From the NCBI RefSeq assembly GCF_000002985.6, contig NC_003283.11, positions 17,609,501 to 17,673,500 of the forward strand: DNA of 64,000 nt, given 5' to 3'. Under the pieces are notes generated by a model. That model was given only the letters and a program-made list of their open reading frames with translations, was not told where the DNA came from and did no database searches. The stretch is from Caenorhabditis elegans. Its lineage: Eukaryota; Nematoda; Chromadorea; Rhabditida; Rhabditidae. Both the position numbers and the translations under genes were made by a program. Positions 1-64,000 of this stretch are shown piece after piece; the stretch's first letter is position 1; every line of letters begins with the position of its first letter.

Positions 1-535
1 CAATTTTAATATCAAGACGTTTTTAAAAGTTTTATGTGGTAAAGATGACGTTTCTGTACATCCAGTGGCTGCTCCAATTGTGTATTCTATAACCTAATAG
101 CACTTCATTTATTCTCTTGAAACGCATGTAACTCACTCAAATGTCCGTTAAAAGACTTTTCATAATGAAGTATTCAGTAAGATAGTTTAATGTGATTACA
201 TGATTTTTTTTAATTCAACACAATATTTGAACTACATCTTTAATACCGATGGCTTAGCTTTATCAATAGGTTCTCTTCAAGTAAGGGGTTTTTTTTCTCT
301 GTTAGACTACTCCTTGGTTTTAAAATTCTCAGTCAGTTCAATTTTTCAATTAATATTTTCTTCGAGGCTTTCGTTTTTGTACCATAAACTCTACCTGTTT
401 GTTGACTACATGCCCGACTAAGTAACTAGGTAAGTTCAAAGTAACTAAGTAAGTTCATCAGTTAGTAGTTAATTCAAAACATACACACAATATTAATATT
501 GCTGAATGAACACTTTATTAATCTTGAATCATGTA

Positions 536-1096
536 TTACACCTCTTTCATTTCAAATGTCCACCCTTGTCGGTAGAGCGAGTACTTCTTTCCATTTGGCT
601 GTGTTACGGTGTCACCGTTTTGGACTTGATCCGGTCCACAAACTCCATTTTTCTTGGGTGCCTGAAGTTTAACAGTTTTACAGCACCTTTTTATACGATC
701 ACTAATCAAAAGCCTAACGGTGTTCTTGAGACAACCAAATCCGAAAATTAACAGAAAATCACAAACCTTAAAAGCCACATCGGATTTGACGTCACTCCAC
801 TTATTTTCCAATGGTTTGTTATAATATGTGTTAGGCACCAAAACATGGGTTTTTATACTGAATGTAGCATAGCTGTGGCAATCCCCATTGTTGTAGAGGA
901 ATTCGGAGGACAAGCATATAGGATTGTTCAAACATCTGTTCATACATTCAGTCACACTAGAAGCTTTTCCAGATTGAAATGGACGACGTCTGTCTGCGTA
1001 TTGCCAACCTGTCATAAATTGTGACATACACCACTCTTCTCCGTTGACAAATATGCCAATGGAGGCGAAGGCGAGGATGTTGAGAAAGAAGTGCAT
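536..1096 (-). CDS. Small secreted PAN/apple-like protein, copy 1
   Basis: Two exons, 1096-767 and 661-536, give 151 residues. The 105 bp intron (662-766) is a multiple of three and has no stop, so unspliced translation stays open through it. It is placed by GT..AG ends and by the same splice position in the paralogue at 4292-4847. Residues 1-18 form a signal peptide (MHFFLNILAF then small residues), followed by EEWC. Cysteines at 23, 51, 55, 61 and 73, with the pattern ECMNRCLNNPICLSSEF, suggest a PAN/apple-type extracellular domain. The C-terminus has KKNGVC and a basic NGKKY segment. A TATA-like TATATAA lies 38 bp upstream of the ATG. Function is unknown; secretion and the fold are inferences. 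Confidence 0.75.
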   Translation of the reverse strand: MHFFLNILAFASIGIFVNGEEWCMSQFMTGWQYADRRRPFQSGKASSVTECMNRCLNNPICLSSEFLYNNGDCHSYATFSIKTHVLVPNTYYNKPLENKWSDVKSDVAFKVCDFLLIFGFGCLKNTVRLLISDRIKRCCKTVKLQAPKKNGVCGPDQVQNGDTVTQPNGKKYSLYRQGWTFEMKEV

Positions 1097-1133
1097 TTTG
1101 GAAGATGCTGGAGAAGAGGCTCTAGAGCAGAGG

Positions 1134-1140
1134 TTATATA
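1134..1140 (-). promoter_or_regulatory. TATA box of PAN-like gene 1
   Basis: TATATAA is read on the minus strand 38 bp upstream of the ATG. The paralogue at 4292-4847 has TATAAAA at the matching place (4885-4891). The inverted copy at 2443-2449 has TAAATAA instead. Confidence 0.55.
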
Positions 1141-1977
1141 CAAGAGATCCGTTCCCACGGAAGTTGTTAAATGTCGAAAAATTCAAAAGTTTCATGGATG
1201 GAGGAATAAGAGTTTGATGTATGTTCGTCAAAACGAATAGATCAAAATCACAGCAAAAGCAAGAAGAGGTTTTTATAAATTTTCTTATGTTATTGGTTAA
1301 TTGCGACATGAGTAGTCTAATCCCAAGCCAAAAGAAAACATGTATTAAATAGATGTCGTCAACTAAAATGCCGCGGTACACGTCCGCAGTCGGTGAACAA
1401 AACTTTTCGTTGAATACTCAGTCAGCCAAATTTAACTACTGTAGAAATTTCTCCCCACACGTCGCGATTGCCGCTCCGTGATGCAATCTGTTGCCACATT
1501 TGGATCCACGGTTTTTAAAAGTCTAGTCATTCAAAAGTCGCTTTTAGGTCACTAGCTTTTGATAAAATCTGCGAAATGGATTAATGGATGAATGCAAGGA
1601 TCTTTGACGTGAAACAATTAATTTTTTCCACTGCTATGAAACATTTCGAGCATTTCGTCAAGGCAAATGTTAGATCAACCAATTTAAGAATGTTCAAATT
1701 GATGTATAATATCTAACGTAGTTTAACTAAATTGCATACGAACATTGTGCGTAAAGCATGCAAGACGATTCGAAAAACTACAAAAAATCAATGTCTTGAA
1801 AAATAAAATAAAAAACTATTTAAGTTTTCTAAATAAAACTATATCCACAATGAACAATTCGTCTATCAGATGAGTGATGTAGGTTATGTTTCCGCCGTGG
1901 TTAATTTTCAGATTGGCATATCAACGATTACCCACTTCAAAGTGCTCCTCTGGTCCTAAAAATTTTGAGGTGACCTT

Positions 1978-2214
1978 CTATGAAGGTCCTCTTCTAAATA
2001 CAATAGGTTTCATTTGGAAATTCGAGGACAAGCTAGAAGGTTTTCTTGTAAATAAAACTACATCCAGAGATTTGTTAACCTGCATCATACACGGTTCTTT
2101 ACTATGTTCTTTCAGAAAATTATCTTTTTTGTATGCGTCAAAAAGCAGTGATAGCTCAGTTTTCACCAATTTTTGGAAACTTTCAATGTTCATATTCACA
2201 AACAGTTCCAACAT
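1978..2214 (-). other. Possible gene fragment in the spacer of the inverted repeat
   Basis: The spacer 1314-2265 has no recognisable gene. One open stretch of 78 codons has protein-like composition (charged and aromatic residues, for example MNIESFQKLVKTELSLLF), with no clear start context or splice partner. It may be a remnant of a host gene caught between the arms. I do not recognise it. The rest of the spacer is AT-rich with no visible signal. Confidence 0.2.
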
Positions 2215-2486
2215 ACGACAGTGATTCGAATTTCTCCAACGCTCACCAAAAACTTTAGAATTATCCTACTCATGTCCAAATTAACCAATAACATAAGAAA
2301 ATTTATAAAAGTTGTGTTTTCTGTGATCTTGCTCTATTCGTTTTGACGAACATACATCAAACTCTTATTCCTCCATCTTTAGTATCCATAAAACTTTTGA
2401 ATTTTCCGACATTTAACAACTTCCGTGGGAACGGATCTCTTGTAAATAACCTCTGCTCTGAAGTCTCTTCTCCAGCATCTTCCAAA

Positions 2487-3047
2487 ATGCACTTCTTTCT
2501 CAACATCCTCGCCTTCGCCTCCATTGGCATATTTGTCAACGGAGAAGAGTGGTGTATGTCACAATTTATGACAGGTTGGCAATACGCAGACAGACGTCGT
2601 CCATTTCAATCTGGAAAAGCTTCTAGTGTGACTGAATGTATGAACAGATGTTTGAACAATCCTATATGCTTGTCCTCCGAATTCCTCTACAACAATGGGG
2701 ATAGCCACAGCTATGCTACATTCAGTATAAAAACCCATGTTTTGGTGCCTAACACATATTATAACAAACCATTGGAAAATAAGTGGAGTGACGTCAAATC
2801 CGATGTGGCTTTTAAGGTTTGTGATTTTCTGTTAATTTTCGGATTTGGTTGTCTCAAGAACACCGTTAGGCTTTTGATTAGTGATCGTATAAAAAGGTGC
2901 TGTAAAACTGTTAAACTTCAGGCACCCAAGAAAAATGGAGTTTGTGGACCGGATCAAGTCCAAAACGGTGACACCGTAACACAGCCAAATGGAAAGAAGT
3001 ACTCGCTCTACCGACAAGGGTGGACATTTGAAATGAAAGAGGTGTAA
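2487..3047 (+). CDS. Small secreted PAN/apple-like protein, copy 2
   Basis: Exons 2487-2816 and 2922-3047 give 151 residues, almost identical to copy 1 on the other strand. Intron 2817-2921 is again 105 bp and open in frame. The signal peptide and the ECMNRCLNNPICLSSEF block are unchanged. The visible protein difference is at residue 73, where conserved Cys (TGC) in copy 1 and in the third paralogue is Ser (AGC) here, removing one of the PAN-like cysteines. The TATA motif is also altered (TAAATAA at 2443-2449). The frame is intact, so this may be a functional but weakened copy or a young pseudogene. Confidence 0.7.
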   Translation: MHFFLNILAFASIGIFVNGEEWCMSQFMTGWQYADRRRPFQSGKASSVTECMNRCLNNPICLSSEFLYNNGDSHSYATFSIKTHVLVPNTYYNKPLENKWSDVKSDVAFKVCDFLLIFGFGCLKNTVRLLISDRIKRCCKTVKLQAPKKNGVCGPDQVQNGDTVTQPNGKKYSLYRQGWTFEMKEV

Positions 3048-3511
3048 TACATGATTCAAGATTAATAAAGTGTTCATTCAGCAATATTAATATTGTGTGT
3101 ATGTTTTGAATTAACTACTAACTGATGAACTTACTTAGTTACTTAGTCGGGCATGTAGTCGACAAACAGGTAGAGTTTATGGTACAAAAACGAAAGCCTC
3201 GAAGAAAATATTAATTGAAAATTTAAACTGACTGAGAATTTTAAAACCAAGGAGTAGTCTAACAGAGAAAAAAATAAATGAACCCTTACTTGAAAGAGAA
3301 CCTTTTGAAAAAACGCAGCCATCGGTATCAAAGACGTAGTTCAAATAGTCTGTTGAATTTTAAAAAATCATGTAATCATATTATACTATTTTACTGAATG
3401 CTTTATTATGAGAAGTCTTTTTGTGGACATTCGAGTGAGTTACATGCGTTTCAAGGAAAAATAATAACCAAGCGTGCCTTTGTCGACAATAAATTAACTG
3501 CAATTAGGTTA

Positions 3512-3755
3512 CACAGGTGATTCGCCGTTTGTAAAATACTTATGGCCTCCAATATTTTAGATGCATTTTGCAAATCGCGAATTTCGCTGCGGGACCATTA
3601 ACATTTTAGCAGTATTTTGGTAATCGCGACTCTCGGTGATCGCAATTTGCACAATATTTGCGATTTTGCAAGTATTTTACTATATCGCTGGTGCCTCTTG
3701 TAGAAGTGCGCGAACTACATTTCATAAGTATTTTAAAAACCGCGAATCACCTGTG
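3512..3755. mobile_element. MITE with TA target duplication, in the right arm only
   Basis: The ends are inverted repeats, CACAGGTGATTCGC at the left and GCGAATCACCTGTG at the right. TA dinucleotides at 3510-3511 and 3756-3757 flank the element. The left arm of the large inverted repeat (about 90-100) holds the uninterrupted site with a single TA. This is the structure of a Tc1/mariner-type non-autonomous element, and it shows insertion after the inverted duplication arose or loss before it. Confidence 0.85.
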
Positions 3756-3842
3756 TATAGAATGCACAATTGGCACTGACACTGGGTGAACAGAAGTATC
3801 AGCTTTACCACATAAAACTTTGAAAAACGTCTTGATATTGAT

Positions 3843-4245
3843 GGTCGAGGTACTGTAGTAGGGTTACTGTAGTTAAAGAAAAATTGACGTTTCGTCTTTT
3901 GAATGAATTCTCTCCGAGGATATTGAAGGAATATGGTTGGGGTACTGTAGTAGAACTTTAGGGGTAAATTTTTATTTTAGTAGTACTGTAAAGGTAATTA
4001 AATTTTCTGAGAGAAATATTTGGCAGGAAAGTCAAATTTTCTGAGAAATTTTTTTGCGGGAAATTATAATTTTTTGAAAAAAATTCTATAAAAATTTGGA
4101 AATTTCTAGAATTTACTAGAAAAATCTGGAAACTTCTAGAATTATTTTTACAAATATGGAAACTTCTCAAACATTCGAGAAAAATCTGGAAACTTTCAGA
4201 ATTTTCTAGTCAAATCTGGAAATTACTCCAGGTAAAAAGCATACG
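3843..4245 (-). mobile_element. Helitron-like repeat fragment with degenerate heat-shock pentamers
   Basis: Repeated GGTACTGTAGTAG words are followed by TTCTAGAA and TCTGGAAA words in roughly 5 bp phase. The order is the reverse of 8560-10070, where an HSE-like array is followed by CTACAGTA repeats, so this looks like an inverted, decayed member of the same family. It lies between the inverted repeat and PAN-like gene 3. Confidence 0.5.
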
Positions 4246-4291
4246 CATACTTTAAAGTCGATTTAACACTTTATTGATATCGAACAATGCA

Positions 4292-4847
4292 TTAAATACT
4301 TTGAAGTTCCCAAATATCGACGGTCTGCCGTCTAAGCTTGTACTTCTTTCCATTTGGGATGGTTGTGACGTCACCGCGATTGTATGCGTTAATGACTTCA
4401 TTCGGTGCACAAACTCCGTTTTTCTTTGGGAACTGGAATTTAAGCATGTATGTGCCAAAAATGACGCGCAATTTTTGCATGATCTCGGCTTCAAAATAAT
4501 GATAGAAAACTACAAACCTTTAGAGCCACATCGGATTTAACGGGATTCCATTCATTTTTCGGTGGATTATCATAATATGCATTTGACATCAAATAATACG
4601 GATTTGCAGAGGCCGTATTAAAGTTTAGGCACTGCATACTGTTGTATCGGAATTCGGAGGACATACATGCAGGATTATTCAAGCATCTGTTCTTACACTC
4701 ATCTGCATCCGCTACTTTTCCAGTGAAAAATGGATAAGTAATTACAGAATGTTGGTAGCCGCAAAAGAATTGCGTCATACACCACTCTTCTCCGTTGACA
4801 AGTAGGCCAATAGAGGCGAAGGCGAGGATGTTGAGAAAGAGGTGCAT
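4292..4847 (-). CDS. Small secreted PAN/apple-like protein, copy 3 (diverged)
   Basis: Exons 4847-4518 and 4432-4292 give 156 residues. Intron 4433-4517 has stop codons in frame, which confirms the splice position used in the other two copies. The signal peptide MHLFLNILAFASIGLLVNG is followed by EEWC. Cysteines at 23, 29, 51, 55, 61 and 73 keep the CKNRCLNNPACMSSEF block, and exon 2 carries KKNGVC and NGKKYKLRRQ. A TATAAAA box lies about 38 bp upstream. The protein is probably extracellular; its role is unknown. It is the outgroup showing that Cys73 and the TATA box are ancestral. Confidence 0.75.
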
Positions 4848-5049
4848 TTTGGAAGATGCTGGAGAAGAGACTGTAGAGCGGAGGTTTTATACAAAAAGAG
4901 GCATTTCTCACGGAAGTTGTTAAATTTCGGAAAATTGAAACGTTTTATAGATACTAAAAATTGAGGAATAAGAGTTAGATGTCTGTTCATCAGAAAGAAC
5001 ATAACACTAACTGACAATGTCTGGAGGATCGATACATTAAGTCTGGGCA

Positions 5050-5690
5050 TAGTTTTAAAAAAGAATAAACTGAAGGTTTTACAAGAAAAAGTGGGTTATA
5101 TTACAATAGATGCCCTAATGTCGTATAATTTATTTTCACACACATGTGTACAACAAGTTTTATTTGACAATAAAACAAAATAAAATTATAAGCAAAAATA
5201 ATTAACATCGTCATACACGTGATGCGGATTCATGGAATAGTTCAATGATTGTCTCCTCTCCAGAAATTCAGAATGGCGTGAGCGTAGAACGTAAATTAAC
5301 TCACGTTGTGAAGTACGATGTAAAATTGAAAAACATCCCCATAATGGATGGATCATTTTTTGTCAAAGCTTGCAATTTACAAATTGGAAGAGCTTGATCA
5401 TCACTCTAACCAATACATATTTAAATTATAATGTTCGAAGGTTACTGCAACTCACTATTTTATCCGAAAACGTCAAGGTGTATGTGTATAGGTTGGTTCG
5501 GCAATAATCAATATCAAATTCATTTTTCACAGAAAGAAATTGATTTTCGACGTCATCAAGTTGATCGATGTGGAATGTCTGAAACGCCTAGTGCAATTTA
5601 CTGTTGAATTGTAATAGCTAATCCGACATATAACAAGTTTATTAAAACACTTTACTCCATATTCATCCCAAACCTTCCACTTACCCGGTA
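5050..5690. other. Gene-free interval
   Basis: AT-rich sequence with no open frame, repeat or conserved motif that I can support. The homology of the downstream pseudogene to 16.2 kb stops at about 5690, inside a GGGTACC word. Confidence 0.4.
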
Positions 5691-5699
5691 CCCGAACCT

Positions 5700-6209
5700 T
5701 CTACTTACCTTTTCCATTGGACGGTTTTAATTTTCAGCAATAACACTGACTTTAAGTGTTTTGAATATCTCTGGGTGACAGCTTTTCACAATCGAAATTA
5801 TATATCGTCTAATTGTAACACTCCGAAATGAAATAGTTATTTCGTTCAGTACAAGCGAATTATCTCTTTTCTGGAGCATTTCTTTGAAATCACTTAGAAA
5901 CGTGTTGCTAATATCATCATTAAGCAATGAGCTTGATTTTCCAAACATTGCAATTGATAGAAATGACAGAACGTTGTTCATGGCTAGCGAGGTACTTAAA
6001 TTCTCAATGAACAGTTTCATGAAATCCTGGTTCTCGAGCAGTTCTTCCATTTGGTCTTGCACTCGCTGGCATCCTAGAGAGCAATTGTGGTAAGTGAGCG
6101 TTACTGGCTTTTGATCGGTCTTGTAGTACAACACGTAGGTAGCAGATATTTGATTGTTCTCAACTGTGATGTAGACTTCCACAATTGGATACTTTTGGAT
6201 TTGGTCCAT
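5700..6209 (-). pseudogene. Inverted partial copy of the FTH/F-box-like gene at 15.7 kb, with premature stop
   Basis: From ATG at 6209 this reads MDQIQKYPIVEVYITVEN and matches exon 1 of the gene at 15706-18098 almost throughout. Near the end of the exon a GAA codon of the intact copy is TAA here, ending translation at about 5727. The splice donor GTAAGTAGAAGG still follows, but homology stops soon after and no later exons are present. A TTTTCAG trans-splice-like acceptor sits just before the ATG. It is a truncated, non-functional copy from an inverted duplication. Confidence 0.8.
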
Positions 6210-6573
6210 ATCTGCGGCTGAAAAAGTTTGAAATGCATTAAATAACTTGAAAATTAGAAGCAGATATGAAGAAAACAAAGGTTTTTAAAAAGGAATATGG
6301 TTTCGAGAATGTTCGGCGAGCACATGATAAGTATAGGGAAACTAAAAATTGCTATGCCTAGCAATAAGTTCACATATTTTGTTTGAAAATTTGATACAAA
6401 ACTTGAAAATTAGGAAGAGAAACTATACTTACATGGGAATAGAAGTGAAACAAACCGAGAAATGCTTCTTATCAGTATTGCGAAATGTAATTGGTATACA
6501 TTGATAAACTTACAAAAAATTCCTCATTGTTCTGCCCTGAACGCATAATTATGATATTTCGGGTTGGACACAA
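6210..6573. other. Gene-free interval between the two inverted pseudogenes
   Basis: No coding signal. It does not match the sequence between the corresponding plus-strand genes (15.1-15.7 kb), so this part was replaced or deleted in the inverted copy. Confidence 0.4.
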
Positions 6574-7390
6574 TTATTGAAAAATGATAAATGTCACATC
6601 TACGTGGATTTTTTTTCCGATTGTTTTTAACTCGGAAATATTGTAAATCCCCACACTTTTTACTATTGAATGTGAAGTAAATAAATCAGAAAAATAATTT
6701 GAAATGACTCCAAATTTTCTCCTGGTTCCGACGAATAATGAGGTAAAGAATTGAAAAAAGTTGTTCAGCTCTAAAAATGTAATTTGTACACCCATGTCAT
6801 TTTTCAGACGTCGAAGTTTTGCTCCAGAGACGCCATGTATGGATTTACGAGATTTGCATATATTTACGAAATGTTTAATCTCGGAGGCTGACTTTCGTTT
6901 TTTCAACGATTTTCCTTCAGTTTCGGTCGAAAGAGAATCTTTCAGTTTTCCAAAAACTTTGAAGTAGAATTATTAATCATAAAAAAAAGATAAATATGAG
7001 ATTAAGTTGGTTAAGGATAGAATAATTATCAAATGTGAAAAGAAGAGTTCCATAAAATTTTGGTCTTCGAAAAATTTTTCCTTTCCTCCGATTTCCAATG
7101 AGCATCCGTTTATTGTACTTTTGTAGCAGAGTTCTTGACGGTATTGTAGTTTTTGTTTGTACATGACATAGGCAACTAGAATAGATATTTCTTCAACAGT
7201 CACATAAATTTCTACAATTCGAGATATCCGAATAGTTTTTATTGTTGATGAAGGGGTGTTATTTCTGAAATCTATTTTTGTTTTAAGATTCTTTTTATTT
7301 GGATGTTTCCTCACGTTCCACAAGCAATCATTTCCATATTTTCTTGACTAGAACTGATTTACTGGATATTTCTGAAATAACGCAACATAC
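6574..7390 (-). pseudogene. Inverted partial copy of the FTH gene at 14.1 kb, frameshifted and recombined
   Basis: The minus-strand frame from about 7323 carries EIYVTVEEISILVAYVMYK and NGCSLEIGGKEKFFEDQNFM, matching 14102-14400 of the plus-strand gene. After SYLSF the frame breaks, and the matching words continue for only about 60 bases in another frame. The downstream part (6574-6906, starting KKRKSASEIKHF) is open but has no counterpart in the intact gene. The next upstream exon-like piece carries an in-frame TAG. I read it as a dead hybrid rather than a new gene. Confidence 0.65.
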
Positions 7391-7599
7391 AGGAGATGCA
7401 ATAGGGAAGAAGCACATACATAAATAGTTTTCATCGAATGCTTCAAGCAAAGTTTTTGATAACGATATTTCTCTGATAGTCTTTCTAGAAAAGTTATTGC
7501 TAGTTTCACGTCTGGAGGGGGAGGGGGGTGGAAGTGTGGAACTGATAAGAGCTCGGTGGAAAGTTAGCAATGTTAGTTCCAATGACAGGTCACAGTTAG

Positions 7600-8640
7600 T
7601 TTAGGGTGCAATGTCAGTTTTTAGCGCTAGTTTACATAACTGTAGCAGGTACACAGTGGTTCCAAAAGTCGACCTTTTCAATTTTCATGTAAAAAAAAAT
7701 AATAAAAGTATCCATTCTAGAAGATACCGCAATTTTATGAGGCTCGCACACTGTAGTTTGCATCCTTCATCAAAATGTTGAATCGTGTTGATTGTATTCT
7801 TGAGTAAAAAGGCGGTGCTGTCGTATTACAGAAATAGGTTTGTGGTATTCACGCAGTACCATGTCACCATTTACGTGTACAGGGTATGCATATATTGACG
7901 GCACTGTGATATTAGATTGCAATATTACTTCGAAACAGGAGAGGTTTGCCTGGTGGTTGGTGGATTACTGTAGGATTTGGGTGCCGTCAAAACTTTGTAC
8001 AGTACTTTTTTCCACTTCTACGGTGTTTAAGGATGGCGCCTTTAAAGACGTAAAAGTGGAAAAAGATGCATTGTAATGTTATATTTTAAATTTTGTTGGA
8101 TGTTGTTTGAAAATGCGGAGAAATATTTTTCCAGTGAAAATGAATAGCTATGTGTACGAATATTGAAACGTTCAGAAAAAGTCTCACCAAAAAATAAATT
8201 ATTCACAACAAAACAAATTAAAATTTCCTTCTGAAAAAACTATAAGGAATGATCGATAATAAAAGCCTGAGGAATTAATATAAATGTTAGAAAGAAAATA
8301 AAACTACAACACTAGAATATTGGAATTTGAGAGTAGGCAAGGAGAATCCAGAATTAGCAAGATGGTTTCAGGTTACAGTCAATATTTGTTATGATATATT
8401 AGAAATACTGATCAAAATGCACACTATTTGTAGAGAATCATCATCCCGGAGTCGTATTTCTATTAGTTGTCACAGCTCAACAATGTATCAAGCTTTTCAG
8501 GTCAATGTGGCTTGAAACTTCCAAAAGGTACTGAAACAAAAATAGTTTCTCAGAAAACTTGAATTTCCCTCAAAAAAATTTTCTCATAAATTTTGAATTT
8601 CCCGCCCAAATTTTTAAGGGTCTCACCATGATAGGTCTCA
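7600..8640. other. Gene-poor interval with repeat fragments
   Basis: There is no supported gene. An open stretch at 7840-8076 has no splice partner and contains words (TTTAAGGATGGCGCC, GTAAAAGTGG) that look like remnants of dispersed repeats. From about 8530, phrases such as GAATTTCCCGCC and GGGTCTCACCATGAT begin the repeat block that contains the heat-shock array. The same phrases recur near 11560-11670. Confidence 0.4.
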
Positions 8641-8649
8641 CCACGACCA

Positions 8650-9605
8650 TTCCAGAATTTTGACGAATTTTCCATAAGGTTCTAGTAAATTCCAGAAGGT
8701 TCTAGAAAATTTCAGAACTTTCTCGAATTTTCCAGAAGGTTCTAGTAAATTCCAGAAGGATCTAGAAAATTTCAGAACTTTCTCGAATTTTCCAGAAGGT
8801 TCTAGTAAATTCCAGAAGGTTCTAGAAAATTTCAGAACTTTCTCGAATTTTCCATAAGGTTCTAGTAAATTCCAGAAGGTTCTAGAAAATTTCAGAACTT
8901 TCTCGAATTTTCCATAAGATTCTAGTAAATTCCAGAAGGTTCTAGAAAATTTCAGAACTTTCTCGAATTTTCCAGAAGGTTCTAGTAAATTCCAGAAGGA
9001 TCTAGAAAATTTCAGAACTTTCTCGAATTTTCCAGAAGGTTCTAGTAAATTCCAGAAGGTTCTAGAAAATTTCAGAACTTTCTCGAATTTTCCATAAGGT
9101 TCTAGTAAATTCCAGAAGGATCTAGAAAATTTCAGAACTTTCTCGAATTTTCCAGAAGGTTCTAGTAAATTCCAGAAGGTTCTAGAAAATTTCAGAACTT
9201 TCTCGAATTTTCCATAAGGTTCTAGTAAATTCCAGAAGGTTCTAGAAAATTTCAGAACTTTCTCGAATTTTCCAGAAGGTTCTAGTAAATTCCAGAAGGT
9301 TCTAGAAAATTTCAGAACTTTCTCGAATTTTCCAGAAGGTTCTAGTAAATTCCAGAAGGTTCTAGAAAATTTCAGAACTTTCTCGAATTTTCCATAAGAT
9401 TCTAGTAAATTCCAGAAGGTTCTAGAAAATTTCAGAACTTTCTCGAATTTTCCAGAAGGTTCTAGTAAATTCCAGAAGGTTCTAGAAAATTTCAGAACTT
9501 TCTCGAATTTTCCAGAAGGTTCTAGTAAATTCCAGAAGGATCTAGAAAATTCCAGAATTTTCTCGAATTCTCCAGAAAGTTCTAGAGCTTTTCAGAATTT
9601 TCCCC
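8650..9605. repeat. 60 bp minisatellite forming a continuous lattice of heat-shock-element pentamers
   Basis: About 15 units of exactly 60 bp. Each unit reads as twelve 5-mers alternating TTCnn and GAAnn in strict 5 bp phase, and about ten of the twelve are perfect. HSF trimers bind nTTCnnGAAnnTTCn, so in principle the whole block is one unbroken array of overlapping sites. Units vary at two places: CCAGAAGG or CCATAAG(G/A), and a final T or A that changes TTC to ATC. These variants are distributed irregularly, suggesting repeated unequal exchange. The array lies between two inverted copies of the FTH gene pair. Confidence 0.9.
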
Positions 9606-9619
9606 AAGTTTCCAATATT

Positions 9620-10000
9620 CCTTCAAAAGACGAAAAGTCAATTTTTCTCAAACTACAGTAATCCTACAGTACTCCTACAGTACCCCTACAGTACTATTAC
9701 AGTCCCCCGACTATATCCCACTACTAACCGCAAACCTATATCTCTTCAAAAGACAAAAACTCAACTTTTCCTAAATTACAGTAATCCTACAGTACTCCTA
9801 CAGTACCCCTACAGTACCCCGACCATATCCCACTACTAACCGCAAACCTATATCACTTCAAAAGACAAAAACTCAATTTTTCCTAAATTACAGTAATCCT
9901 ACAGTTCTCCTACAGTACCCCTACAGTACTACTACAGTACCCCGACCATATCCCACTACTAACCCCAAACCTATCTCTCTTCAAGAGACAAAAACACCTT
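9620..10000. repeat. Three tandem copies of a CTACAGTA-rich unit (about 120-130 bp)
   Basis: Each copy contains TTCAAAAGACAAAAACTCAA, then several CCTACAGTAC words, then CCCGACCATATCCCACTACTAACC. The unit directly follows the heat-shock array, and reversed CTGTAGTA words accompany the fragment at 3843-4245, so the two probably belong to one Helitron-like element. Confidence 0.75.
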
Positions 10001-10489
10001 GCCTTTGTAAGCTATGACGTCACTACTTAACAAACGGACACTATTTTTTTATATATAGGTAATAATACTCACCAATGAATTGTGGTGATTAAACTATCAG
10101 AAACGGACGCCGTATGAGATGCAAAGGAAATGAGGAATCTGTGGAAAATTGGAAAAAATTCTAGCGATGGCACTTCTTATCATCAACTGTTTAGTCAGGC
10201 ACTCTCGAACTGTTGAGTGGCGAAGGCTCACTAAAAAATATACCTTTAACTAAAACATTTATCCAAATTCATATTTTCTGTTTCCTTCTGTTTCCTGAAT
10301 ATATTCTTGGGAGTGCCTGGTGTTTCATTCCAGTAATGCAATGGCTCCGGAAATGTAAGTGATGTTAAGGTTTCCTCACGATTAATTTTCAACAGTTTTT
10401 TAAAGGGAAATTCATTTTTAGTGTTTGTTTTATAATTAATATATCCATTCAATAATCCTAGTGTTTTTCAAAAAAATTTCGCAGGGAAA
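10001..10489. other. Gene-free interval with a possible repeat-element end
   Basis: TGACGTCAC followed by TTTTTATATATAGGTAATAAT near 10016-10070 resembles 11702-11766, which also follows a heat-shock-type repeat. This could be a shared 3' end of two related elements. The rest shows no gene. Confidence 0.35.
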
Positions 10490-11416
10490 ATGCAATATAC
10501 AAGTTTTTTTAGTCTTGGCCAGTCTTCGACTGTGTCTTCGGCACTGAAAATCATCTTTATCGCTCAAGTTGTGGAAATATGTGTATCAGTAGAAGATGAT
10601 CTAATTCTGTTCAGTTGTGTCGTATTTCGAAAAGGATTACATAAATCTTTGGAAGTCGCGTATGAAAAAGAAGCATCTGGATGTAGATTCAAAATGGAAA
10701 ACGCTGAGGAATATATTGAAAATAAAAACTATGTGACTTTGTCGATTGAACATCTGAAGAGATTCCTCAGTTCCGTGCATTTACTCTCCAGCTTCTCAAT
10801 TTCTACGCAATCAGCAAGCAATCCAAATTATTGTTCATATCTACACGAAATCGAGGACATTCTTGAAACTAGAGAGCAATTACTCATAGTGAATGAATTT
10901 TCCATTGGTTTTTCGTCTCAGAACTTGACGAACTTCACTTCAATTTTATTGATGTTTGATCCAGATGCGCTTCATGCGGTTCACCTCAAGACCAGTTCAG
11001 AGAATTGGAGAAATTCCAACTTTTTAGAGCAAATTTCTAGTTTCTAACCAAAAGCCTTGATTACAATGGAAGCATCAAATGTCTCAGACCTAATGTTTCT
11101 TAAAGATGTTCGTGTTTTTTTTTATAAAACCGATATATTCCTACTTTTTCAGCATTTTGTTCGTTCGGAAGTCTTCTGCGATAAATTTATACTTCAATGC
11201 TATTTTAATGTAGATGATGTCATCGGAGTGTTTGGAACTCCCGGTAATTCTGAATACAAAACTGAAAAATGGTACTTCACAAGTCAATCGGGAGATAATG
11301 ATATTTGCATGCAGCATGGCTATTTTGGCTCGGAGAGCTTCTCGTCATTCACTTTTACGAAAGTCTCACTGGATGTAAAACTAAATGAAGTGAGTTTTAG
11401 GTGTTGTCACAGCTAA
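10490..11416 (+). pseudogene. FTH/F-box-type gene with in-frame stop and internal deletion
   Basis: The ATG follows a TTCGCAG acceptor by a few bases. Exon 1 (10490-11107) carries QVVEICVSVEDD, a GCRFKMEN segment and SIEHLKRFL, matching the two genes downstream. A TAA at 11045-11047 interrupts the frame. About 30 residues present in the paralogues between the leucine-rich strand and LFLKK-like end are missing there. The frame continues as LMFLKD to a splice donor, and exon 2 (11153-11416) gives the usual C-terminal segment (FNVDDVIGVFGTPG). Intact flanking exons suggest a recent loss of function. In its family this would have been a C. elegans-type F-box-A substrate receptor. Confidence 0.6.
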
Positions 11417-11435
11417 GCTTTGTAGAGACATATTT

Positions 11436-11525
11436 TACTCTCGAATTTTCCGGAAGGTTCTAGAACAATCCAGAATTTTCTCGAATTTTGCAGAAGATTC
11501 TAGAACATTCCAGAATTTTCTTGGA
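11436..11525. repeat. Short second heat-shock pentamer lattice
   Basis: About 17 consecutive 5-mers alternate TTC and GAA in phase. They include GAAGATTCTAGAACATTC and a following CAGAA, a run of five perfect pentamers. The block is followed by GAATTTCCCGCC and GGGTCACACCATGATGGG, the same phrases that precede the large array at 8650, so it belongs to the same repeat family. It sits immediately downstream of the pseudogene at 10490-11416. Confidence 0.8.
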
Positions 11526-11529
11526 ATTT

Positions 11530-12184
11530 TCCGTCAATGTTTTTTCTCAGAAAAGTTGAATCCCCCGCCAAAATATGTTTTCTCAAAAATTGGAACTTTC
11601 CGTGATAGTATTTGTTCTCAAAAATTTTGAATTTCCCGCCAAAATATTTTTGAAGGGTCACACCATGATGGGAAGAGAGCCAGACCCCTCCCACAACTCT
11701 TAGTGACGTCACAGACTACAAAGACTGCATAGGCTACATTTTACTCTTTTATATATAAGTAATGATATTTTTTAGTTTCGCAATTGAACTTTACGATTAG
11801 AAAGTCGAACTGAGCCGGGCAATAACGTTTGAGCAAATTCAGAAAACTAAGTAGGTGTTTCGGGATTTCTGAGTTTTTCTTTTACTAAAGTTAACTACCG
11901 TATTTTCTCAGTTAGTCTCACAGTTACTATCAACTTTCTTTCTAATATTCCAACACTAACTTGATAAACTTTTAAAAAAATTTTGCAAGTTCTTCATTTT
12001 TTATTGTTAATTTAACTTTAACGCAAACAACAGTCCACAATGAGTAGGGCTGTTAAATAAGGCGAAAACGTCGACCTTTGTCCTATTTAACAGTCTTACT
12101 GGCAGCCAAGCCAATTTATCGGAGAACATCTCTAACAGGCCTAACAATCACAGGGAAAACATAAATAATTTCATTTCTTTCCAG
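11530..12184. other. Gene-free interval upstream of the next F-box gene
   Basis: The first part is repeat-family sequence that ends around TTTTATATATAAGTAATG (11748). After that I see only AT-rich DNA, and a duplicated word (GGGCTGTTAAATAAGGCG and its near reverse at about 12060-12110) that could form a short hairpin. No RNA gene is evident. Confidence 0.35.
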
Positions 12185-13250
12185 AAATTGAAGTTGCCAT
12201 CTGAGAACATAAAACTGAACCTGATGAAACTTGCTAACCAGGTTCAACTTGTCATGACGCTTATTATCGAGAAATCAACTTTTCCAACATTGTAGGTTTT
12301 TAGTTTTCTTTTTGGAGACATTCTAGTTTTCCCGATGTGTGAGTTTTGTCTGAAATCAATGACCATTTAAAATTACAGACTAGCTCTACGTGACACCTCC
12401 AAAGATCTAAGATATTTCGTGGTCAAAAACGGATTATACTGCTCTCCAATTGAAATTAAAGTTCACGCAAACACTATTCAATGCACATACAACATTGATG
12501 ACCAAATAACTTTCCCGTGTTCTGAGACCCAGTCACTGAAGAAATGGCTAAAAAAGTATTGCCCAAAACATGTCACAATTGAGAAATTTTCCTGTGATTC
12601 CGATAATTTCGCAAAAATGGAAGATCTGAAGGCGTTTCTACTCTCCTTTAAAACAAAGATGGCAATTGAAAATTTGGATCTGGAAGGGAAAAGTGAACTG
12701 GAGTTCATTGAGCTTATGCGCTACCTAGACGAGAAAAACTTAAAAAGACTAAAAATCAGTTTTTCTGGAGATCACGATAACAATACTAATCATTGTCTCA
12801 TGCTCGACCAAATAACCGAGACAGCTCATTGGAAACATGCCGTTGAGTTGATCTTAGAAGGATCGAAAATTGCCGTATCAATTCGAAAACTAAACCATTT
12901 TTTGAAAGTGACAGCTTTCTTGGATGTAATTACAGTCGAAAACGTGGTATTTTTGAAGCATGTAGGTTTTAATATAATTTTGAATGACGTTGTCATAGTT
13001 TTATTTCTTCCAGACTCTCCTGCCTTCCTTGCTTCCTAGAAACTTTAATCTCATCACTCCTACCCACTCGGACCTGCAAAGCCTCGCTCATCACATTGGT
13101 TGTCCAGTTGTAAAAAAAACGAACGGAATTGAATATAACCAATGGTTATTCCCAGCCACGAAGTTTTTTGAAATTTTGATTCATAAAACGATAAATGGGT
13201 GCACCTGTATCGAAATGCGACATAGGAATGATAAATCACAATTTCTTTAA
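12185..13250 (+). CDS. F-box/FTH-domain protein (F-box A type)
   Basis: Three exons (12185-12291, 12379-12961, 13014-13250) join in frame. The first encodes a degenerate F-box (LPSENIKLNLMKLANQVQLVM) that continues across the first splice as LLALRDTSKDLRYFV, the usual end of nematode F-boxes. The second holds the FTH/DUF38 region, with ENLDLEG, LKRLKISF, a WKHA segment and ITVENVVFLK before the conserved splice site. The third gives a beta-rich C-terminus ending CIEMRHRN. In this family the F-box binds a Skp1-related protein and FTH is thought to hold the substrate for SCF ubiquitin ligase. The start codon is unclear: exon 1 follows a TTTCCAG acceptor and its first in-frame ATG (12223) would cut off part of the F-box. 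Confidence 0.7.
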
Positions 13251-14101
13251 ATTTTATTGATTTCCTCATTCCATTGTTTGTTCCCACCTTTCTGAGAATT
13301 GCCAATAGCAATGCAAGACGTTCAGTACCATAATAAATATTCAATACCATCCTGCCAATTATATTTTCCACTGCAGTTATAAGTTTCCGTATAATTCTTA
13401 TGCATTAGCAACAAATTTTGTAACAAACAAATTTACCTCATACGCTTTCCAACCGATTCTCCCCGCTCACTCTCGAACTCCAACTCTTATCTTTGCCAGT
13501 TTTTTTTTTGGGAAGTTCCTTTAAAAAGCCTTTAAGCTTCAATAGTTTTTCTGAGGGAAAGATTCATTACTTTTGTTGCGAGTCGTTTGGGTGACAAATT
13601 TTCCTGAACGTTTCAGTATTCAGTATTCGCGCACAGTGTATTTTACTCAATCCACTTTTACATTTGGATGCACGATCATTTATTCTAGAATGATTTGAAT
13701 TCTTAGGAAGATTTTGTGAAACACCTATGAATTAATTTCATAACCAAAAAAAATTGAAATGAAAAATTTACATCGGTTGCTCTTATCAGTACACACCTTC
13801 CGCCTCTTAAAACTAGCAATAAACTTTCAAAAATGTCTATTACATAATCTGACATGAATGATCTTCTCTTTAAATTTGAATGAAAAAAAACTACCTCCTA
13901 GCTGTTTGTTCAACAGATCGCACATGCATTTTCTTTCCTTTTCAGAAACTTTCTTTCTATTGGTATTGCATCACCTGTATGTTGCGTTATTTCAGAAATA
14001 TCCAGTGAGTCAGCTCTACTCAAGAAAATATGGAAATGTTGGCTTGTGGAACGTGAGAAAACATCCAAATAAAAAGAATCTTTTAAAAAAATAGATTTCA
14101 G
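13251..14101. other. Intergenic interval and unclear 5' part of the next FTH gene
   Basis: No F-box could be found. An open piece at about 13858-14094 after a TTATTTCAG acceptor (13989-13997) is also present in the inverted pseudogene near 7320-7390, where the frame differs by a small indel and a stop. Repeated CAGTATTCAGTATTCG occurs near 13615. Confidence 0.35.
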
Positions 14102-15059
14102 AAATAACACCCCTTCATCAACAATAAAAACTATTCGGATATCTCAAATTGTAGAAATTTATGTGACTGTTGAAGAAATATCTATTCTAGCTGCCTATGT
14201 CATGTACAAACAAAAACTACAATACCGTCAAGAACTCTGCTACAAAAGTACAATAAACGGATGCTCATTAGAAATTGGAGGAAAGGAAGAAATTTTCAAA
14301 AATCAAAATTTTATGGAATTCTTCTTCTCACATTTGACGATCATTCTATCCTCAACCAACTTCATCTCATATTTATCATTTTCTATAATTAACAATTCTA
14401 CTTCAAAGTTTCTGGAAAAACTAAAAAGCACTCTTTCCACTAAAAATCCTGCTCTGAAAGTCAATGAGCTCGCATATTCATTTATTGGCCAATCAAACGT
14501 TCAACATGCAATATCTGTAATTGAAACATTGAATTCGGAAGCTCTCGATACTATTCACTTCCGCACGGATGTTGATGAAGAAATTAATCTCACAAAAATA
14601 ATGGAACTACCTCATTGGCCAAATATTACATGTCTAAAAATTGAAGGCTTCATAGTTTCCGAGACGCTTGAAAACTTCCTTCATTTGACAAATGCCAAAG
14701 TTACAAAGCATTCAATTACTATTCAGGATCTTCAAATTTTGAAAAAGGTTTGCCGAATCGTAAATCTAAAACCATTATTTAAATTGCAGAACTTCCTAGG
14801 TTCTCAATCTGAAAAGAAGTTTGTTCTCGTGTACAAGTTAGACACTGGTGAGATCGCTGAAAATGTACAAGTTGTGTTTGGAGAATTGTCGAGTTCGAAG
14901 AAAACAATTGACTACGGAATCACAAAGCAATGGAAATATCGAACCGACGGCAGATTCGAATTGTCTATCGAATACCGACAATGTGTTCGTTTTGAAGATC
15001 ACTCGTTTACTTTTGTGGTAACATGTGCAGGATCATCATCATCTTTATTAACATTGTAA
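14102..15059 (+). CDS. FTH-domain protein, F-box not found; 5' end uncertain
   Basis: Exon 14102-14747 starts after ATTTCAG and reads TIRISQIVEIYVTVEEISI, then NGCSLEIGG and a long FTH region ending ITIQDLQILKK at the position of the family's conserved intron. The intron (14748-14789) is only 42 bp and open in frame. Exon 14790-15059 ends TFVVTCAGSSSSLLTL. There is no in-frame ATG before residue AYVMYK, and the upstream frame closes at TAA, so either an upstream exon supplies the start or the 5' end is dead. A broken inverted copy lies at 6574-7390. Family membership is well supported; function is not shown. Confidence 0.55.
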
Positions 15060-15705
15060 TATGTGTTTCGTTTTCAATGATTGTCAATACAATTAATATC
15101 ATACATTCGTTGCCACAGCTCGATGTAAAAGTTTTGCGATACTAGTTTTCATTTTTTAAGTAGCAGTACCCCTACCACGAGTAATAAAAATTTCATTGTA
15201 ATATGTGTTCCGTTATCGATGATTGTGAATAAAAACTTTAAATAACATATTTATTCGTTGATACTGTTCCATTCAAGACGATTTGAAATACTGGCGTTCG
15301 TTATTCAAGAGCAACACTATTAACACTAGTGACACATTGAGAAATGCCCTATAGAGGGTTTTTAATAGTAAAAGCCGCTTGTATTTTGTCATGTTTGGGA
15401 ATGAACTATTTCATATTTGTATAAAGTATGCTTAGTGTCAATACAAAACAAAACAACTTTTGCATGATACTCTTAGCTTTTGAAGTTCATATTCCTTATG
15501 ATGAATTAATAATAAGGAATAAATGTCTTTCATCAGAATGTCATTTTTACGCATAGCAATGTAAAACAATTCCTCATAGACGATTTAACTTCTCCACACT
15601 GATAAGAAATGATAAGCAAACATGGTTTTCAGTTTGAGTTCCGTTTGTTGAGTCGTTTGGTTATTCTTATTCCTTAAAATATTTTCAATATTTTCAGCCG
15701 CAGAT
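15060..15705. other. Intergenic interval
   Basis: AT-rich. Two near-identical TTCATTGTAATATGTGTT(C/T)CGTT phrases (about 15050 and 15193) follow the previous gene and look like a short local duplication of its 3' end. The last bases (TATTTTCAATATTTTCAG) form a strong acceptor 8 bp before the next ATG, which is typical of trans-splicing. Confidence 0.45.
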
Positions 15706-18098
15706 ATGGATCAAATCCAAAAGTATCCAATTGTGGAAGTCTACATCACAGTTGAGAACAATCGAATATCTGCTACTTATATGCTGTACTACAAGGCCGA
15801 TCGAAAGCCAGTAACGCTCACTTACCACAATTGCTCTCTAGGATGCCAGCGAGTGCATGACCAAATGGAAGAACTGCTCGAGAACCAGGATTTCATGAAA
15901 CTGTCCATTGAAGATCTAAGTACCTCGCTTGCCATGAACAATGTTCTGTCATTTCTATCAATCACTTTTTATGGAGAATCAAGTCCATTGCCAAATGATG
16001 ATATCAGCATCTCGTTTCTGAATGACCTCAAAGAAATGCTCCAGACAAGAGATAATTCGCTTGTAGTGAACGAAATAACTATTTCATTTCGGAGTGTTAC
16101 AATTAGACGATATATAATTTCGATTGTGAAAAGCTGTCACCCAGAGATATTCAAAACATTTAAAGTCAGTGTTATTGCTGAAAATGAAAACCGTTCAATG
16201 GAAAAGGTAAGTAGAAGGTTCGGGTACCAGGATGTATGATGTTCATGAAGAATTGTAAAATAAATGTAAAACATGTTCAGTTATCCTTGTACCTTGTCAG
16301 ATTTAGAACGCAATTTTTATATGCGCTGATACTTTTTTTACATATTGTAGACATTTCAGACATTCAACATTGAGGGTTTATTTGAACTTGATCATGTTGA
16401 AAATCAATTTCTAACAGTGGAAAATGAAGTGTCATTTGGTTTTGATTGTTGTGATGTCGATACCAACCTGTGCACATATACCTTGACGTTTTCGGATGAA
16501 ATGGTGAGTTGCAGTAGCCTTCAAACATTATTTTAAAAATTTGTTAGAGTGCCGATCAACCTGTTTTGGAGTCGCAAGCTTCGACAAAAAATGATCCGTC
16601 GATTATGAACAAGCTTATCGATTTGACGTCATACTTAACAAAGTAAGTCAGTTCCAAAATTTTTTGCCTTCAAGTGATTAATTTTCAGACCTTTTCTTAA
16701 CATCTTGCAGAGCAATTTTAACTATATGTTAAATGGCAACTGGTTTTATCCAAAGCTTACAAGAATTGACATTGACATTGAACCACGCGAAATCACAATT
16801 CGATGTTTTCAAGAATCCCACAGCTTTTATGTGACATTTTATGAAAACTCTAGCGGATGCATAATCAAAGTCCCTGAACCTCCGTTTAACAGTGCGTTGG
16901 TGCCTGCTGAACGGTGTTCCAAAGAAAACTTCATCATTTGTTTCATCCGACACTTTGAGTATTTATTGAAACGTCAGCAGTTTGAAATTCAAACTTTCCA
17001 ATGTTCATTCAATCATACTATTGAAGTATCAAAAACTTTGGATAAAGTGAATAAGTCAATAATATCTAACCATTTGAGTGTGGAGAATTTAATCTTGAAG
17101 GGTGGTGACTTTTTCAAAGTTTTATCTTGCTTTGATGCTAATAAACTGCAGAATCTGAAATTCGAATCAAACGATTGTCAGCTAGATCTCAGGAAAATCA
17201 CTTCACTACTACAATGGAAACATGCACGTGGTGTATTTATCAAGAAGTGTGCTGTTTCTATGTCAATGCGAGATTTTTCTCATTTCTCAAATGTGGATGT
17301 GCACTTAGAATTCGGTTCAGTGGAGGATATACTGTTCTTGAAAAAGGTTGTGCACGCTTTTTTTTTTCAGAAGTTTTACATACCTTATTTCTTCTATTAA
17401 TATGGCCTCCCTATTAGACTTGCACTCCCTATTAGTATTGCTCCTTGAACACTCTCCAAAAATTAGTATTGCACTCCCTATTAGTGTTGCACTCCCTAAT
17501 AGTCTTGCGTCTACTTTTTTTGGTACAAACCCACCTCACTAATTTTGAGATTTTAACAACATTTTTTGCCTACGTTGCAACAATTTTTGGTAAAATTTCT
17601 ATGAAATTGAAGTTATTGTACCTTTTTGTTGCAATTACAATCTAATTTTCTGAATTTTCGCACAAGGTTCGATTTTTTTCAGAAAAAAATAGTAAGCTCA
17701 AAGTCTGAAAAATGTTCTGAAAATTAGTATTGCACTCCCTAATAGTCTTGCACTCCCTATTAGTATTGCAAGCGGGAAGACCACCGAAAAATAGTATTGC
17801 AGCCATATTAATAGAAGAAATACGGTAATTTGTGTCCCTCTAATTCCAGAAATTCCTTGAAAGCAATACAAGACAAATCTATAAATTCACATGCGATAGT
17901 TTCCCCGTAGCAAGATTGCTCGATGAATTTGGTGCACCATGTGTAGTGAGCAAGACAAAGATATCGGAAGATCAGAAATGGATTTTCAATACTCCCGACA
18001 CACTGAAGACTGTCTTGATATTAAGCGCCCGATCTGTTTTTGGAAAGGAGACAATCATTGAATTATTCCATGAATCTTCTAGTATCGCTTGTGTTTGA
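15706..18098 (+). CDS. Long FTH-F-box-FTH protein (two-module F-box A type)
   Basis: Exons 15706-16206, 16360-16503, 16548-16642, 16689-17346 and 17850-18098 join in frame to 548 residues. The first module (MDQIQKYPIVEVYITVEN to the splice after ENRSMEK) is FTH-like and lacks an F-box. Exons 3-4 hold a degenerate F-box (DPSIMNKLIDLTSYLTK then PFLNILQSNF). A second FTH module follows (VENLILKG, LQNLKFES, LLQWKHA, VEDILFLKK), and the last exon has the usual C-terminal sheet (VARLLDEFGAPCVV). The tandem module arrangement suggests fusion or internal duplication. The start follows a trans-splice-like acceptor. It is intact in all exons, whereas its inverted copy at 5700-6209 is not. The role is probably substrate recognition in an SCF ligase, by family only. 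Confidence 0.7.
17383..17825. mobile_element. TA-flanked MITE inside an intron of the FTH-F-box-FTH gene
   Basis: The ends are inverted repeats of about 23 bp (CCTTATTTCTTCTATTAATA and its reverse near 17800-17825), flanked by TA at 17381-17382 and 17826-17827. Inside, words like ACTCCCTATTAGTATTGC and ACTCCCTAATAGTCTTGC recur six or more times near both ends. Removing the element leaves an intron of about 60 bp, normal for this genome. A TTTTTTTCAG at 17361-17370 is a possible cryptic acceptor beside it. Confidence 0.8.
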
Positions 18099-18239
18099 TT
18101 GGGTGTTAATCAGAACTCAAATTTAATTATTTTTCAACTCATATTACTTTTTTTTTATTACTATTACTTTTTATATTACTTTTTATTTTTACTTCATATT
18201 ACTTTTTATTTTTACTTCATCAGAAAGAACACATTATTT

Positions 18240-18700
18240 TTCCTATTTGCAGGGATAGTGGAAGACAAAAAAAAACAATATGGATTTAAAATCAGGGCTT
18301 CGCCCCGATTTTAATAAAATATATGAAACCCTCTTAAAAAGTTACAAGAAGGTTTTTCCTTTCGCTTGGAGCGCAAAAGAAAAGAAAAAGAGCTATTTAG
18401 ACTTAGGGTGCCCAACTGGAATAAAACATTGGGAATCCCAATCCAACCAGCCTAAGGGCCCGAAAAACATACTAGGTTGCCCAACTTGAATAAAATATTG
18501 GAAATCCTTATGACACACTTAAGCCTAAGGGCCCGAAAAACATACTAGAATTCCCAACTGGAATAAAATATTGGAAATCCTTATGACACACCGGCGGTAT
18601 GGCGCGGCTTAAGCCTAAATAGCCACTTTTATCAAAATACATTTGAGCGAGGCGGTTGTAAACTATTCGTTCTTTAGCAAAAATTTAAAAATAAAACTTT
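18240..18700. repeat. Repeat block with three tandem 70-75 bp units
   Basis: GCCTAAGGGCCCGAAAAACA recurs, with CCCAACTGGAATAAAATATT and GGAAATCCTTATGACACAC between copies (about 18405-18600). The block begins with a small GC-rich palindrome (GGGCTTCGCCCC at 18295). CTATTTAGACTTAGG near 18395 and CCTAAATAGCC near 18612 form an imperfect inverted pair, suggesting a decayed mobile element. Confidence 0.55.
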
Positions 18701-18887
18701 ATTTAAATTTAAAAATAAATATCATATGTTATCACACCTTAGAATATCACGCCTTAATTTAGTAATCATTTTTAGTTCATAAGTGTGAGAGAAAGAAAAA
18801 TGGATTCATCATCGGAATTAGATATCATCAGAGTGATTATATTCATCAAAGGTCCCACTTTACTGGAGTGTTAATTTGGTTAATATA

Positions 18888-19056
18888 AAATTCCTATCTC
18901 ATGTGAAGAAAGGTTCAAATTCTGTACCTATGAATGCTGCCGATACTTGAAGTCCTATCTCATGGGAAGAAGGCCTTTCTTGTGGAAAGAACGGAGTTAT
19001 AAAAAAATATACGCAGGTACAGAATTTGAACTTTTCTTCCCATGAGATAGGAATTT
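18888..19056. mobile_element. Foldback element, 40 bp arms
   Basis: AAATTCCTATCTCATG at the left matches CATGAGATAGGAATTT at the right, and the match continues inward through GTTCAAATTCTGTACCT. The arms are about 40 bp with a centre of about 85 bp. The target duplication is not clear. It lies just upstream of the truncated FTH gene. Confidence 0.75.
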
Positions 19057-19759
19057 GTATGTTGGCATTCTATAACTTTACTTAAAAAAATCTTCAAAGG
19101 TTGATCGCAAATATGTAGAGATTGCTCGCATCCCTTCAAATATTACAAAATTTCCAAGATTCTCAGTAATAATCTTCATTCAGATTACTGAAAAATATAC
19201 ACAGATGAATTCGAGTACGCTGATCTGCTAGGTGGATGTCGCGTCGCAGAGGTCAGGGGCACAGTCGGTGGTGTTAAAAGAAAACAAATAGATATTGCAA
19301 TTGGTGACCTGGGAAGAGTCATCAATACCCCAAAAGCCAATGTGGAAACATTAAATCTAATTATAATGAAGATTGATGACATCGAACTTCGTAGGAATAG
19401 ATACGAAGAGATCCGAGATAGAGTCAAGCAGTGGAGCTGTGCAAACGTGGAGACTTTGATGCTCGGAGGGCTTCATTTTAATGAAGTTGCGCCGATCCTC
19501 GCTAGCTTCGGTGTTGAGAAACTACTGGAGATAAAAATGGATCTACTTTCTGAGGAAATTGATGTGGAAGTAGCCGAGGAAGTCGCAAAGCTGGAGCAAT
19601 GGAAGAGTACAAAAGTTATTGACATCAATGAAAGTTGCAAATTGGATTTGGGAATCGCTCACTTTCTTCATTTCCATGCTTTTAGTGTTGCATTGAAGAG
19701 ATTCACCGTGGAGGACGCGGTTATTGTTAGAGACGTAAGTACCATGGTATTTTATGAGA

Positions 19760-20197
19760 CCAGGGTTCCAGGGTTCCAGGGTTCCAGGGTTCCAGGGTTC
19801 CAGGGTTCCAGGGTTCCAGGGTTCCAGGGTTCCAGGGTTCCAGGGTTCCAGGGTTCCAGGGTTCCAGGGTTCCAGGGTTCCAGGGTTCCAGGGTTCCAGG
19901 GTTCCAGGGTTCCAGGGTTCCAGGGTTCCAGGGTTCCAGGGTTCCAGGGTTCCAGGGTTCCAGGGTTCCAGGGTTCCAGGGTTCCAGGGTTCCAGGGTTC
20001 CAGGGTTCCAGGGTTCCAGGGTTCCAGGGTTCCAGGGTTCCAGGGTTCCAGGGTTCCAGGGTTCCAGGGTTCCAGGGTTCCAGGGTTCCAGGGTTCCAGG
20101 GTTCCAGGGTTCCAGGGTTCCAGGGTTCCAGGGTTCCAGGGTTCCAGGGTTCCAGGGTTCCAGGGTTCCAGGGTTCCAGGGTTCCAGGGTTCCAGGG
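19760..20197. repeat. 8 bp minisatellite (GTTCCAGG), about 54 copies
   Basis: A near-perfect tandem of an 8-mer. Because 24 bp equals three units, all six frames are open and the frames of one strand give the same repeating peptide (RVPGFQGS on plus, EPWNPGTL on minus). It sits in an intron of the truncated FTH gene and resumes, degenerate, at 20497-20560 beyond an inserted MITE. Confidence 0.95.
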
Positions 20198-20496
20198 CAG
20201 GGGTGCGCGGCAATCGAATTTTCGGCAATTTCGGCAATTGCCGAAAATTCGATTGCTGGAAATCAGAATTGAAATGTAAAGTTGATACTTTTTGTACATT
20301 TATGAGCCTAAACAGGCATTTCAATGAACAATTTTCTCTTTTCAAGCTCGAAATGTAAAATGTCCGGCAATCGCCAACTTCGGCAATTTCGGCAATTGCC
20401 GGAAATTTTCATTTTCGGAAATTGCTGATTGCCGAAAAATTCCAAAACCGGCAATTGCCGAAATTGCCGGAAATTTCCGATTGCCGCGCAGCCCTG
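20198..20496. mobile_element. hAT-type MITE inserted in the minisatellite
   Basis: The ends are CAGGGGTGCGCGGCAATCG and CGATTGCCGCGCAGCCCTG, an inverted repeat with the CAGGG start typical of hAT elements. The flanking 8-mers TTCCAGGG and CTCCAGGG match at seven of eight positions, as expected for an 8 bp duplication within the minisatellite. The interior is a palindromic series of GGCAATTGCCG and GGCAATTTCGG words with no coding capacity. Confidence 0.8.
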
Positions 20497-20759
20497 CTCC
20501 AGGGTTCCAGGGTTCCGAGGTTCCAGGGTTCCCGTGTTCCAGGGTTCCAGGGTACCAGGTTCTCAGGTTTTCAGCTCCCCAGGGCCCCAACTTCTTAGGG
20601 TCCGAGGTTTCTTCTGACCCCCTGCTCATAGTAACTAATTTTGCAGAACCTCATCAAATCCGCCGATTTCGAATCTGCCGACATCCATGTTCAGATTACG
20701 GGAAACACTTTTTGACTACTGGATTTTTGACTACATTGCTTTTTGACTACGAGTGTCTT

Positions 20760-21320
20760 TTTCGCTACTGACCGAAAAAATAGCTACATTCGCACTTTTG
20801 TCTTTTTGACTACTGAATGTCTTTTTCGCTACTGACTGAAAAAATAGCTACATTCGCACTTTTGTCTTTTTGACTACTGAATGTCTTTTTCGCTACTGAC
20901 TGAAAAAATAGCTAAATTCGCACTTTTGTCTTTTTGACTACTGAATGTCTTTTTCGCTACTGACTGAAAAAATAGCTACATTCGCACTTTTGTCTTTTTG
21001 ACTACTGAATGTCTTTTTCGCTACTGACTGAAAAAATAGCTAAATTCGCACTTTTGTCTTTTTGACTACTGAATGTCTTTTTCGCTACTGACTGAAAAAA
21101 TAGCTAAATTCGCACTTTTGTCTTTTTGACTACTGAATGTCTTTTTCGCTACTGACTGAAAAATAGCTACATTCGCACTTTTGTCTTTTTGACTACTGAA
21201 TGTCTTTTTCGCTACTGACTGAAAAAATAGCTAAATTCGCACTTTTGTCTTTTTGACTACTGAATGTCTTTTTCGCTACTGACTGAAAAATAGCTACATT
21301 CGCACTTTTGACTTTTTGAC
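20760..21320. repeat. Tandem 64-65 bp units at the left end of the MULE
   Basis: About eight copies of a unit containing GTCTTTTTCGCTACTGACTG, AAAATAGCTA(C/A)ATTCGCAC and TTTTGACTACTGAAT. They differ in AAAAATAGCTACATT versus AAAAATAGCTAAATT. The right end (27985-28110) has fewer than two units, so the array expanded on one side only. Confidence 0.85.
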
Positions 21321-21324
21321 TACC

Positions 21325-22294
21325 ACATAAAATTCTGCCCTGATCTTTTGAATTGTGCCCATTCATTTGTCTGTAAACATAAAGTGCGCTTTAGGTAACA
21401 CGGTTTATTGATGTGGTCACACTAGTTGGGCCAATATTCCTATGCTGTCATATTCTTATGCTGACGTCTTCTTATGCTGTCAATGGTTTTTTGTCTATTC
21501 TTATGCTGTCGTTTCTTCTTACGCTGGCGCCCAGTACATTGAAATCTTCTTATGCTGACAAAGAAATTAGCATAAGAATACAAGAAAATTGGCCCGTTTT
21601 GAAAAATATTCTTATGCTGGCAAAATTTTTTTCTGCGGATTTCGTGCTCCAAAAAGAGCACAATACCAAATTTCGAGCTCTTTTGGCTTTATTTACTATA
21701 AAGATGAGTTTTTTTTTAATCCGATTCATCTAGAAAAACCCTTACAATAAATGGGGATAAAAACTAGGAAACATAAAGAAGAGGGGAATGAGTGAAGTGA
21801 AACCGGTAAATTAGGGAATGTGGAGATCAACAAATATGATAAACCAAAAAATTAAAGAGATGGTTATGGGTGGGAAACAAAACAAGTCAGATTGTCTTTC
21901 TGAACATCAAAAAATACAAAAAATCTAAAAAACTAACAACATCTAGAACAATAAAAAACAAAGAACTGCCTTTAACAATAAAACAAAAAAAACAAACTAT
22001 AGTTGGAACAGTTCTTAATTTTCGAATGAAAGATTGAGTGGGGAATTTTAAAATTGAATGTCAAAGAAATGGGGAGATGGCGTTGTGAAATACCGGTATA
22101 ATGCTAAAGGCTTTTTGAACCGTCTCGAAAAAAACACTGGGAATGAATATAATTAATAGAACTAAAACTCGGTTAACAACTTAACAACTTGAGAAATCTA
22201 CAACATGCTTAACAAAAAGAAAAAAAACAGATTAATTAAAAATTGGGTCAAAACAACAACAACAAAAATGACGGTAAGTTCGTCAGAAATATGA
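21325..22294. other. Non-coding left interior of the MULE
   Basis: It contains the CTTATGCTG(A/T)C word series (21430-21620) and then AT-rich sequence with many AACAAAAAAC runs. There is no gene. Confidence 0.5.
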
Positions 22295-25200
22295 TTAAAG
22301 CTCGACTTCGTTTCGAAGCTCAATGTTGAATGATTTCTCACGCAATGCACCTTTCGTCTTGTAGAAGACTGTCAAAACATCATTTGGAGCATCATCGTTG
22401 AGGAGCCGAATTTTCAATATGCGGTTTTTCAACACAGTTCCGGTATCAGGTCTGACAGAATAATTGTTCTCAGTTCCCAGTGTGGCCCGGAAGGTGAGGC
22501 TCTCAGTCGTATTGGTGTACAGTTCGATATCCCACAGATCAATGATTTCGTCAAAACGCAATAGTCTATGGCTCGGAGACATTTCGAAATCATCGTTTGG
22601 TTGAGTTGGCGACGGGTCGAAAATTGTTGAACTGGTACTAAACGTAAGAGTTAAAGAAGAAAACAATGTGTGATCGACTTACCGATTTCTAGCCGACCTT
22701 CGACTGTCGTTGAGCTGGCTCTCGTTGGCCTTGTCAGCGTCGAGTTGAATCTCTTCGGCATGGTTGTCCTTGAGCTCCCTTTCCACAAGTTGCCTCTCTT
22801 CGAGGCGCGTTGACGAAAAAATAGGCGTGAATGTGCTTTGAGGCGAGAACAGCAAAGTGGTTTCATTGTCAAAATTCACTTCGTTTTCGCTCTCGGTGAG
22901 TGTAGTTCTTGAGTCAGCGGAATCGTCTTGGCCGTTTGATTTCGGGTCATCCTTGTATACTGTCAACCTGTAATTCGCGTATTAAAAATTCACGAATGAC
23001 TGGGAGAAACGTACGTGGAAACTTCAACTATTTTTCTTTTCCGGTTGTTGGCGGAATTCTTCTTTCCAATTCTGTCGGACAGCTTCATTCCACTTTTTGG
23101 GTCGATTCTGGGTCCTTGTGATTGAAGAGCTTCCTCTTTCTTCTGCTTTTTGATAAAAGTAAGCATTTTATGCGATTGAATCATTCTATCCGTGTCAGAA
23201 AGATCCTTCAGACAGCGGAAATTAAAATTGTTTATGTTCTTGGAGACTTGAAGACTACACTTACACATGGCGGCAAATAAAATCCAGCTTTTCAGAGTTA
23301 CATTTGTTGCAGATCAGCATTCCCTGCGTGAGCTCCACCGATGCATTTTTTGGGCCGGTACCTGAGTCATCTCGGAGATGGAAAATGTCTGTGTCGCGTT
23401 GATAAGTGTCGATTTCTCCACTGGACTTCGCTTCTTGACGGCTTCGTTCCAAGTTGACTTCTACAAACGGGAACCTATTTTGACTTAAAGGTGGAGTAGC
23501 GTCGATGGGGAATTTGTTTTAAAATACGCAGAAGGTGCCAAAAGCCAAAATGAATTTTGAATTTGTTGTTTTTCGTGCTTTCCAGGCTATATTTCCGTTT
23601 TTCTTGTATTTTTGTATTCCTGTATTTCTATTCTTCAGAAAGATAACCAAAAAAGCACGAAAAACAGAAAATTCTAAGTTCATTTTGGCGGCCATTCAAA
23701 TTTGGTAGCGAGAATTAGCAATATTCAGTCCGATTTTTTTCAAACTTAATGAAATTTTTTCGTTCTTTCTTCATTATAACTTATACTTTTGGCACCTTCT
23801 GCGTATTTTAAAACAAATTCCCCATCGACGCTACTCCACCTTTAAAACTGTAATTGTGTGTTACCTGACAGTAGTTGGTATGGAACATCTAACGCTGGAA
23901 GCATTCCTCCAGTAATTCCTGCATCGGCAAACCACTGAAGTTTTTCGTCCATGGACATAGTCTGTAGATCAACTGACACGATCACGTACTCGGAGTGTCT
24001 CACTGTGCTCCAGAAACACTCGTTGAGTGATTCTGAAATGGAAAAATCTCAAATTTTTCTCACTTTGGTATTTCTCACCTTCGCATCGCTCGTTGAGCTT
24101 TACAATCAGTTTGTCCAGCGTCAGTTGCTTGCCGATTGTGACTTTGATGGCACGATTGAAATTCTCCGAGATGTTATTAGTTGAGAATTGTCTCAAATGG
24201 CCAGCCATCAGTTTGGCTTTCGCCGACGCACATTCGAAGAATATCGATTTTTTATTGTCGTACCTGAATAATAAAGTTACGATTTTGAAGAGGGATGAAG
24301 TCGTGAATTTACCATTTCCATACGTCTTCGTGCACTTCTCCTTTCATAATGGAAAGACGCTCATTTTATGCATCTATCGTGAAGACTCCGAGAAGACCTG
24401 TTTTCCACTTTCCATCTCGCTGAATTAACAATGTTTAAATAATTAAAAGAAGAACTCTTCTTCTCGCTTTCTCGAAACATAATGATTTCCTTCAAGAGGA
24501 CTACACAATGGACGGGTCTCGCAGGGAAGAGTAGCGAAAAAGAAATGTAGCGAAAAATCCATCATTGAGAAAAAGGTGATTTATCGCCACGTGACCCTTT
24601 TGCTAAGCTTATTCGGAGGACTTTCTGCGCGTGTAGCCCTCTCGGAGAAAAAACATATAATTTTACCTGAACTCCGAATACAAAAGGCTTCGCCTTGTCC
24701 GCCTTTGGTCTTTTGAACTTTTGAATCATCAACGAATAGATGTGCAGATCACATCGTATAACTCTCACGTCCAACGCCTGAACAAGTACGGTACTTCTTT
24801 TTATTAAATTGGAAAAGGAAGGCTCACTTTGCTGTATTCAGTTAAACTGAATTCGCCATCCATTAGAAGACATGGGATGATTTTCCCACTTGGAACTCCT
24901 CCTGCCTTTCTAAATTCTTCAACAATAAAAGAGGCGAATCCCTGGTGGACTTCAGTAGCCCGAGAAGTGTGAATCATATAACACAACGGTAAGACTCTAT
25001 TCTTCCTTGATCTCGTTGTCCTAAAATAATGGGTTTATTGTTGCCTTTATTCTTTTGAAACCTACATAAATGTGTTTGTTTCTCCGAGAAGTGTCGTCAC
25101 GTAGGCATCCCCGAGGTTGTACGTGGTGTCCACGTGCAATCTCGAAGGGAAAAAAACTCCATCGTCCGTTTTTGCAAGTAATTCTTCGATTGCTACCTTT

Positions 25201-26670
25201 CGTGCTTGTGGAGCCATTTGGCAAATATCTTCGATTTCATCACGCCACTCGGTAACGCGAGATTCTTCAGGGCAACTTTTCAAGAAAATCTTGATCGCTT
25301 CAGGGAAAGATTTATAGAAAGTAACGTCGAGTACTCCTCCATCAGCTGAAAATCATATTTCTCAACATATGCAAGGTAATTTTCACACACCGACGGTGTA
25401 GCTCAGCCTGTCTCCGTGTGTGCGCTTTGCGTCTTCGATCATATCCTGTGTCGTGATTGCCTTAGGCCCTGTTTTACACATGACGACGTCGCCGTTCGCA
25501 TTGTGATGAAGGTTATGCAACTGAAACAGAATAAAATTATTTGCATTTAAAGGTGGAGTAGCGTCGTTGAGGATTTTGCTTTAAAATACTGAGAATGGCA
25601 CAAAATATCGAATTATCACAAAAAAGGAACGAAGAAAATTGAGTAAGAATGAAAAAATTCGATCGGAAAATTGTGATTTTCAAAACTCTCGCTAATCTAT
25701 TTTTTGAAATACCGCGCCTTTTCCATACGGTAAACAACGTAAACAACAAACCCCGCCCATTTTCGTGCAAACACACATTCCGAAAAGTTGTTATTGCACC
25801 AAAATGGGTGAGGTTTGTTGTTTACCGTATGGAAAAAGCGCGGTATTTCAAAAAATAGATTAGCGAGAGTTTTGAAAATCGCTATTTTCCGATCGAATTT
25901 TTTCATACTTACTCAATTTTCTTCGTTCATTTTTGTGATAATTCGATATTTTGTGCCATTCTCAGTATTTTAAAGAAAAATCCCCAACGACGCTCCACCT
26001 TTAACCGAAACAGTTTTCAAACCTGCTTTGATGAGACTTCGATACCTAAATCCTTTGCTGCTACTTTAGCTCCACGGATAGTGCGGTGTGGCATGACTGT
26101 AGTGAGAAGAGTTTTCCGGTCTTCAGCTGAAAATAGTTATTACAGTTGTATCCTACTTTTGTTCTTTCTCACCTAACAATCGTCTTTTCCGGTTTGGATC
26201 AGATGGACGTTTGTATCGTCCTTCCATCACAGAGTAATAGATATAAACGTGTTCCTTGTGTGGGAGAACCTAAGAATCAATAAGTCTTCGCCGTGAAGTT
26301 TTCAAACAAACTTACGTGTCTGGTGAAAAACGGATTCTCAAAGTCCGTGCATCTCCTACTCTTGATGATTTCACCAAAGATTTTGGCGTTCTCATAACGC
26401 GGTGCGTGTTTAGTAGTTTCTTGGGTGGCGCTCTTAAACCAGATATGACCGTCGAATGGCGAAGCATCATTCCCTTTCAATGAAACGCGGACTGTCAGCC
26501 TGCTCTGATGCTCAAGTTTCTGGAGAATGTCGGGTGTGATTTCATCCGCAGCGACGTAGCTGAAATTTGAAACTACTGAATACAATCGTGAAAACTCCGA
26601 AAAACTCTTACCTCTTTCGGTTGATGATCTTTTCCCAGTCATTGCTGCAGAGCCATTTTGGCGGATCCAT
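22295..26670 (-). CDS. MULE transposase, multi-exon, with one in-frame stop
   Basis: Exons run from ATG 26670 (MDPPKWLCSNDWEKII) to 22295. Seen in order: an N-terminal region (HIWFKSATQETTKHAPRYEN, resembling a DNA-binding FLYWCH/WRKY-like segment), VDTTYNLGDAYVT with the first likely catalytic Asp, PCLLMDGEFSLTEY with a later acidic motif, and STNNISENFNRAI, a segment typical of MULE transposases. Near the C-terminus is a putative zinc-binding CNKCNSEKLDFICRH. The exon at about 24310-24426 (RDGKWKTGLLGVFTIDA) has a TAA in the frame required by both neighbouring exons, so this copy is probably inactive. Two foldback elements lie in its introns. Splice joins are by eye and not all are secure. 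Confidence 0.7.
23485..23845. mobile_element. Foldback MITE (TTTAAA-type palindrome) in a transposase intron
   Basis: AAAGGTGGAGTAGCGTCGAT at the left is matched by its reverse complement at the right, and the match continues through TTTTAAAATACGCAGAAGG. The centre is about 200 bp and non-coding. Ends of AAAGGTGGAGTAGCG resemble the abundant C. elegans palindromic TTTAAA element family. Confidence 0.85.
25546..26003. mobile_element. Second foldback MITE of the same family in the MULE
   Basis: It has the same TTTAAAGGTGGAGTAGCG end as the copy at 23485 but a different interior. Long arms include GAGAATGGCACAAAATATCG and a second inverted segment around GAAATACCGCG. Two near-complementary open frames on opposite strands (25697-25906 minus, 25649-25858 plus) are a by-product of the palindrome. 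Confidence 0.85.
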
Positions 26671-26764
26671 ACTGATTTATTCCGCTAGAAAAATTATTAG
26701 AATAATTTTAAAAAATGACAGCGGAAATTGCGAAAATGCGGAGCGCTTTGGAAAAATTGCAGAA

Positions 26765-27160
26765 GAAACATAATGATTTCCTTCAAGAGGACTACACGAT
26801 GGACGGGTCTCGCAGGGAAGAGTAGTGAAAAAGACATGTAGCGAAAAATCCATCATTGAGAAAAAGGTGATTTATCGCCACGTGACCCTTTTGCTAAGCT
26901 TATTCGGAGGACTTTCTGCACGTGTAGCCCTCTCGGAGAAAAAACATATAATTTTACCTGAACTCCGAATACAAAAGGCTTCGCCTTGTCCGCCTTTGGT
27001 CTTTTGAACTTGTGAATCATCAACGAATAGATGTGCAAGGACTACACGATGGACGGGTCTCGCAGGGAAGAGTAGCGAAAAAGACATGTAGCGAAAAATC
27101 CATCATTGAGAAAAAAGTGATTTATCGCCACGTGACCCTTTTCACGTGCTCACTGGCTGT
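26765..27160 (-). repeat. Duplicated internal MULE segments upstream of its transposase
   Basis: The segment at about 24490-24740 (an intron plus the exon IYSLMIQKFKRPKADKAKPF) is repeated nearly unchanged at 26765-27035, and a shorter piece recurs at 27035-27145. The copies contain the exon fragment but lie outside the gene, before its start codon. This is a tandem/internal duplication inside the transposon. Confidence 0.8.
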
Positions 27161-27720
27161 CTCTTTGCATAATTTCGATGAAAACGCGCCCCATTCAGAA
27201 TATTGTCGGTGAAATTCACTCGGACAAGCGAAGAAAAGGAATGAGACCGTCTCGTTGTCTGCGTCTCATCTTTTACACGCTATTTTCTTCTCCGAGAGGA
27301 CTACGCGACCGGGGGGATGAGGAATCCTCCTCTTCCACCGTTTTCAAGGCCATTTCGCTCATTTTTTTCACGTTTTCTCGTCCGCGAGAAAATAGCAATT
27401 TTGAGACAGCCAGCGACCACGTGCTTTTGCTAAGCTTATTTGGAGGACTTTTTGAAAGGGTAGCCTGTAGGGATACTGTAGTTATAGCATTTAGTGGTAC
27501 GGTATTGGTACTGTATGTACTGTAGGATCACTGTGGCGTTACTGTGGTTTGCTAAACGCCCTTTTTTTGTCTTCTAAGGAGATGAAGAGAGACTGTAGGA
27601 AATCCGCGAACGAATGTACTCCAATACGCCAGCATAAGAAGAAACGACAGCATACGAATGTACAAAAAAATTGACAGCATAGGAAGACGCCAGCATAAGA
27701 AATGGCAGCATAGGAATATA
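27160..27720. other. MULE right interior
   Basis: A patch of CTC-rich sequence (27180-27420), then CTGTAGG and GGTACTGTA words (27470-27535), then the CAGCATAAGAA series (27625-27715) in inverse orientation to the left side. I see no gene. Confidence 0.45.
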
Positions 27721-27759
27721 GGCTATAGTAATGTAATGTTACGACTGGGTGAAAATCGA

Positions 27760-27792
27760 GAATCTTCTGGAATGTTCGAGAAATTTCAAGAA
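27760..27792. promoter_or_regulatory. Perfect run of seven heat-shock pentamers in the MULE
   Basis: GAA, TTC, GAA, TTC, GAA, TTC and GAA follow each other at exact 5 bp steps (beginning GAATCTTCTGGAATGTTC). Three contiguous alternating pentamers are enough for an HSF trimer in known systems. Degenerate pentamers continue downstream to about 27828. Confidence 0.75.
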
Positions 27793-28481
27793 TTTATTTT
27801 AGAATCTTATGGAAAGTTCTGAATAAAAAATAATTGTTTTCACAAATTGCGATACTGCAATTTTTATTGCAACTTTGTTGAATGATTCAATGAATAACTT
27901 CTACAAACTATCTTTGAGTTTTGGAAAACGCCAGTCGGTCGGAGCGCGCCTTGGTTTTTATGTGGTAGTCAAAAAGTCAAAAGTGCGAATGTAGTCCTCT
28001 TGAAGTAGCTATTTTTCAGTCAGTAGCGAAAAAGACATTCAGTAATCAAAAAGACAAAAGTGCGAATGTAGCTATTTTTTCGGTCAGTAGCGAAAAAGAC
28101 ACTCGTAGTCAAAAAGCAATGTAGTCAAAAAGTGTTTGCCTCAGATTACCAACCCACTGGAAATTGCTCAGGTCTTCCAGGCAGGCGATTTCATTCCCGG
28201 CACCGTGATCAGTTATTCTGTGGATGGAGTAGACTTCAGTATTGATGTCTACAGCAATCAATTCAAAATTGAGAAGGATCTTCAGTGAACTTTATTTTTA
28301 ATTGGCTTATTTTGTTTTCATCAATAAATAAACACCTTTCTTCGTTGAAACCGCCCTGATTGGTTGGACACGCCTATTTTATTTAAATCGATTAATTGAT
28401 GAAATCTCTGAAAAAACAGTATGGTCCGACGATCAGAAACAACAACAAAAAACAAAAACAAACGAAACAAATCAAAAATGT

Positions 28482-30542
28482 TTAACGTTTCTTATCAATC
28501 TGCAATGAGTCCGGGCAAATCTTGATGACGTAATTGGATTCGTTTGCCTTAAATTCGAAAGTGCCCTCCACACCGCCCGAATACTCTGGATTGAAAACTT
28601 TCGCAATTTCAACTGAATTTGGGATATCGCCACGAAACATTGCAAAGTGAAAGGTTGGACTTGGCAGAAGCTCCTGAAAAATATCAATTAGTTTTATATA
28701 TTTTTATATGCAAATTGACAACACTTTTTGCTCACTTCGAAAACCAAAAATGAGCAAAAAGTGTTGTCAATTTCCTATTTTGGTGGGCGGATATTAACCG
28801 AAATATCCGAATCAGCCGATCAGGTATTTCGGATATTCAATTATTTTTATCCGAAATAGCCGTTTTCCGACTTTTTTCCAATTATCCGAAATAGCGAATA
28901 TCCGTTTCGCTCAAACGCCGCCCTCACGCCGCGATCCAAATCTTTAAAGCGATGCGCAGAACCCGAAAAGTGTCAAACGGGAGCCACGTTTGCACCAAAT
29001 AGTGACATACCCTTTCGCACTATTTGGTACCAACTTGGCTCCCGTCCGACACTTTTTGGGTTGCGCGCATCGCTTCAAAGATTTAGATCGCGGCGTGGAG
29101 CGGTGTTTGAGCGACGCCGCATGGAAGCCCTAGTCTCGACACGCGCCACCCATTGATTTTTGGGGTGCGTGGCGAGACCGATGCCGGGACCATCGTGCGT
29201 AAATGCGCCCCCCTTAAAGTCGTAGAAGTGGAAACAAAATGCACTGTATTGTCCGAAATATATGAATTAGCCGAGCGGATATTTAGGATATTTCATTTAT
29301 TTTTATCCGAAATAGCCGTTTTCCGACTTTTTTCCGATCATCCGAAATAGCGAATATCCGAAAATTTGGATATCCGCCCACCTCTGCTCTACACTCACAT
29401 CACGAATCTTGATCGTGTCACTAACAGACAACGATTTCACGAGAATAAAGATGTCATCCAAATTGAAGAATTTCTCGATTGAAGCCGAGACCTTGCAGCC
29501 ACCGAGGAAGTAAGCTGATTTGAGACCTTTCCACTGTTCCATCTCGATAATGTCATCAAGGCAACAATTTGCCGAGGAACACTTGGAGCTTATATGGATT
29601 GTTTTGAGTTTTCCAGATTTGAGCAGCGGGAGAATCGAACGAGCATAGCCACAGGAGACGTTGTACAAATTGAAGTTTTCTACACTCAATTGCTCCAGCG
29701 TTTTCAGAGATTTATCAATTGCACTGAGTTGAGGATTGAGATTGTTTTTAAGACCCCTTTCATACGCATTGATTTCAAATTTTTTGATCGAAATCTTTGG
29801 AGTCTTCAAAACATTGCTGAGATCATTCAGTGCAATTTCCATGTAAGATACGCGATCGATAGTTGATTCACGATCTTTGTGTGAAACAGTCTTTTTTCGA
29901 TTTCAAGTACTCCACGTGATCATGTCCATACTCCAAGACCAATTTATTCTTATAAAGGGTGATTTTATAACTTTCAAAGCCTGGATTTCGGTCAGAAATG
30001 ATATCACACAATCCTCGAGACACGTTACGAAGCATTAATCTGAAAAGATAATGTTAAAAGCATTTAATTTTTAATTTTTTTGTAAATTAAACCTACCGAT
30101 CAATTCGTGGCACATCGTCGACAATTCTGTGAATAACGCCGATAGGAATGTCGGAAAATGAGAGCGCGTCCGGGTTCCAGCTGAAAAAATTATTTTAATT
30201 TATAATTTTTCACGAAAAAATACAAACTAACCCAGCTTCACTGCGCAAATCCAGACTTCCATCGCCAAGTCTATGATATAGAAAATCGAATTCTCGATAT
30301 TGCATAAAATCGTCTCCAAAACAATTGCAGAATGCTCGGAACGCATCGAAAACTGGCGTTTTTCGGCGATATTCATAGAAAATACACGATCGGACGAAAT
30401 ATGTATTGCTTCGCAGGCGATTCATTTTTTCTCGCGTTTCTCTGAAAAATTTGAAATATGGTTGATGTGGTGGTTTTTTTTCGCAAACATACAGTGATAT
30501 TTCATCGTTAATTTTTTCGGGAGCAGCGGATTTTTCGTCCAT
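28482..30542 (-). CDS. HTH-F-box-FTH protein with a +1 frameshift
   Basis: Exons 30542-30493, 30441-30232, 30180-30097, 30039-29399 and 28673-28482. Exon 2 encodes a Mos1-transposase-type HTH domain (CIFYEYRRKTPVFDAFRAF then MQYREFDFLYHRLGDGSLDL). Exon 3 encodes the F-box (WNPDALSFSDIPIGVIHRIV), which runs into LMLRNVSRGLCDII in exon 4. The rest of exon 4 is FTH, ending DTIKIRD, and exon 5 is the C-terminal domain. Exon 4 is 641 bp, which leaves one extra base. The frame reaches TGA near 29866 and continues correctly in the next frame (IDRVSYMEIALNDL), so there is a single +1 shift or a sequence error. Its last intron has swollen with a hairpin and a hAT-like element. Confidence 0.75.
28712..28773. 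repeat. Perfect 23 bp stem hairpin
   Basis: The arms 28712-28734 and 28751-28773 are exact reverse complements around a 16 nt loop, in the last intron of an F-box gene. The two ends are AAATTGACAACACTTT and AAAGTGTTGTCAATTT. Perfect complementarity fits a foldback repeat better than a miRNA precursor. Confidence 0.75.
28782..29382. mobile_element. hAT-like element with nested palindrome in an F-box gene intron
   Basis: GGTGGGCGGATAT at the left and ATATCCGCCCACC at the right. The flanks then repeat CCGAAATAGCCG and CGGATATTC words in inverted order. Inside, a second palindrome has arms around GCGATCCAAATCTTTAAAGC (28930) and its mirror (29075-29105), so one foldback element landed in another. 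No target duplication is clear. Confidence 0.65.
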
Positions 30543-30569
30543 TCTGAAAAAAAAACTGTAACGGCAATT

Positions 30570-30895
30570 CAAAATTCTGAGAATGCGTATTGAGCAACAT
30601 ATTTGACGCGCAAAATATCTCGTAGCGAAAACTACTCTTTAAATGACTACTGTAGCGCTTGTGTGTCGATTTACGGGCTCGATTATTTGTGTGACAACGA
30701 TTCATTTTTTACTTAATTTTACTATTAAATATATCGATAAATAAATTATTTCAATAATCGAGATCCCGTAAATCGGCACACAAGCGCTACAGTAGGCATA
30801 TAAAGAATTACTATAGTTTTCGCTACGAGATATTTTGCGCGTCAAATGTGTCGCTCAATACGCATTCCCGGAATATTGAATTGCCGTAATGGTAC
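30570..30895. mobile_element. Foldback element directly upstream of the F-box gene
   Basis: Arms of about 130 bp contain GCGCAAAATATCTCGTAGCG and GCGCTTGTGTGTCGATTTACG with mirror copies at 30755-30890. This palindrome type is very common in C. elegans. It begins about 30 bp before the gene's ATG (30542), where the neighbouring F-box genes carry a GTACGCAA dyad. Confidence 0.8.
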
Positions 30896-31227
30896 GTAAT
30901 AAATGAAGAATCGAAAGTTTTTCGTTTTCATTTATATTTCGAAAAATTGAACTTTCGGAAAATCCAAATAAATTACGATTTTTTTCTGAAAAAATCAGAA
31001 AATCTATTAAAACTTCGAATTTTTCGGCAACAAAATCAGAAAATCAAAAAAAAATTCGATTTTGGGGCTGAAAACACTGCAACCTACAAGAAAAGTTGGA
31101 GATTTTTGAAAATAAAAGAAATATTCAACGATTTTGAACGTTAAAGGAGAGAGTATAGAGCATAAAGCATTAAAAAAAACAGTATTTCATTGCAAATTTT
31201 CAACAAATTTCAAAAAAGTAACAATTA
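30896..31227. other. Intergenic interval
   Basis: AT-rich with repeated GAAAATC(A)AAAAA and TTTTTCGG words and no gene. It separates two tandem minus-strand F-box genes. Confidence 0.4.
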
Positions 31228-34200
31228 TTAATCGGAATCAGAATCATCATCGTCAGCACCACCAAGATCTTCAATATCGCTAAAATCGAAATTCTCAACT
31301 TTGATGACTTCAAAACTCTCCGAAATAAACAAGAGAGCAAATTTGTCGCCATCGGTCTCGTAGCGAACTCCGGGAGGAAGTGGTTCAGAGTATGCTGGGT
31401 AAAATACTCGCAGAATTTCCATTTGATTGGGGATTTCAGCAAGGATTTTCGCGTATTTGAAGCTCGGCTCTTTCATGAAAATCTGGAAAATGAAAAATTT
31501 ATGTTTTTAAAGCTTGCACGTGGTGTCAGGCTGTCTCATTACAGTTTGATCTACAAAAAATACGGGAATATCACGGGGTTCTGACCAGGGGTGTGCGGAT
31601 AACCGATTTTTTCGGCTAACGGATAAATTGGCTAATGCCGATTTTTTGAGAACCGGCTAACGGCTAATTCGGCTAACGGCTATTTTCAAAATTTTCGGCT
31701 AACGGCTAATTCGGCTAATCTCAGTCATTCAAATCGGCTAATTTTCGGCTAATTCGGCTAATTCGGAAAATATTCATTTGGTTAAGCTTTTTTTGTCCAT
31801 TCTGTTAATTCAGGTTTTGGGTTAATTTTTTCACTGTTATTGAGCAAATTCAGGGATGAACGACTGTTCAAATAGGAAAAAATCATACAAATTCACCACA
31901 TTTTGTTTTCCAAAAAAATATGTTAGTTGAATTAGCCGAAATAGCCGATCGGCGAATTCGGCTAACATCGGCCAAAATCGGCTAACGGATAACTACGTAT
32001 TAGCCGAACTGCCAAAAAGTCGGCTAACGGCTAATTCGGCTACTCGAGAAAAATGTCGGATATCGGCTAATTCGGCTATTATCCGCACACCCTGGTTCTG
32101 ACCTTTCTCATTGAGTTTTTGCGCTCCATTGACAATCGCCTGACGGACAACGCGTGGGAAAGTCGTGTACTCCACACGGAGGGAAACAAGAAAATCCGGA
32201 AAAAAACGAGATGAAGATGAATCTAGCGATGGAATTGACGATATTTCAGAGTATTTTATTGTCGATCCAAAGAAAAAGCTTGTCACACATGAGCAGAAAC
32301 GAACTATAGATTTTGAAGTGAGTTTTATATAATTTTTATTTGAAAATATCATTTTTTGCATCAAAATAATTCGATAAATCCCATTTCTTGAAAAAAAAAA
32401 TTATTTCAGGCTTCGACACCTTCTTCTCAATTTAAAATGGCCGGCGGATATGAAAATTATTCCAAAAGTCAGGAAAGCTCCGGAAATTTGAGTAGAAAAC
32501 GACCACACGAGGAAACCGGGAATTTTCTTCCTGAAACGGAATATTCTACGGTGAGTTCTGTCATTTGTTAAATCAAAAAATCGATTATTTTCAGATTCCA
32601 TTGTCGTCTCACATCAATGATGCGATCACAAGTTCTTCGGATTCCGACGAAGATTATGTGAGCAGAAGAATTCGCAAAGCTCGTCAAAAATCTCATTATT
32701 TTAACTCCAATCAATATTCTGCGGAGAATCTGAGCAGTTCAGCTAGGAAGTCTGCAAAACTTCCGAATTCTCGTTCAATGCAAGATTATATGTGCCGTGC
32801 GGATTCCGTAAGTGTGAAAAGTAATTCAAATAATACTATTTGTTATTGCAGGAATCCATATCGACATCCAGCTCTTCAGCTCTTCAAACAAACAAATTTC
32901 CGGAAGATTCTTCACATCGAAAAGATTATTCACTTCCAAAAAATCTATATAATCAAGATGATTCTCTACTGCACGATTTTGAATACCCGGAAAGGCATAA
33001 GAAGGTTACTTCAACCCGCCGAATTGATTCTGAAAATTCCCGACAAGGCTCTCCGATTATTTTTGAAGAAGATATCCAGGAGTGCCCTTTAACGAAACGA
33101 ACTCCGAAGATTCATTTGTCTAAAGGAGACAGCTACAAAAAAGTGACATAATTAATTTTTTCTCTCATTCGCAAGCTTCTTTCAGATATCGGGACCGCAG
33201 GTTGAGCACATTATTCGTAAGATCAAGGCGCAGCCGTTAGTTTGGAATCGAAATTTTACATGTGAACTTCCAGGAGAAGAAACAGGACGAATTTGGTGGA
33301 AAATAGAAAAAGAAATTAAATTTATACGTACATCAAGAGATGTCTAGTGAATTAGTTGCTGATAGTGAAGGGACAGTTTTCAGGTTACAATGTTCGACTT
33401 GTTTGGAAAACGTTAATATCGGAATATAAAGTTCATCGAAAACACTTTTCTGAAGGCTCTTCAACGATTGCACAAATAAAAGAAAAATTTCAATTTTATG
33501 ACCTAATGTGTTCTCTGTTTGATGACAATCAAATATTCGAAGAAATCCCAACAAATTGTGAGAAGAAAAAAATTCGACACGGTGATACTTATTCAAAGGT
33601 ACATTTACATTTAAATGGAATAGTGAAGTAGTGTGCTTTTCAGCTTAAAAATGCGGAAATTTTACTGTTTCTCCAAGAAGTCGAGCAGTATCCATGTTTG
33701 TACGATCTCACTGACAAACATTATAAGGATCGAGAAAAGCACGATTTTTGGATCAAAATTGAAAAGGATCTAGGATTTTTGGCAGAAGATAGAGGATCTA
33801 ATGCAATCAAAATTTGGAATTCATTAAAATCGGAATATTTGAGAGCTCGCAAAAAAAAGTGTCCCAGTGGAAGTGGTCTCGACGATATAGAGAACAGCTT
33901 CGATTTCTATCAGGATATGAGTTTTTTTGAAGCATCTTTATCAAAAAGATTCTCAACACCGTGAGTGAAGCAGGTGTTCAAAAAGTGTGCTCATCCGTAT
34001 TTTACAGGATTTCTTCGTCTTCACTTGATACAACTACACGTCTTGCGAATTACGAATCGAACAATGTTCTCACTCCAAAAAGAAATTATAAGAAAGTGAA
34101 GGAAGAGTCCACCTATGGTAGGAATTGCCGTACTATTCATCTAAATTGTATTTCTTTGCAGAAAAATATAAGAAGGATACGGCTGAGTGCGATGAAATTA

Positions 34201-37200
34201 TGCTGACCTGTGTCTCATTGTTAAAAGAACTGAAAGAAGGCGAGAAACGAAGCGAAGTGAAGAAAAAATACGAGGACGTCGTCGGATATGTCGTAGAAAC
34301 ATTGGAAGTTATTGATTCAAATTTAATTCCACTTCTTAAACATGACATTTTGAAAATATGTACCAAGTATCATCAAATTTTCGAAAAGGAGTATTGTTTA
34401 TTAAAATAAAAAATCAATATTATGAAATTTCAAAAGGACAATAAAAGAGGAAATTTTTGGAGTACAGCAAAATGCATAAAGATAATATAAATTCAAATAA
34501 AATATTAAACTGACATATTTAGTTATTCAAGTATCTACACAGATAATCGCGTTGCTCTTTGCCATCTTTATAAGGAATCATGTTTGTCTCGATGGGAACG
34601 TTAACAACATCTTCCGCCTTTCCGATTAAGTAATTGTGAAGATGACACAAGGCCAGAATGATATCCACAGATTTTTCGTATGGACATTCCATTTCTCTTC
34701 TCAAAATTCGAAATTTTGCACTTAATCTTCCGAAAGCGTGTTCCGCTTTGACTCTAGCTCGAGACAATTTTTTGTTTAAAACTTTTTGAGAAATATTTAA
34801 TCCATTTCCTCCGTACAGTGTCATCATCCTTGGAGTAATTTTGAAAATTCCATCGGCAATTACAAAAGGCTTGACAACAAAATCTCGACTCCAGAAAGTT
34901 GGCGGTGGAAGGTTTGCTTCTTCATCTAAAATTGTTTTCAATTTTGAATCAGAAAAAATTGAAGCATCATTGTTCGATCCCGGTGATCCTGAAATATGAT
35001 TTATGAAATATTAATAATGTATTGTTATTGTTAAACGTACCAACATCGACCCAAATGACACGGCCGTCAGCGTCTACTACAACGAGCAAAACAAACGAGA
35101 AGAAGTGTTTGTAATTGAAAAACAGAGAACCGGAATGTGGTGGAGCTTTGATTCGAATATGTTTTCCGTCGAGAGAGCCGAGACACCGTAATATGTGCTT
35201 TTTGGCAAATGTTCTTTCGACTTTTCTCCATTCCTCTGCTGATTTGGGTGTTTCGATGCACTTCATTCTCGAATTAATGGCATTTGTAACATGATACACT
35301 GCATTGGCTACTGTAGTCGGTGCTAATCCCCATCTTCGGGACATCGAAGAAAACGATTCACCTGAAATTGTATATTACTAAATGCAGAAAGCGACAATTC
35401 TGTATACCGATGTTGCAGAATTGAAGGAAAATTACAACTTCTTGAAAAGAAGACAGTTTTCTGTTCGTCGAAATGTTGAGACTGTTGACCGCTGTGCAAA
35501 TGTCACATACCACTGTTACGGGAAGTTTCAGTATTACCTAAAGAAACATTTATTAATAAAATCTCAGGTAAGTTTCATTTGCTATACCTGAATTTGAGAC
35601 TTCTTTTCCTCCAAGTCTGAGCATTATTCGACAAATCTATCAAAATTATTAGATTTGATGTAAAGTCGGTCCTCTTCGAATTCCATGTCGCACTCCAAAT
35701 CGTTTTTCAGCTCTATCAATCGGTGCTTTTTTTTCATAATTGCAGCCATCATCGTCAAGATAAGCAACTCTGAAAAATTATAAGCTTTCACATTCTACCT
35801 AATATTTTGTGGGCTTACTTCGTCGTGTCTGAGACATTATGATCGAAAATCTATAATTTTCCATTACCATGATTGACTTATTGTCGAAATGAAAAGTATT
35901 TCACAGAGGTGTGACTGGTGTGACTGTAAATTTTTGACCATGAATACGCTTTTTATTATTGTTGAGAGCATTAAAAATTGAAAAATGAAAGATTACTAAG
36001 TTTTCTTCTTTTTCTTGAATGAATCACCGGATTCAATGATTTCTCCTTTTAGCTTGAGTTGTTCCAGAAGTGGCAGTTCATCTAGTGTAGTAGTAATAGT
36101 TGCAATAACATCAGCATGGATAGTGGATGTGGATGTGAGCGAACTGTCATTTTTCAACTCCACAAATTGCCTCTTCAAAAATGAAAGTTGGTCGTCCAGT
36201 ATTTGCGATTCCTCATTGATTTTATCTACAAATTTTTTTTATATATCTGATTAGCTGCGAAAACTGAACCTCGGATTTTCTGTTTTTCGACAGTTTTTTT
36301 CTCGAAGCATCGCGTCGTAACATCTCTAGACACAGTTTTCCTAAAATTGTGTTTGTGTTGATTTTTTTTTTGGATTGGCTTACGGTTTTGGCTGTTTCTC
36401 AACAAGAATAGTCTGATCAAAAAATTTGAGACTATAAAAGTACGGAAAATCTTGTATTACTTCCTCAATTGTGGCACCTTCTTCATCGAGGAGACCCTTT
36501 TGATATCGATATTCACCAGTGATCGCATTCCATACGCGCTTCAAGTTGTAGCCTGAACAATATATTTTTCAATGTTTAATTGTTCCAAATCATCTATGAC
36601 GTAATTACATTGCAACAATACACATATCTCAACACACCTTTATCTGATTTCAAACCCGAAACTCCTTTTTCCAGATTTCGCCACAACTGGTGGAGATCTT
36701 CATTCTTCACTTTCACTGTTTTAGAAACATTCCAAAGAACTTCTTCCTTTTTGATAATATTGATGATGTTAACGACTAAATCTCCAGGAAGCTGCAAAAG
36801 AATAGTTTCAAAAATGCAAAACTACATTACCCCACCATTTTTAGAGAATCTTTCATTTGGAAACAAATTTTTTCTGGCGCTTTGATATTCCTTTGGATAG
36901 AAATTTTCGAGTGGTTTCATCAGGTTCCTCTTCTTCAAAAATAATAGGAGAGCCTTGTCGGGAATTTTCAGAATCAATTCGGCGGGTTGAAGTAACCTTC
37001 TTATGCCTTTCCGGGTATTCAAAATCGTGCAGTAGAGAATCATCTTGATTATATAGATTTTTTGGAAGTGAATAATCTTTTCGATGTGAAGAATCTTCCG
37101 GAAATTTGTTTGTTTGAAGAGCTGAAGAGCTGGATGTCGATATGGATTCCTGCAATAACAAATAGTATTATTTGAATTACTTTTCACACTTACGGAATCC

Positions 37201-40200
37201 GCACGGCACATATAATCTTGCATTGAACGAGAATTCGGAAGTTTTGCAGACTTCCTAGCTGAACTGCTCAGATTCTCCGCCTTCTTATATTTTTCTGCAA
37301 AGAAATACAATTTAGATGAATAGTACGGCAATTCCTACCATAGGTGGACTCTTCCTTCACTTTCTTATAATTTCTTTTTGGAGTGAGAACATTGTTCGAT
37401 TCGTAATTCGCAAGACGTGTAGTTGTATCAAGTGAAGACGAAGAAATCCTGTAAAATACGGATGAGCACACTTTTTGAACACCTGCTTCACTCACGGTGT
37501 TGAGAATCTTTTTGATAAAGATGCTTCAAAAAAACTCATATCCTGATAGAAATCGAAGCTGTTCTCTATATCGTCGAGACCACTTCCACTGGGACACTTT
37601 TTTTTGCGAGCTCTCAAATATTCCGATTTTAATGAATTCCAAATTTTGATTGCATTAGATCCTCTATCTTCTGCCAAAAATCCTAGATCCTTTTCAATTT
37701 TGATCCAAAAATCGTGCTTTTCTCGATCCTTATAATGTTTGTCAGTGAGATCGTACAAACATGGATACTGCTCGACTTCTTGGAGAAACAGTAAAATTTC
37801 CGCATTTTTAAGCTGAAAAGCACACTACTTCACTATTCCATTTAAATGTAAATGTACCTTTGAATAAGTATCACCGTGTCGAATTTTTTTCTTCTCACAA
37901 TTTGTTGGGATTTCTTCGAATATTTGATTGTCATCAAACAGAGAACACATTAGGTCATAAAATTGAAATTTTTCTTTTATTTGTGCAATCGTTGAAGAGC
38001 CTTCAGAAAAGTGTTTTCGATGAACTTTATATTCCGATATTAACGTTTTCCAAACAAGTCGAACATTGTAACCTGAAAACTGTCCCTTCACTATCAGCAA
38101 CTAATTCACTAGACATCTCTTGATGTACGTATAAATTTAATTTCTTTTTCTATTTTCCACCAAATTCGTCCTGTTTCTTCTCCTGGAAGTTCACATGTAA
38201 AATTTCGATTCCAAACTAACGGCTGCGCCTTGATCTTACGAATAATGTGCTCAACCTGCGGTCCCGATATCTGAAAGAAGCTTGCGAATGAGAGAAAAAA
38301 TTAATTATGTCACTTTTTTGTAGCTGTCTCCTTTAGACAAATGAATCTTCGGAGTTCGTTTCGTTAAAGGGCACTCCTGGATATCTTCTTCAAAAATAAT
38401 CGGAGAGCCTTGTCGGGAATTTTCAGAATCAATTCGGCGGGTTGAAGTAACCTTCTTATGCCTTTCCGGGTATTCAAAATCGTGCAGTAGAGAATCATCT
38501 TGATTATATAGATTTTTTGGAAGTGAATAATCTTTTCGATGTGAAGAATCTTCCGGAAATTTGTTTGTTTGAAGAGCTGAAGAGCTGGATGTCGATATGG
38601 ATTCCTGCAATAACAAATAGTATTATTTGAATTACTTTTCACACTTACGGAATCCGCACGGCACATATAATCTTGCATTGAACGAGAATTCGGAAGTTTT
38701 GCAGACTTCCTAGCTGAACTGCTCAGATTCTCCGCAGAATATTGATTGGAGTTAAAATAATGAGATTTTTGACGAGCTTTGCGAATTCTTCTGCTCACAT
38801 AATCTTCGTCGGAATCCGAAGAACTTGTGATCGCATCATTGATGTGAGACGACAACTACTTTCTACTCAAATTTCCGGAGCTTTCCTGACTTTTGGAATA
38901 ATTTTCATATCCGCCGGCCATTTTAAATTGAGAAGAAGGTGTCGAAGCCTGAAATAAATTTTTTTTTCAAGAAATGGGATTTATCGAATTATTTTGATGC
39001 AAAAAATGATATTTTCAAATAAAAATTATATAAAACTCACTTCAAAATCGATAGTTCGTTTCTGCTCATGTGTGACAAGCTTTTTCTTTGGATCGACAAT
39101 AAAATACTCTGAAATATCGTCAATTCCATCGCTAGATTCATCTTCATCTCGTTTTTTTCCGGATTTTCTTGTTTCCCTGTGATCTTCCATATCGGAATCG
39201 ACGAATTCTTCCATGGGATATCTGAAAACAAAAAAAAACTAATTTAAATAGCGAAAATGAAGAAATCACAGAGAAAAGACGGGTTTAAAGGAAAATCACG
39301 ACTTTTTTGCGCAAATTATTCAATTATTTTTCGAAAATATTTATTAAAAATTGATTTTTATTGAAAAAAGTGCTGAAAATTATATTAAAACACGAAAACT
39401 CCTGAAAAAAACAGTGAAAAAACGCTTAAAAATGAATTGTCGTAAAGTTCGGTGCACGAGAAAAACGAGGAAAAAGTGTTTGCGGACTCCGTTTTTTCCG
39501 CAGACTATGGAGGCCTCCGGACGCGGAAATTTCCCGTTTTCCGCAGACTATGGAGGCACCATAAATATAAGGTTTTCTGCAGTACACGCCACGCAGTTTT
39601 ATTATTTTGAGTGTAAAACGAGCCGCGACGCGAGCTTGAACTAAAAGCTTAAAACGAACATTTTTAATTTTCATCGCGTCTCGCGTTGTGAACTCTTGCA
39701 CCGAAATGATGAAGTGAGACAAATGGAAAAAGTTGTCAATCCCCGTCGATTTTGATAATTTGTAAGTTTCATCGTCCATAAAAAATTTCTTGGCACAACA
39801 AAACTGCAACGTATTCACAATCCGATCAAACGATACGTGCGAGGAAGCCGGTACAAAATGAAGCTCCTCAAGTGTTCCCGGTCTCAAATACGGAAGAACG
39901 TGAATAATTGTGTCACAGTCGCGGACAACAAACTGGTTCACTTTAATGTATTTCACTTTTTTCAGCAATTTCTCCATGATTTCAATTTTTTCGTAATCCA
40001 GATATCGGTCGAGTTTGACGTCGAAAATTTCCAACGAGAATTTCGGATTTTTCATGATTCGGTATAGATCGGAAAGGCCAGCTTCCACGACGCATCCACT
40101 TTCCACGTGGACTTTGTGTTCCCTGTACTCAATTGTAAATCCTTTGTCGTCTACATTTTCTCGCCAGTATTGAACATCTTCATCATCGTTGTCAAAATTA

Positions 40201-41022
40201 ATTGTAAAGTTTGAATTCGAAATTTCAACGTCGATTTGCTTGAATCCGGGAGCTCGGCCGCCGATGACATCACGGAATCGTCGGGACACTTTTCGGATCG
40301 TGAATCTGGAAAAATTAAAGAAATTTTCAAGTTTTCTTGTAGTTTTTAGGTTAAAAAGTTGATTTTTCGTTTAATTCTCCCATTTTTCACTTTTGAAGGA
40401 AGGTTTTTTCTACGAAAATTTTTTTTTTTCAAATTAAGAAAAAAAACGCATTTCTTGCTCTTTTTTACATTAATTAGTATACTTTAAATGTTTTGCAAAG
40501 GTGCAAACAGTTTTTTCGGCTAAATTCCTTATTTTTAGCCCATTTAAGCAACAAAAAAAACGGAAAATCCAGTTTTTCAGCGTTAAAACCATCAGAAACA
40601 CTAGGAATATGTCTAAAATTGCACTTTTTCCTTGAAAAGTAGACAAAATCGATTTTTCTTATATACTAACAGCTCGATGGGCTTCACATGATCGAAAATT
40701 TCATTGAGCATATCGTCAGGAAGTTCCAGAAATTGACGACACTTCGGGTTGAATCTGAAATATGTTAAATAATTTGGTTTTTTTTAATTCCTTCAAAATA
40801 CCTCCATTCACTGCCCAATTCTGCATTCTCCTGGCCCAATTTATAGACGAAAAATTCGAATTCACGGAATTCCATTGCTTCCTCTCCTAAAACATCGCAA
40901 AAAATGTCGAAAGCGTCGGAAATTTTGGTTTTCTGAAGGTATTCGTACAGAATACATGCCTGTTGGGCGTTTTTATCCTCGCAGAGCATGAGAAGATTCG
41001 CATTTTCGTCGGGATCCGTCAT
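31228..41022 (-). CDS. HTH-F-box-FTH protein with an 8.2 kb transposon-filled last intron
   Basis: Exons 41022-40802, 40754-40671, 40305-39660 and 31482-31228 join in frame to 401 residues with no stop. Exon 1 is the HTH domain (ILYEYLQKTKISDAFDIFCD, FREFEFFVYKLG). Exon 2 is the F-box (FLELPDDMLNEIFDHVKPIE), completed by FTIRKVSRRFRDVIGG. The FTH region ends FTTRDAMKIKN at the family's conserved intron position. The 255 bp last exon (PSFKYAKILAEIPNQMEILR, then an acidic tail GADDDDSDSD) is separated from the rest by about 8.18 kb holding a hAT MITE and a PIF/Harbinger element. The intact frame suggests the gene may still be expressed if the intron is spliced. The function would be substrate recognition for SCF, inferred from family. 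Confidence 0.75.
31505..32177. repeat. Dispersed-repeat remnant split by a MITE
   Basis: GCACGTGGTGTCAGGCTGTC at the left and AACGCGTGGGAAAGTCGTGT at the right are phrases I associate with abundant C. elegans repeats. The hAT MITE at 31586-32094 lies between them, and the right part ends abruptly at the truncated end of the Harbinger arm (about 32177). Confidence 0.5.
31586..32094. mobile_element. hAT MITE with 8 bp target duplication
   Basis: The ends are CAGGGGTGTGCGGATAA and TTATCCGCACACCCTG. GTTCTGAC is duplicated at 31578-31585 and 32095-32102. The interior consists of CGGCTAATTCGGCTAACGGC words in inverted order and has no coding capacity. Confidence 0.9.
32178..34409 (+). CDS. MADF-domain Harbinger protein, left copy (5' truncated)
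   Basis: Starting at GGGAAACAAG without the ATG, exons encode an acidic leader (DESSDGIDDISEYFIVDP), a Ser-rich linker and two MADF domains. The first is from about 33190 (VEHIIRKIKAQPLVWNRNF, then YNVRLVWKTLISEYKVHRKH) and the second from about 33650 (YDLTDKHYKDREKHDFWIKI, IWNSLKSEYLRARKKK). It ends in a coiled, charged C-terminus (LLKELKEGEKRSEVKKKYED) at 34409. MADF domains bind DNA, and in Harbinger elements such a protein recruits the transposase to the ends. This copy keeps an intron near 32552-32594 that the right copy has lost. Confidence 0.6.
34519..35837 (-). CDS. PIF/Harbinger-type transposase (DDE_Tnp_4 family)
   Basis: A probable start at 35837 (MSQTRR) is followed by exons to 34519. 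Recognisable segments are FLQFCNIG and a splice, MSRRWGLAPTTVANAVYHVT (HTH-like), CLGSLDGKHIRIKAPPHSGS with the first catalytic Asp, VVVDADGRVIWVDVG, VIADGIFKITPRMM with the likely second Asp, and SRARVKAEHAFGRLSAKF with the Glu. The last 375 codons look intact. Around 35585-35640 the frame after FDRFVE reaches TAA and the matching continuation (MLRLGGKE) is in another frame, so the N-terminal part may be frameshifted or my splice choice may be wrong. Confidence 0.75.
36001..39214 (-). CDS. MADF-domain Harbinger protein, right copy (rearranged)
   Basis: It starts MEEFVDSDMEDHRETRKSGK at 39214 and repeats the left copy almost exactly through both MADF domains. Two changes mark it. Near 38857 about 110 bp, including an intron, is replaced by GTAG. 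After the KYKK codons (about 37275) it does not continue to the left copy's C-terminus; instead the Ser-rich exon is duplicated (SSSARKSAKLPNSRSMQDYM again at 36950-37270). A third MADF-like domain follows (LPGDLVVNIINIIKKEEVLW, LKRVWNAITGEYRYQKG), with a charged tail ending KKKKKT. It is probably non-functional or chimeric. Confidence 0.55.
39240..39655. other. Intron sequence with a short direct repeat
   Basis: Still inside the F-box gene's last intron. TTTTCCGCAGACTATGGAGG occurs twice (39496 and 39538) separated by GGACGCGG. I see no gene. Confidence 0.5.
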
Positions 41023-41179
41023 TTTTGCTGAAAGAAAGGATTTAGAGGTAAATTTTTGGGTTTTTTAAGCACTTCAATATTTTTCGTCAAATAAAAAATT
41101 TTTTCAGACTATTAAAAGCTGAAATTATAGTAGAAACCAGCGGAACCAATCGAAAACTACATTTTCGAAACGAAAAATC

Positions 41180-43837
41180 ACGTTAAATAAATAACAAAAA
41201 AAAACGGTAAAACGAGACTAACCCAGAAAGAGTACGTCTCGAGTTTGGGACGGGAAAGGAGAGAGAGGGTAATGTGGTAGAAGAGATCAATTAGAAGTCA
41301 AAGAGAACCAGCGGAAAAAAAGTTAATACCGGGGAATATTGAGATCGAGAAAGTTTGAAAATTGATAGGGGGAGAGAAATACCGGTATATTTTTGACAAG
41401 ATTGTTCCAAATAGGAATGGATTTGGCAAAGAAATGAGAGGTGCATGTGTCTTTCCTAACCAGAATCATGGGTCTCCTATTGGAATTAGAGAACTTGACA
41501 AACTGAGTTAATTTAGAGAAATGAGTAGAACCGGTAAGAAGTCTATATAATAGTTTCATTTGAGCTTTAATTCTAGTGTGTCTGGTGGAGAATAGTTCCA
41601 TGATGCACAGTCTGTTTTCGTAAGAGGTGAATTTAACGTTGCACCTTTGCAGGACGCGTTTGGTGAAGGTCCTAAGCGGTTTTTCAAGTATGGCAGAGAG
41701 TGAGGAGTTGGGGGAAGGGGAGTAGATCTCAGAGCAATAGTTTATGATGGGGGCAACGTATGTTTTAAATAAGTGGCTATAAAACTTGTGGGAGTTAGAG
41801 GAGAACGCTTTGAGAATTTGCTTAGCCCTTAGCATGGCTAGGCAGCTTATTTTTATAATATGAGGTTCAAAGTTTAATTTAAAATCTGTGATAAGACCTA
41901 AATCGCGGACTGTGGAGGATGGAAGAATGGGGAAATTATCCACTCTATACGTGTGGTTGGAGTTACGGGATCCAAGAGAGAGGACAGAAGATTTGGCAGG
42001 GGCAAGAGGAAGTTTGTTTTTCTTTGACCATTTGACTATAGTGTCAATCGAATTTTGGAGCGTAGAGGGATTTTGATGGAAAATTTTTATATCGTCCGCA
42101 AAGCATGAGACGTGGATATTAGGTTCGAGGTCGATCAACAAGTCATTTATAAATAGTATAAAGAGAAGGGGGCCAGACACGGAGCCCTGGGGGACGCCTG
42201 AGGAAATGGGGTAAGCATTACTTGAGACAAATTTATTGATTTTAACAGTAAACGTTCTGAGGTGCAGGAATTCCTTGAACCAAGAGCATGTAAGTTTGTC
42301 TAGTCCAAACAGGGCAAGTTTTTTAGGAGGATTGGGTGAGATACTTTATCAAATGCTGTCGCAAAGTCAAAAAAAGAGAATGTCGAGAGATTTTTCATTT
42401 TTGAGGATCGAGTGATAAAGTGAGATGGAGCGCACTAGAGAGGAAGGGCAACTTCTGAAGTTGAGGAACCCATGCTGATGGGGAGAGAGCAGATGAGAGT
42501 ATTCAGAGCGGATACGAGAACAAATGATGCGTTCCATAATCCGAGCAAATGGGTCAGTCAAAGAGATCGGTCTATAATTACTGGGAGAGGAGGGGTTTCC
42601 TTTCTTGGGTATTGGAATAATTACGGCGTGTTTCCATCGATTGGGAATAGCGGAGTCAGAAAAAGACTGCCTGAAGATTATAGAGAGCGGCAATGCGAGA
42701 GGTGTAGCACACTTTTTAATCACTAGATAGTTGGCAGCATGGGGGGAGAAACCACACTTGGGAGGAAGTTTGCTGAGAACACTTTCAATTATATACGGTA
42801 GGAAGGAATCTGCTTGTGTACAGTTATTGGGCGACTTGTTGGGCGCGGGGGGCGAATTGGGTTGATTATGTGGGGGGGGGGGGGGGGAATTGGGAAACAG
42901 GTTGCCCTCAGGCGAGAATTGAGAGGCAAAGATTTTGGCAAATACTTCGCTTATATCGGATTCATTGACAATCGGTTTATTGTCAACAAGAATAGCTGGA
43001 ACTTTTTCTTGTATTTTGAGGCGGCTATTGATGAGACGCCTTACTTTGGAAAAGTTTGAGTTGTTAATTATATCATTTTCAAAACACCTTACTGATTTTC
43101 TGTATTGGCTGTAGAGTTTTCGATATTTGACTTGGGCATTTTTTATAGTTTCAAAAGGGGAATTTCTAGAGAGAAGGAGCTTGTTGGTCTTTTTTCTCGG
43201 TCGTTTTAATTTGCGAAGTAAATTGGAAGCTGGTGGTGAAGAAGTGCCTAAATTGGGAGATTTTGTGGGGCAGTGTAATGTCAAGAGATTTTCTAGGATA
43301 GTAAGAAGATGCTCATATTTTTCGGAAACCGTTTTGAAAGCGCTGAATTCCCAATCCCAATTAACGCGAGAAAGGTCAGAGTTGAGTAGAGGAAAATTGC
43401 ATTTTTTGTAGTCAAAAATTTTAGTGGGGGTGGCGGGTTGGGAAGAAACTCCTATTATTGGTTTATGATAGGATGGATGAAGTGGGATTTTGAACTCTAC
43501 CGAAAGATGGTCAGAGTTTAAAACGGCAGGACGTGGGGAGAGGTCAAGAACGGATACGTCGGGAGAGCAAGTAACTAGGTCAAGGATGTTACTGGAAGTT
43601 CTAGAGATACGCGTGGGAAACCTAACTTTTTGTGAAAGGTTGTTAGAGCTAAGAAAAAGGGAAAAGGGATGCGTTGATGTAGTGTTATTTGACCATTCGA
43701 TTAAAGGAAAATTGAGATCCCCAGTGAGAATAATATTGGAGAAGAATAATATTGGAGATGAATAATATTGGAGAAGAATAATATTGGAGAAGAATAATAT
43801 TGGAGAAGAATAATATTGGAGAAGAATAATATTGGAG
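41180..43837 (-). mobile_element. 5'-truncated non-LTR retrotransposon (LINE, CR1/Sam-like)
   Basis: Minus-strand coding from about 43740 begins inside the endonuclease domain (GDLNFPLIEW, NILDLVTCSPDVSVLDL, LNSDHLSVEF). It proceeds through a linker into reverse transcriptase (PKKGNPSSPSNYRPISLT, HQHGFLNFRSC, SCFADDIKIFHQ with FADD in place of YADD, LGLITDFKLNFEPHI) and ends at TAA 41323-41325. The frame breaks near 42368, at KSLDILFF, so the copy is dead. A run of G (about 42873-42889) encodes proline. The 3' end is taken as a TTTTTTTTGTTATTTATTTAA-like tail near 41180; no target duplication is visible. It separates an F-box gene from its upstream dyad. Confidence 0.85.
43726..43837. repeat. 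Seven 16 bp repeats at the 5' junction of the LINE
   Basis: AAGAATAATATTGGAG is repeated seven times (one unit ATGAATAATATTGGAG), directly where LINE homology ends. The first unit overlaps LINE coding sequence, so the unit was copied from the element's own truncated end. Confidence 0.9.
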
Positions 43838-43860
43838 ACTTGCGCGTCAAGTATAACGCC

Positions 43861-43890
43861 AAGTACGCAAACACTTGTCATTGCGTACTT
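43861..43890. promoter_or_regulatory. GTACGCAA dyad (site a)
   Basis: AAGTACGCAA, a 10 bp spacer and TTGCGTACTT. It lies just beyond the LINE's 5' end. Subtracting the LINE puts it about 180 bp before the ATG of the F-box gene at 31228-41022. Confidence 0.6.
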
Positions 43891-43981
43891 CACCCGTCTA
43901 CCGTAGTTGCTCACATTTTATCGATTATTTTCTGAGAAACTATCGTAAAAAGCTTTTAAAAAGTACATAAAACAGTGAATT

Positions 43982-45781
43982 TTAACACAAAATTAAACGA
44001 GAAACACTCAACATAACAACATAAAAATCAACTTTATTTCGATTTAAATTGATTTTCGTGAATTTAACTTTTCGATCCATATCGATTCTGACTTGGAACT
44101 TTGTGCCTGCAGTCGTTTCGTAGATTACACTGGATTGAAGCCAATCCACAATATTATTCGGCTCGAAGAGTTGCAAATAATCCTTGATTTCGCTCAAAAT
44201 TACTTGATACTTGAAGGTTCCTGACTCAAAGTGTGGGCATTCGAGGAGAATCTGGAATTTTTTAATATTTTTTTGATTAATTAAAACTTTTAAAAAACTA
44301 ACATCTCTGACATAAATAGCATCTTCAATTGTAAAATCGTGAACTAGAACGTTGAAACGAGAAAGATGAATGAGATTTTCAATTGGACAAATCACTTTTC
44401 AAAACGCATCCAATTTAATCGATTTTCCTTTCTTCCAGTGTTCGAGATTAGTTACTGAAGAAATATTCGCTGAACCATTTCAGAGAAAAATTTCAATTTC
44501 TTCGAGTGTTCCAGGTTCACACAGAGAAATTACAGAAAATACTCCAATTATATCGAGTTCTGACATTCTGAGTCTCTTCGTCTGGATTAGCTGGGACAGC
44601 TTGAAAATCTTCTTTTTGAACGCATTTTTCAACATATCGCCGGCCATTTTGTTTCCTTGTGAATTCACAAAAAGCAGCTCCAATCGGATTTTCGAATTTT
44701 TCAAAATTCCAGACATGTGCTGCAGCAGCTTCTTCATTCCAGCCTCATCCCTGGCTCGTTCGTCAATTTCTCCGAATTCGTCCTCGACGACGTCATTAGT
44801 GTACTCCCGGTGGACTGCGTACGTGTCATAATCGAAATCTCCGCTATTCGGATCGTATTTCTTCTTGAAACTGGTTCTCAACGAGTATTCACCAATGTCA
44901 AATTTGATTTGTTCGAAATTGAAATTTGAGTGATCTATGACGTGGCGCAGGGGTCGGGAGACGTTTCGCAGCACGAGACTGCAAGATTTTTAGGGGGTTT
45001 TTCCGGAAAAAAAGCCTTAAAATTAAAAATGTATAGGTTTTTTAAAATGTTTCTCATGTTTATGTACACTTTTCAGAAATTTTCTACTTTCGATTTTCTC
45101 GAAAAATCGGGAATTTTCAACCTTGTGTCAATTTACGCAGCTTGTGAACTCCACGAGGACAATTTTGCGCTGAAATTCGTGATTTTTTGCCATTTTTACA
45201 TTTTTTCAGGTTTAAATCAATAAAATTCGTTTATTATAGGGTTTTATACATAAAATTCTATATATATTTTCTGCTTAATCCGCGAAAATAGCACAAAATC
45301 AACGATTTTTGCCGTAAATCGACATATGGCCGAATTTTATGGATTTTTCTTCAATTTCAAGAGCTTCTAGTCAAAATACCGCTCGAAATGATCCAGGTTG
45401 TTCACAATTCTATGTGTAATCTGCGCCGACATGTCCCCAAGAGATATTGCGTCCGGATTCCAGCTGAAAAAGGATTTTTTATTCGTATTTCGAGAAAAAT
45501 CGATTGAAAAATTAGTCTTTTTTATGGAAAAAATCAGAAGAAAGCGAGATAAATTTTCATTTTTAAGCGAATTACCTCACTTCGCCATCTATTTCAACAT
45601 TTTCTTTTTCAATTTTATAGTACCAAAATTCGAATTCTCGATATTCGATAACCTTTTTTCCAGCCAAATCACAAAATGATTTGAATGCCTCGAAAATTGG
45701 AGTTTTCTTTGGATATTCCTGTCGAATGAATTCTCGGAGAGCAGTTTTCGATTTTTTCGTCAAATTTTTCGGTGGAGCCAT
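43982..45781 (-). pseudogene. HTH-F-box-FTH gene with two in-frame TGA codons
   Basis: Exons 45781-45576, 45463-45380, 44978-44303 and 44251-43982 join without any frameshift. Exon 1 is the HTH domain (FIRQEYPKKTPIFEAFKSFC, YREFEFWYYKI). Exon 2 is the F-box (WNPDAISLGDMSAQITHRIV), continuing LVLRNVSRPLRHVID. In the FTH exon TGA occurs at 44480-44482 and 44399-44401, yet conserved sequence (LEHWKKGKSI between them, ENLIHLSRFNVLVHDFTIED after them) continues in the same frame, and the splice sites and last exon are intact. It is most simply a young pseudogene. Stop readthrough cannot be excluded from sequence. Confidence 0.75.
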
Positions 45782-45902
45782 ATCGTCAAGTTTTCTGAAA
45801 TTTAAAGCAATTAAAAAGATCTTAAGAGCTTAAATTAAAGCAGAAATTTCTAGAAATCCAAGAAAAAATCGATTTTCTGCGCTGCGCGTCAATTAGAACG
45901 CC

Positions 45903-45932
45903 GAGTACGCAAACACTCCTCATTGCGTACTT
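45903..45932. promoter_or_regulatory. GTACGCAA dyad (site b)
   Basis: GAGTACGCAA, a 10 bp spacer and TTGCGTACTT, about 120 bp before the ATG of the F-box gene at 43982-45781. It is followed by GTCGTCTACAGTACTTGCAA, which resembles the flank of site d. Confidence 0.65.
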
Positions 45933-46080
45933 TGTCGTCTACAGTACTTGCAAGGAATTTCAGAGACATTTTAAATATTTTGAAATTTTATCGCTAAAAG
46001 CGAATGGTTTTTGCGACTTTATCGATTGATTACAGGTTAACAAGGTTTTTATCAACAACTCCAACAACAAATTTAACAAT

Positions 46081-47192
46081 TTAAACTAATTCCTTGTCGA
46101 TCACAAGCTCATAATCGTCGACAGAGTATCGGAAACGGAATTTTCGATGATATGGGGCGAGCTTAAGAACATCAGCGATGGCATGAACTCTCGATTCGTC
46201 TCGTTGCTTCCTGGTGTAAATTTTGCAGTGCTCGAAATGCTTGGATCTCATGATAGTCTGAAATTCGAAATTGCAAAAAAAAAAATCAATTTTAAGTAAT
46301 TTTTAAACTAAATAACTAACATCTCTAATCTTCTCTGCATCGGAAACGGTAACATTATCGAGAAAAATATCGAATCGCTTGAAATTAAAAAGATTATCGA
46401 TTGCAATCTCCGGATCTGTTTCATCACCACCGCAAAAGTGGAGAATTTTTGCTTTTTTCCACTGATCCATCGCGAAAAGTCTCTGCGTATCATAGGGTTC
46501 AAATGCCCACACCATTGTAATTTTTTCAAGAGTTCCCGATTTAAAATACGCGAGAATTGATGACATTGTGGCGAGCGGCATTCCGATAAAAAAGATTCTC
46601 TTCGTGGAAATCGGCTTGAACGAGTGTTTCTTGAACCAGTCCAACAAAATCGGAGCATTCTTCTGTGTCTGGGTCTGTCTGATGCAGATCTTCTGCAATT
46701 CCAGCTTCTGCTCGAAAATTTCCTTCAAATCGGCCAACGCCAACTGAAAATGCTGTTTTCCGTCGATTTTCAGCTCCATGTCGCGGTATTTCTGCAGAGA
46801 AGAGCCGTAGACAATCAAATTTTCTCATTTCAAATTCGCGTTTTCGGTTTTTTCCTTGTATTTTGTGCAAATGTAGAGGATCGTTTCATTTTCGGTGAAT
46901 TCCAATGCAATTTCTTTGATTGGCGATCTCAAAGTGTCCAAAATTGCCTGAATAATTGGGATTTTCGGAGTTGAGCTGAAAAATAGTGGTTTTAGGGGTT
47001 TTTTAATTAGAAAAAACGATAATATTCTTGTTAACGTGACTTTTTCAACGATAAAAGTTGTGCAATTGAACCCAAAAAAGTCATTTTTATCGTTTAAAAC
47101 TCACATTTTCATCGAATCCAACTTATCCGCGAGTTTTTCAAGTTTATTAGTCATTTCGGATTGAGCAATAATGTGCTTGTTCAGTGATAATA
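46081..47192 (-). pseudogene. FTH gene with degenerate F-box and one in-frame TGA
   Basis: Exons 47192-47105, 46975-46321 and 46257-46081 are in frame. The first reads EMTNKLEKLADKLDSMK and lacks HTH. The F-box is barely recognisable (IPIIQAILDTLRSPIKEI). The FTH region (LALADLKEIFEQKLELQ, GTLEKITMVW, DQWKKAKILHFCGG, VSDAEKIRD) and the last exon (HFEHCKIYTRKQRDESRVHA) are well kept. TGA at 46825-46827 interrupts the frame between ENANLK and ENLIVYG. The start codon is unclear; the first in-frame ATG is within exon 1. The TGA, with all other signals intact, indicates recent loss. Confidence 0.65.
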
Positions 47193-47278
47193 CTGAAAAA
47201 TAGTGAAAATTAAAAATTCTTGCTCATCGTAAAATCTGTTGTTTGAAACAAAAACATCTGGGTACAGTAGTCTGTCGT

Positions 47279-47304
47279 GTACGCAATGACAAGTGTCTGC
47301 GTAC
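47279..47304. promoter_or_regulatory. GTACGCAA dyad (site c, reversed)
   Basis: GTACGCAA, a spacer and TGCGTAC, about 87 bp before the first exon of the FTH gene at 46081-47192. The flank TTTTATTTGACGCGC matches the reverse complement of the flanks of sites a and b, so this copy is inverted. Confidence 0.6.
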
Positions 47305-47450
47305 TGCATTTTATTTGACGCGCATCGCAGGTGAATCGAGTTATTTTTTGTGGAAACCTCTGAAATTCGGTAAGAACAGCGAGAAAAGCTTGAAAACATA
47401 ATTTTTATTAACAGAAACAGAAAGACACAAAATTCAGAATTTTTGGACAT

Positions 47451-48663
47451 TTATAGAACCCGTTTGATCATCAGCTCATAGTCATTGTGTGTGATGAGGA
47501 ATTGAGCACCTTCTCCGTCATTATAGAAAACTTCATCTTCAACGAAATTATAATTTGGATCGAAAACATGCAGAATATCTATTATGAAATCGTAAAAATC
47601 CAGCACACTGATAGTTCCACTGTTGAAATTGGCGGTTTTTAAGAGAATCTGAAAAGAATTAAGGATTTTTAAGGTTAAGCAAACTATAACAAACATCTCG
47701 GATTTTAACAGCATCTGCGACCGTGAAATAATCCAGTTCTAAGTAGAAATTTGAAAGATGAACGAGATTTTCGATGGGAAAACTTGAATGTTCACTTGAT
47801 ATAATGTCAGCTGATTTTGCCATTTTCCATTGCTCCAGCCTAAAAATTTCCTCCAAAGTGCTCAGATCCAGGTGGTGCAGAATTTTAATACTTCTGAGGA
47901 TTCCTGGTTGAAAACCTGACAGAATTCCCGGAATATCACAATTGCACGCTTCCAAAGTGATTTTTTCGACTTTCCACAACTTTTTCGAATCGGAAACTGA
48001 TTTGAACCAGCTCATCACTGTTTCCACGGCTGCAGTGTCTTCGTCAAGTGCAGAGAAATTGAAATGACTTAATTGAAAATGAGGATTTTCAATCAATACT
48101 GTAACGTCATTTAAAGCTATTTTCAAGGCATTTTTCGTAAAACAACGTTTCTCTCGATGATTGAATTGAACTGTGCAAGTTTGACCATCGAAATCCTGAG
48201 TTATGGCGACATTTTTTGCATCGTGGAGCACAAAACTGAATAAATCCTTAAATAAGTCGAGCCGAAGACGCTTGAAACCCGGATCCTTATCATTGACGAT
48301 TTCACGAAAGTTCCGGCAAACTTTTCGAAGAGAAAGTCTGAAAAAAAAAAACAAAAAATCAATAAAATATTGAAATACTGGTTTCAAATCTACCGATCGA
48401 TTGGTTTGACGTTTTCCACCATTTTATGAATGATGTCCAATGGCATATTCGACATCGATGGAGCTTTGGAACTGAAAAAAAAACGGTTTTTTGCTTTGAA
48501 TTAGAGAAATTTCTCCTGGGAAAAGTGTATTTTTTAGTGAAATTCAGTGAAAACCTGCGAAATTCTCGTAATTTCTGTCAATTTATTCGTATATGTGGCA
48601 CTTTTAACCTTAAATTTCTTACATTTTCAAGGAAATCACTTTTTCGTCCAAATCGTCGGCCAT
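47451..48663 (-). CDS. F-box/FTH protein without HTH domain (intact)
   Basis: Exons 48663-48623, 48471-48394, 48337-47695 and 47648-47451 join to 319 residues. A short first exon (MADDLDEKVISLK) replaces the HTH exon of its neighbours. The F-box (MSNMPLDIIHKMVENVKPID then LSLRKVCRNFREIVND) is good. The FTH region includes KIALNDVTVLIENPHFQLSH, GILRSIKIL, LEQWKMAKS and FTVADAVKIRD before the conserved intron. The last exon ends NDYELMIKRVL. It is the only intact F-box gene of this array with compact introns. It is likely an SCF substrate adaptor acting in cytosol or nucleus, by family. Confidence 0.8.
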
Positions 48664-48822
48664 TTCCCAGCTAAAAATTCCAAGCCGAGGAGAATTGCCT
48701 AAAAATTGAAAAAATACAAAGAAAAGTGGAGTTTCAGTGAAAAAACTATCAAATTTTTCGAATTTCCAAGAAAATCTCTCAAATATATTTAAATAAATAA
48801 GAAGCTCGTAAATTAAAATGCC

Positions 48823-48852
48823 GAGTACGCAAACACTAGTCATTGCGTACTT
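48823..48852. promoter_or_regulatory. GTACGCAA dyad (site d)
   Basis: GAGTACGCAA, a 10 bp spacer and TTGCGTACTT, about 160 bp before the ATG of the intact F-box gene. Flanks ATGCCGAG and GACTACAGTACTCCAACGG resemble those of site b. Confidence 0.65.
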
Positions 48853-48869
48853 CGCTGACTACAGTACTC

Positions 48870-49496
48870 CAACGGAATTTTTTTCAGATATTTGGCAGAA
48901 AAACTTCAAAAATTGACGAAAAATGGCTTAAAAAGGAACGAAAATGACAATAAAATTAAGAATTTCTGCCGAATGTGCACTAAAAGACTTGGAAATTTAT
49001 TGATTTTCACTATTTCATATTGAAAAACCTGAATATATTAAAAATCGTCAGAAATGTGTTGGAAATCTGAAAAATTCCCAAAATGCTGGATTTGCCTTGT
49101 AAAAATATGTTTTTTTTTAATTGAAAAACTTTCCGAAAACTGAATTTTTACAATTATTACTAGAAAATCCCAAAAAAGTGGGTTTTTTTTTGCAAAAAAA
49201 AATGAAATTTTAATAATTTTTAATCGTTTATCTACTTTTTGAATAAATTTTGATCTTTTTAATGCAAATTTTGGCTGATATTCCATAAAACCAGTAAAAA
49301 ATTCACATTTTTCACTATTTTTCCGTTAATTTTATGGAAAATCGTCAATTTTAGGAAGAAAATACATGAAAATCATCCGAAAAGGTTAATATTTTAATAG
49401 AAATGTTCAATTTTTATTATTTTCTCTGAAAAAACGGTTTATAATCGAGAAAAAGACGAAATTCGCTAAATTTTTCCGCTCGTCGAATAAAATGCC
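48870..49496. other. Gene-free AT-rich interval
   Basis: Many GAAAAT and TTTTTGA words without stable frames; I see nothing functional. It might be the remnant of a lost F-box gene, because a dyad lies at its upper end. Confidence 0.35.
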
Positions 49497-49529
49497 AAGT
49501 ACGCAAGTGTGCCCCGATATTGCGTACTT
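49497..49529. promoter_or_regulatory. GTACGCAA dyad (site e, orphan)
   Basis: AAGTACGCAA, a 13 bp spacer and TTGCGTACTT, followed by GCCGCCTACAGTACC. No gene starts in the expected place below it. Confidence 0.5.
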
Positions 49530-49940
49530 TGCCGCCTACAGTACCCAATTTTTTATACAAAGTCTAAGTTTTTCGGCTAAATTTCAGGCCTAAAAATTCA
49601 AATACGAAGAATTTTAGCTAAAGTTACAATTAACAAAAAATACCCTTGCTGAAAAACACGATTTTGAAAAAAGAGCTTTTGGTGTTGTCGAATTCCCTCT
49701 AAAATCTATTTTCAAACCCTCAACTTTTGCTCGTATACTTTGCCTGAACCATGACTCAATGATACCCTTATCAACCCAAAAACTGCCCGTTTTCTGTACG
49801 TACAAACCTTAAAAATTGAAGTTCACGTGAATCTGAACACCCTAATAGTGGGCGGAGTTGCTCAATGTCGGCGAAATTTCCAAGTGCTGATTGTGCACAT
49901 TTTGTTCTATAAATTGCGGGGGGTACCCCAACACAAATTG
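49530..49940. other. Upstream region of dgat-2
   Basis: No gene. One GATA-type site (CTTATCA, 49767-49773) is present. Confidence 0.4.
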
Positions 49941-49954
49941 CGAAATTTCGTTGT

Positions 49955-50050
49955 CTTATCACTTGACTTTTCAATCTTATCAGTTTTTTTAAATCGATAG
50001 GTACACGGAGGCTAATGGTGTAGTCTAGTAGTCTAGTGACACGTATAAAA
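49955..50050 (+). promoter_or_regulatory. Likely promoter of dgat-2: two GATA sites and a TATA box
   Basis: CTTATCA at 49955-49961 and TCTTATCAG at 49975-49983 are reverse complements of TGATAAG and CTGATAAGA, the site type bound by the intestinal GATA factor ELT-2. TATAAAA at 50044-50050 follows at a plausible distance. The coding start is 750 bp further on, after a region holding two repeat elements, which would be a 5' UTR intron ending at the acceptor before 50804. Confidence 0.5.
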
Positions 50051-50160
50051 ACCACAGGGTCTTAGTCATTTGTCTCATTTTCAAAATATAGTTTTGTTTT
50101 GAAAAATAATTTTGTTTTTTGCATTTTTAGCGTGACTTTCTACATTTTAAAGTTGAAAAT

Positions 50161-50386
50161 TTGAGTTTCTCGCCTAGAAAAACCTATTAGCCAGTCCAGG
50201 GAGTCGAACCCCTGACCTTCTGAGCCATACCCAACCTTCTAACCTACTGCGCCACGTTACCGCCACTCGAGGGCGCTCACGCCTTGCAAGGTGGCGCAGT
50301 GGCTAAGAGGCTAGGCTATGGCGCAGAAGGTCCCGGGTTCGACTCCCTGGAAGGGTATATAGATTTTCCTAGACAAGAAATTCAAT
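50161..50386. mobile_element. tRNA-like inverted-repeat element 1
   Basis: Ends CCTAGAAAAACCTA and TAGATTTTCCTAG. The left arm holds GGAGTCGAACCCCTGACC. The right arm holds GGTGGCGCAGTGGCTAAGAG (A-box-like) and GGGTTCGACTCC (B-box-like) 40-odd bases on. The arms are imperfect reverse complements. Confidence 0.85.
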
Positions 50387-50499
50387 ATTTTCACTTTTGA
50401 ATTTGGAAAATCAACCATTTTTCGAGGTTGCGGAAATTTAGTGACATTTGTTGCAACTTTTCGTTTTCTTGAACTAATTTTGATTGGATACTGAATTAC

Positions 50500-50702
50500 T
50501 CACCTGTAAAAACCTACATGGGTCTGCCGGGGTCGAACCCCTGACCTTCGGCGTCATAGCCAAGCCTCTTATCCCCTGCGCCACCTGTGAGCGCGCGCCA
50601 CTTGGCAGCGTGGCGCAGTGGCTAGAAGGATAGATTACGGCGCAGAAGGCCAGGGGTTCGATTCCCCGACATTGAATATATGTTTTTCAAGGTGAGAAAT
50701 TT
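50500..50702. mobile_element. tRNA-like inverted-repeat element 2
   Basis: The left arm has GGGGTCGAACCCCTGACC. The right arm has CGTGGCGCAGTGGCTAGAAG and GGGGTTCGATTCCCC. The outer ends (CTGTAAAAACCTA, TATGTTTTTCAAGG) are slightly decayed. Located before dgat-2. Confidence 0.85.
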
Positions 50703-50803
50703 AGAAATTTTACTTTACAAGTTCAAAAATGTATGGTTTTTCTGATTTTTTCAATCTCCTCCGAATTTCGTTCGAATTTCCATTTAAAGGTACAATTTCC
50801 AGC

Positions 50804-52177
50804 ATGCTAAACTACCAAATTCACAAAAAGCTCACCGACATCAAGTGGGTGAACATCTTCTCCCCATGGGATCGCCAGCGTGCCTACTTCGCCTTGGTCG
50901 TCTGGTTCGGGCTCATCTACCCATTCTGCTGCCTGTGCCAGGTGGCTCCGTTTGTGCTCTTTTTCACCGGCCAGTGGATTATTTTGGGTCTCTACGCAGT
51001 TTGGTACCTTTACGATCGAGAATCTCCGAGAAGAGGAGGATATCGGGATAATTGGTTCAGAAATTTGTCGCTGCACAAGTGGTTCGCCGAGTATTTTCCT
51101 GTTAAACTTCACAAAACTGCGGAGTTGGATCCAAACCAAAATTATTTATTCGGATATCATCCTCATGGAATTCTCGGTGTCGGAGCGTGGTCTTGTTTTG
51201 GATTTGATGCGTGCAATGTGAAGCAAGTGGTGAGTTGAGACACAAAAATTTGAAAATTTCACATAGAAAAACCTATAAACAGTGGCGGGGATCGAACCTC
51301 TGGCCTTCTGCGTCATAGCCAGATCTGTTAGCCACTGCGCCACTACTGACTCGGCGCCTCAGTTCGACCTCAACAACAGGCGGCGAGAATGGCGCAGTGG
51401 GTAAGCGGATTGGGCTTTGGCTCAGAAGGTCAGGGGTTCGACCCCCAGGACATGCCTATAGGTTTTTCTAGGTGAAACGCTCGAATTTTTACTTTAAAAA
51501 TCTCCAAATCGACCTAGAAATGACTTTTTTTCCATTGTTACCTTCAAAATATTAAGTTTTTCCAGTTCAAAGGCATCCGCTTCAACATCTGCACCTTGCC
51601 CGGCAACTTCACCGCAATGTTCCGCCGCGAGATCCTCCTCAGCATCGGTATGATCGAGAGCTCCAAAGAATCCATCGAGCACGTGCTCAACTCCGAGGAA
51701 AAGGGCCGTGCCGTTGTAATTGTCGTGGGTGGAGCCGCTGAAGCTCTTGAAGCTCACCCAGGGAAGCATACTCTAACACTGGCAAATCGCAAAGGTTTCG
51801 TGAGAGAAGCCGTGAAGACCGGAGCTCATCTGGTGCCAGTTTATGCGTTTGGAGAGAATGACATATATAAGCAAATTGACAACCCGGAAGGCTCGAAATT
51901 ACGGAAAATTCAAGAATGGGGAAAGAAGAAAATGGGAATTTCACTGCCACTAATCTACGGAAGAGGATATTTTCAAATGGCTCTTGGGCTTCTTCCAATG
52001 AGCCGAGCTGTGAATGTAGTTGTCGGAGCGCCTATTCAAGTGGAAAAAGAGCTCGATCCTTCTAAGGAAGTCATTGATGAAATTCATGGAGTTTATATGG
52101 AAAAGCTCGCCGAGTTATTTGAAGAGCACAAGGCAAAGTTCGGAGTTTCCAAGGACACTCGGCTCGTTTTTCAGTGA
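50804..52177 (+). CDS. dgat-2: Diacylglycerol O-acyltransferase 2 (DGAT2 family)
   Basis: Exons 50804-51229 and 51566-52177 give 345 residues, the normal DGAT2 length. It transfers an acyl group from acyl-CoA to diacylglycerol, the last step of triglyceride synthesis, at the ER and lipid droplets. Two hydrophobic segments lie at residues 35-70. The YHPHG motif (118-122, [14 protein letters not shown]) is the family active-site signature. Exon 2 carries [36 protein letters not shown] and [20 protein letters not shown] with FGEND. I chose ATG 50804 because an ATTTCCAG trans-splice-like acceptor ends one base before it and because upstream in-frame residues do not resemble the family. Intron 1 holds a tRNA-like foldback. 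I recognise it as C. elegans dgat-2; the paralogue name could differ. Confidence 0.93.
51252..51482. mobile_element. tRNA-like inverted-repeat element 3 (in dgat-2 intron)
   Basis: Outer ends CATAGAAAAACCTATA and TATAGGTTTTTCTAGG. The right arm has AATGGCGCAGTGGGTAAGCG and AGGGGTTCGACCCC. The left arm has GGGGATCGAACCTCTGGCC. It makes up most of the intron. Confidence 0.9.
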
Positions 52178-52312
52178 AATAACTTTTATTTTAGATTATT
52201 TGTTTGATGTTTGATGTCTGTTATGTTATCATTTTTTATCACCAAATCGTGTAATTTTGTTTACGGGTTCATTACTGAATTATTGAGAAAATGAATATTT
52301 ATTCTTTTTTTT

Positions 52313-54645
52313 TCACTCCACAATTGATAAGCTCCGTTTTTGAGTTGGCTCCACTTGGAAAATCTTTACATCAGAGTGTTGAATGGTTGCCGGGGGGCTT
52401 GGTGCTTTGAAAAATCCGGCTATAGACCAAGCGATGAGTACTGCGGAGAGAAATGAGTACCATTCGGTGATGACCAAGGCATACTGGAAGAAAAAACATA
52501 GTTTCAGGCTGTTTTAAGGGGGTTGAAAGTTGAAAATTCGAATTTCTCACCTAGAAAAACCTATATATGGTGTCGTGGGTTTGAACCCCTGACCTTCTGA
52601 GTCGAAGGCAGGCCTCTTAGCCACTGCGCCAAGGAGCACACTGCAGTCGGCAAGAAATTTGGGCGCCGCCGCGCAGATAGCCTAGTGGATAAGAGGCTTG
52701 ACTACGACTTGGGAGGCCAAGGGTTCGACCCCCAGATAGTGCTTATAGGTTTTTCTAGACGAAAAGATCGAATTTTTTACTTGAAAACTTTGAATATCAG
52801 TCTGGAAACTATCTTTCCACATTTGAAATAGTCAGAACTTATAAACAACCCACTATAGTGTACTTCGCTGCATGTAATTGATACACATCTTCTCCGAAAA
52901 CTATCAATATTACCACTGGTATGATGGAAATGATAACGAGTATCGCAAACAACATAACGACCTGAAAACTTTTTTTCGAAACTTTGTCCGATGCACCACC
53001 CTTATCGTCAGAATTATGCAACATAATGGGTTATCAGTGTCAGTTTTTTGACTTTGCCCACTCCCCAGGGAAATTTAGAACTCAATCTTCGCACGTGAAC
53101 TAACCTGAACTAAAATACTGCAACTCAGCTTCTCCTGCAATTTCCTGGTTTTTTCCGAGAAACTTTGGTTGGTAGCGAATTCCTTTTTCAGTTTCACATA
53201 GCAAATAACGATGACAACGGTGATAAGTGGTACTTGACCGTGTTTGAAAAATACATTCATATCCTGACCGGAGAGGATAACTGGGTACGCTATTACTGCA
53301 TCACTGATTGGACCAATAAGCATTAGGGGAATGGCAATGGAGTAGAGTAGGACGAGGCTTTTTCTGAAGGAAAATGGGTGAAAACTAGTTAAGAAGTAGA
53401 TTTTTGAAGTTTAGAATGTGAAAATTCGAATTTCTTGTGTTGGAAAACGGATAGTGGCCCCACGGGGATCGAACCCCCGACTTTCTGCGTCGAGCGCAAG
53501 TCTCTTAGCCACTGAGCCATGCGGACCAAGAAGTATTAGGACCCGAGAACGGCAGTTGTGCGCGCGTGGGGCAGTGGTTAAACGGCTTGTCTTTGAAGCG
53601 GGAGGTCGGGGGTTCGAGTCCGGGGAGTGAGTTTATGTTTTTCTAGGTGGGAAATTTCAAAAATTACACTTTTAAACATCATAAGTCTACTGTTTTCGTA
53701 GTTTTTTTAAAATTTTCTCTTGTAAAATACTAAAGCACTGAATATCCTTTTTGTTTAATATTTGACATCTTGAGATTTTTTCATTGGGAAATCCGAAAAA
53801 CGAACCAGAGTCACGTTTCGGACAGTTCAACTTGGAAAAATTAAACTTCTTATCTAGAAAAGCCTATAGGTACTACCCAGGGTTCGAACCCCAGACGATA
53901 TGCGCCGTAGCCAAGCCTCTTAGCCTCTGCGCCATGCTGTCAAACCACAGCTGGAATATCAATTTAGACAGCGCAGCACTGATGGCGCAGTGGAGCCTCG
54001 CCTTGGGCCTAGAGGGTCGGGGGTTCGACTCCCGGGCCATGTTTATAAGTTTCCCTGTGAGGAAACTTCGATTTTCACACTTTAAATGTTTCCAGAAACC
54101 CACTTTTTAATGATAAATAGTCGGTGCAAGTTGAAAAGCATTAGAAAATCCTGAGAACTCGTGGAAAACGTCTCCATAGATATTGTATAAATTACTCGTT
54201 CGACATGGGAAAAATGCCAAAATGGATGCCCAATTTTAACATAGTCCAGGTTGACCGTTTGAATCTGAAAATTTGTAATTTTTTTTTTCAAAAAAATGTA
54301 AAAAAAGTGCAACCTCGTTCACAATGAGCTCGAAAACCGAGGCGATAATATTTATCACAGATTGCACAATTATCAGCCTTTGATAGTCACTTATCACCCG
54401 GAAGTTGTTCACAATAAAGAGTCGTGAGCAAATTGCCACGTGGAGCCAAATACACGAGGATAGAGCCAAAATTCGGTTAATGTACTGTAGCCATTCGAAA
54501 AAATCGGTAACCTCGGAGTTTAATTCTGTGAATTTTGTGTGAGATCTGAAAAAATATAATGTGAGCTCTGAAAAATCAAAAAATGCAAAAAATCAAAATA
54601 AAAAACTTACAAAAACGTGGTATCCAAGGAGTTCGACATACTCAT
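52313..54645 (-). CDS. Nematode 7TM chemoreceptor-type GPCR, copy 1
   Basis: Six exons (54645-54611, 54545-54314, 54264-54104, 53363-53105, 52961-52854, 52483-52313) join in frame. Hydrophobic segments include ILALSSCIWLHVAICSRLFI, LIIVQSVINIIASVFELIV, SLVLLYSIAIPLMLIGPISD, VPLITVVIVICYVKL, VVMLFAILVIISIIPVVILI and LVITEWYSFLSAVLIAW. An intracellular SEKTRKLQEKL segment before the sixth helix is shared with several nematode sr families. The short first exon (MSMSNSLDTTF) is the N-terminus. I cannot name the subfamily. Its introns are enlarged by three tRNA-like foldbacks. It is probably expressed in sensory neurons, by family only. Confidence 0.75.
52535..52772. mobile_element. tRNA-like inverted-repeat element 4
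   Basis: Ends CCTAGAAAAACCTATA and TATAGGTTTTTCTAGA. The left arm has TTTGAACCCCTGACC and CACTGCGCCA. The right arm has GATAGCCTAGTGGATAAGAG and AGGGTTCGACCCCC. It lies in the last intron of receptor copy 1. Confidence 0.9.
53423..53655. mobile_element. tRNA-like inverted-repeat element 5
   Basis: The right arm has CGTGGGGCAGTGGTTAAACG and GGGGTTCGAGTCC. The left arm has GGGATCGAACCCCCGAC and TTAGCCACTGAGCCATGCG. It is in intron 3 of receptor copy 1. Confidence 0.88.
53838..54075. mobile_element. tRNA-like inverted-repeat element 6
   Basis: Ends TCTAGAAAAGCCTATA and TATAAGTTTCCCTG. The left arm has AGGGTTCGAACCCCAGAC. The right arm has GATGGCGCAGTGGAGCCTCG and GGGGTTCGACTCCC. It is next to element 5 in the same intron. 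Confidence 0.88.
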
Positions 54646-54959
54646 AATGGGGGCAGCTCAATGTAAGTCTCGTGCACATTTTTTTATCGAATTACTCACA
54701 AGTTATGTGCAATTTATTAAATCAAGCACCCCCGAAAGTTTCGCAATTTTCCTACTTTTTTGGAGTTTATGCTGCTATGGTCGTCTAGTCAACCAGAGAT
54801 GAACGAGATTTTTGAAAAATCGGATGCTCAACTGCTTGATTCTTGAAAAATCCGGTAATAGACCATGTAATTATGACGGCGGAGAAGAAGGAATACCATT
54901 CGGTGATTACCAGAGACTACTGGAAAATTGGCTTTTATGGTTTATTTGAGAAGTTTAAG

Positions 54960-55200
54960 AGTGAAAAATTCGAACTGCTCGCATAGAAAAACCTATAATT
55001 CGTCGCCGGGGCTTGAACCCCTGACCTTCTGCGTGGGAGACAAGCTTCCTAGCCACTGCGCCATGCGCGCAGCCTGCTGCAACAGACTGGTGACGGCGGA
55101 CGTGCGAGCGTGGCCTACAGGCTAAGAGGCTCACCTTTGACTCAAAAGGTCGGGGGTTTAACCCCCGGGGAGGTTAATAGGTTTTTCTAGACGAGAAATT
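54960..55200. mobile_element. tRNA-like inverted-repeat element 7
   Basis: Ends CATAGAAAAACCTATA and TAGGTTTTTCTAGA. The left arm has GGGGCTTGAACCCCTGACC. The right arm has GCGTGGCCTACAGGCTAAGA and GGGGGTTTAACCCCC, so the B-box-like core is mutated here. It is in an intron of the receptor pseudogene. Confidence 0.88.
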
Positions 55201-55764
55201 GGAATTTTTTGTTTCAAAAACAGTCTAAGCGCAGTTTTTTTTTCAATTTTTTGAATTTTAAATCACCAAATTAAAAAAAAAACTCACAATTGTGTAGCTC
55301 ACCGCAAATCTTCCAAAAACTTCCGCATCGAATAATAACAACAACATATTAGGAATGACGGTTATAATAATCACAATCACTGATAGCATAACCACCTGAG
55401 ACATAATGCTCCAGCTTAATTTCTGCTGCAACTTTTTCGTCTTTTCCGAATAGGAACTGTTTTTCGCGAACTCTTTCTTGAGTTCTTCAAAGCATATTGT
55501 GATAACTGTAGTGATAATGGGGACCCGACTGTGCTTGAAGAATATGTCCATAACTTTTCCGGAACTTATAACTGACTCAGCGAAATAGGAGTAGATAAGT
55601 GGTCCGAGAAGCATCAGAGGAATAGCAATGCCGTACAGGAGGGTAAGACTTTTTCTGAGAAAAGTTCTTTTTTTTGGGGCTTACAATCAAAGTTCAGGTG
55701 CCAATAAAACCGTTAAAATTGAATATTTTCTTAAGCTACACATGGACTACTGCTTTAGTTCGGC

Positions 55765-55880
55765 TTCCGGCGACAGTGCGCCATATGGCGCAGTACTTAA
55801 GAGGCTCGGCTAAGACCCAGAAGGACGGGGGTTCGACCCCCAGCAATGACATATAGATTTTTCTAGACAGAGAATTCGAT
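55765..55880. mobile_element. tRNA-like element, right arm only (8)
   Basis: ATATGGCGCAGTACTTAAGA and GGGGGTTCGACCCCC, then TATAGATTTTTCTAGA. No matching left arm lies next to it. Confidence 0.75.
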
Positions 55881-56384
55881 TTTCACACTCTTAAAACTCT
55901 AAAAACTAACTTTTTAATGATAAATATTCTATGAAGATTGAAAAGCATCAAAAAATCTTGGGTACTCGAGGAAAAACTCTCCATTGTAAGGGTATACACC
56001 AATTTTTCATTTGTAGAAAACTGCCAAAACGGGTGGCCAATTTTCACATAGTTAATGTTCAATGTTTGGATCTGAAACTGTAGATTTTAAGCTGAAAACT
56101 TCGGAGAATGACCTGATTAACTATTAGCCCAAAAATGTTCGCAAATATGTTTATGAAAGATTGAGCAATTATTAATATCTGGTAATCATTTTTGACTCGA
56201 AATTTGTTCACAGTGAATAGCCGTAAAACAAGTGTAGCAAAATACACGTGGAGAGTGATAGAAAACGATTTAGAAACTGCAGAAGCTCATATCGATCTGC
56301 TAAGCCATGATTTTGAATTGTGAATTTCCGGTCTTCTCTGGAAATAATGCACATTGCAATTTTGAGTGGGATCTTACACTTTTA

Positions 56385-56447
56385 AAAGTGAAAAATTCGT
56401 GATTTTCACCTAGAAAAACCTATATGCACTTTCGGGGAGTCGATAAT
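56385..56447. mobile_element. tRNA-like element, left-end fragment (9)
   Basis: CCTAGAAAAACCTATA followed by TTTCGGGGAGTCGA, then unrelated sequence. A truncated copy. Confidence 0.65.
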
Positions 56448-56574
56448 GAATTTTCCACAAAAACTCACATGCTAGTGCTTTCAAATGTCTCCGACATAGT
56501 AGTAACCGGCCAATTTTGCAGTTTTCTGAGTTGCTCACAAGAAATATGCAGTTTCCAAATTAAATTATCTGGCT

Positions 56575-58276
56575 CTAATTTGATTTTCCAATCTCTACAG
56601 CCTTCAAATCAGGCGAGGGCGGGTTCCGTAAAGCTTCCTGAACTACTTTCACAGCGGAATGCGTGGGAGTATGGTTATGAAAGAAGCCGCTAATGGACCA
56701 AGTTATCAGGAAAACAGAGATAAGGGAATACCACTGGGTGACAAGTGAAGAGAGCTGTAATTCCAGACGAATTGGCAAGAAATGCGTAAAAAAATTCTGT
56801 AACTTACTATAATATACATCACAATATGATTCGTATAATATTCCGGATCCCCAAATTCATTGAAAACCCATGGAACAAAATACAAGACAAACCAGACTAC
56901 GCCCGAAAGAATAATTTGCAGCAAAATGCTTGTTGAGAGCTTTTTCTGTAGTTTTTTCGTCGTTTCAGACATATTTTGATTTGTTTTGAAATCCCGTTGG
57001 AGTCTAACGTAGCAATAAATGATCACAGTTGCGATAATTGGGAGTTGGGTGTATTTATAGAAGAGATTCACGTCTTGGCCTTTCTAAACGAGATTTTGGC
57101 GAGTTAAGAGTGGGAAAATTGAATTTCTGACCCAGAAAAATATGAAGAGTGGGTCTTGGGTTCGAACCCCGGACCTGTGGAATAAACGGCGAGTCTCTTA
57201 CCGGCTGCGCTACCTGAACGCTCGGTGATACGATGCTGTGGCGTAGTGGCTAAGAAGCTTGCCTATGACGCAAAAGGTCCGGGGTTCGACCTCCAAGACC
57301 GCATTTAAGTTTTTCTATGCGAAAAATTTAAATTTTCCACTTTAAACTTGCCAACACCGCCACCTACCTCGACAAAACTATACGAATCACTGATATCTCC
57401 ATACATTCCAATTACCATCAGAGGTAAAGCCATACAGTACATTCTCAGCAATTTTCCGCTGAAATTACTTTGATTTTCAAACCGATTTTTTTGGAGTCGA
57501 ACTTTTTGATAAGCACCAGCCTGTGCAAGTTGAAAAGCATCAGAAAATCCTGGGTCGAATTTGAGGTGACCACCATGGAAATAGTGTAGAAAATGGTTTC
57601 AAACCGGGTAAAGTGCCACCAGGAATGACCAATTTTTACGTAATTGATATTGGAGGTTTGAATCTAAAAATTAAAAAAAAAAATTTTGAATTTTTTTTCA
57701 AATTTTTTATTTTAAAAACTACAAAAGATATAGAAAATTTCTCAACTAACAAAATGGTACAAGTTTTATGTTTAACATTTTATCAGTTAGCAATTTTACG
57801 CAAAACTCATACTTTTTGAGTTACATCCCCTCGGACCTACCTCATTAAGCACCATCTCAAAACTGCACGCCAAAATATTAATTATCGATTGGACAATTAT
57901 AAGTTTTTGATAATCATTCATCTGTCGGATTTTGTTAGCAATCAACAATCTTAGAATAATATGAATGTGTAGTATAATACAAGTTGTTAAGGAAACCACT
58001 CGGTTCAGGTACTGGATCCATTCCCCGCAATCAGCTAGGCCATCATTTGGACGGGTATACTTGATTCGGTTACTGGAATAGTAGATTAATTAGTGAAAAT
58101 TTATAATAAAAAGATATTGAGTAATTTTTGAAAAAAATTGGAAAATGTTTTTTTTGAAAAAAAATTTTTAACGAATTTTTTTTTTCAAAAGTCTCTTAAA
58201 GGTTCTTACATTTACATTTTTAATACTTTGAAATTTGAACTCACTCTTCATCACCATTTGAAGCCGTCGGAGACAT
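56575..58276 (-). CDS. Nematode 7TM chemoreceptor-type GPCR, copy 3
   Basis: It starts MSPTASNGDEE at 58276. Later exons read EWIQYLNRVVSLTTCIILHI, LIIVQSIINILACSFEMVLN, NINYVKIGHSWWHFTRFET, LLRMYCMALPLMVIGMYGD, LFYKYTQLPIIATVIIYCYV with SETTKKLQKKL, VVWFVLYFVPWVF and LVTQWYSLISVFLITW. It ends at TAG 56575-56577 with a polar tail. All exons are open, and joins agree with copy 1 apart from one extra intron near 57080-57365, which contains a tRNA-like foldback. Family not named; a role in chemosensation is inferred. Confidence 0.75.
57110..57335. mobile_element. tRNA-like inverted-repeat element 10
   Basis: The left arm has GGGTTCGAACCCCGGACC. The right arm has TGTGGCGTAGTGGCTAAGAA and CGGGGTTCGACCTCC, then AAGTTTTTCTATGCG. 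It is in an intron of receptor copy 3. Confidence 0.88.
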
Positions 58277-58299
58277 TATGAATGAGCCTGCAGGAAATT

Positions 58300-58490
58300 G
58301 AGGAGGAAAACTTGAGCGCACGTAGGATTGGATTATCGGGCGACATTTCCGAAGAATTTTTTGTGCTCTATCAAGCAAATTATGGCTAATACAATGAAAA
58401 CTCAACAAGTTTTATTTGGTTCTCTTTTTTTTTTCAGAAATCAAGAGAGAATTCTCCACTTCCACTTGTTTTTCGCCATTTCAAATTAAA
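58300..58490. other. Intergenic interval upstream of receptor copy 3
   Basis: No gene or clear motif apart from a CACGTAGGATTGGATTATCG stretch. The two foldbacks that follow fill the rest of the gap to 59060. Confidence 0.3.
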
Positions 58491-58499
58491 AATTTTGAA

Positions 58500-58722
58500 A
58501 TTACGTGCTTAGAAAAACGGTAATTTCGCTCATAGGGATTCGAACCCGTGACCTATTTTCTAGAAGTCAAGCTTACAACCGACTGCGCCACCGCGCCCTA
58601 ATGAGCACTTGGTGACTTTCCTTCCCGGTGCCATGTGGCTCAGTTGGTTAGAGGCTCGACTTTCGCGAAGGTCAGGGTTCGACCCCAACAGGGTAGATAT
58701 AAATTTTTCTAGACTAAAGTTA
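58500..58722. mobile_element. tRNA-like inverted-repeat element 11
   Basis: The left arm has GGGATTCGAACCCGTGACC and GACTGCGCCACCGCG. The right arm has CATGTGGCTCAGTTGGTTAG and AGGGTTCGACCCC. The A-box-like segment GGCTCAGTTGG is close to genuine tRNA sequence. Confidence 0.88.
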
Positions 58723-58834
58723 TAGTTTTTCTTCTATTAAATCTCTAAAATCGATAGAAAATCATGATTTGTTTGCATTTTTGTCGAAAACCCCTATTTC
58801 ACTGTGTTTTTCAGAATTCATAACCAAAAATTCG

Positions 58835-59055
58835 AGTTTCTCGTCTAGAAAAACATAAAATCCTCATCGGGGAGTCGAACTCATGACCTTCTGCTCAAAA
58901 GGCAAATCTGCTACCCACTGCGCCACCGCGCTCCAGCGCTCGTCTGCTGGTGTGTCACACCGGTGGCTCAGCTGTAAGAAGCTGGGCATTGGCTCTGAAG
59001 GTCGGGGGTTCAACCCCCAACAATGAGATATAGGTTTTTCTATACGAGAAGGTCG
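58835..59055. mobile_element. tRNA-like inverted-repeat element 12
   Basis: Ends TCTAGAAAAACATAAA and TATAGGTTTTTCTATA. The left arm has GGGGAGTCGAACTCATGACC. The right arm has CGGTGGCTCAGCTGTAAGAA and GGGGGTTCAACCCCC. Confidence 0.88.
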
Positions 59056-59381
59056 CATTTTTCATTCTGGAAATAAGAAGTTTGATCAGGAACGTCCATA
59101 TCTAGACTTCTTCAAAAATCTTTTCCCTCGTCCTTTATCAAATCCTATTTCGAGCAAAATTCATTTTTCCTCGTGCTTGTGAGCTCCGAGAGCTCCGAAA
59201 GCTCTCGGCAATTATGCGCGGTACCTTGATAATAACGGGGTTACCAATGCTCTCGAAATCACACAATTTCCCAATAAAAGTGTGCAACAACAAAGTTTGT
59301 CTCACATCACCCTCAGTTTCTGGGCTCACTTTCAAATTTTAGTTGAAAATTTCTAAACTTTCATCCAAGAATTCCAGAAAA

Positions 59382-61830
59382 ATGGCGATTTCCGTGCAGC
59401 AAGTGAGCACCTACGCGGGATTCTGCTTATCAATTCTGATAAATAGTATTCTAATGTATATGATAAGGAAGAAAACGACAAAGCAGTTGGGATCCTATGT
59501 GTACCTTATGCTGAGCTTTTCCATTTTTGAGCTCGTTTTTTCTACGGTAGACGTCCTGAATCAACCGGTGAGTTTTTAGCGTCAATATTTGTTGAAAATG
59601 GTCAAAAATTCAGATGATCTTCGTAAATGAAGGGGAATTCCTATTCTTCAGTACAAACCCATTGCATCTTCACAAGACTGTGGCAAAACATTTCAACTGT
59701 GAGTTTTGGTGAATTTTCCTGGAAATTTTTAAAAATGTATGCCCCAATCGAGTAAAAAATCTTTTCTGATAATTTTCTCATTTAAAAGTTTTCTGATATC
59801 TCTAACGGTTCACAAGATATACCGCTTTGAAGTTTGCGCGCTGTGAGAGTGTGGGAGGGGGAGAGACCCAGAGACTGTCTGCGCTCTCCCCCTCTCTCAC
59901 ACTCTCTCGCTGCACAAACTCTGAACACGTGTATTTCAGCGGAGAATAGAGATATCAAAACATTTTGAAAGACAAAACTATGTAAAATTTTATGCGCAAT
60001 TCGAATTCAAAACATTCAACCTCATAGTTTTGTCTACTTCCAATTTGCAAGACCAGTTTTTCCAAAATTTTTTGAAAATTTATAGCCCAATCGATTTAAA
60101 AAATCTTTTCTGATAATTTTCACAGTTGAAAGTTGTTTGATATCTCTAACGGTTCACAAGATATGCCGCTTTGAAGTTAGCTCACTGAGAGAGTGTGGGA
60201 GGTGGAGAGACGCAGAGACTGTCTGCGCCCTCCCCTCCCCCACGCTCTCTACCCTGCGAACTTCAAACCTCTATATCTCTGCAAGGAAGATAGATATCAA
60301 AAAACTTCCAACAGCGGAAATATGTAAAATTTTTAGTTCTATAAGTTCATAAGGGTTTTTCAGTGATAAACTTTGCTTGCTCCGGAATTATCATCTCCCT
60401 TCTGGCGATTCACTTCTTTTATCGCTATTTGGCAGTTTGCAAGTGAGTTTTTTACATCAAAATCTTTAGAATTTTTTTTTCAAATTTCAGCAATCAAGCC
60501 TGGCTGCAACACTTTGAGATGCCAAAATTCTTCATTTGGATCTCAATTTTCGTGCTTTTCGGGCTGGAATGGTATCTGGCAACTCTGTTTCTAGGAGAAG
60601 CTAAGGATACTGTTTGTGAAGTTGATATGTAAGTTGAGGAACTTTGAAAGTTTTGAATTTATTTTGATTCTCAAAAAAAAAATTTCAAAAAACTTTTTTT
60701 TTTTTTTGTTGAAATTTTTCACTAATTTTTAAAATTCCAGAGACGCACTTGTTGAGTACTACAAGGTAGATCCTTTGACTACTGTATTTGTTGGAATAAA
60801 ATACCACGTGACAACTGCACCGGGCACCATTTTCTGTGGAAAATCGATATTGTTGGCTGTTATTTTGCTTAAAATTGTGGTAAGTTTTTTTTTCTGAAGT
60901 TTGATATTTTTCACCAAATTTTAATTAAGAGTCAATTTTTGGCGTAAAATTCAAATTTTCAGTCAATTTTCACTTGGAAACTTTAAATTTCCTCCAGACA
61001 TCAACAACAAGAAAATTTCATTTCGATCCAATTTTCACCGGGAAATTAAAATTTCAGTCAATTTTCGAACAGAAAATTTTGAATTTCCATTCAATTTTCA
61101 CCGGCAAATTAAAATTTTTCGTCAATTTTTAGCGGAAAATTGAAATTTTCAGCAAATTTTGAGCGAGAATTTCAAATTTTCAGTATTTCACGGCAAAAAA
61201 AAAAAAATTCAAAATGCCTTTTTTGTCGGGAAATTATAATTTTTGCTGATATTTTCAATTTTCACATTTTGGCGGGGAAAACCGTCCCCCCTTGAAAAAT
61301 TTCAATATTTCGGTTGAATTTTTCCAATTTTTTTTCAAACTTTTTCATTTCAAAAAAAAAAAAATAAATAAATAAAAATCTCCCAATTCCAGGTAATTTC
61401 CTGCTCAATCGTAACCTATTGCGGAATCCGTATCTGGCGTGAGATCTCCATCAAAAAACGTGTGGTCTCCCGTCGGACCCTCGACATGCAACGACAATTC
61501 TTCCGTGCTCTGGTGGTTCAAACTCTAATTCCAATTTTTCTGCTCTACCTCCCACTTGCCACAATGCTCTTGGCTCCGATTCTAATGGCGAATCTGCACA
61601 AAATCGATGTAATCATTCAATTCTGCTTCGTTTTCTACCCAATCTTGGACCCCATTGCTGTTTTGATAATTGTCAGAGATTATCGAAGAGCTATCCGGAA
61701 TTTTTTGGACGAACAGATTTGGAAGAGGTTTCTGGGCGTTTTGTTGCCATGGCTTTTGCCCAATAGACCCATTGAAGTTCCACCAATGATCCATGTTCCA
61801 CAGCCAGTTATGCCACGTTTCATCTATTAA
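59382..61830 (+). CDS. Str-type 7TM chemoreceptor
   Basis: Exons 59382-59567, 59614-59698, 60364-60442, 60491-60628, 60741-60879 and 61393-61830 join to 354 residues. I chose ATG 59382 because an ATTCCAG acceptor ends a few bases upstream and the protein then begins, as usual, just before helix 1 (FCLSILINSILMYMIRKKTT). Family signatures are GSYVYLMLSFSIFELVFSTV and DVLNQP, FFYRYLAVC after helix 3, RRTLDMQRQFFRALVVQTLI before helix 6, and FYPILDPIAVLIIVRDYRRA at helix 7. These match the C. elegans str/srj group. It is expected in the cilia of chemosensory neurons. Two CT-rich foldbacks lie in its second intron. Confidence 0.85.
59765..59990. mobile_element. CT-rich foldback element, copy 1
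   Basis: The arms run TTTTCTGATATCTCTAACGG, then AGAGTGTGGGAGGGGGAGAG. They mirror through CTCCCCCTCTCTCACACTCT and AGAGATATCAAAACATTTTG. Confidence 0.8.
60095..60325. mobile_element. CT-rich foldback element, copy 2
   Basis: It has the same plan as copy 1, with GATATCTCTAACGGTTCACA and GAGAGTGTGGGAGGTGGAGA. It lies in the same intron of the Str gene. Confidence 0.8.
60905..61270. repeat. Degenerate tandem of a 25-35 bp word in the last Str intron
   Basis: AATTTTCACCGGGAAATTAA, AATTTTGAGCGAGAATTTCA and similar words recur about ten times. The pattern is an AT-rich simple tandem with no coding value. Confidence 0.5.
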
Positions 61831-61894
61831 GGATTCTTGTTCCTCAGTTTTTTAAAATAAAATATTATATAAAACAGGTAGAATTCCTTACGCT

Positions 61895-62115
61895 GAGCAT
61901 TTTCTCAGTTAAAAGTTTTTTGATATCTCTTACCGTTAATGAGATACACGCAGTTGAAGTTTAGGCGGCGAGAGAGTGTGGAGGGGGAGAGACGCAGACG
62001 TTGCGCGCGCTCTCGCGCTCTCCCCTCCCCTACACTCTCTCGCCGTGAAATTTTCAACCGTCATACCTCGGCGGTGGGGACAGATATTAAAAAGCTTCCA
62101 ATTAATCAAATATTC
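61895..62115. mobile_element. CT-rich foldback element, copy 3
   Basis: AGTTTTTTGATATCTCTTAC, then GGCGGCGAGAGAGTGTGGAG, mirrored by CTACACTCTCTCGCCG and ATATTAAAAAGCTTCC. It lies between the two convergent Str genes. Confidence 0.8.
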
Positions 62116-62199
62116 GAAATTTTGTGGAGATTTCATTTTTGTTAAAATAAAAAATAAAAACTAAACAATTTATTATATGACCACCGAAAGAAAAAAAAA

Positions 62200-63943
62200 T
62201 CATATTTTCAATGAAACATTCTTTGTAGAATTTCCTCTAGTCCCAGAATTGTCCATAGCAAGACTCAAGACACCATGTACTCGAGTATCATACTTTGATC
62301 TACAGAAAAACTTCAAAATCGCCATTCGATAAATCTTAATAAAGTACATTGGCACTAGGGCATCCATAAATGGTTGTGTAGTGATAAGGGGCAGGATGAT
62401 TATTTCAATTGGTCCCATATTTGTCTTGAAAATCGGGAAACATAATAGAATTCCAGCCGGGATGAACATTAGGAACACTGGGAATAGTGTTTGGGCGACT
62501 AGAGATCGGAAGAGTTGACGTTGCATATCCAATGTTCTTTGTGACAGATTTTGGATTTGGCCGGCAGAATTGAGCAGCTCTTTCCGGAGCTTGAACCAAC
62601 AGTATATGACAATAGAGAAGCCTGTCCCCTGAAAAACCAAAAACCTTGAAGAAAATACATTTTAAAATTGTTTTAAAAAGTTATAACTTAATTAGAAATG
62701 TAGAAAAGTTTGCGCTGATCATTTTCGTATTTGAAAATTTTCTGATATCTCTTACCGTCGACGAGATAAACGCGTTCACAGTTAAGAAGGCTAAATAGTG
62801 CAGGAGGGGGAGAGACGCAGACGGCGCGCCGACTCTCGCGCTCTCCCCTCCCTCCACTTTCTCTCGTCGCAAATCTTTAAACCGCCGTATCTCTGCAGTG
62901 AATCGAGGTATTTGAACACTTTTAAATACAACAAAACTTAAAATTTTGCTAGGAATCCAAAATATTTATTAGTTTCTAGACAAATCCAACCGTTTGCAAA
63001 ATAAACTCACAATAATCAAGCCGAGGTTGAGCAAAAATAAAAAATCCGGGATGCTAGCGTATTCCTCCTTTGTTACAGGGTTTTTTCTCTTAAAAAATCT
63101 CTAATTTTTTATTTTAATTATTTCTGAAAACTTACATAAAACAATGATGAAGCATAGGTGTAATCAAATCTAGTTAGGTCAAAATTAATCAGCATTGTAT
63201 CTCTAAATTTACAATTTCGGCCTGGACTTAAAGCCTATTTCCAAACCTGATATGCTCGTCGACAACTGGATTTTCACCCGCCACGTGTATTGCTAAGATG
63301 AGCCAGCCAGCACTTATAAGTATGAAAATTAACACTAAAATTGAGAAATAGGGATAGGAAAATATTTTCAGCCGCGTTGGATGGCAAACTGCCAGGAATC
63401 GGTATAAAAAGTGATAAACTAGCAGAAGCATAATCATACCGTAGCAGGCACAGTTTAAAGCTGAAAAATTGGAACATTTTAAACTAAAAACTTTTTTTAA
63501 TATAAAAAAAATTCCTAAATAAAAAAGGTTTTTTTCTCTACAAAATTTATTTTTCGATTTTGATAAAAATTTCCTTTTTTTCCTTGAAATTACAGGCAGG
63601 TTTTGGGTAGTTCACTCAATTTTCAAGCTTCAAAATGCTCTCTAACTGCTCCAAATCTCCCAAACTTACCGATATACCAAAAAGATATTTGTCTAGGGAG
63701 CCCTAGCACATTTCTACTGAAAATTACATATGCACCATTGTAAAAATGGAGCATAGGTTGGTTTGTACCATCGATAAATGCAAAAATAATTCCAAAAATC
63801 GAAAAAATGAGCATCAAAAACCTATAGTTGCCCATACTTCTAGGTGTTTTAGTAATAATCAGGAAAATTAAAATGGAATTCGAGAAAACTGCCACAAATG
63901 CGTTGAGGTAACAGGAAATGATGGAGAATGTCACTTTGAGCAT
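62200..63943 (-). CDS. Str-type 7TM chemoreceptor, convergent neighbour
   Basis: Exons 63943-63670, 63460-63247, 63202-63136, 63088-63011 and 62628-62200 join to 353 residues. Helix 1 is YLNAFVAVFSNSILIFLI. Next come MGNYRFLMLIFSIFGIIFAF and DGTNQP, FLYRFLAVCHPTRLKIFSYP after helix 3, QRTLDMQRQLFRSLVAQTLF before helix 6, and FMDALVPMYFIKIYRMAILK at helix 7. It pairs clearly with the gene at 59382-61830 (same RTLDMQRQ block and exon plan), so the two are a diverged tail-to-tail duplicate. A CT-rich foldback sits in its last intron. No defect is seen. Confidence 0.85.
62700..62935. mobile_element. CT-rich foldback element, copy 4
   Basis: TTTTCTGATATCTCTTACCG, then GCAGGAGGGGGAGAGACGCA, mirrored by CTCTCCCCTCCCTCCACTTT. 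It is in the last intron of the second Str gene and is the most diverged copy. Confidence 0.75.
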
Positions 63944-64000
63944 AGAAAATCTAAAAATACGACGTTTTGTGTTGGGTATAAGACAAGATTTATTAAAAAG

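Follow-up and report, generated by a model that had tools for sequence, protein, structure and literature searches.

The 64 kb window analysed here (the whole stretch of DNA) lies on the right arm of chromosome V of Caenorhabditis elegans, and within 50169-59048 it contains every full arm and fragment of a cluster of tRNA-like inverted repeats: ten pairs of divergent arms, a solo arm and a fragment. In all ten pairs the left arm is on the minus strand and the right arm on the plus strand. Element 1 occupies 50174..50372 (left arm 50174-50254, right arm 50292-50372), with its inverted repeat spanning 50133-50413, and is followed by element 2 at 50507..50690 (50507-50583 and 50610-50690). Element 3, at 51264..51471 (51264-51343 and 51389-51471), sits between two exons of a diacylglycerol acyltransferase gene, which according to the open reading frames end at about 51233 and start at about 51568, respectively. 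Element 4, at 52551..52758 (52551-52631 and 52678-52758), is in an apparent intron of tandem paralog A, and element 7, at 54984..55190 (54984-55064 and 55111-55190), in an apparent intron of tandem paralog B. Between these are element 5, at 53441..53646 (53441-53520 and 53568-53646), and element 6, at 53854..54052 (53854-53935 and 53982-54052), the right arm of which has no T4 run at the usual place. The solo right arm (55785..55866, plus strand) has an A box matching at 9/11 positions, a B box and a T-run, and the fragment (56410..56443, minus strand) consists of the outer repeat and the outer portion of a left arm, the boxes being gone. Element 8, at 57134..57317 (57134-57212 and 57238-57317), occupies most of an apparent intron found in paralog C only, and the cluster ends with element 9, at 58510..58712 (58510-58591 and 58635-58712), and element 10, at 58845..59042 (58845-58925 and 58963-59042). 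The idea that the element generally creates introns was considered and found no support; one apparent chromosome III intron, delimited by splice-like sites, contains two elements.

The profile used to search the window was built from 21 arms of the same cluster, and the search thus tests specificity, not rediscovery. The 21 full arms were recovered at E 1e-14 or better and the fragment was matched over 56406-56443 (E 1.2e-6), in agreement with the first-pass annotation, which had described ten complete pairs and two fragments in 9 kb with each left arm mirroring the right. No further arm matches at E<0.001 were found in the 64 kb window; partial antisense matches were also seen inside the cluster (E 0.003 to 9.5), and beyond it the sole match listed at E<=10 was 21726-21744 (E 9.8). 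Among the 20 paired arms of the window the B box GGTTCGA was matched at 7/7 positions in 15, 6/7 in four and 5/7 in one, and the A box TGGCGCAGTGG at 10-11/11 positions in 15 and 7-9/11 in five. Motif scoring of the paired arms agrees with the earlier description of A and B boxes at tRNA-like spacing. The first run of four or more T begins 16-18 nt past the B box in 18 of these 20 arms.

The A boxes lie toward the centre of each element, and almost all B boxes have a T4-5 run behind them; each arm is thus laid out as an outward promoter-terminator cassette. Transcription of the arms had been suggested either toward each other or outward, and only the outward direction fits this arrangement. 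The whole unit is a palindrome of ~335 bp, made up of an outer inverted repeat, a tRNA-like arm, a short spacer, the mirror arm and the mirror repeat. It is longer than first described, as the outer inverted repeats extend ~63 nt beyond the T-run. Copies at V:17.906 and V:18.811 Mb align over ~350 bp, 60 and 85 bp beyond the arms, and homology between dispersed copies is confined to about the ~335 bp unit. The inverted repeats, i.e. arms and outer repeats around a spacer of 6-53 bp, form nearly the whole element, as in a foldback element, and the unit of about 325-350 bp with terminal inverted repeats is within the size of a MITE (<600 bp). tRNA-derived SINEs carry internal A and B boxes, and the present arms resemble them in this respect. 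However, a SINE would run in one direction and end in an A-rich or LINE-like tail, whereas here a mirrored pair ends in T-runs followed by a common outer repeat, and no target duplication was detected. Of the original proposal of a foldback SINE or MITE, the foldback with MITE-like size and inverted ends was thus retained and the SINE was not. The search for target-site duplications, as words shared between the flanks of 49 elements with blurred ends, showed no excess, the mean longest shared word being 5.18 for an element's own flanks compared to 4.98 between elements.

In the family census, 264 kb of genomic sequence was examined and 211 family arms, forming 60 divergent pairs, were obtained; there were 251 profile matches in all, 42 of which overlap ARAGORN calls, at least two of these 42 being family arms. 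The counts include throughout a weak pair at V:16.62 Mb (E about 1e-4 and 6e-7), which may not belong to the family. Neighbouring arms less than 150 bp apart were arranged -+ in 64 cases, ++ in 9, +- in 7 and -- in 4. When 116 of the 120 paired arms were scored (four at segment ends were dropped), all had a B box of 5/7 or better, the A-to-B distance was 44 nt in 100, and the first T4+ run began 5-32 nt past the B box in 113, while A4+ was present in the 31-nt zone after the B box in 14. Control zones of the same 116 arms had T4+ in 39 cases downstream and 6 upstream. In single arms the upstream T4 control zone was rich too (68/79).

Genome-wide, the pattern GGCGCAGTGG-N28-45-GGTTCGA was found 199 times, compared to 0 for the reversed-pattern control, and the B box together with TTTTTCTAG gave 44 exact matches, compared to 0 for its control. 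These 44 were distributed as 7 on I, 1 on II, 10 on III, 2 on IV, 24 on V and none on the sixth contig (presumed X). With the limits of the chromosome arms placed where we take them to be, 43 of the 44 are on right I, left II, III, IV and right V, the exception being I:0.997 Mb. Two sites in the centre of chromosome III that fit the A-to-B pattern were neither ARAGORN tRNAs nor Rfam families.

Rates of change were compared in 58 of the 60 pairs, leaving out the pair that includes III:1,577,307 and another located at the end of a segment. Compared to the middle, the outer repeat and the flanks, the rate of change is ~2-5 times lower in the A box, B box and T-run, terminal branches included. On terminal branches, which come from an incomplete census and include pre-insertion evolution, the changes per column and copy were 0.049 in the A box, 0.083 in its tail, 0.052 in the B box and 0.037 in the T-run, and 0.119 in the middle, 0.135 in the outer repeat, 0.184 after the B box and 0.200 beyond. 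Uniform divergence simulated via the same profile gave an identity of 0.74-0.76 in all five zones, compared to the observed 0.88 (A), 0.97 (B), 0.93 (T), 0.71 (middle) and 0.62 (post-B). When only the outer repeat was used for the search, with a profile trained on repeats adjoining found arms, 75/79 matches had a B box of at least 6/7 on the inner side and 5/76 on the outer side; for matches away from the training arms the figures were 4/8 (E<=0.001) and 8/28 (E<=0.1), and one copy was without both arms. Arms diverging freely at the boxes had been named as an observation that would speak against the first-pass annotation, and the boxes were found to change more slowly than the rest. We consider it fairly probable that the family is a non-autonomous, MITE-like foldback repeat of ~335 bp carrying paired putative TFIIIC sites, with its cassettes directed outward.

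The local density remarked on earlier is accompanied by greater likeness among neighbours: arm identity was 0.71 among arms of one cluster, 0.65 with other arms of the chromosome and 0.64 with arms on other chromosomes (58 pairs). A division into a left-arm and a right-arm lineage was rejected, LL, LR and RR identities being equal. Several of the closest copies retain two distinguishable arms (e.g. 0.96 in one orientation and 0.76 in the other), while copies of the V:20.12 Mb cluster are nearly as alike in one orientation as in the other. The greatest likeness is that of III:1,006,324 and III:1,009,127, a pair 95% identical over 325 bp in opposite orientation. Neighbour elements ~550 bp from this pair have a collinear match of 86% over 93 bp, and this match leaves room, at this place, for an ancient inverted duplication whose elements were converted. 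Spread is presumably mostly local, by enzymatic movement as a DNA unit, and gene conversion may contribute to the likeness of the copies. A purely selfish element, with Pol III transcription from the arms needed for its spread now or recently and with no host role, appears rather unlikely to us. It would have conserved boxes and terminators because only working copies multiply, and the joint retention of promoter and terminator despite a lost acceptor stem, as well as the cluster-level likeness, fit it. However, dead copies would then be expected to drift, whereas terminal branches have a box/middle ratio (0.049/0.119) almost as small as that of internal ones (2.27/6.25).

The tRNA form has mostly been lost. 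ARAGORN found no tRNAs in the 64 kb window, and the covariance fit to tRNA models proposed as a check failed, the best score with the Rfam tRNA model being 21.7 bits on one arm, below the cut-off of 29. Paired arms had 2.73 of 7 acceptor pairs compared to 2.72 in the slid control, i.e. the stem is lost in nearly all, whereas the 42 ARAGORN-called matches had 6.57 compared to 2.75; single arms keep a weak acceptor signal (3.20 compared to 2.60). Functional tRNA genes in the window were rejected on these results. Only two of the 211 family arms are called by ARAGORN, III:1,577,307 (paired, Arg) and V:18,801,967 (single, Gly). The Arg reading is a mere hint of the ancestor, and none is named; an elongator Met tRNA as close ancestor was rejected, its pattern giving 0 matches. 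These calls and the weak Rfam match, together with the description of CeRep3 as suspected or putative tRNA pseudogenes (PMC6950938), favour ordinary decaying tRNA pseudogenes that came into inverted pairs by chance and were multiplied by duplication. We regard this as improbable, since decay would not spare the A box, B box and T-run, and 64 -+ compared to 7 +- neighbours with a common outer repeat are not chance.

Least probable is a hairpin element in which Pol II read-through of introns yields a functional foldback RNA as a source of editing or small RNA: nine of the ten window elements do have folding energies well under those of shuffled sequences (z -5.8 to -15.2, and z -1.6 for the remaining one), but this is expected of any inverted repeat, and the middle segment, expected to pair, diverges more than the boxes. 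Left-right pairing carries no sign of selection, the duplex energy averaging -97.2 within elements compared to -94.9 (sd 15.7) between them, with six of ten elements better than the median, and arm identity within a pair (0.716) equals that of the cluster, without co-evolution of the arms. Nor did the double-stranded RNA suggested to arise from the two arms find support, as pairing is no better within than between elements and, with both arms outward and ending in T-runs, the transcripts would share one sense; mutual double-stranded RNA is unlikely.

The foldback repeat with paired putative TFIIIC sites can be related to a published class, and the view that no family of this kind had been described was too strong. 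Of 1029 published C. elegans TFIIIC sites, 504 are without Pol III, and CeRep3 overlaps 214 of these 504 (PMC6950938); at this extra-TFIIIC class TFIIIC is bound while Pol III and TBP are absent (PMC6950938). Pol III-less TFIIIC sites are enriched on right I, left II, III, IV and right V (PMC6950938), and the present family shares with them the dense clusters on these arms, the scarcity on X, the tRNA-like repeats with both boxes at tRNA-like spacing, the largest number on right V and the over-representation in introns. The family is probably of the CeRep3/extra-TFIIIC class, and we infer sequence identity with CeRep3. The words inverted, palindromic, SINE or transposon are absent from the main text of PMC6950938, and relative to that account the divergent pair, the outer inverted repeats, the conserved T-runs and the lost acceptor stem are additions.

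According to the proposed mechanism, each inverted repeat would bear a Pol III-type cassette (A box, B box and T4-5 terminator) without a working cloverleaf. By analogy with the published class, TFIIIC would bind both arms, making each copy a double TFIIIC site, and little or no Pol III would be present at the copies in embryos (PMC6950938). Worm TFIIIC binding sites may often be mirrored pairs, and within the chromosome arms the clusters may act as boundaries or anchors.

C. elegans is, to our knowledge, an animal without CTCF. In fission yeast, inverted-repeat boundary elements have B boxes bound by TFIIIC. The present elements resemble these in their inverted repeats, B boxes, TFIIIC and boundary role, the latter two being predicted here; the yeast elements are a few boundary loci with B boxes, whereas here the family is dispersed and every arm has its own A box, B box and terminator. 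Sites that merely hold TFIIIC would not be expected to retain a Pol III terminator.

More tentatively, it is possible that a mobile foldback repeat seeded many of the TFIIIC-only sites as double sites, that promoter and terminator, and not the RNA, are kept by selection on the part of the host or of a hidden element stage, and that the terminator implies real Pol III transcription that has gone unnoticed at some stage or in some tissue. If many Pol III-less sites are double sites in a mobile-type repeat with mirrored arms, the way they cluster and disperse and a boundary role become testable, and the retained terminators raise the question of whether Pol III-less TFIIIC sites are truly never transcribed. 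CERP2 and CELE2, Caenorhabditis MITEs co-opted as germline promoters (PMC9757741), are likewise short C. elegans inverted-repeat elements with host-factor motifs in the repeats; compared by description only, they have HIM-17 and Pol II germline promoters (PMC9757741), whereas the present elements have Pol III-type boxes and T-runs.

The element cluster lies at V:17,659,661-17,668,555, on the right arm of chromosome V. When the window (C5:17609501-17673500) was searched with a profile of the arm, the tRNA-like half of an element, 21 full arms and one fragment were found, all inside the 9 kb at 50161-59055. Partial antisense matches also occurred there (E 0.003 to 9.5), and the sole match listed from the rest of the window had an E value of 9.8. 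The arms group as ten pairs, one solo arm and one fragment, with left arms on the minus strand and right arms on the plus strand; profile, strands and pairing thus confirm the ten complete pairs and two incomplete copies of the first-pass annotation. The tRNA-like spacing it had described for the A and B boxes also held, the B box following about 44 nt after the A box, in the outward order A box, B box, T-run. The first run of at least four T (T4+) begins 16-18 nt past the B box in 18 of the 20 paired arms of the window; in element 6 the right arm has it at 39, and in element 10 the left arm has it at 10. By their position relative to open reading frames only, all elements are clear of evident coding exons, in agreement with the earlier placement in introns or between genes; element 3 has an exon of a diacylglycerol acyltransferase gene on either side.

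The genome searched comprised 100,286,401 bases in 7 contigs. The exact A-to-B pattern had 199 matches and the exact B box plus TTTTTCTAG had 44, compared to 0 for either reversed pattern. Of the latter 44, contig 5 carried 24, all of them between 17.66 and 20.22 Mb; contigs 1, 2, 3 and 4 had 7, 1, 10 and 2, and contig 6 had none in this whole-genome exact search. An exact whole-pair pattern with perfect boxes gave 17 matches vs 0, some elements being counted on both strands. Two chromosome-centre sites, at III:9.85 Mb (L097) and III:9.11 Mb (L098), bear the A-to-B pattern and have neither an ARAGORN tRNA nor an Rfam family at gathering score.

The family sample consisted of 264 kb of merged DNA in 61 segments, picked non-randomly by arm or tRNA searches. 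An iterated profile gave 251 matches in it. ARAGORN calls overlap 42 of them, and these 42 include at least two family arms (one paired, one single) still called as tRNA. The sample held 211 family arms. Neighbours less than 150 bp apart were predominantly in the mirrored orientation (-+ 64, ++ 9, +- 7, -- 4), and 60 -+ pairs had spacers of 6-53 bp. The remaining arms are mostly single, e.g. at I 12-14 Mb, II 2.4 Mb, III 3.1-3.2 Mb, IV 1.4 Mb and V 19.6 Mb, and among the matches listed some are spaced about 300 bp apart. At I:12,674,600-12,678,700 (L091) a second architecture of unpaired single tRNA-like modules was seen, many carrying GGCGCAGTGGGATTTT, where a T4 run directly follows the A box, together with a long T-run behind the B box. 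Weak outer-repeat-like matches at regular spacing (E 0.05-0.1) at IV:1,476,194-1,476,954 (L026) are perhaps a short tandem array.

TFIIIC sites without Pol III have been reported to overlap repeats in 225 cases, 214 of them CeRep3, suspected tRNA pseudogenes (PMC6950938). According to the same report, these sites form clusters on right I, left II, III, IV and right V; most are inside LEM-2 domains, and although H3K9me3 regions are close by, the majority do not fall within them. Because the boxes, the location on chromosome arms and the clustering agree, the present family very likely belongs to this class. A term search of the main text of PMC6950938 found no mention of an inverted or palindromic design, SINE or transposon. 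In the present data, tRNA-like repeats of the TFIIIC-only type form mirrored promoter-terminator pairs within a MITE-like foldback unit, at the window locus and at 60 places in the 264 kb sample. A parallel case, as described in PMC9757741, is provided by the MITEs CERP2 and CELE2, whose inverted repeats carry motifs serving as germline promoters. TFIIIC is predicted to occupy both arms, and the elements would have a putative role in chromatin.

The boxes and T-run are constrained. In a tree of 116 paired arms from 58 of the 60 elements, terminal-branch changes per column per copy were 0.049 for the A box, 0.083 for its tail, 0.052 for the B box and 0.037 for the T-run, compared to 0.119 for the middle, 0.184 post-B, 0.135 for the outer repeat and 0.200 beyond; the census being incomplete, terminal branches also include pre-insertion evolution. 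None of 20,000 column shuffles matched the box-middle difference, so the boxes do not diverge freely relative to the rest. The search itself is not the cause, since under simulated uniform divergence the profile recovered 992 of 1500 arms, with identities of 0.74-0.76 in all zones, and the same contrast as in all arms was seen when each pair was represented by its weaker arm. A search with the outer repeat only found a B box (at least 6/7) inside in 75 of 79 matches and outside in 5 of 76, with a profile trained on repeats beside already found arms. Among matches away from the training arms, only 4 of the 8 at E<=0.001 and 8 of the 28 at E<=0.1 had such a box, which counts against a simple story. 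Two copies lacking arm sequence were seen in segment L090: V:18,801,112-18,801,270 (160-318) retains both outer repeats, but its two tRNA-like arms are deleted and the T-runs are only about 20 nt apart, and V:18,802,567-18,802,797 (1615-1845) has both outer repeats, a left arm reduced to its B box and a mostly kept right arm.

T-runs were scored in 116 of 120 paired and 82 of 91 single arms, 79 of the latter having a B box of at least 5/7. In paired arms the first T4+ run begins 5-32 nt past the B box in 113 of 116; in the 31-nt zone T4+ occurred in 113 and A4+ in 14, and T4+ in 39 downstream and 6 upstream control zones. A T-run followed in 77 of 79 single arms, yet their upstream control zone was T-rich too (68 of 79); ARAGORN-called matches had it in 41 of 42. 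The acceptor stem of paired arms is gone, with 2.73 of 7 pairs compared to 2.72 in the slid control (maximum 6, in one arm). Single arms keep a weak trace (3.20 vs 2.60), and the 42 ARAGORN-called matches reach 6.57 vs 2.75. The T stem forms in part, with 0.66 of its pairs vs 1.00, a value that does not exceed the 0.68 obtained when the partner is slid by one. An internal T4 lies between the boxes in 4 of 114 paired arms, where shuffles predict 3.3. The count is 44 of 79 for single arms (5.1 predicted) and 15 of 42 for ARAGORN-called matches (2.7 predicted). Pol III could therefore stop early in many single arms, although tRNA genes tolerate internal T4 runs.

Nine of the ten window elements fold far better than shuffles, as is expected of any inverted repeat. 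There was no sign that arm-arm pairing is of importance, since mean left-right duplex energy was -97.2 for arms of one element and -94.9 for arms of different elements, while identity of the arms was 0.716 within pairs and 0.71 between elements of a cluster. Identity was 0.65 for other places on the same chromosome and 0.64 between chromosomes; the higher values within clusters fit local spread or homogenisation.

The outer inverted repeat runs about 63 nt past the T-run, and whole-element pairwise alignments (145 matches, 54 elements) end most often 20-40 or 60-70 nt beyond the arms. Copies 0.9 Mb apart, at V:17.906 and V:18.811 Mb, matched over about 350 bp, extending 60 and 85 bp beyond the arms. 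The closest copies, III:1,006,324 and III:1,009,127, lie in opposite orientation with unmatched nearest flanks and share 95% identity across 325 bp. Homology is thus confined to a unit, for which transposition at the DNA level is a putative route. The chromosome III pair also has a collinear 93 bp match at 86%, about 550 bp off, in neighbour elements, and gene conversion acting on an old inverted duplication may account for it. Other close pairs have at most an extra 100-200 bp in common on one side, indicating that segmental duplication occurs too.

In the minus-strand gene of paralog C, one of three tandem copies in the window, the apparent intron 57084-57367 consists almost wholly of element 8; the exon it splits is uninterrupted and of the same protein length in paralogs A (53075-53380) and B (55258-55660). 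Either C gained the intron via the element or A and B lost it; no paralogs besides these three came up in a genome search. Elements 4 (52551-52758) and 7 (54984-55190) seemingly lie in the corresponding intron of A and B respectively, the counterpart of which in C (56753-56806, about 53 bp) is empty, and gene duplication may be the source of part of the local element density.
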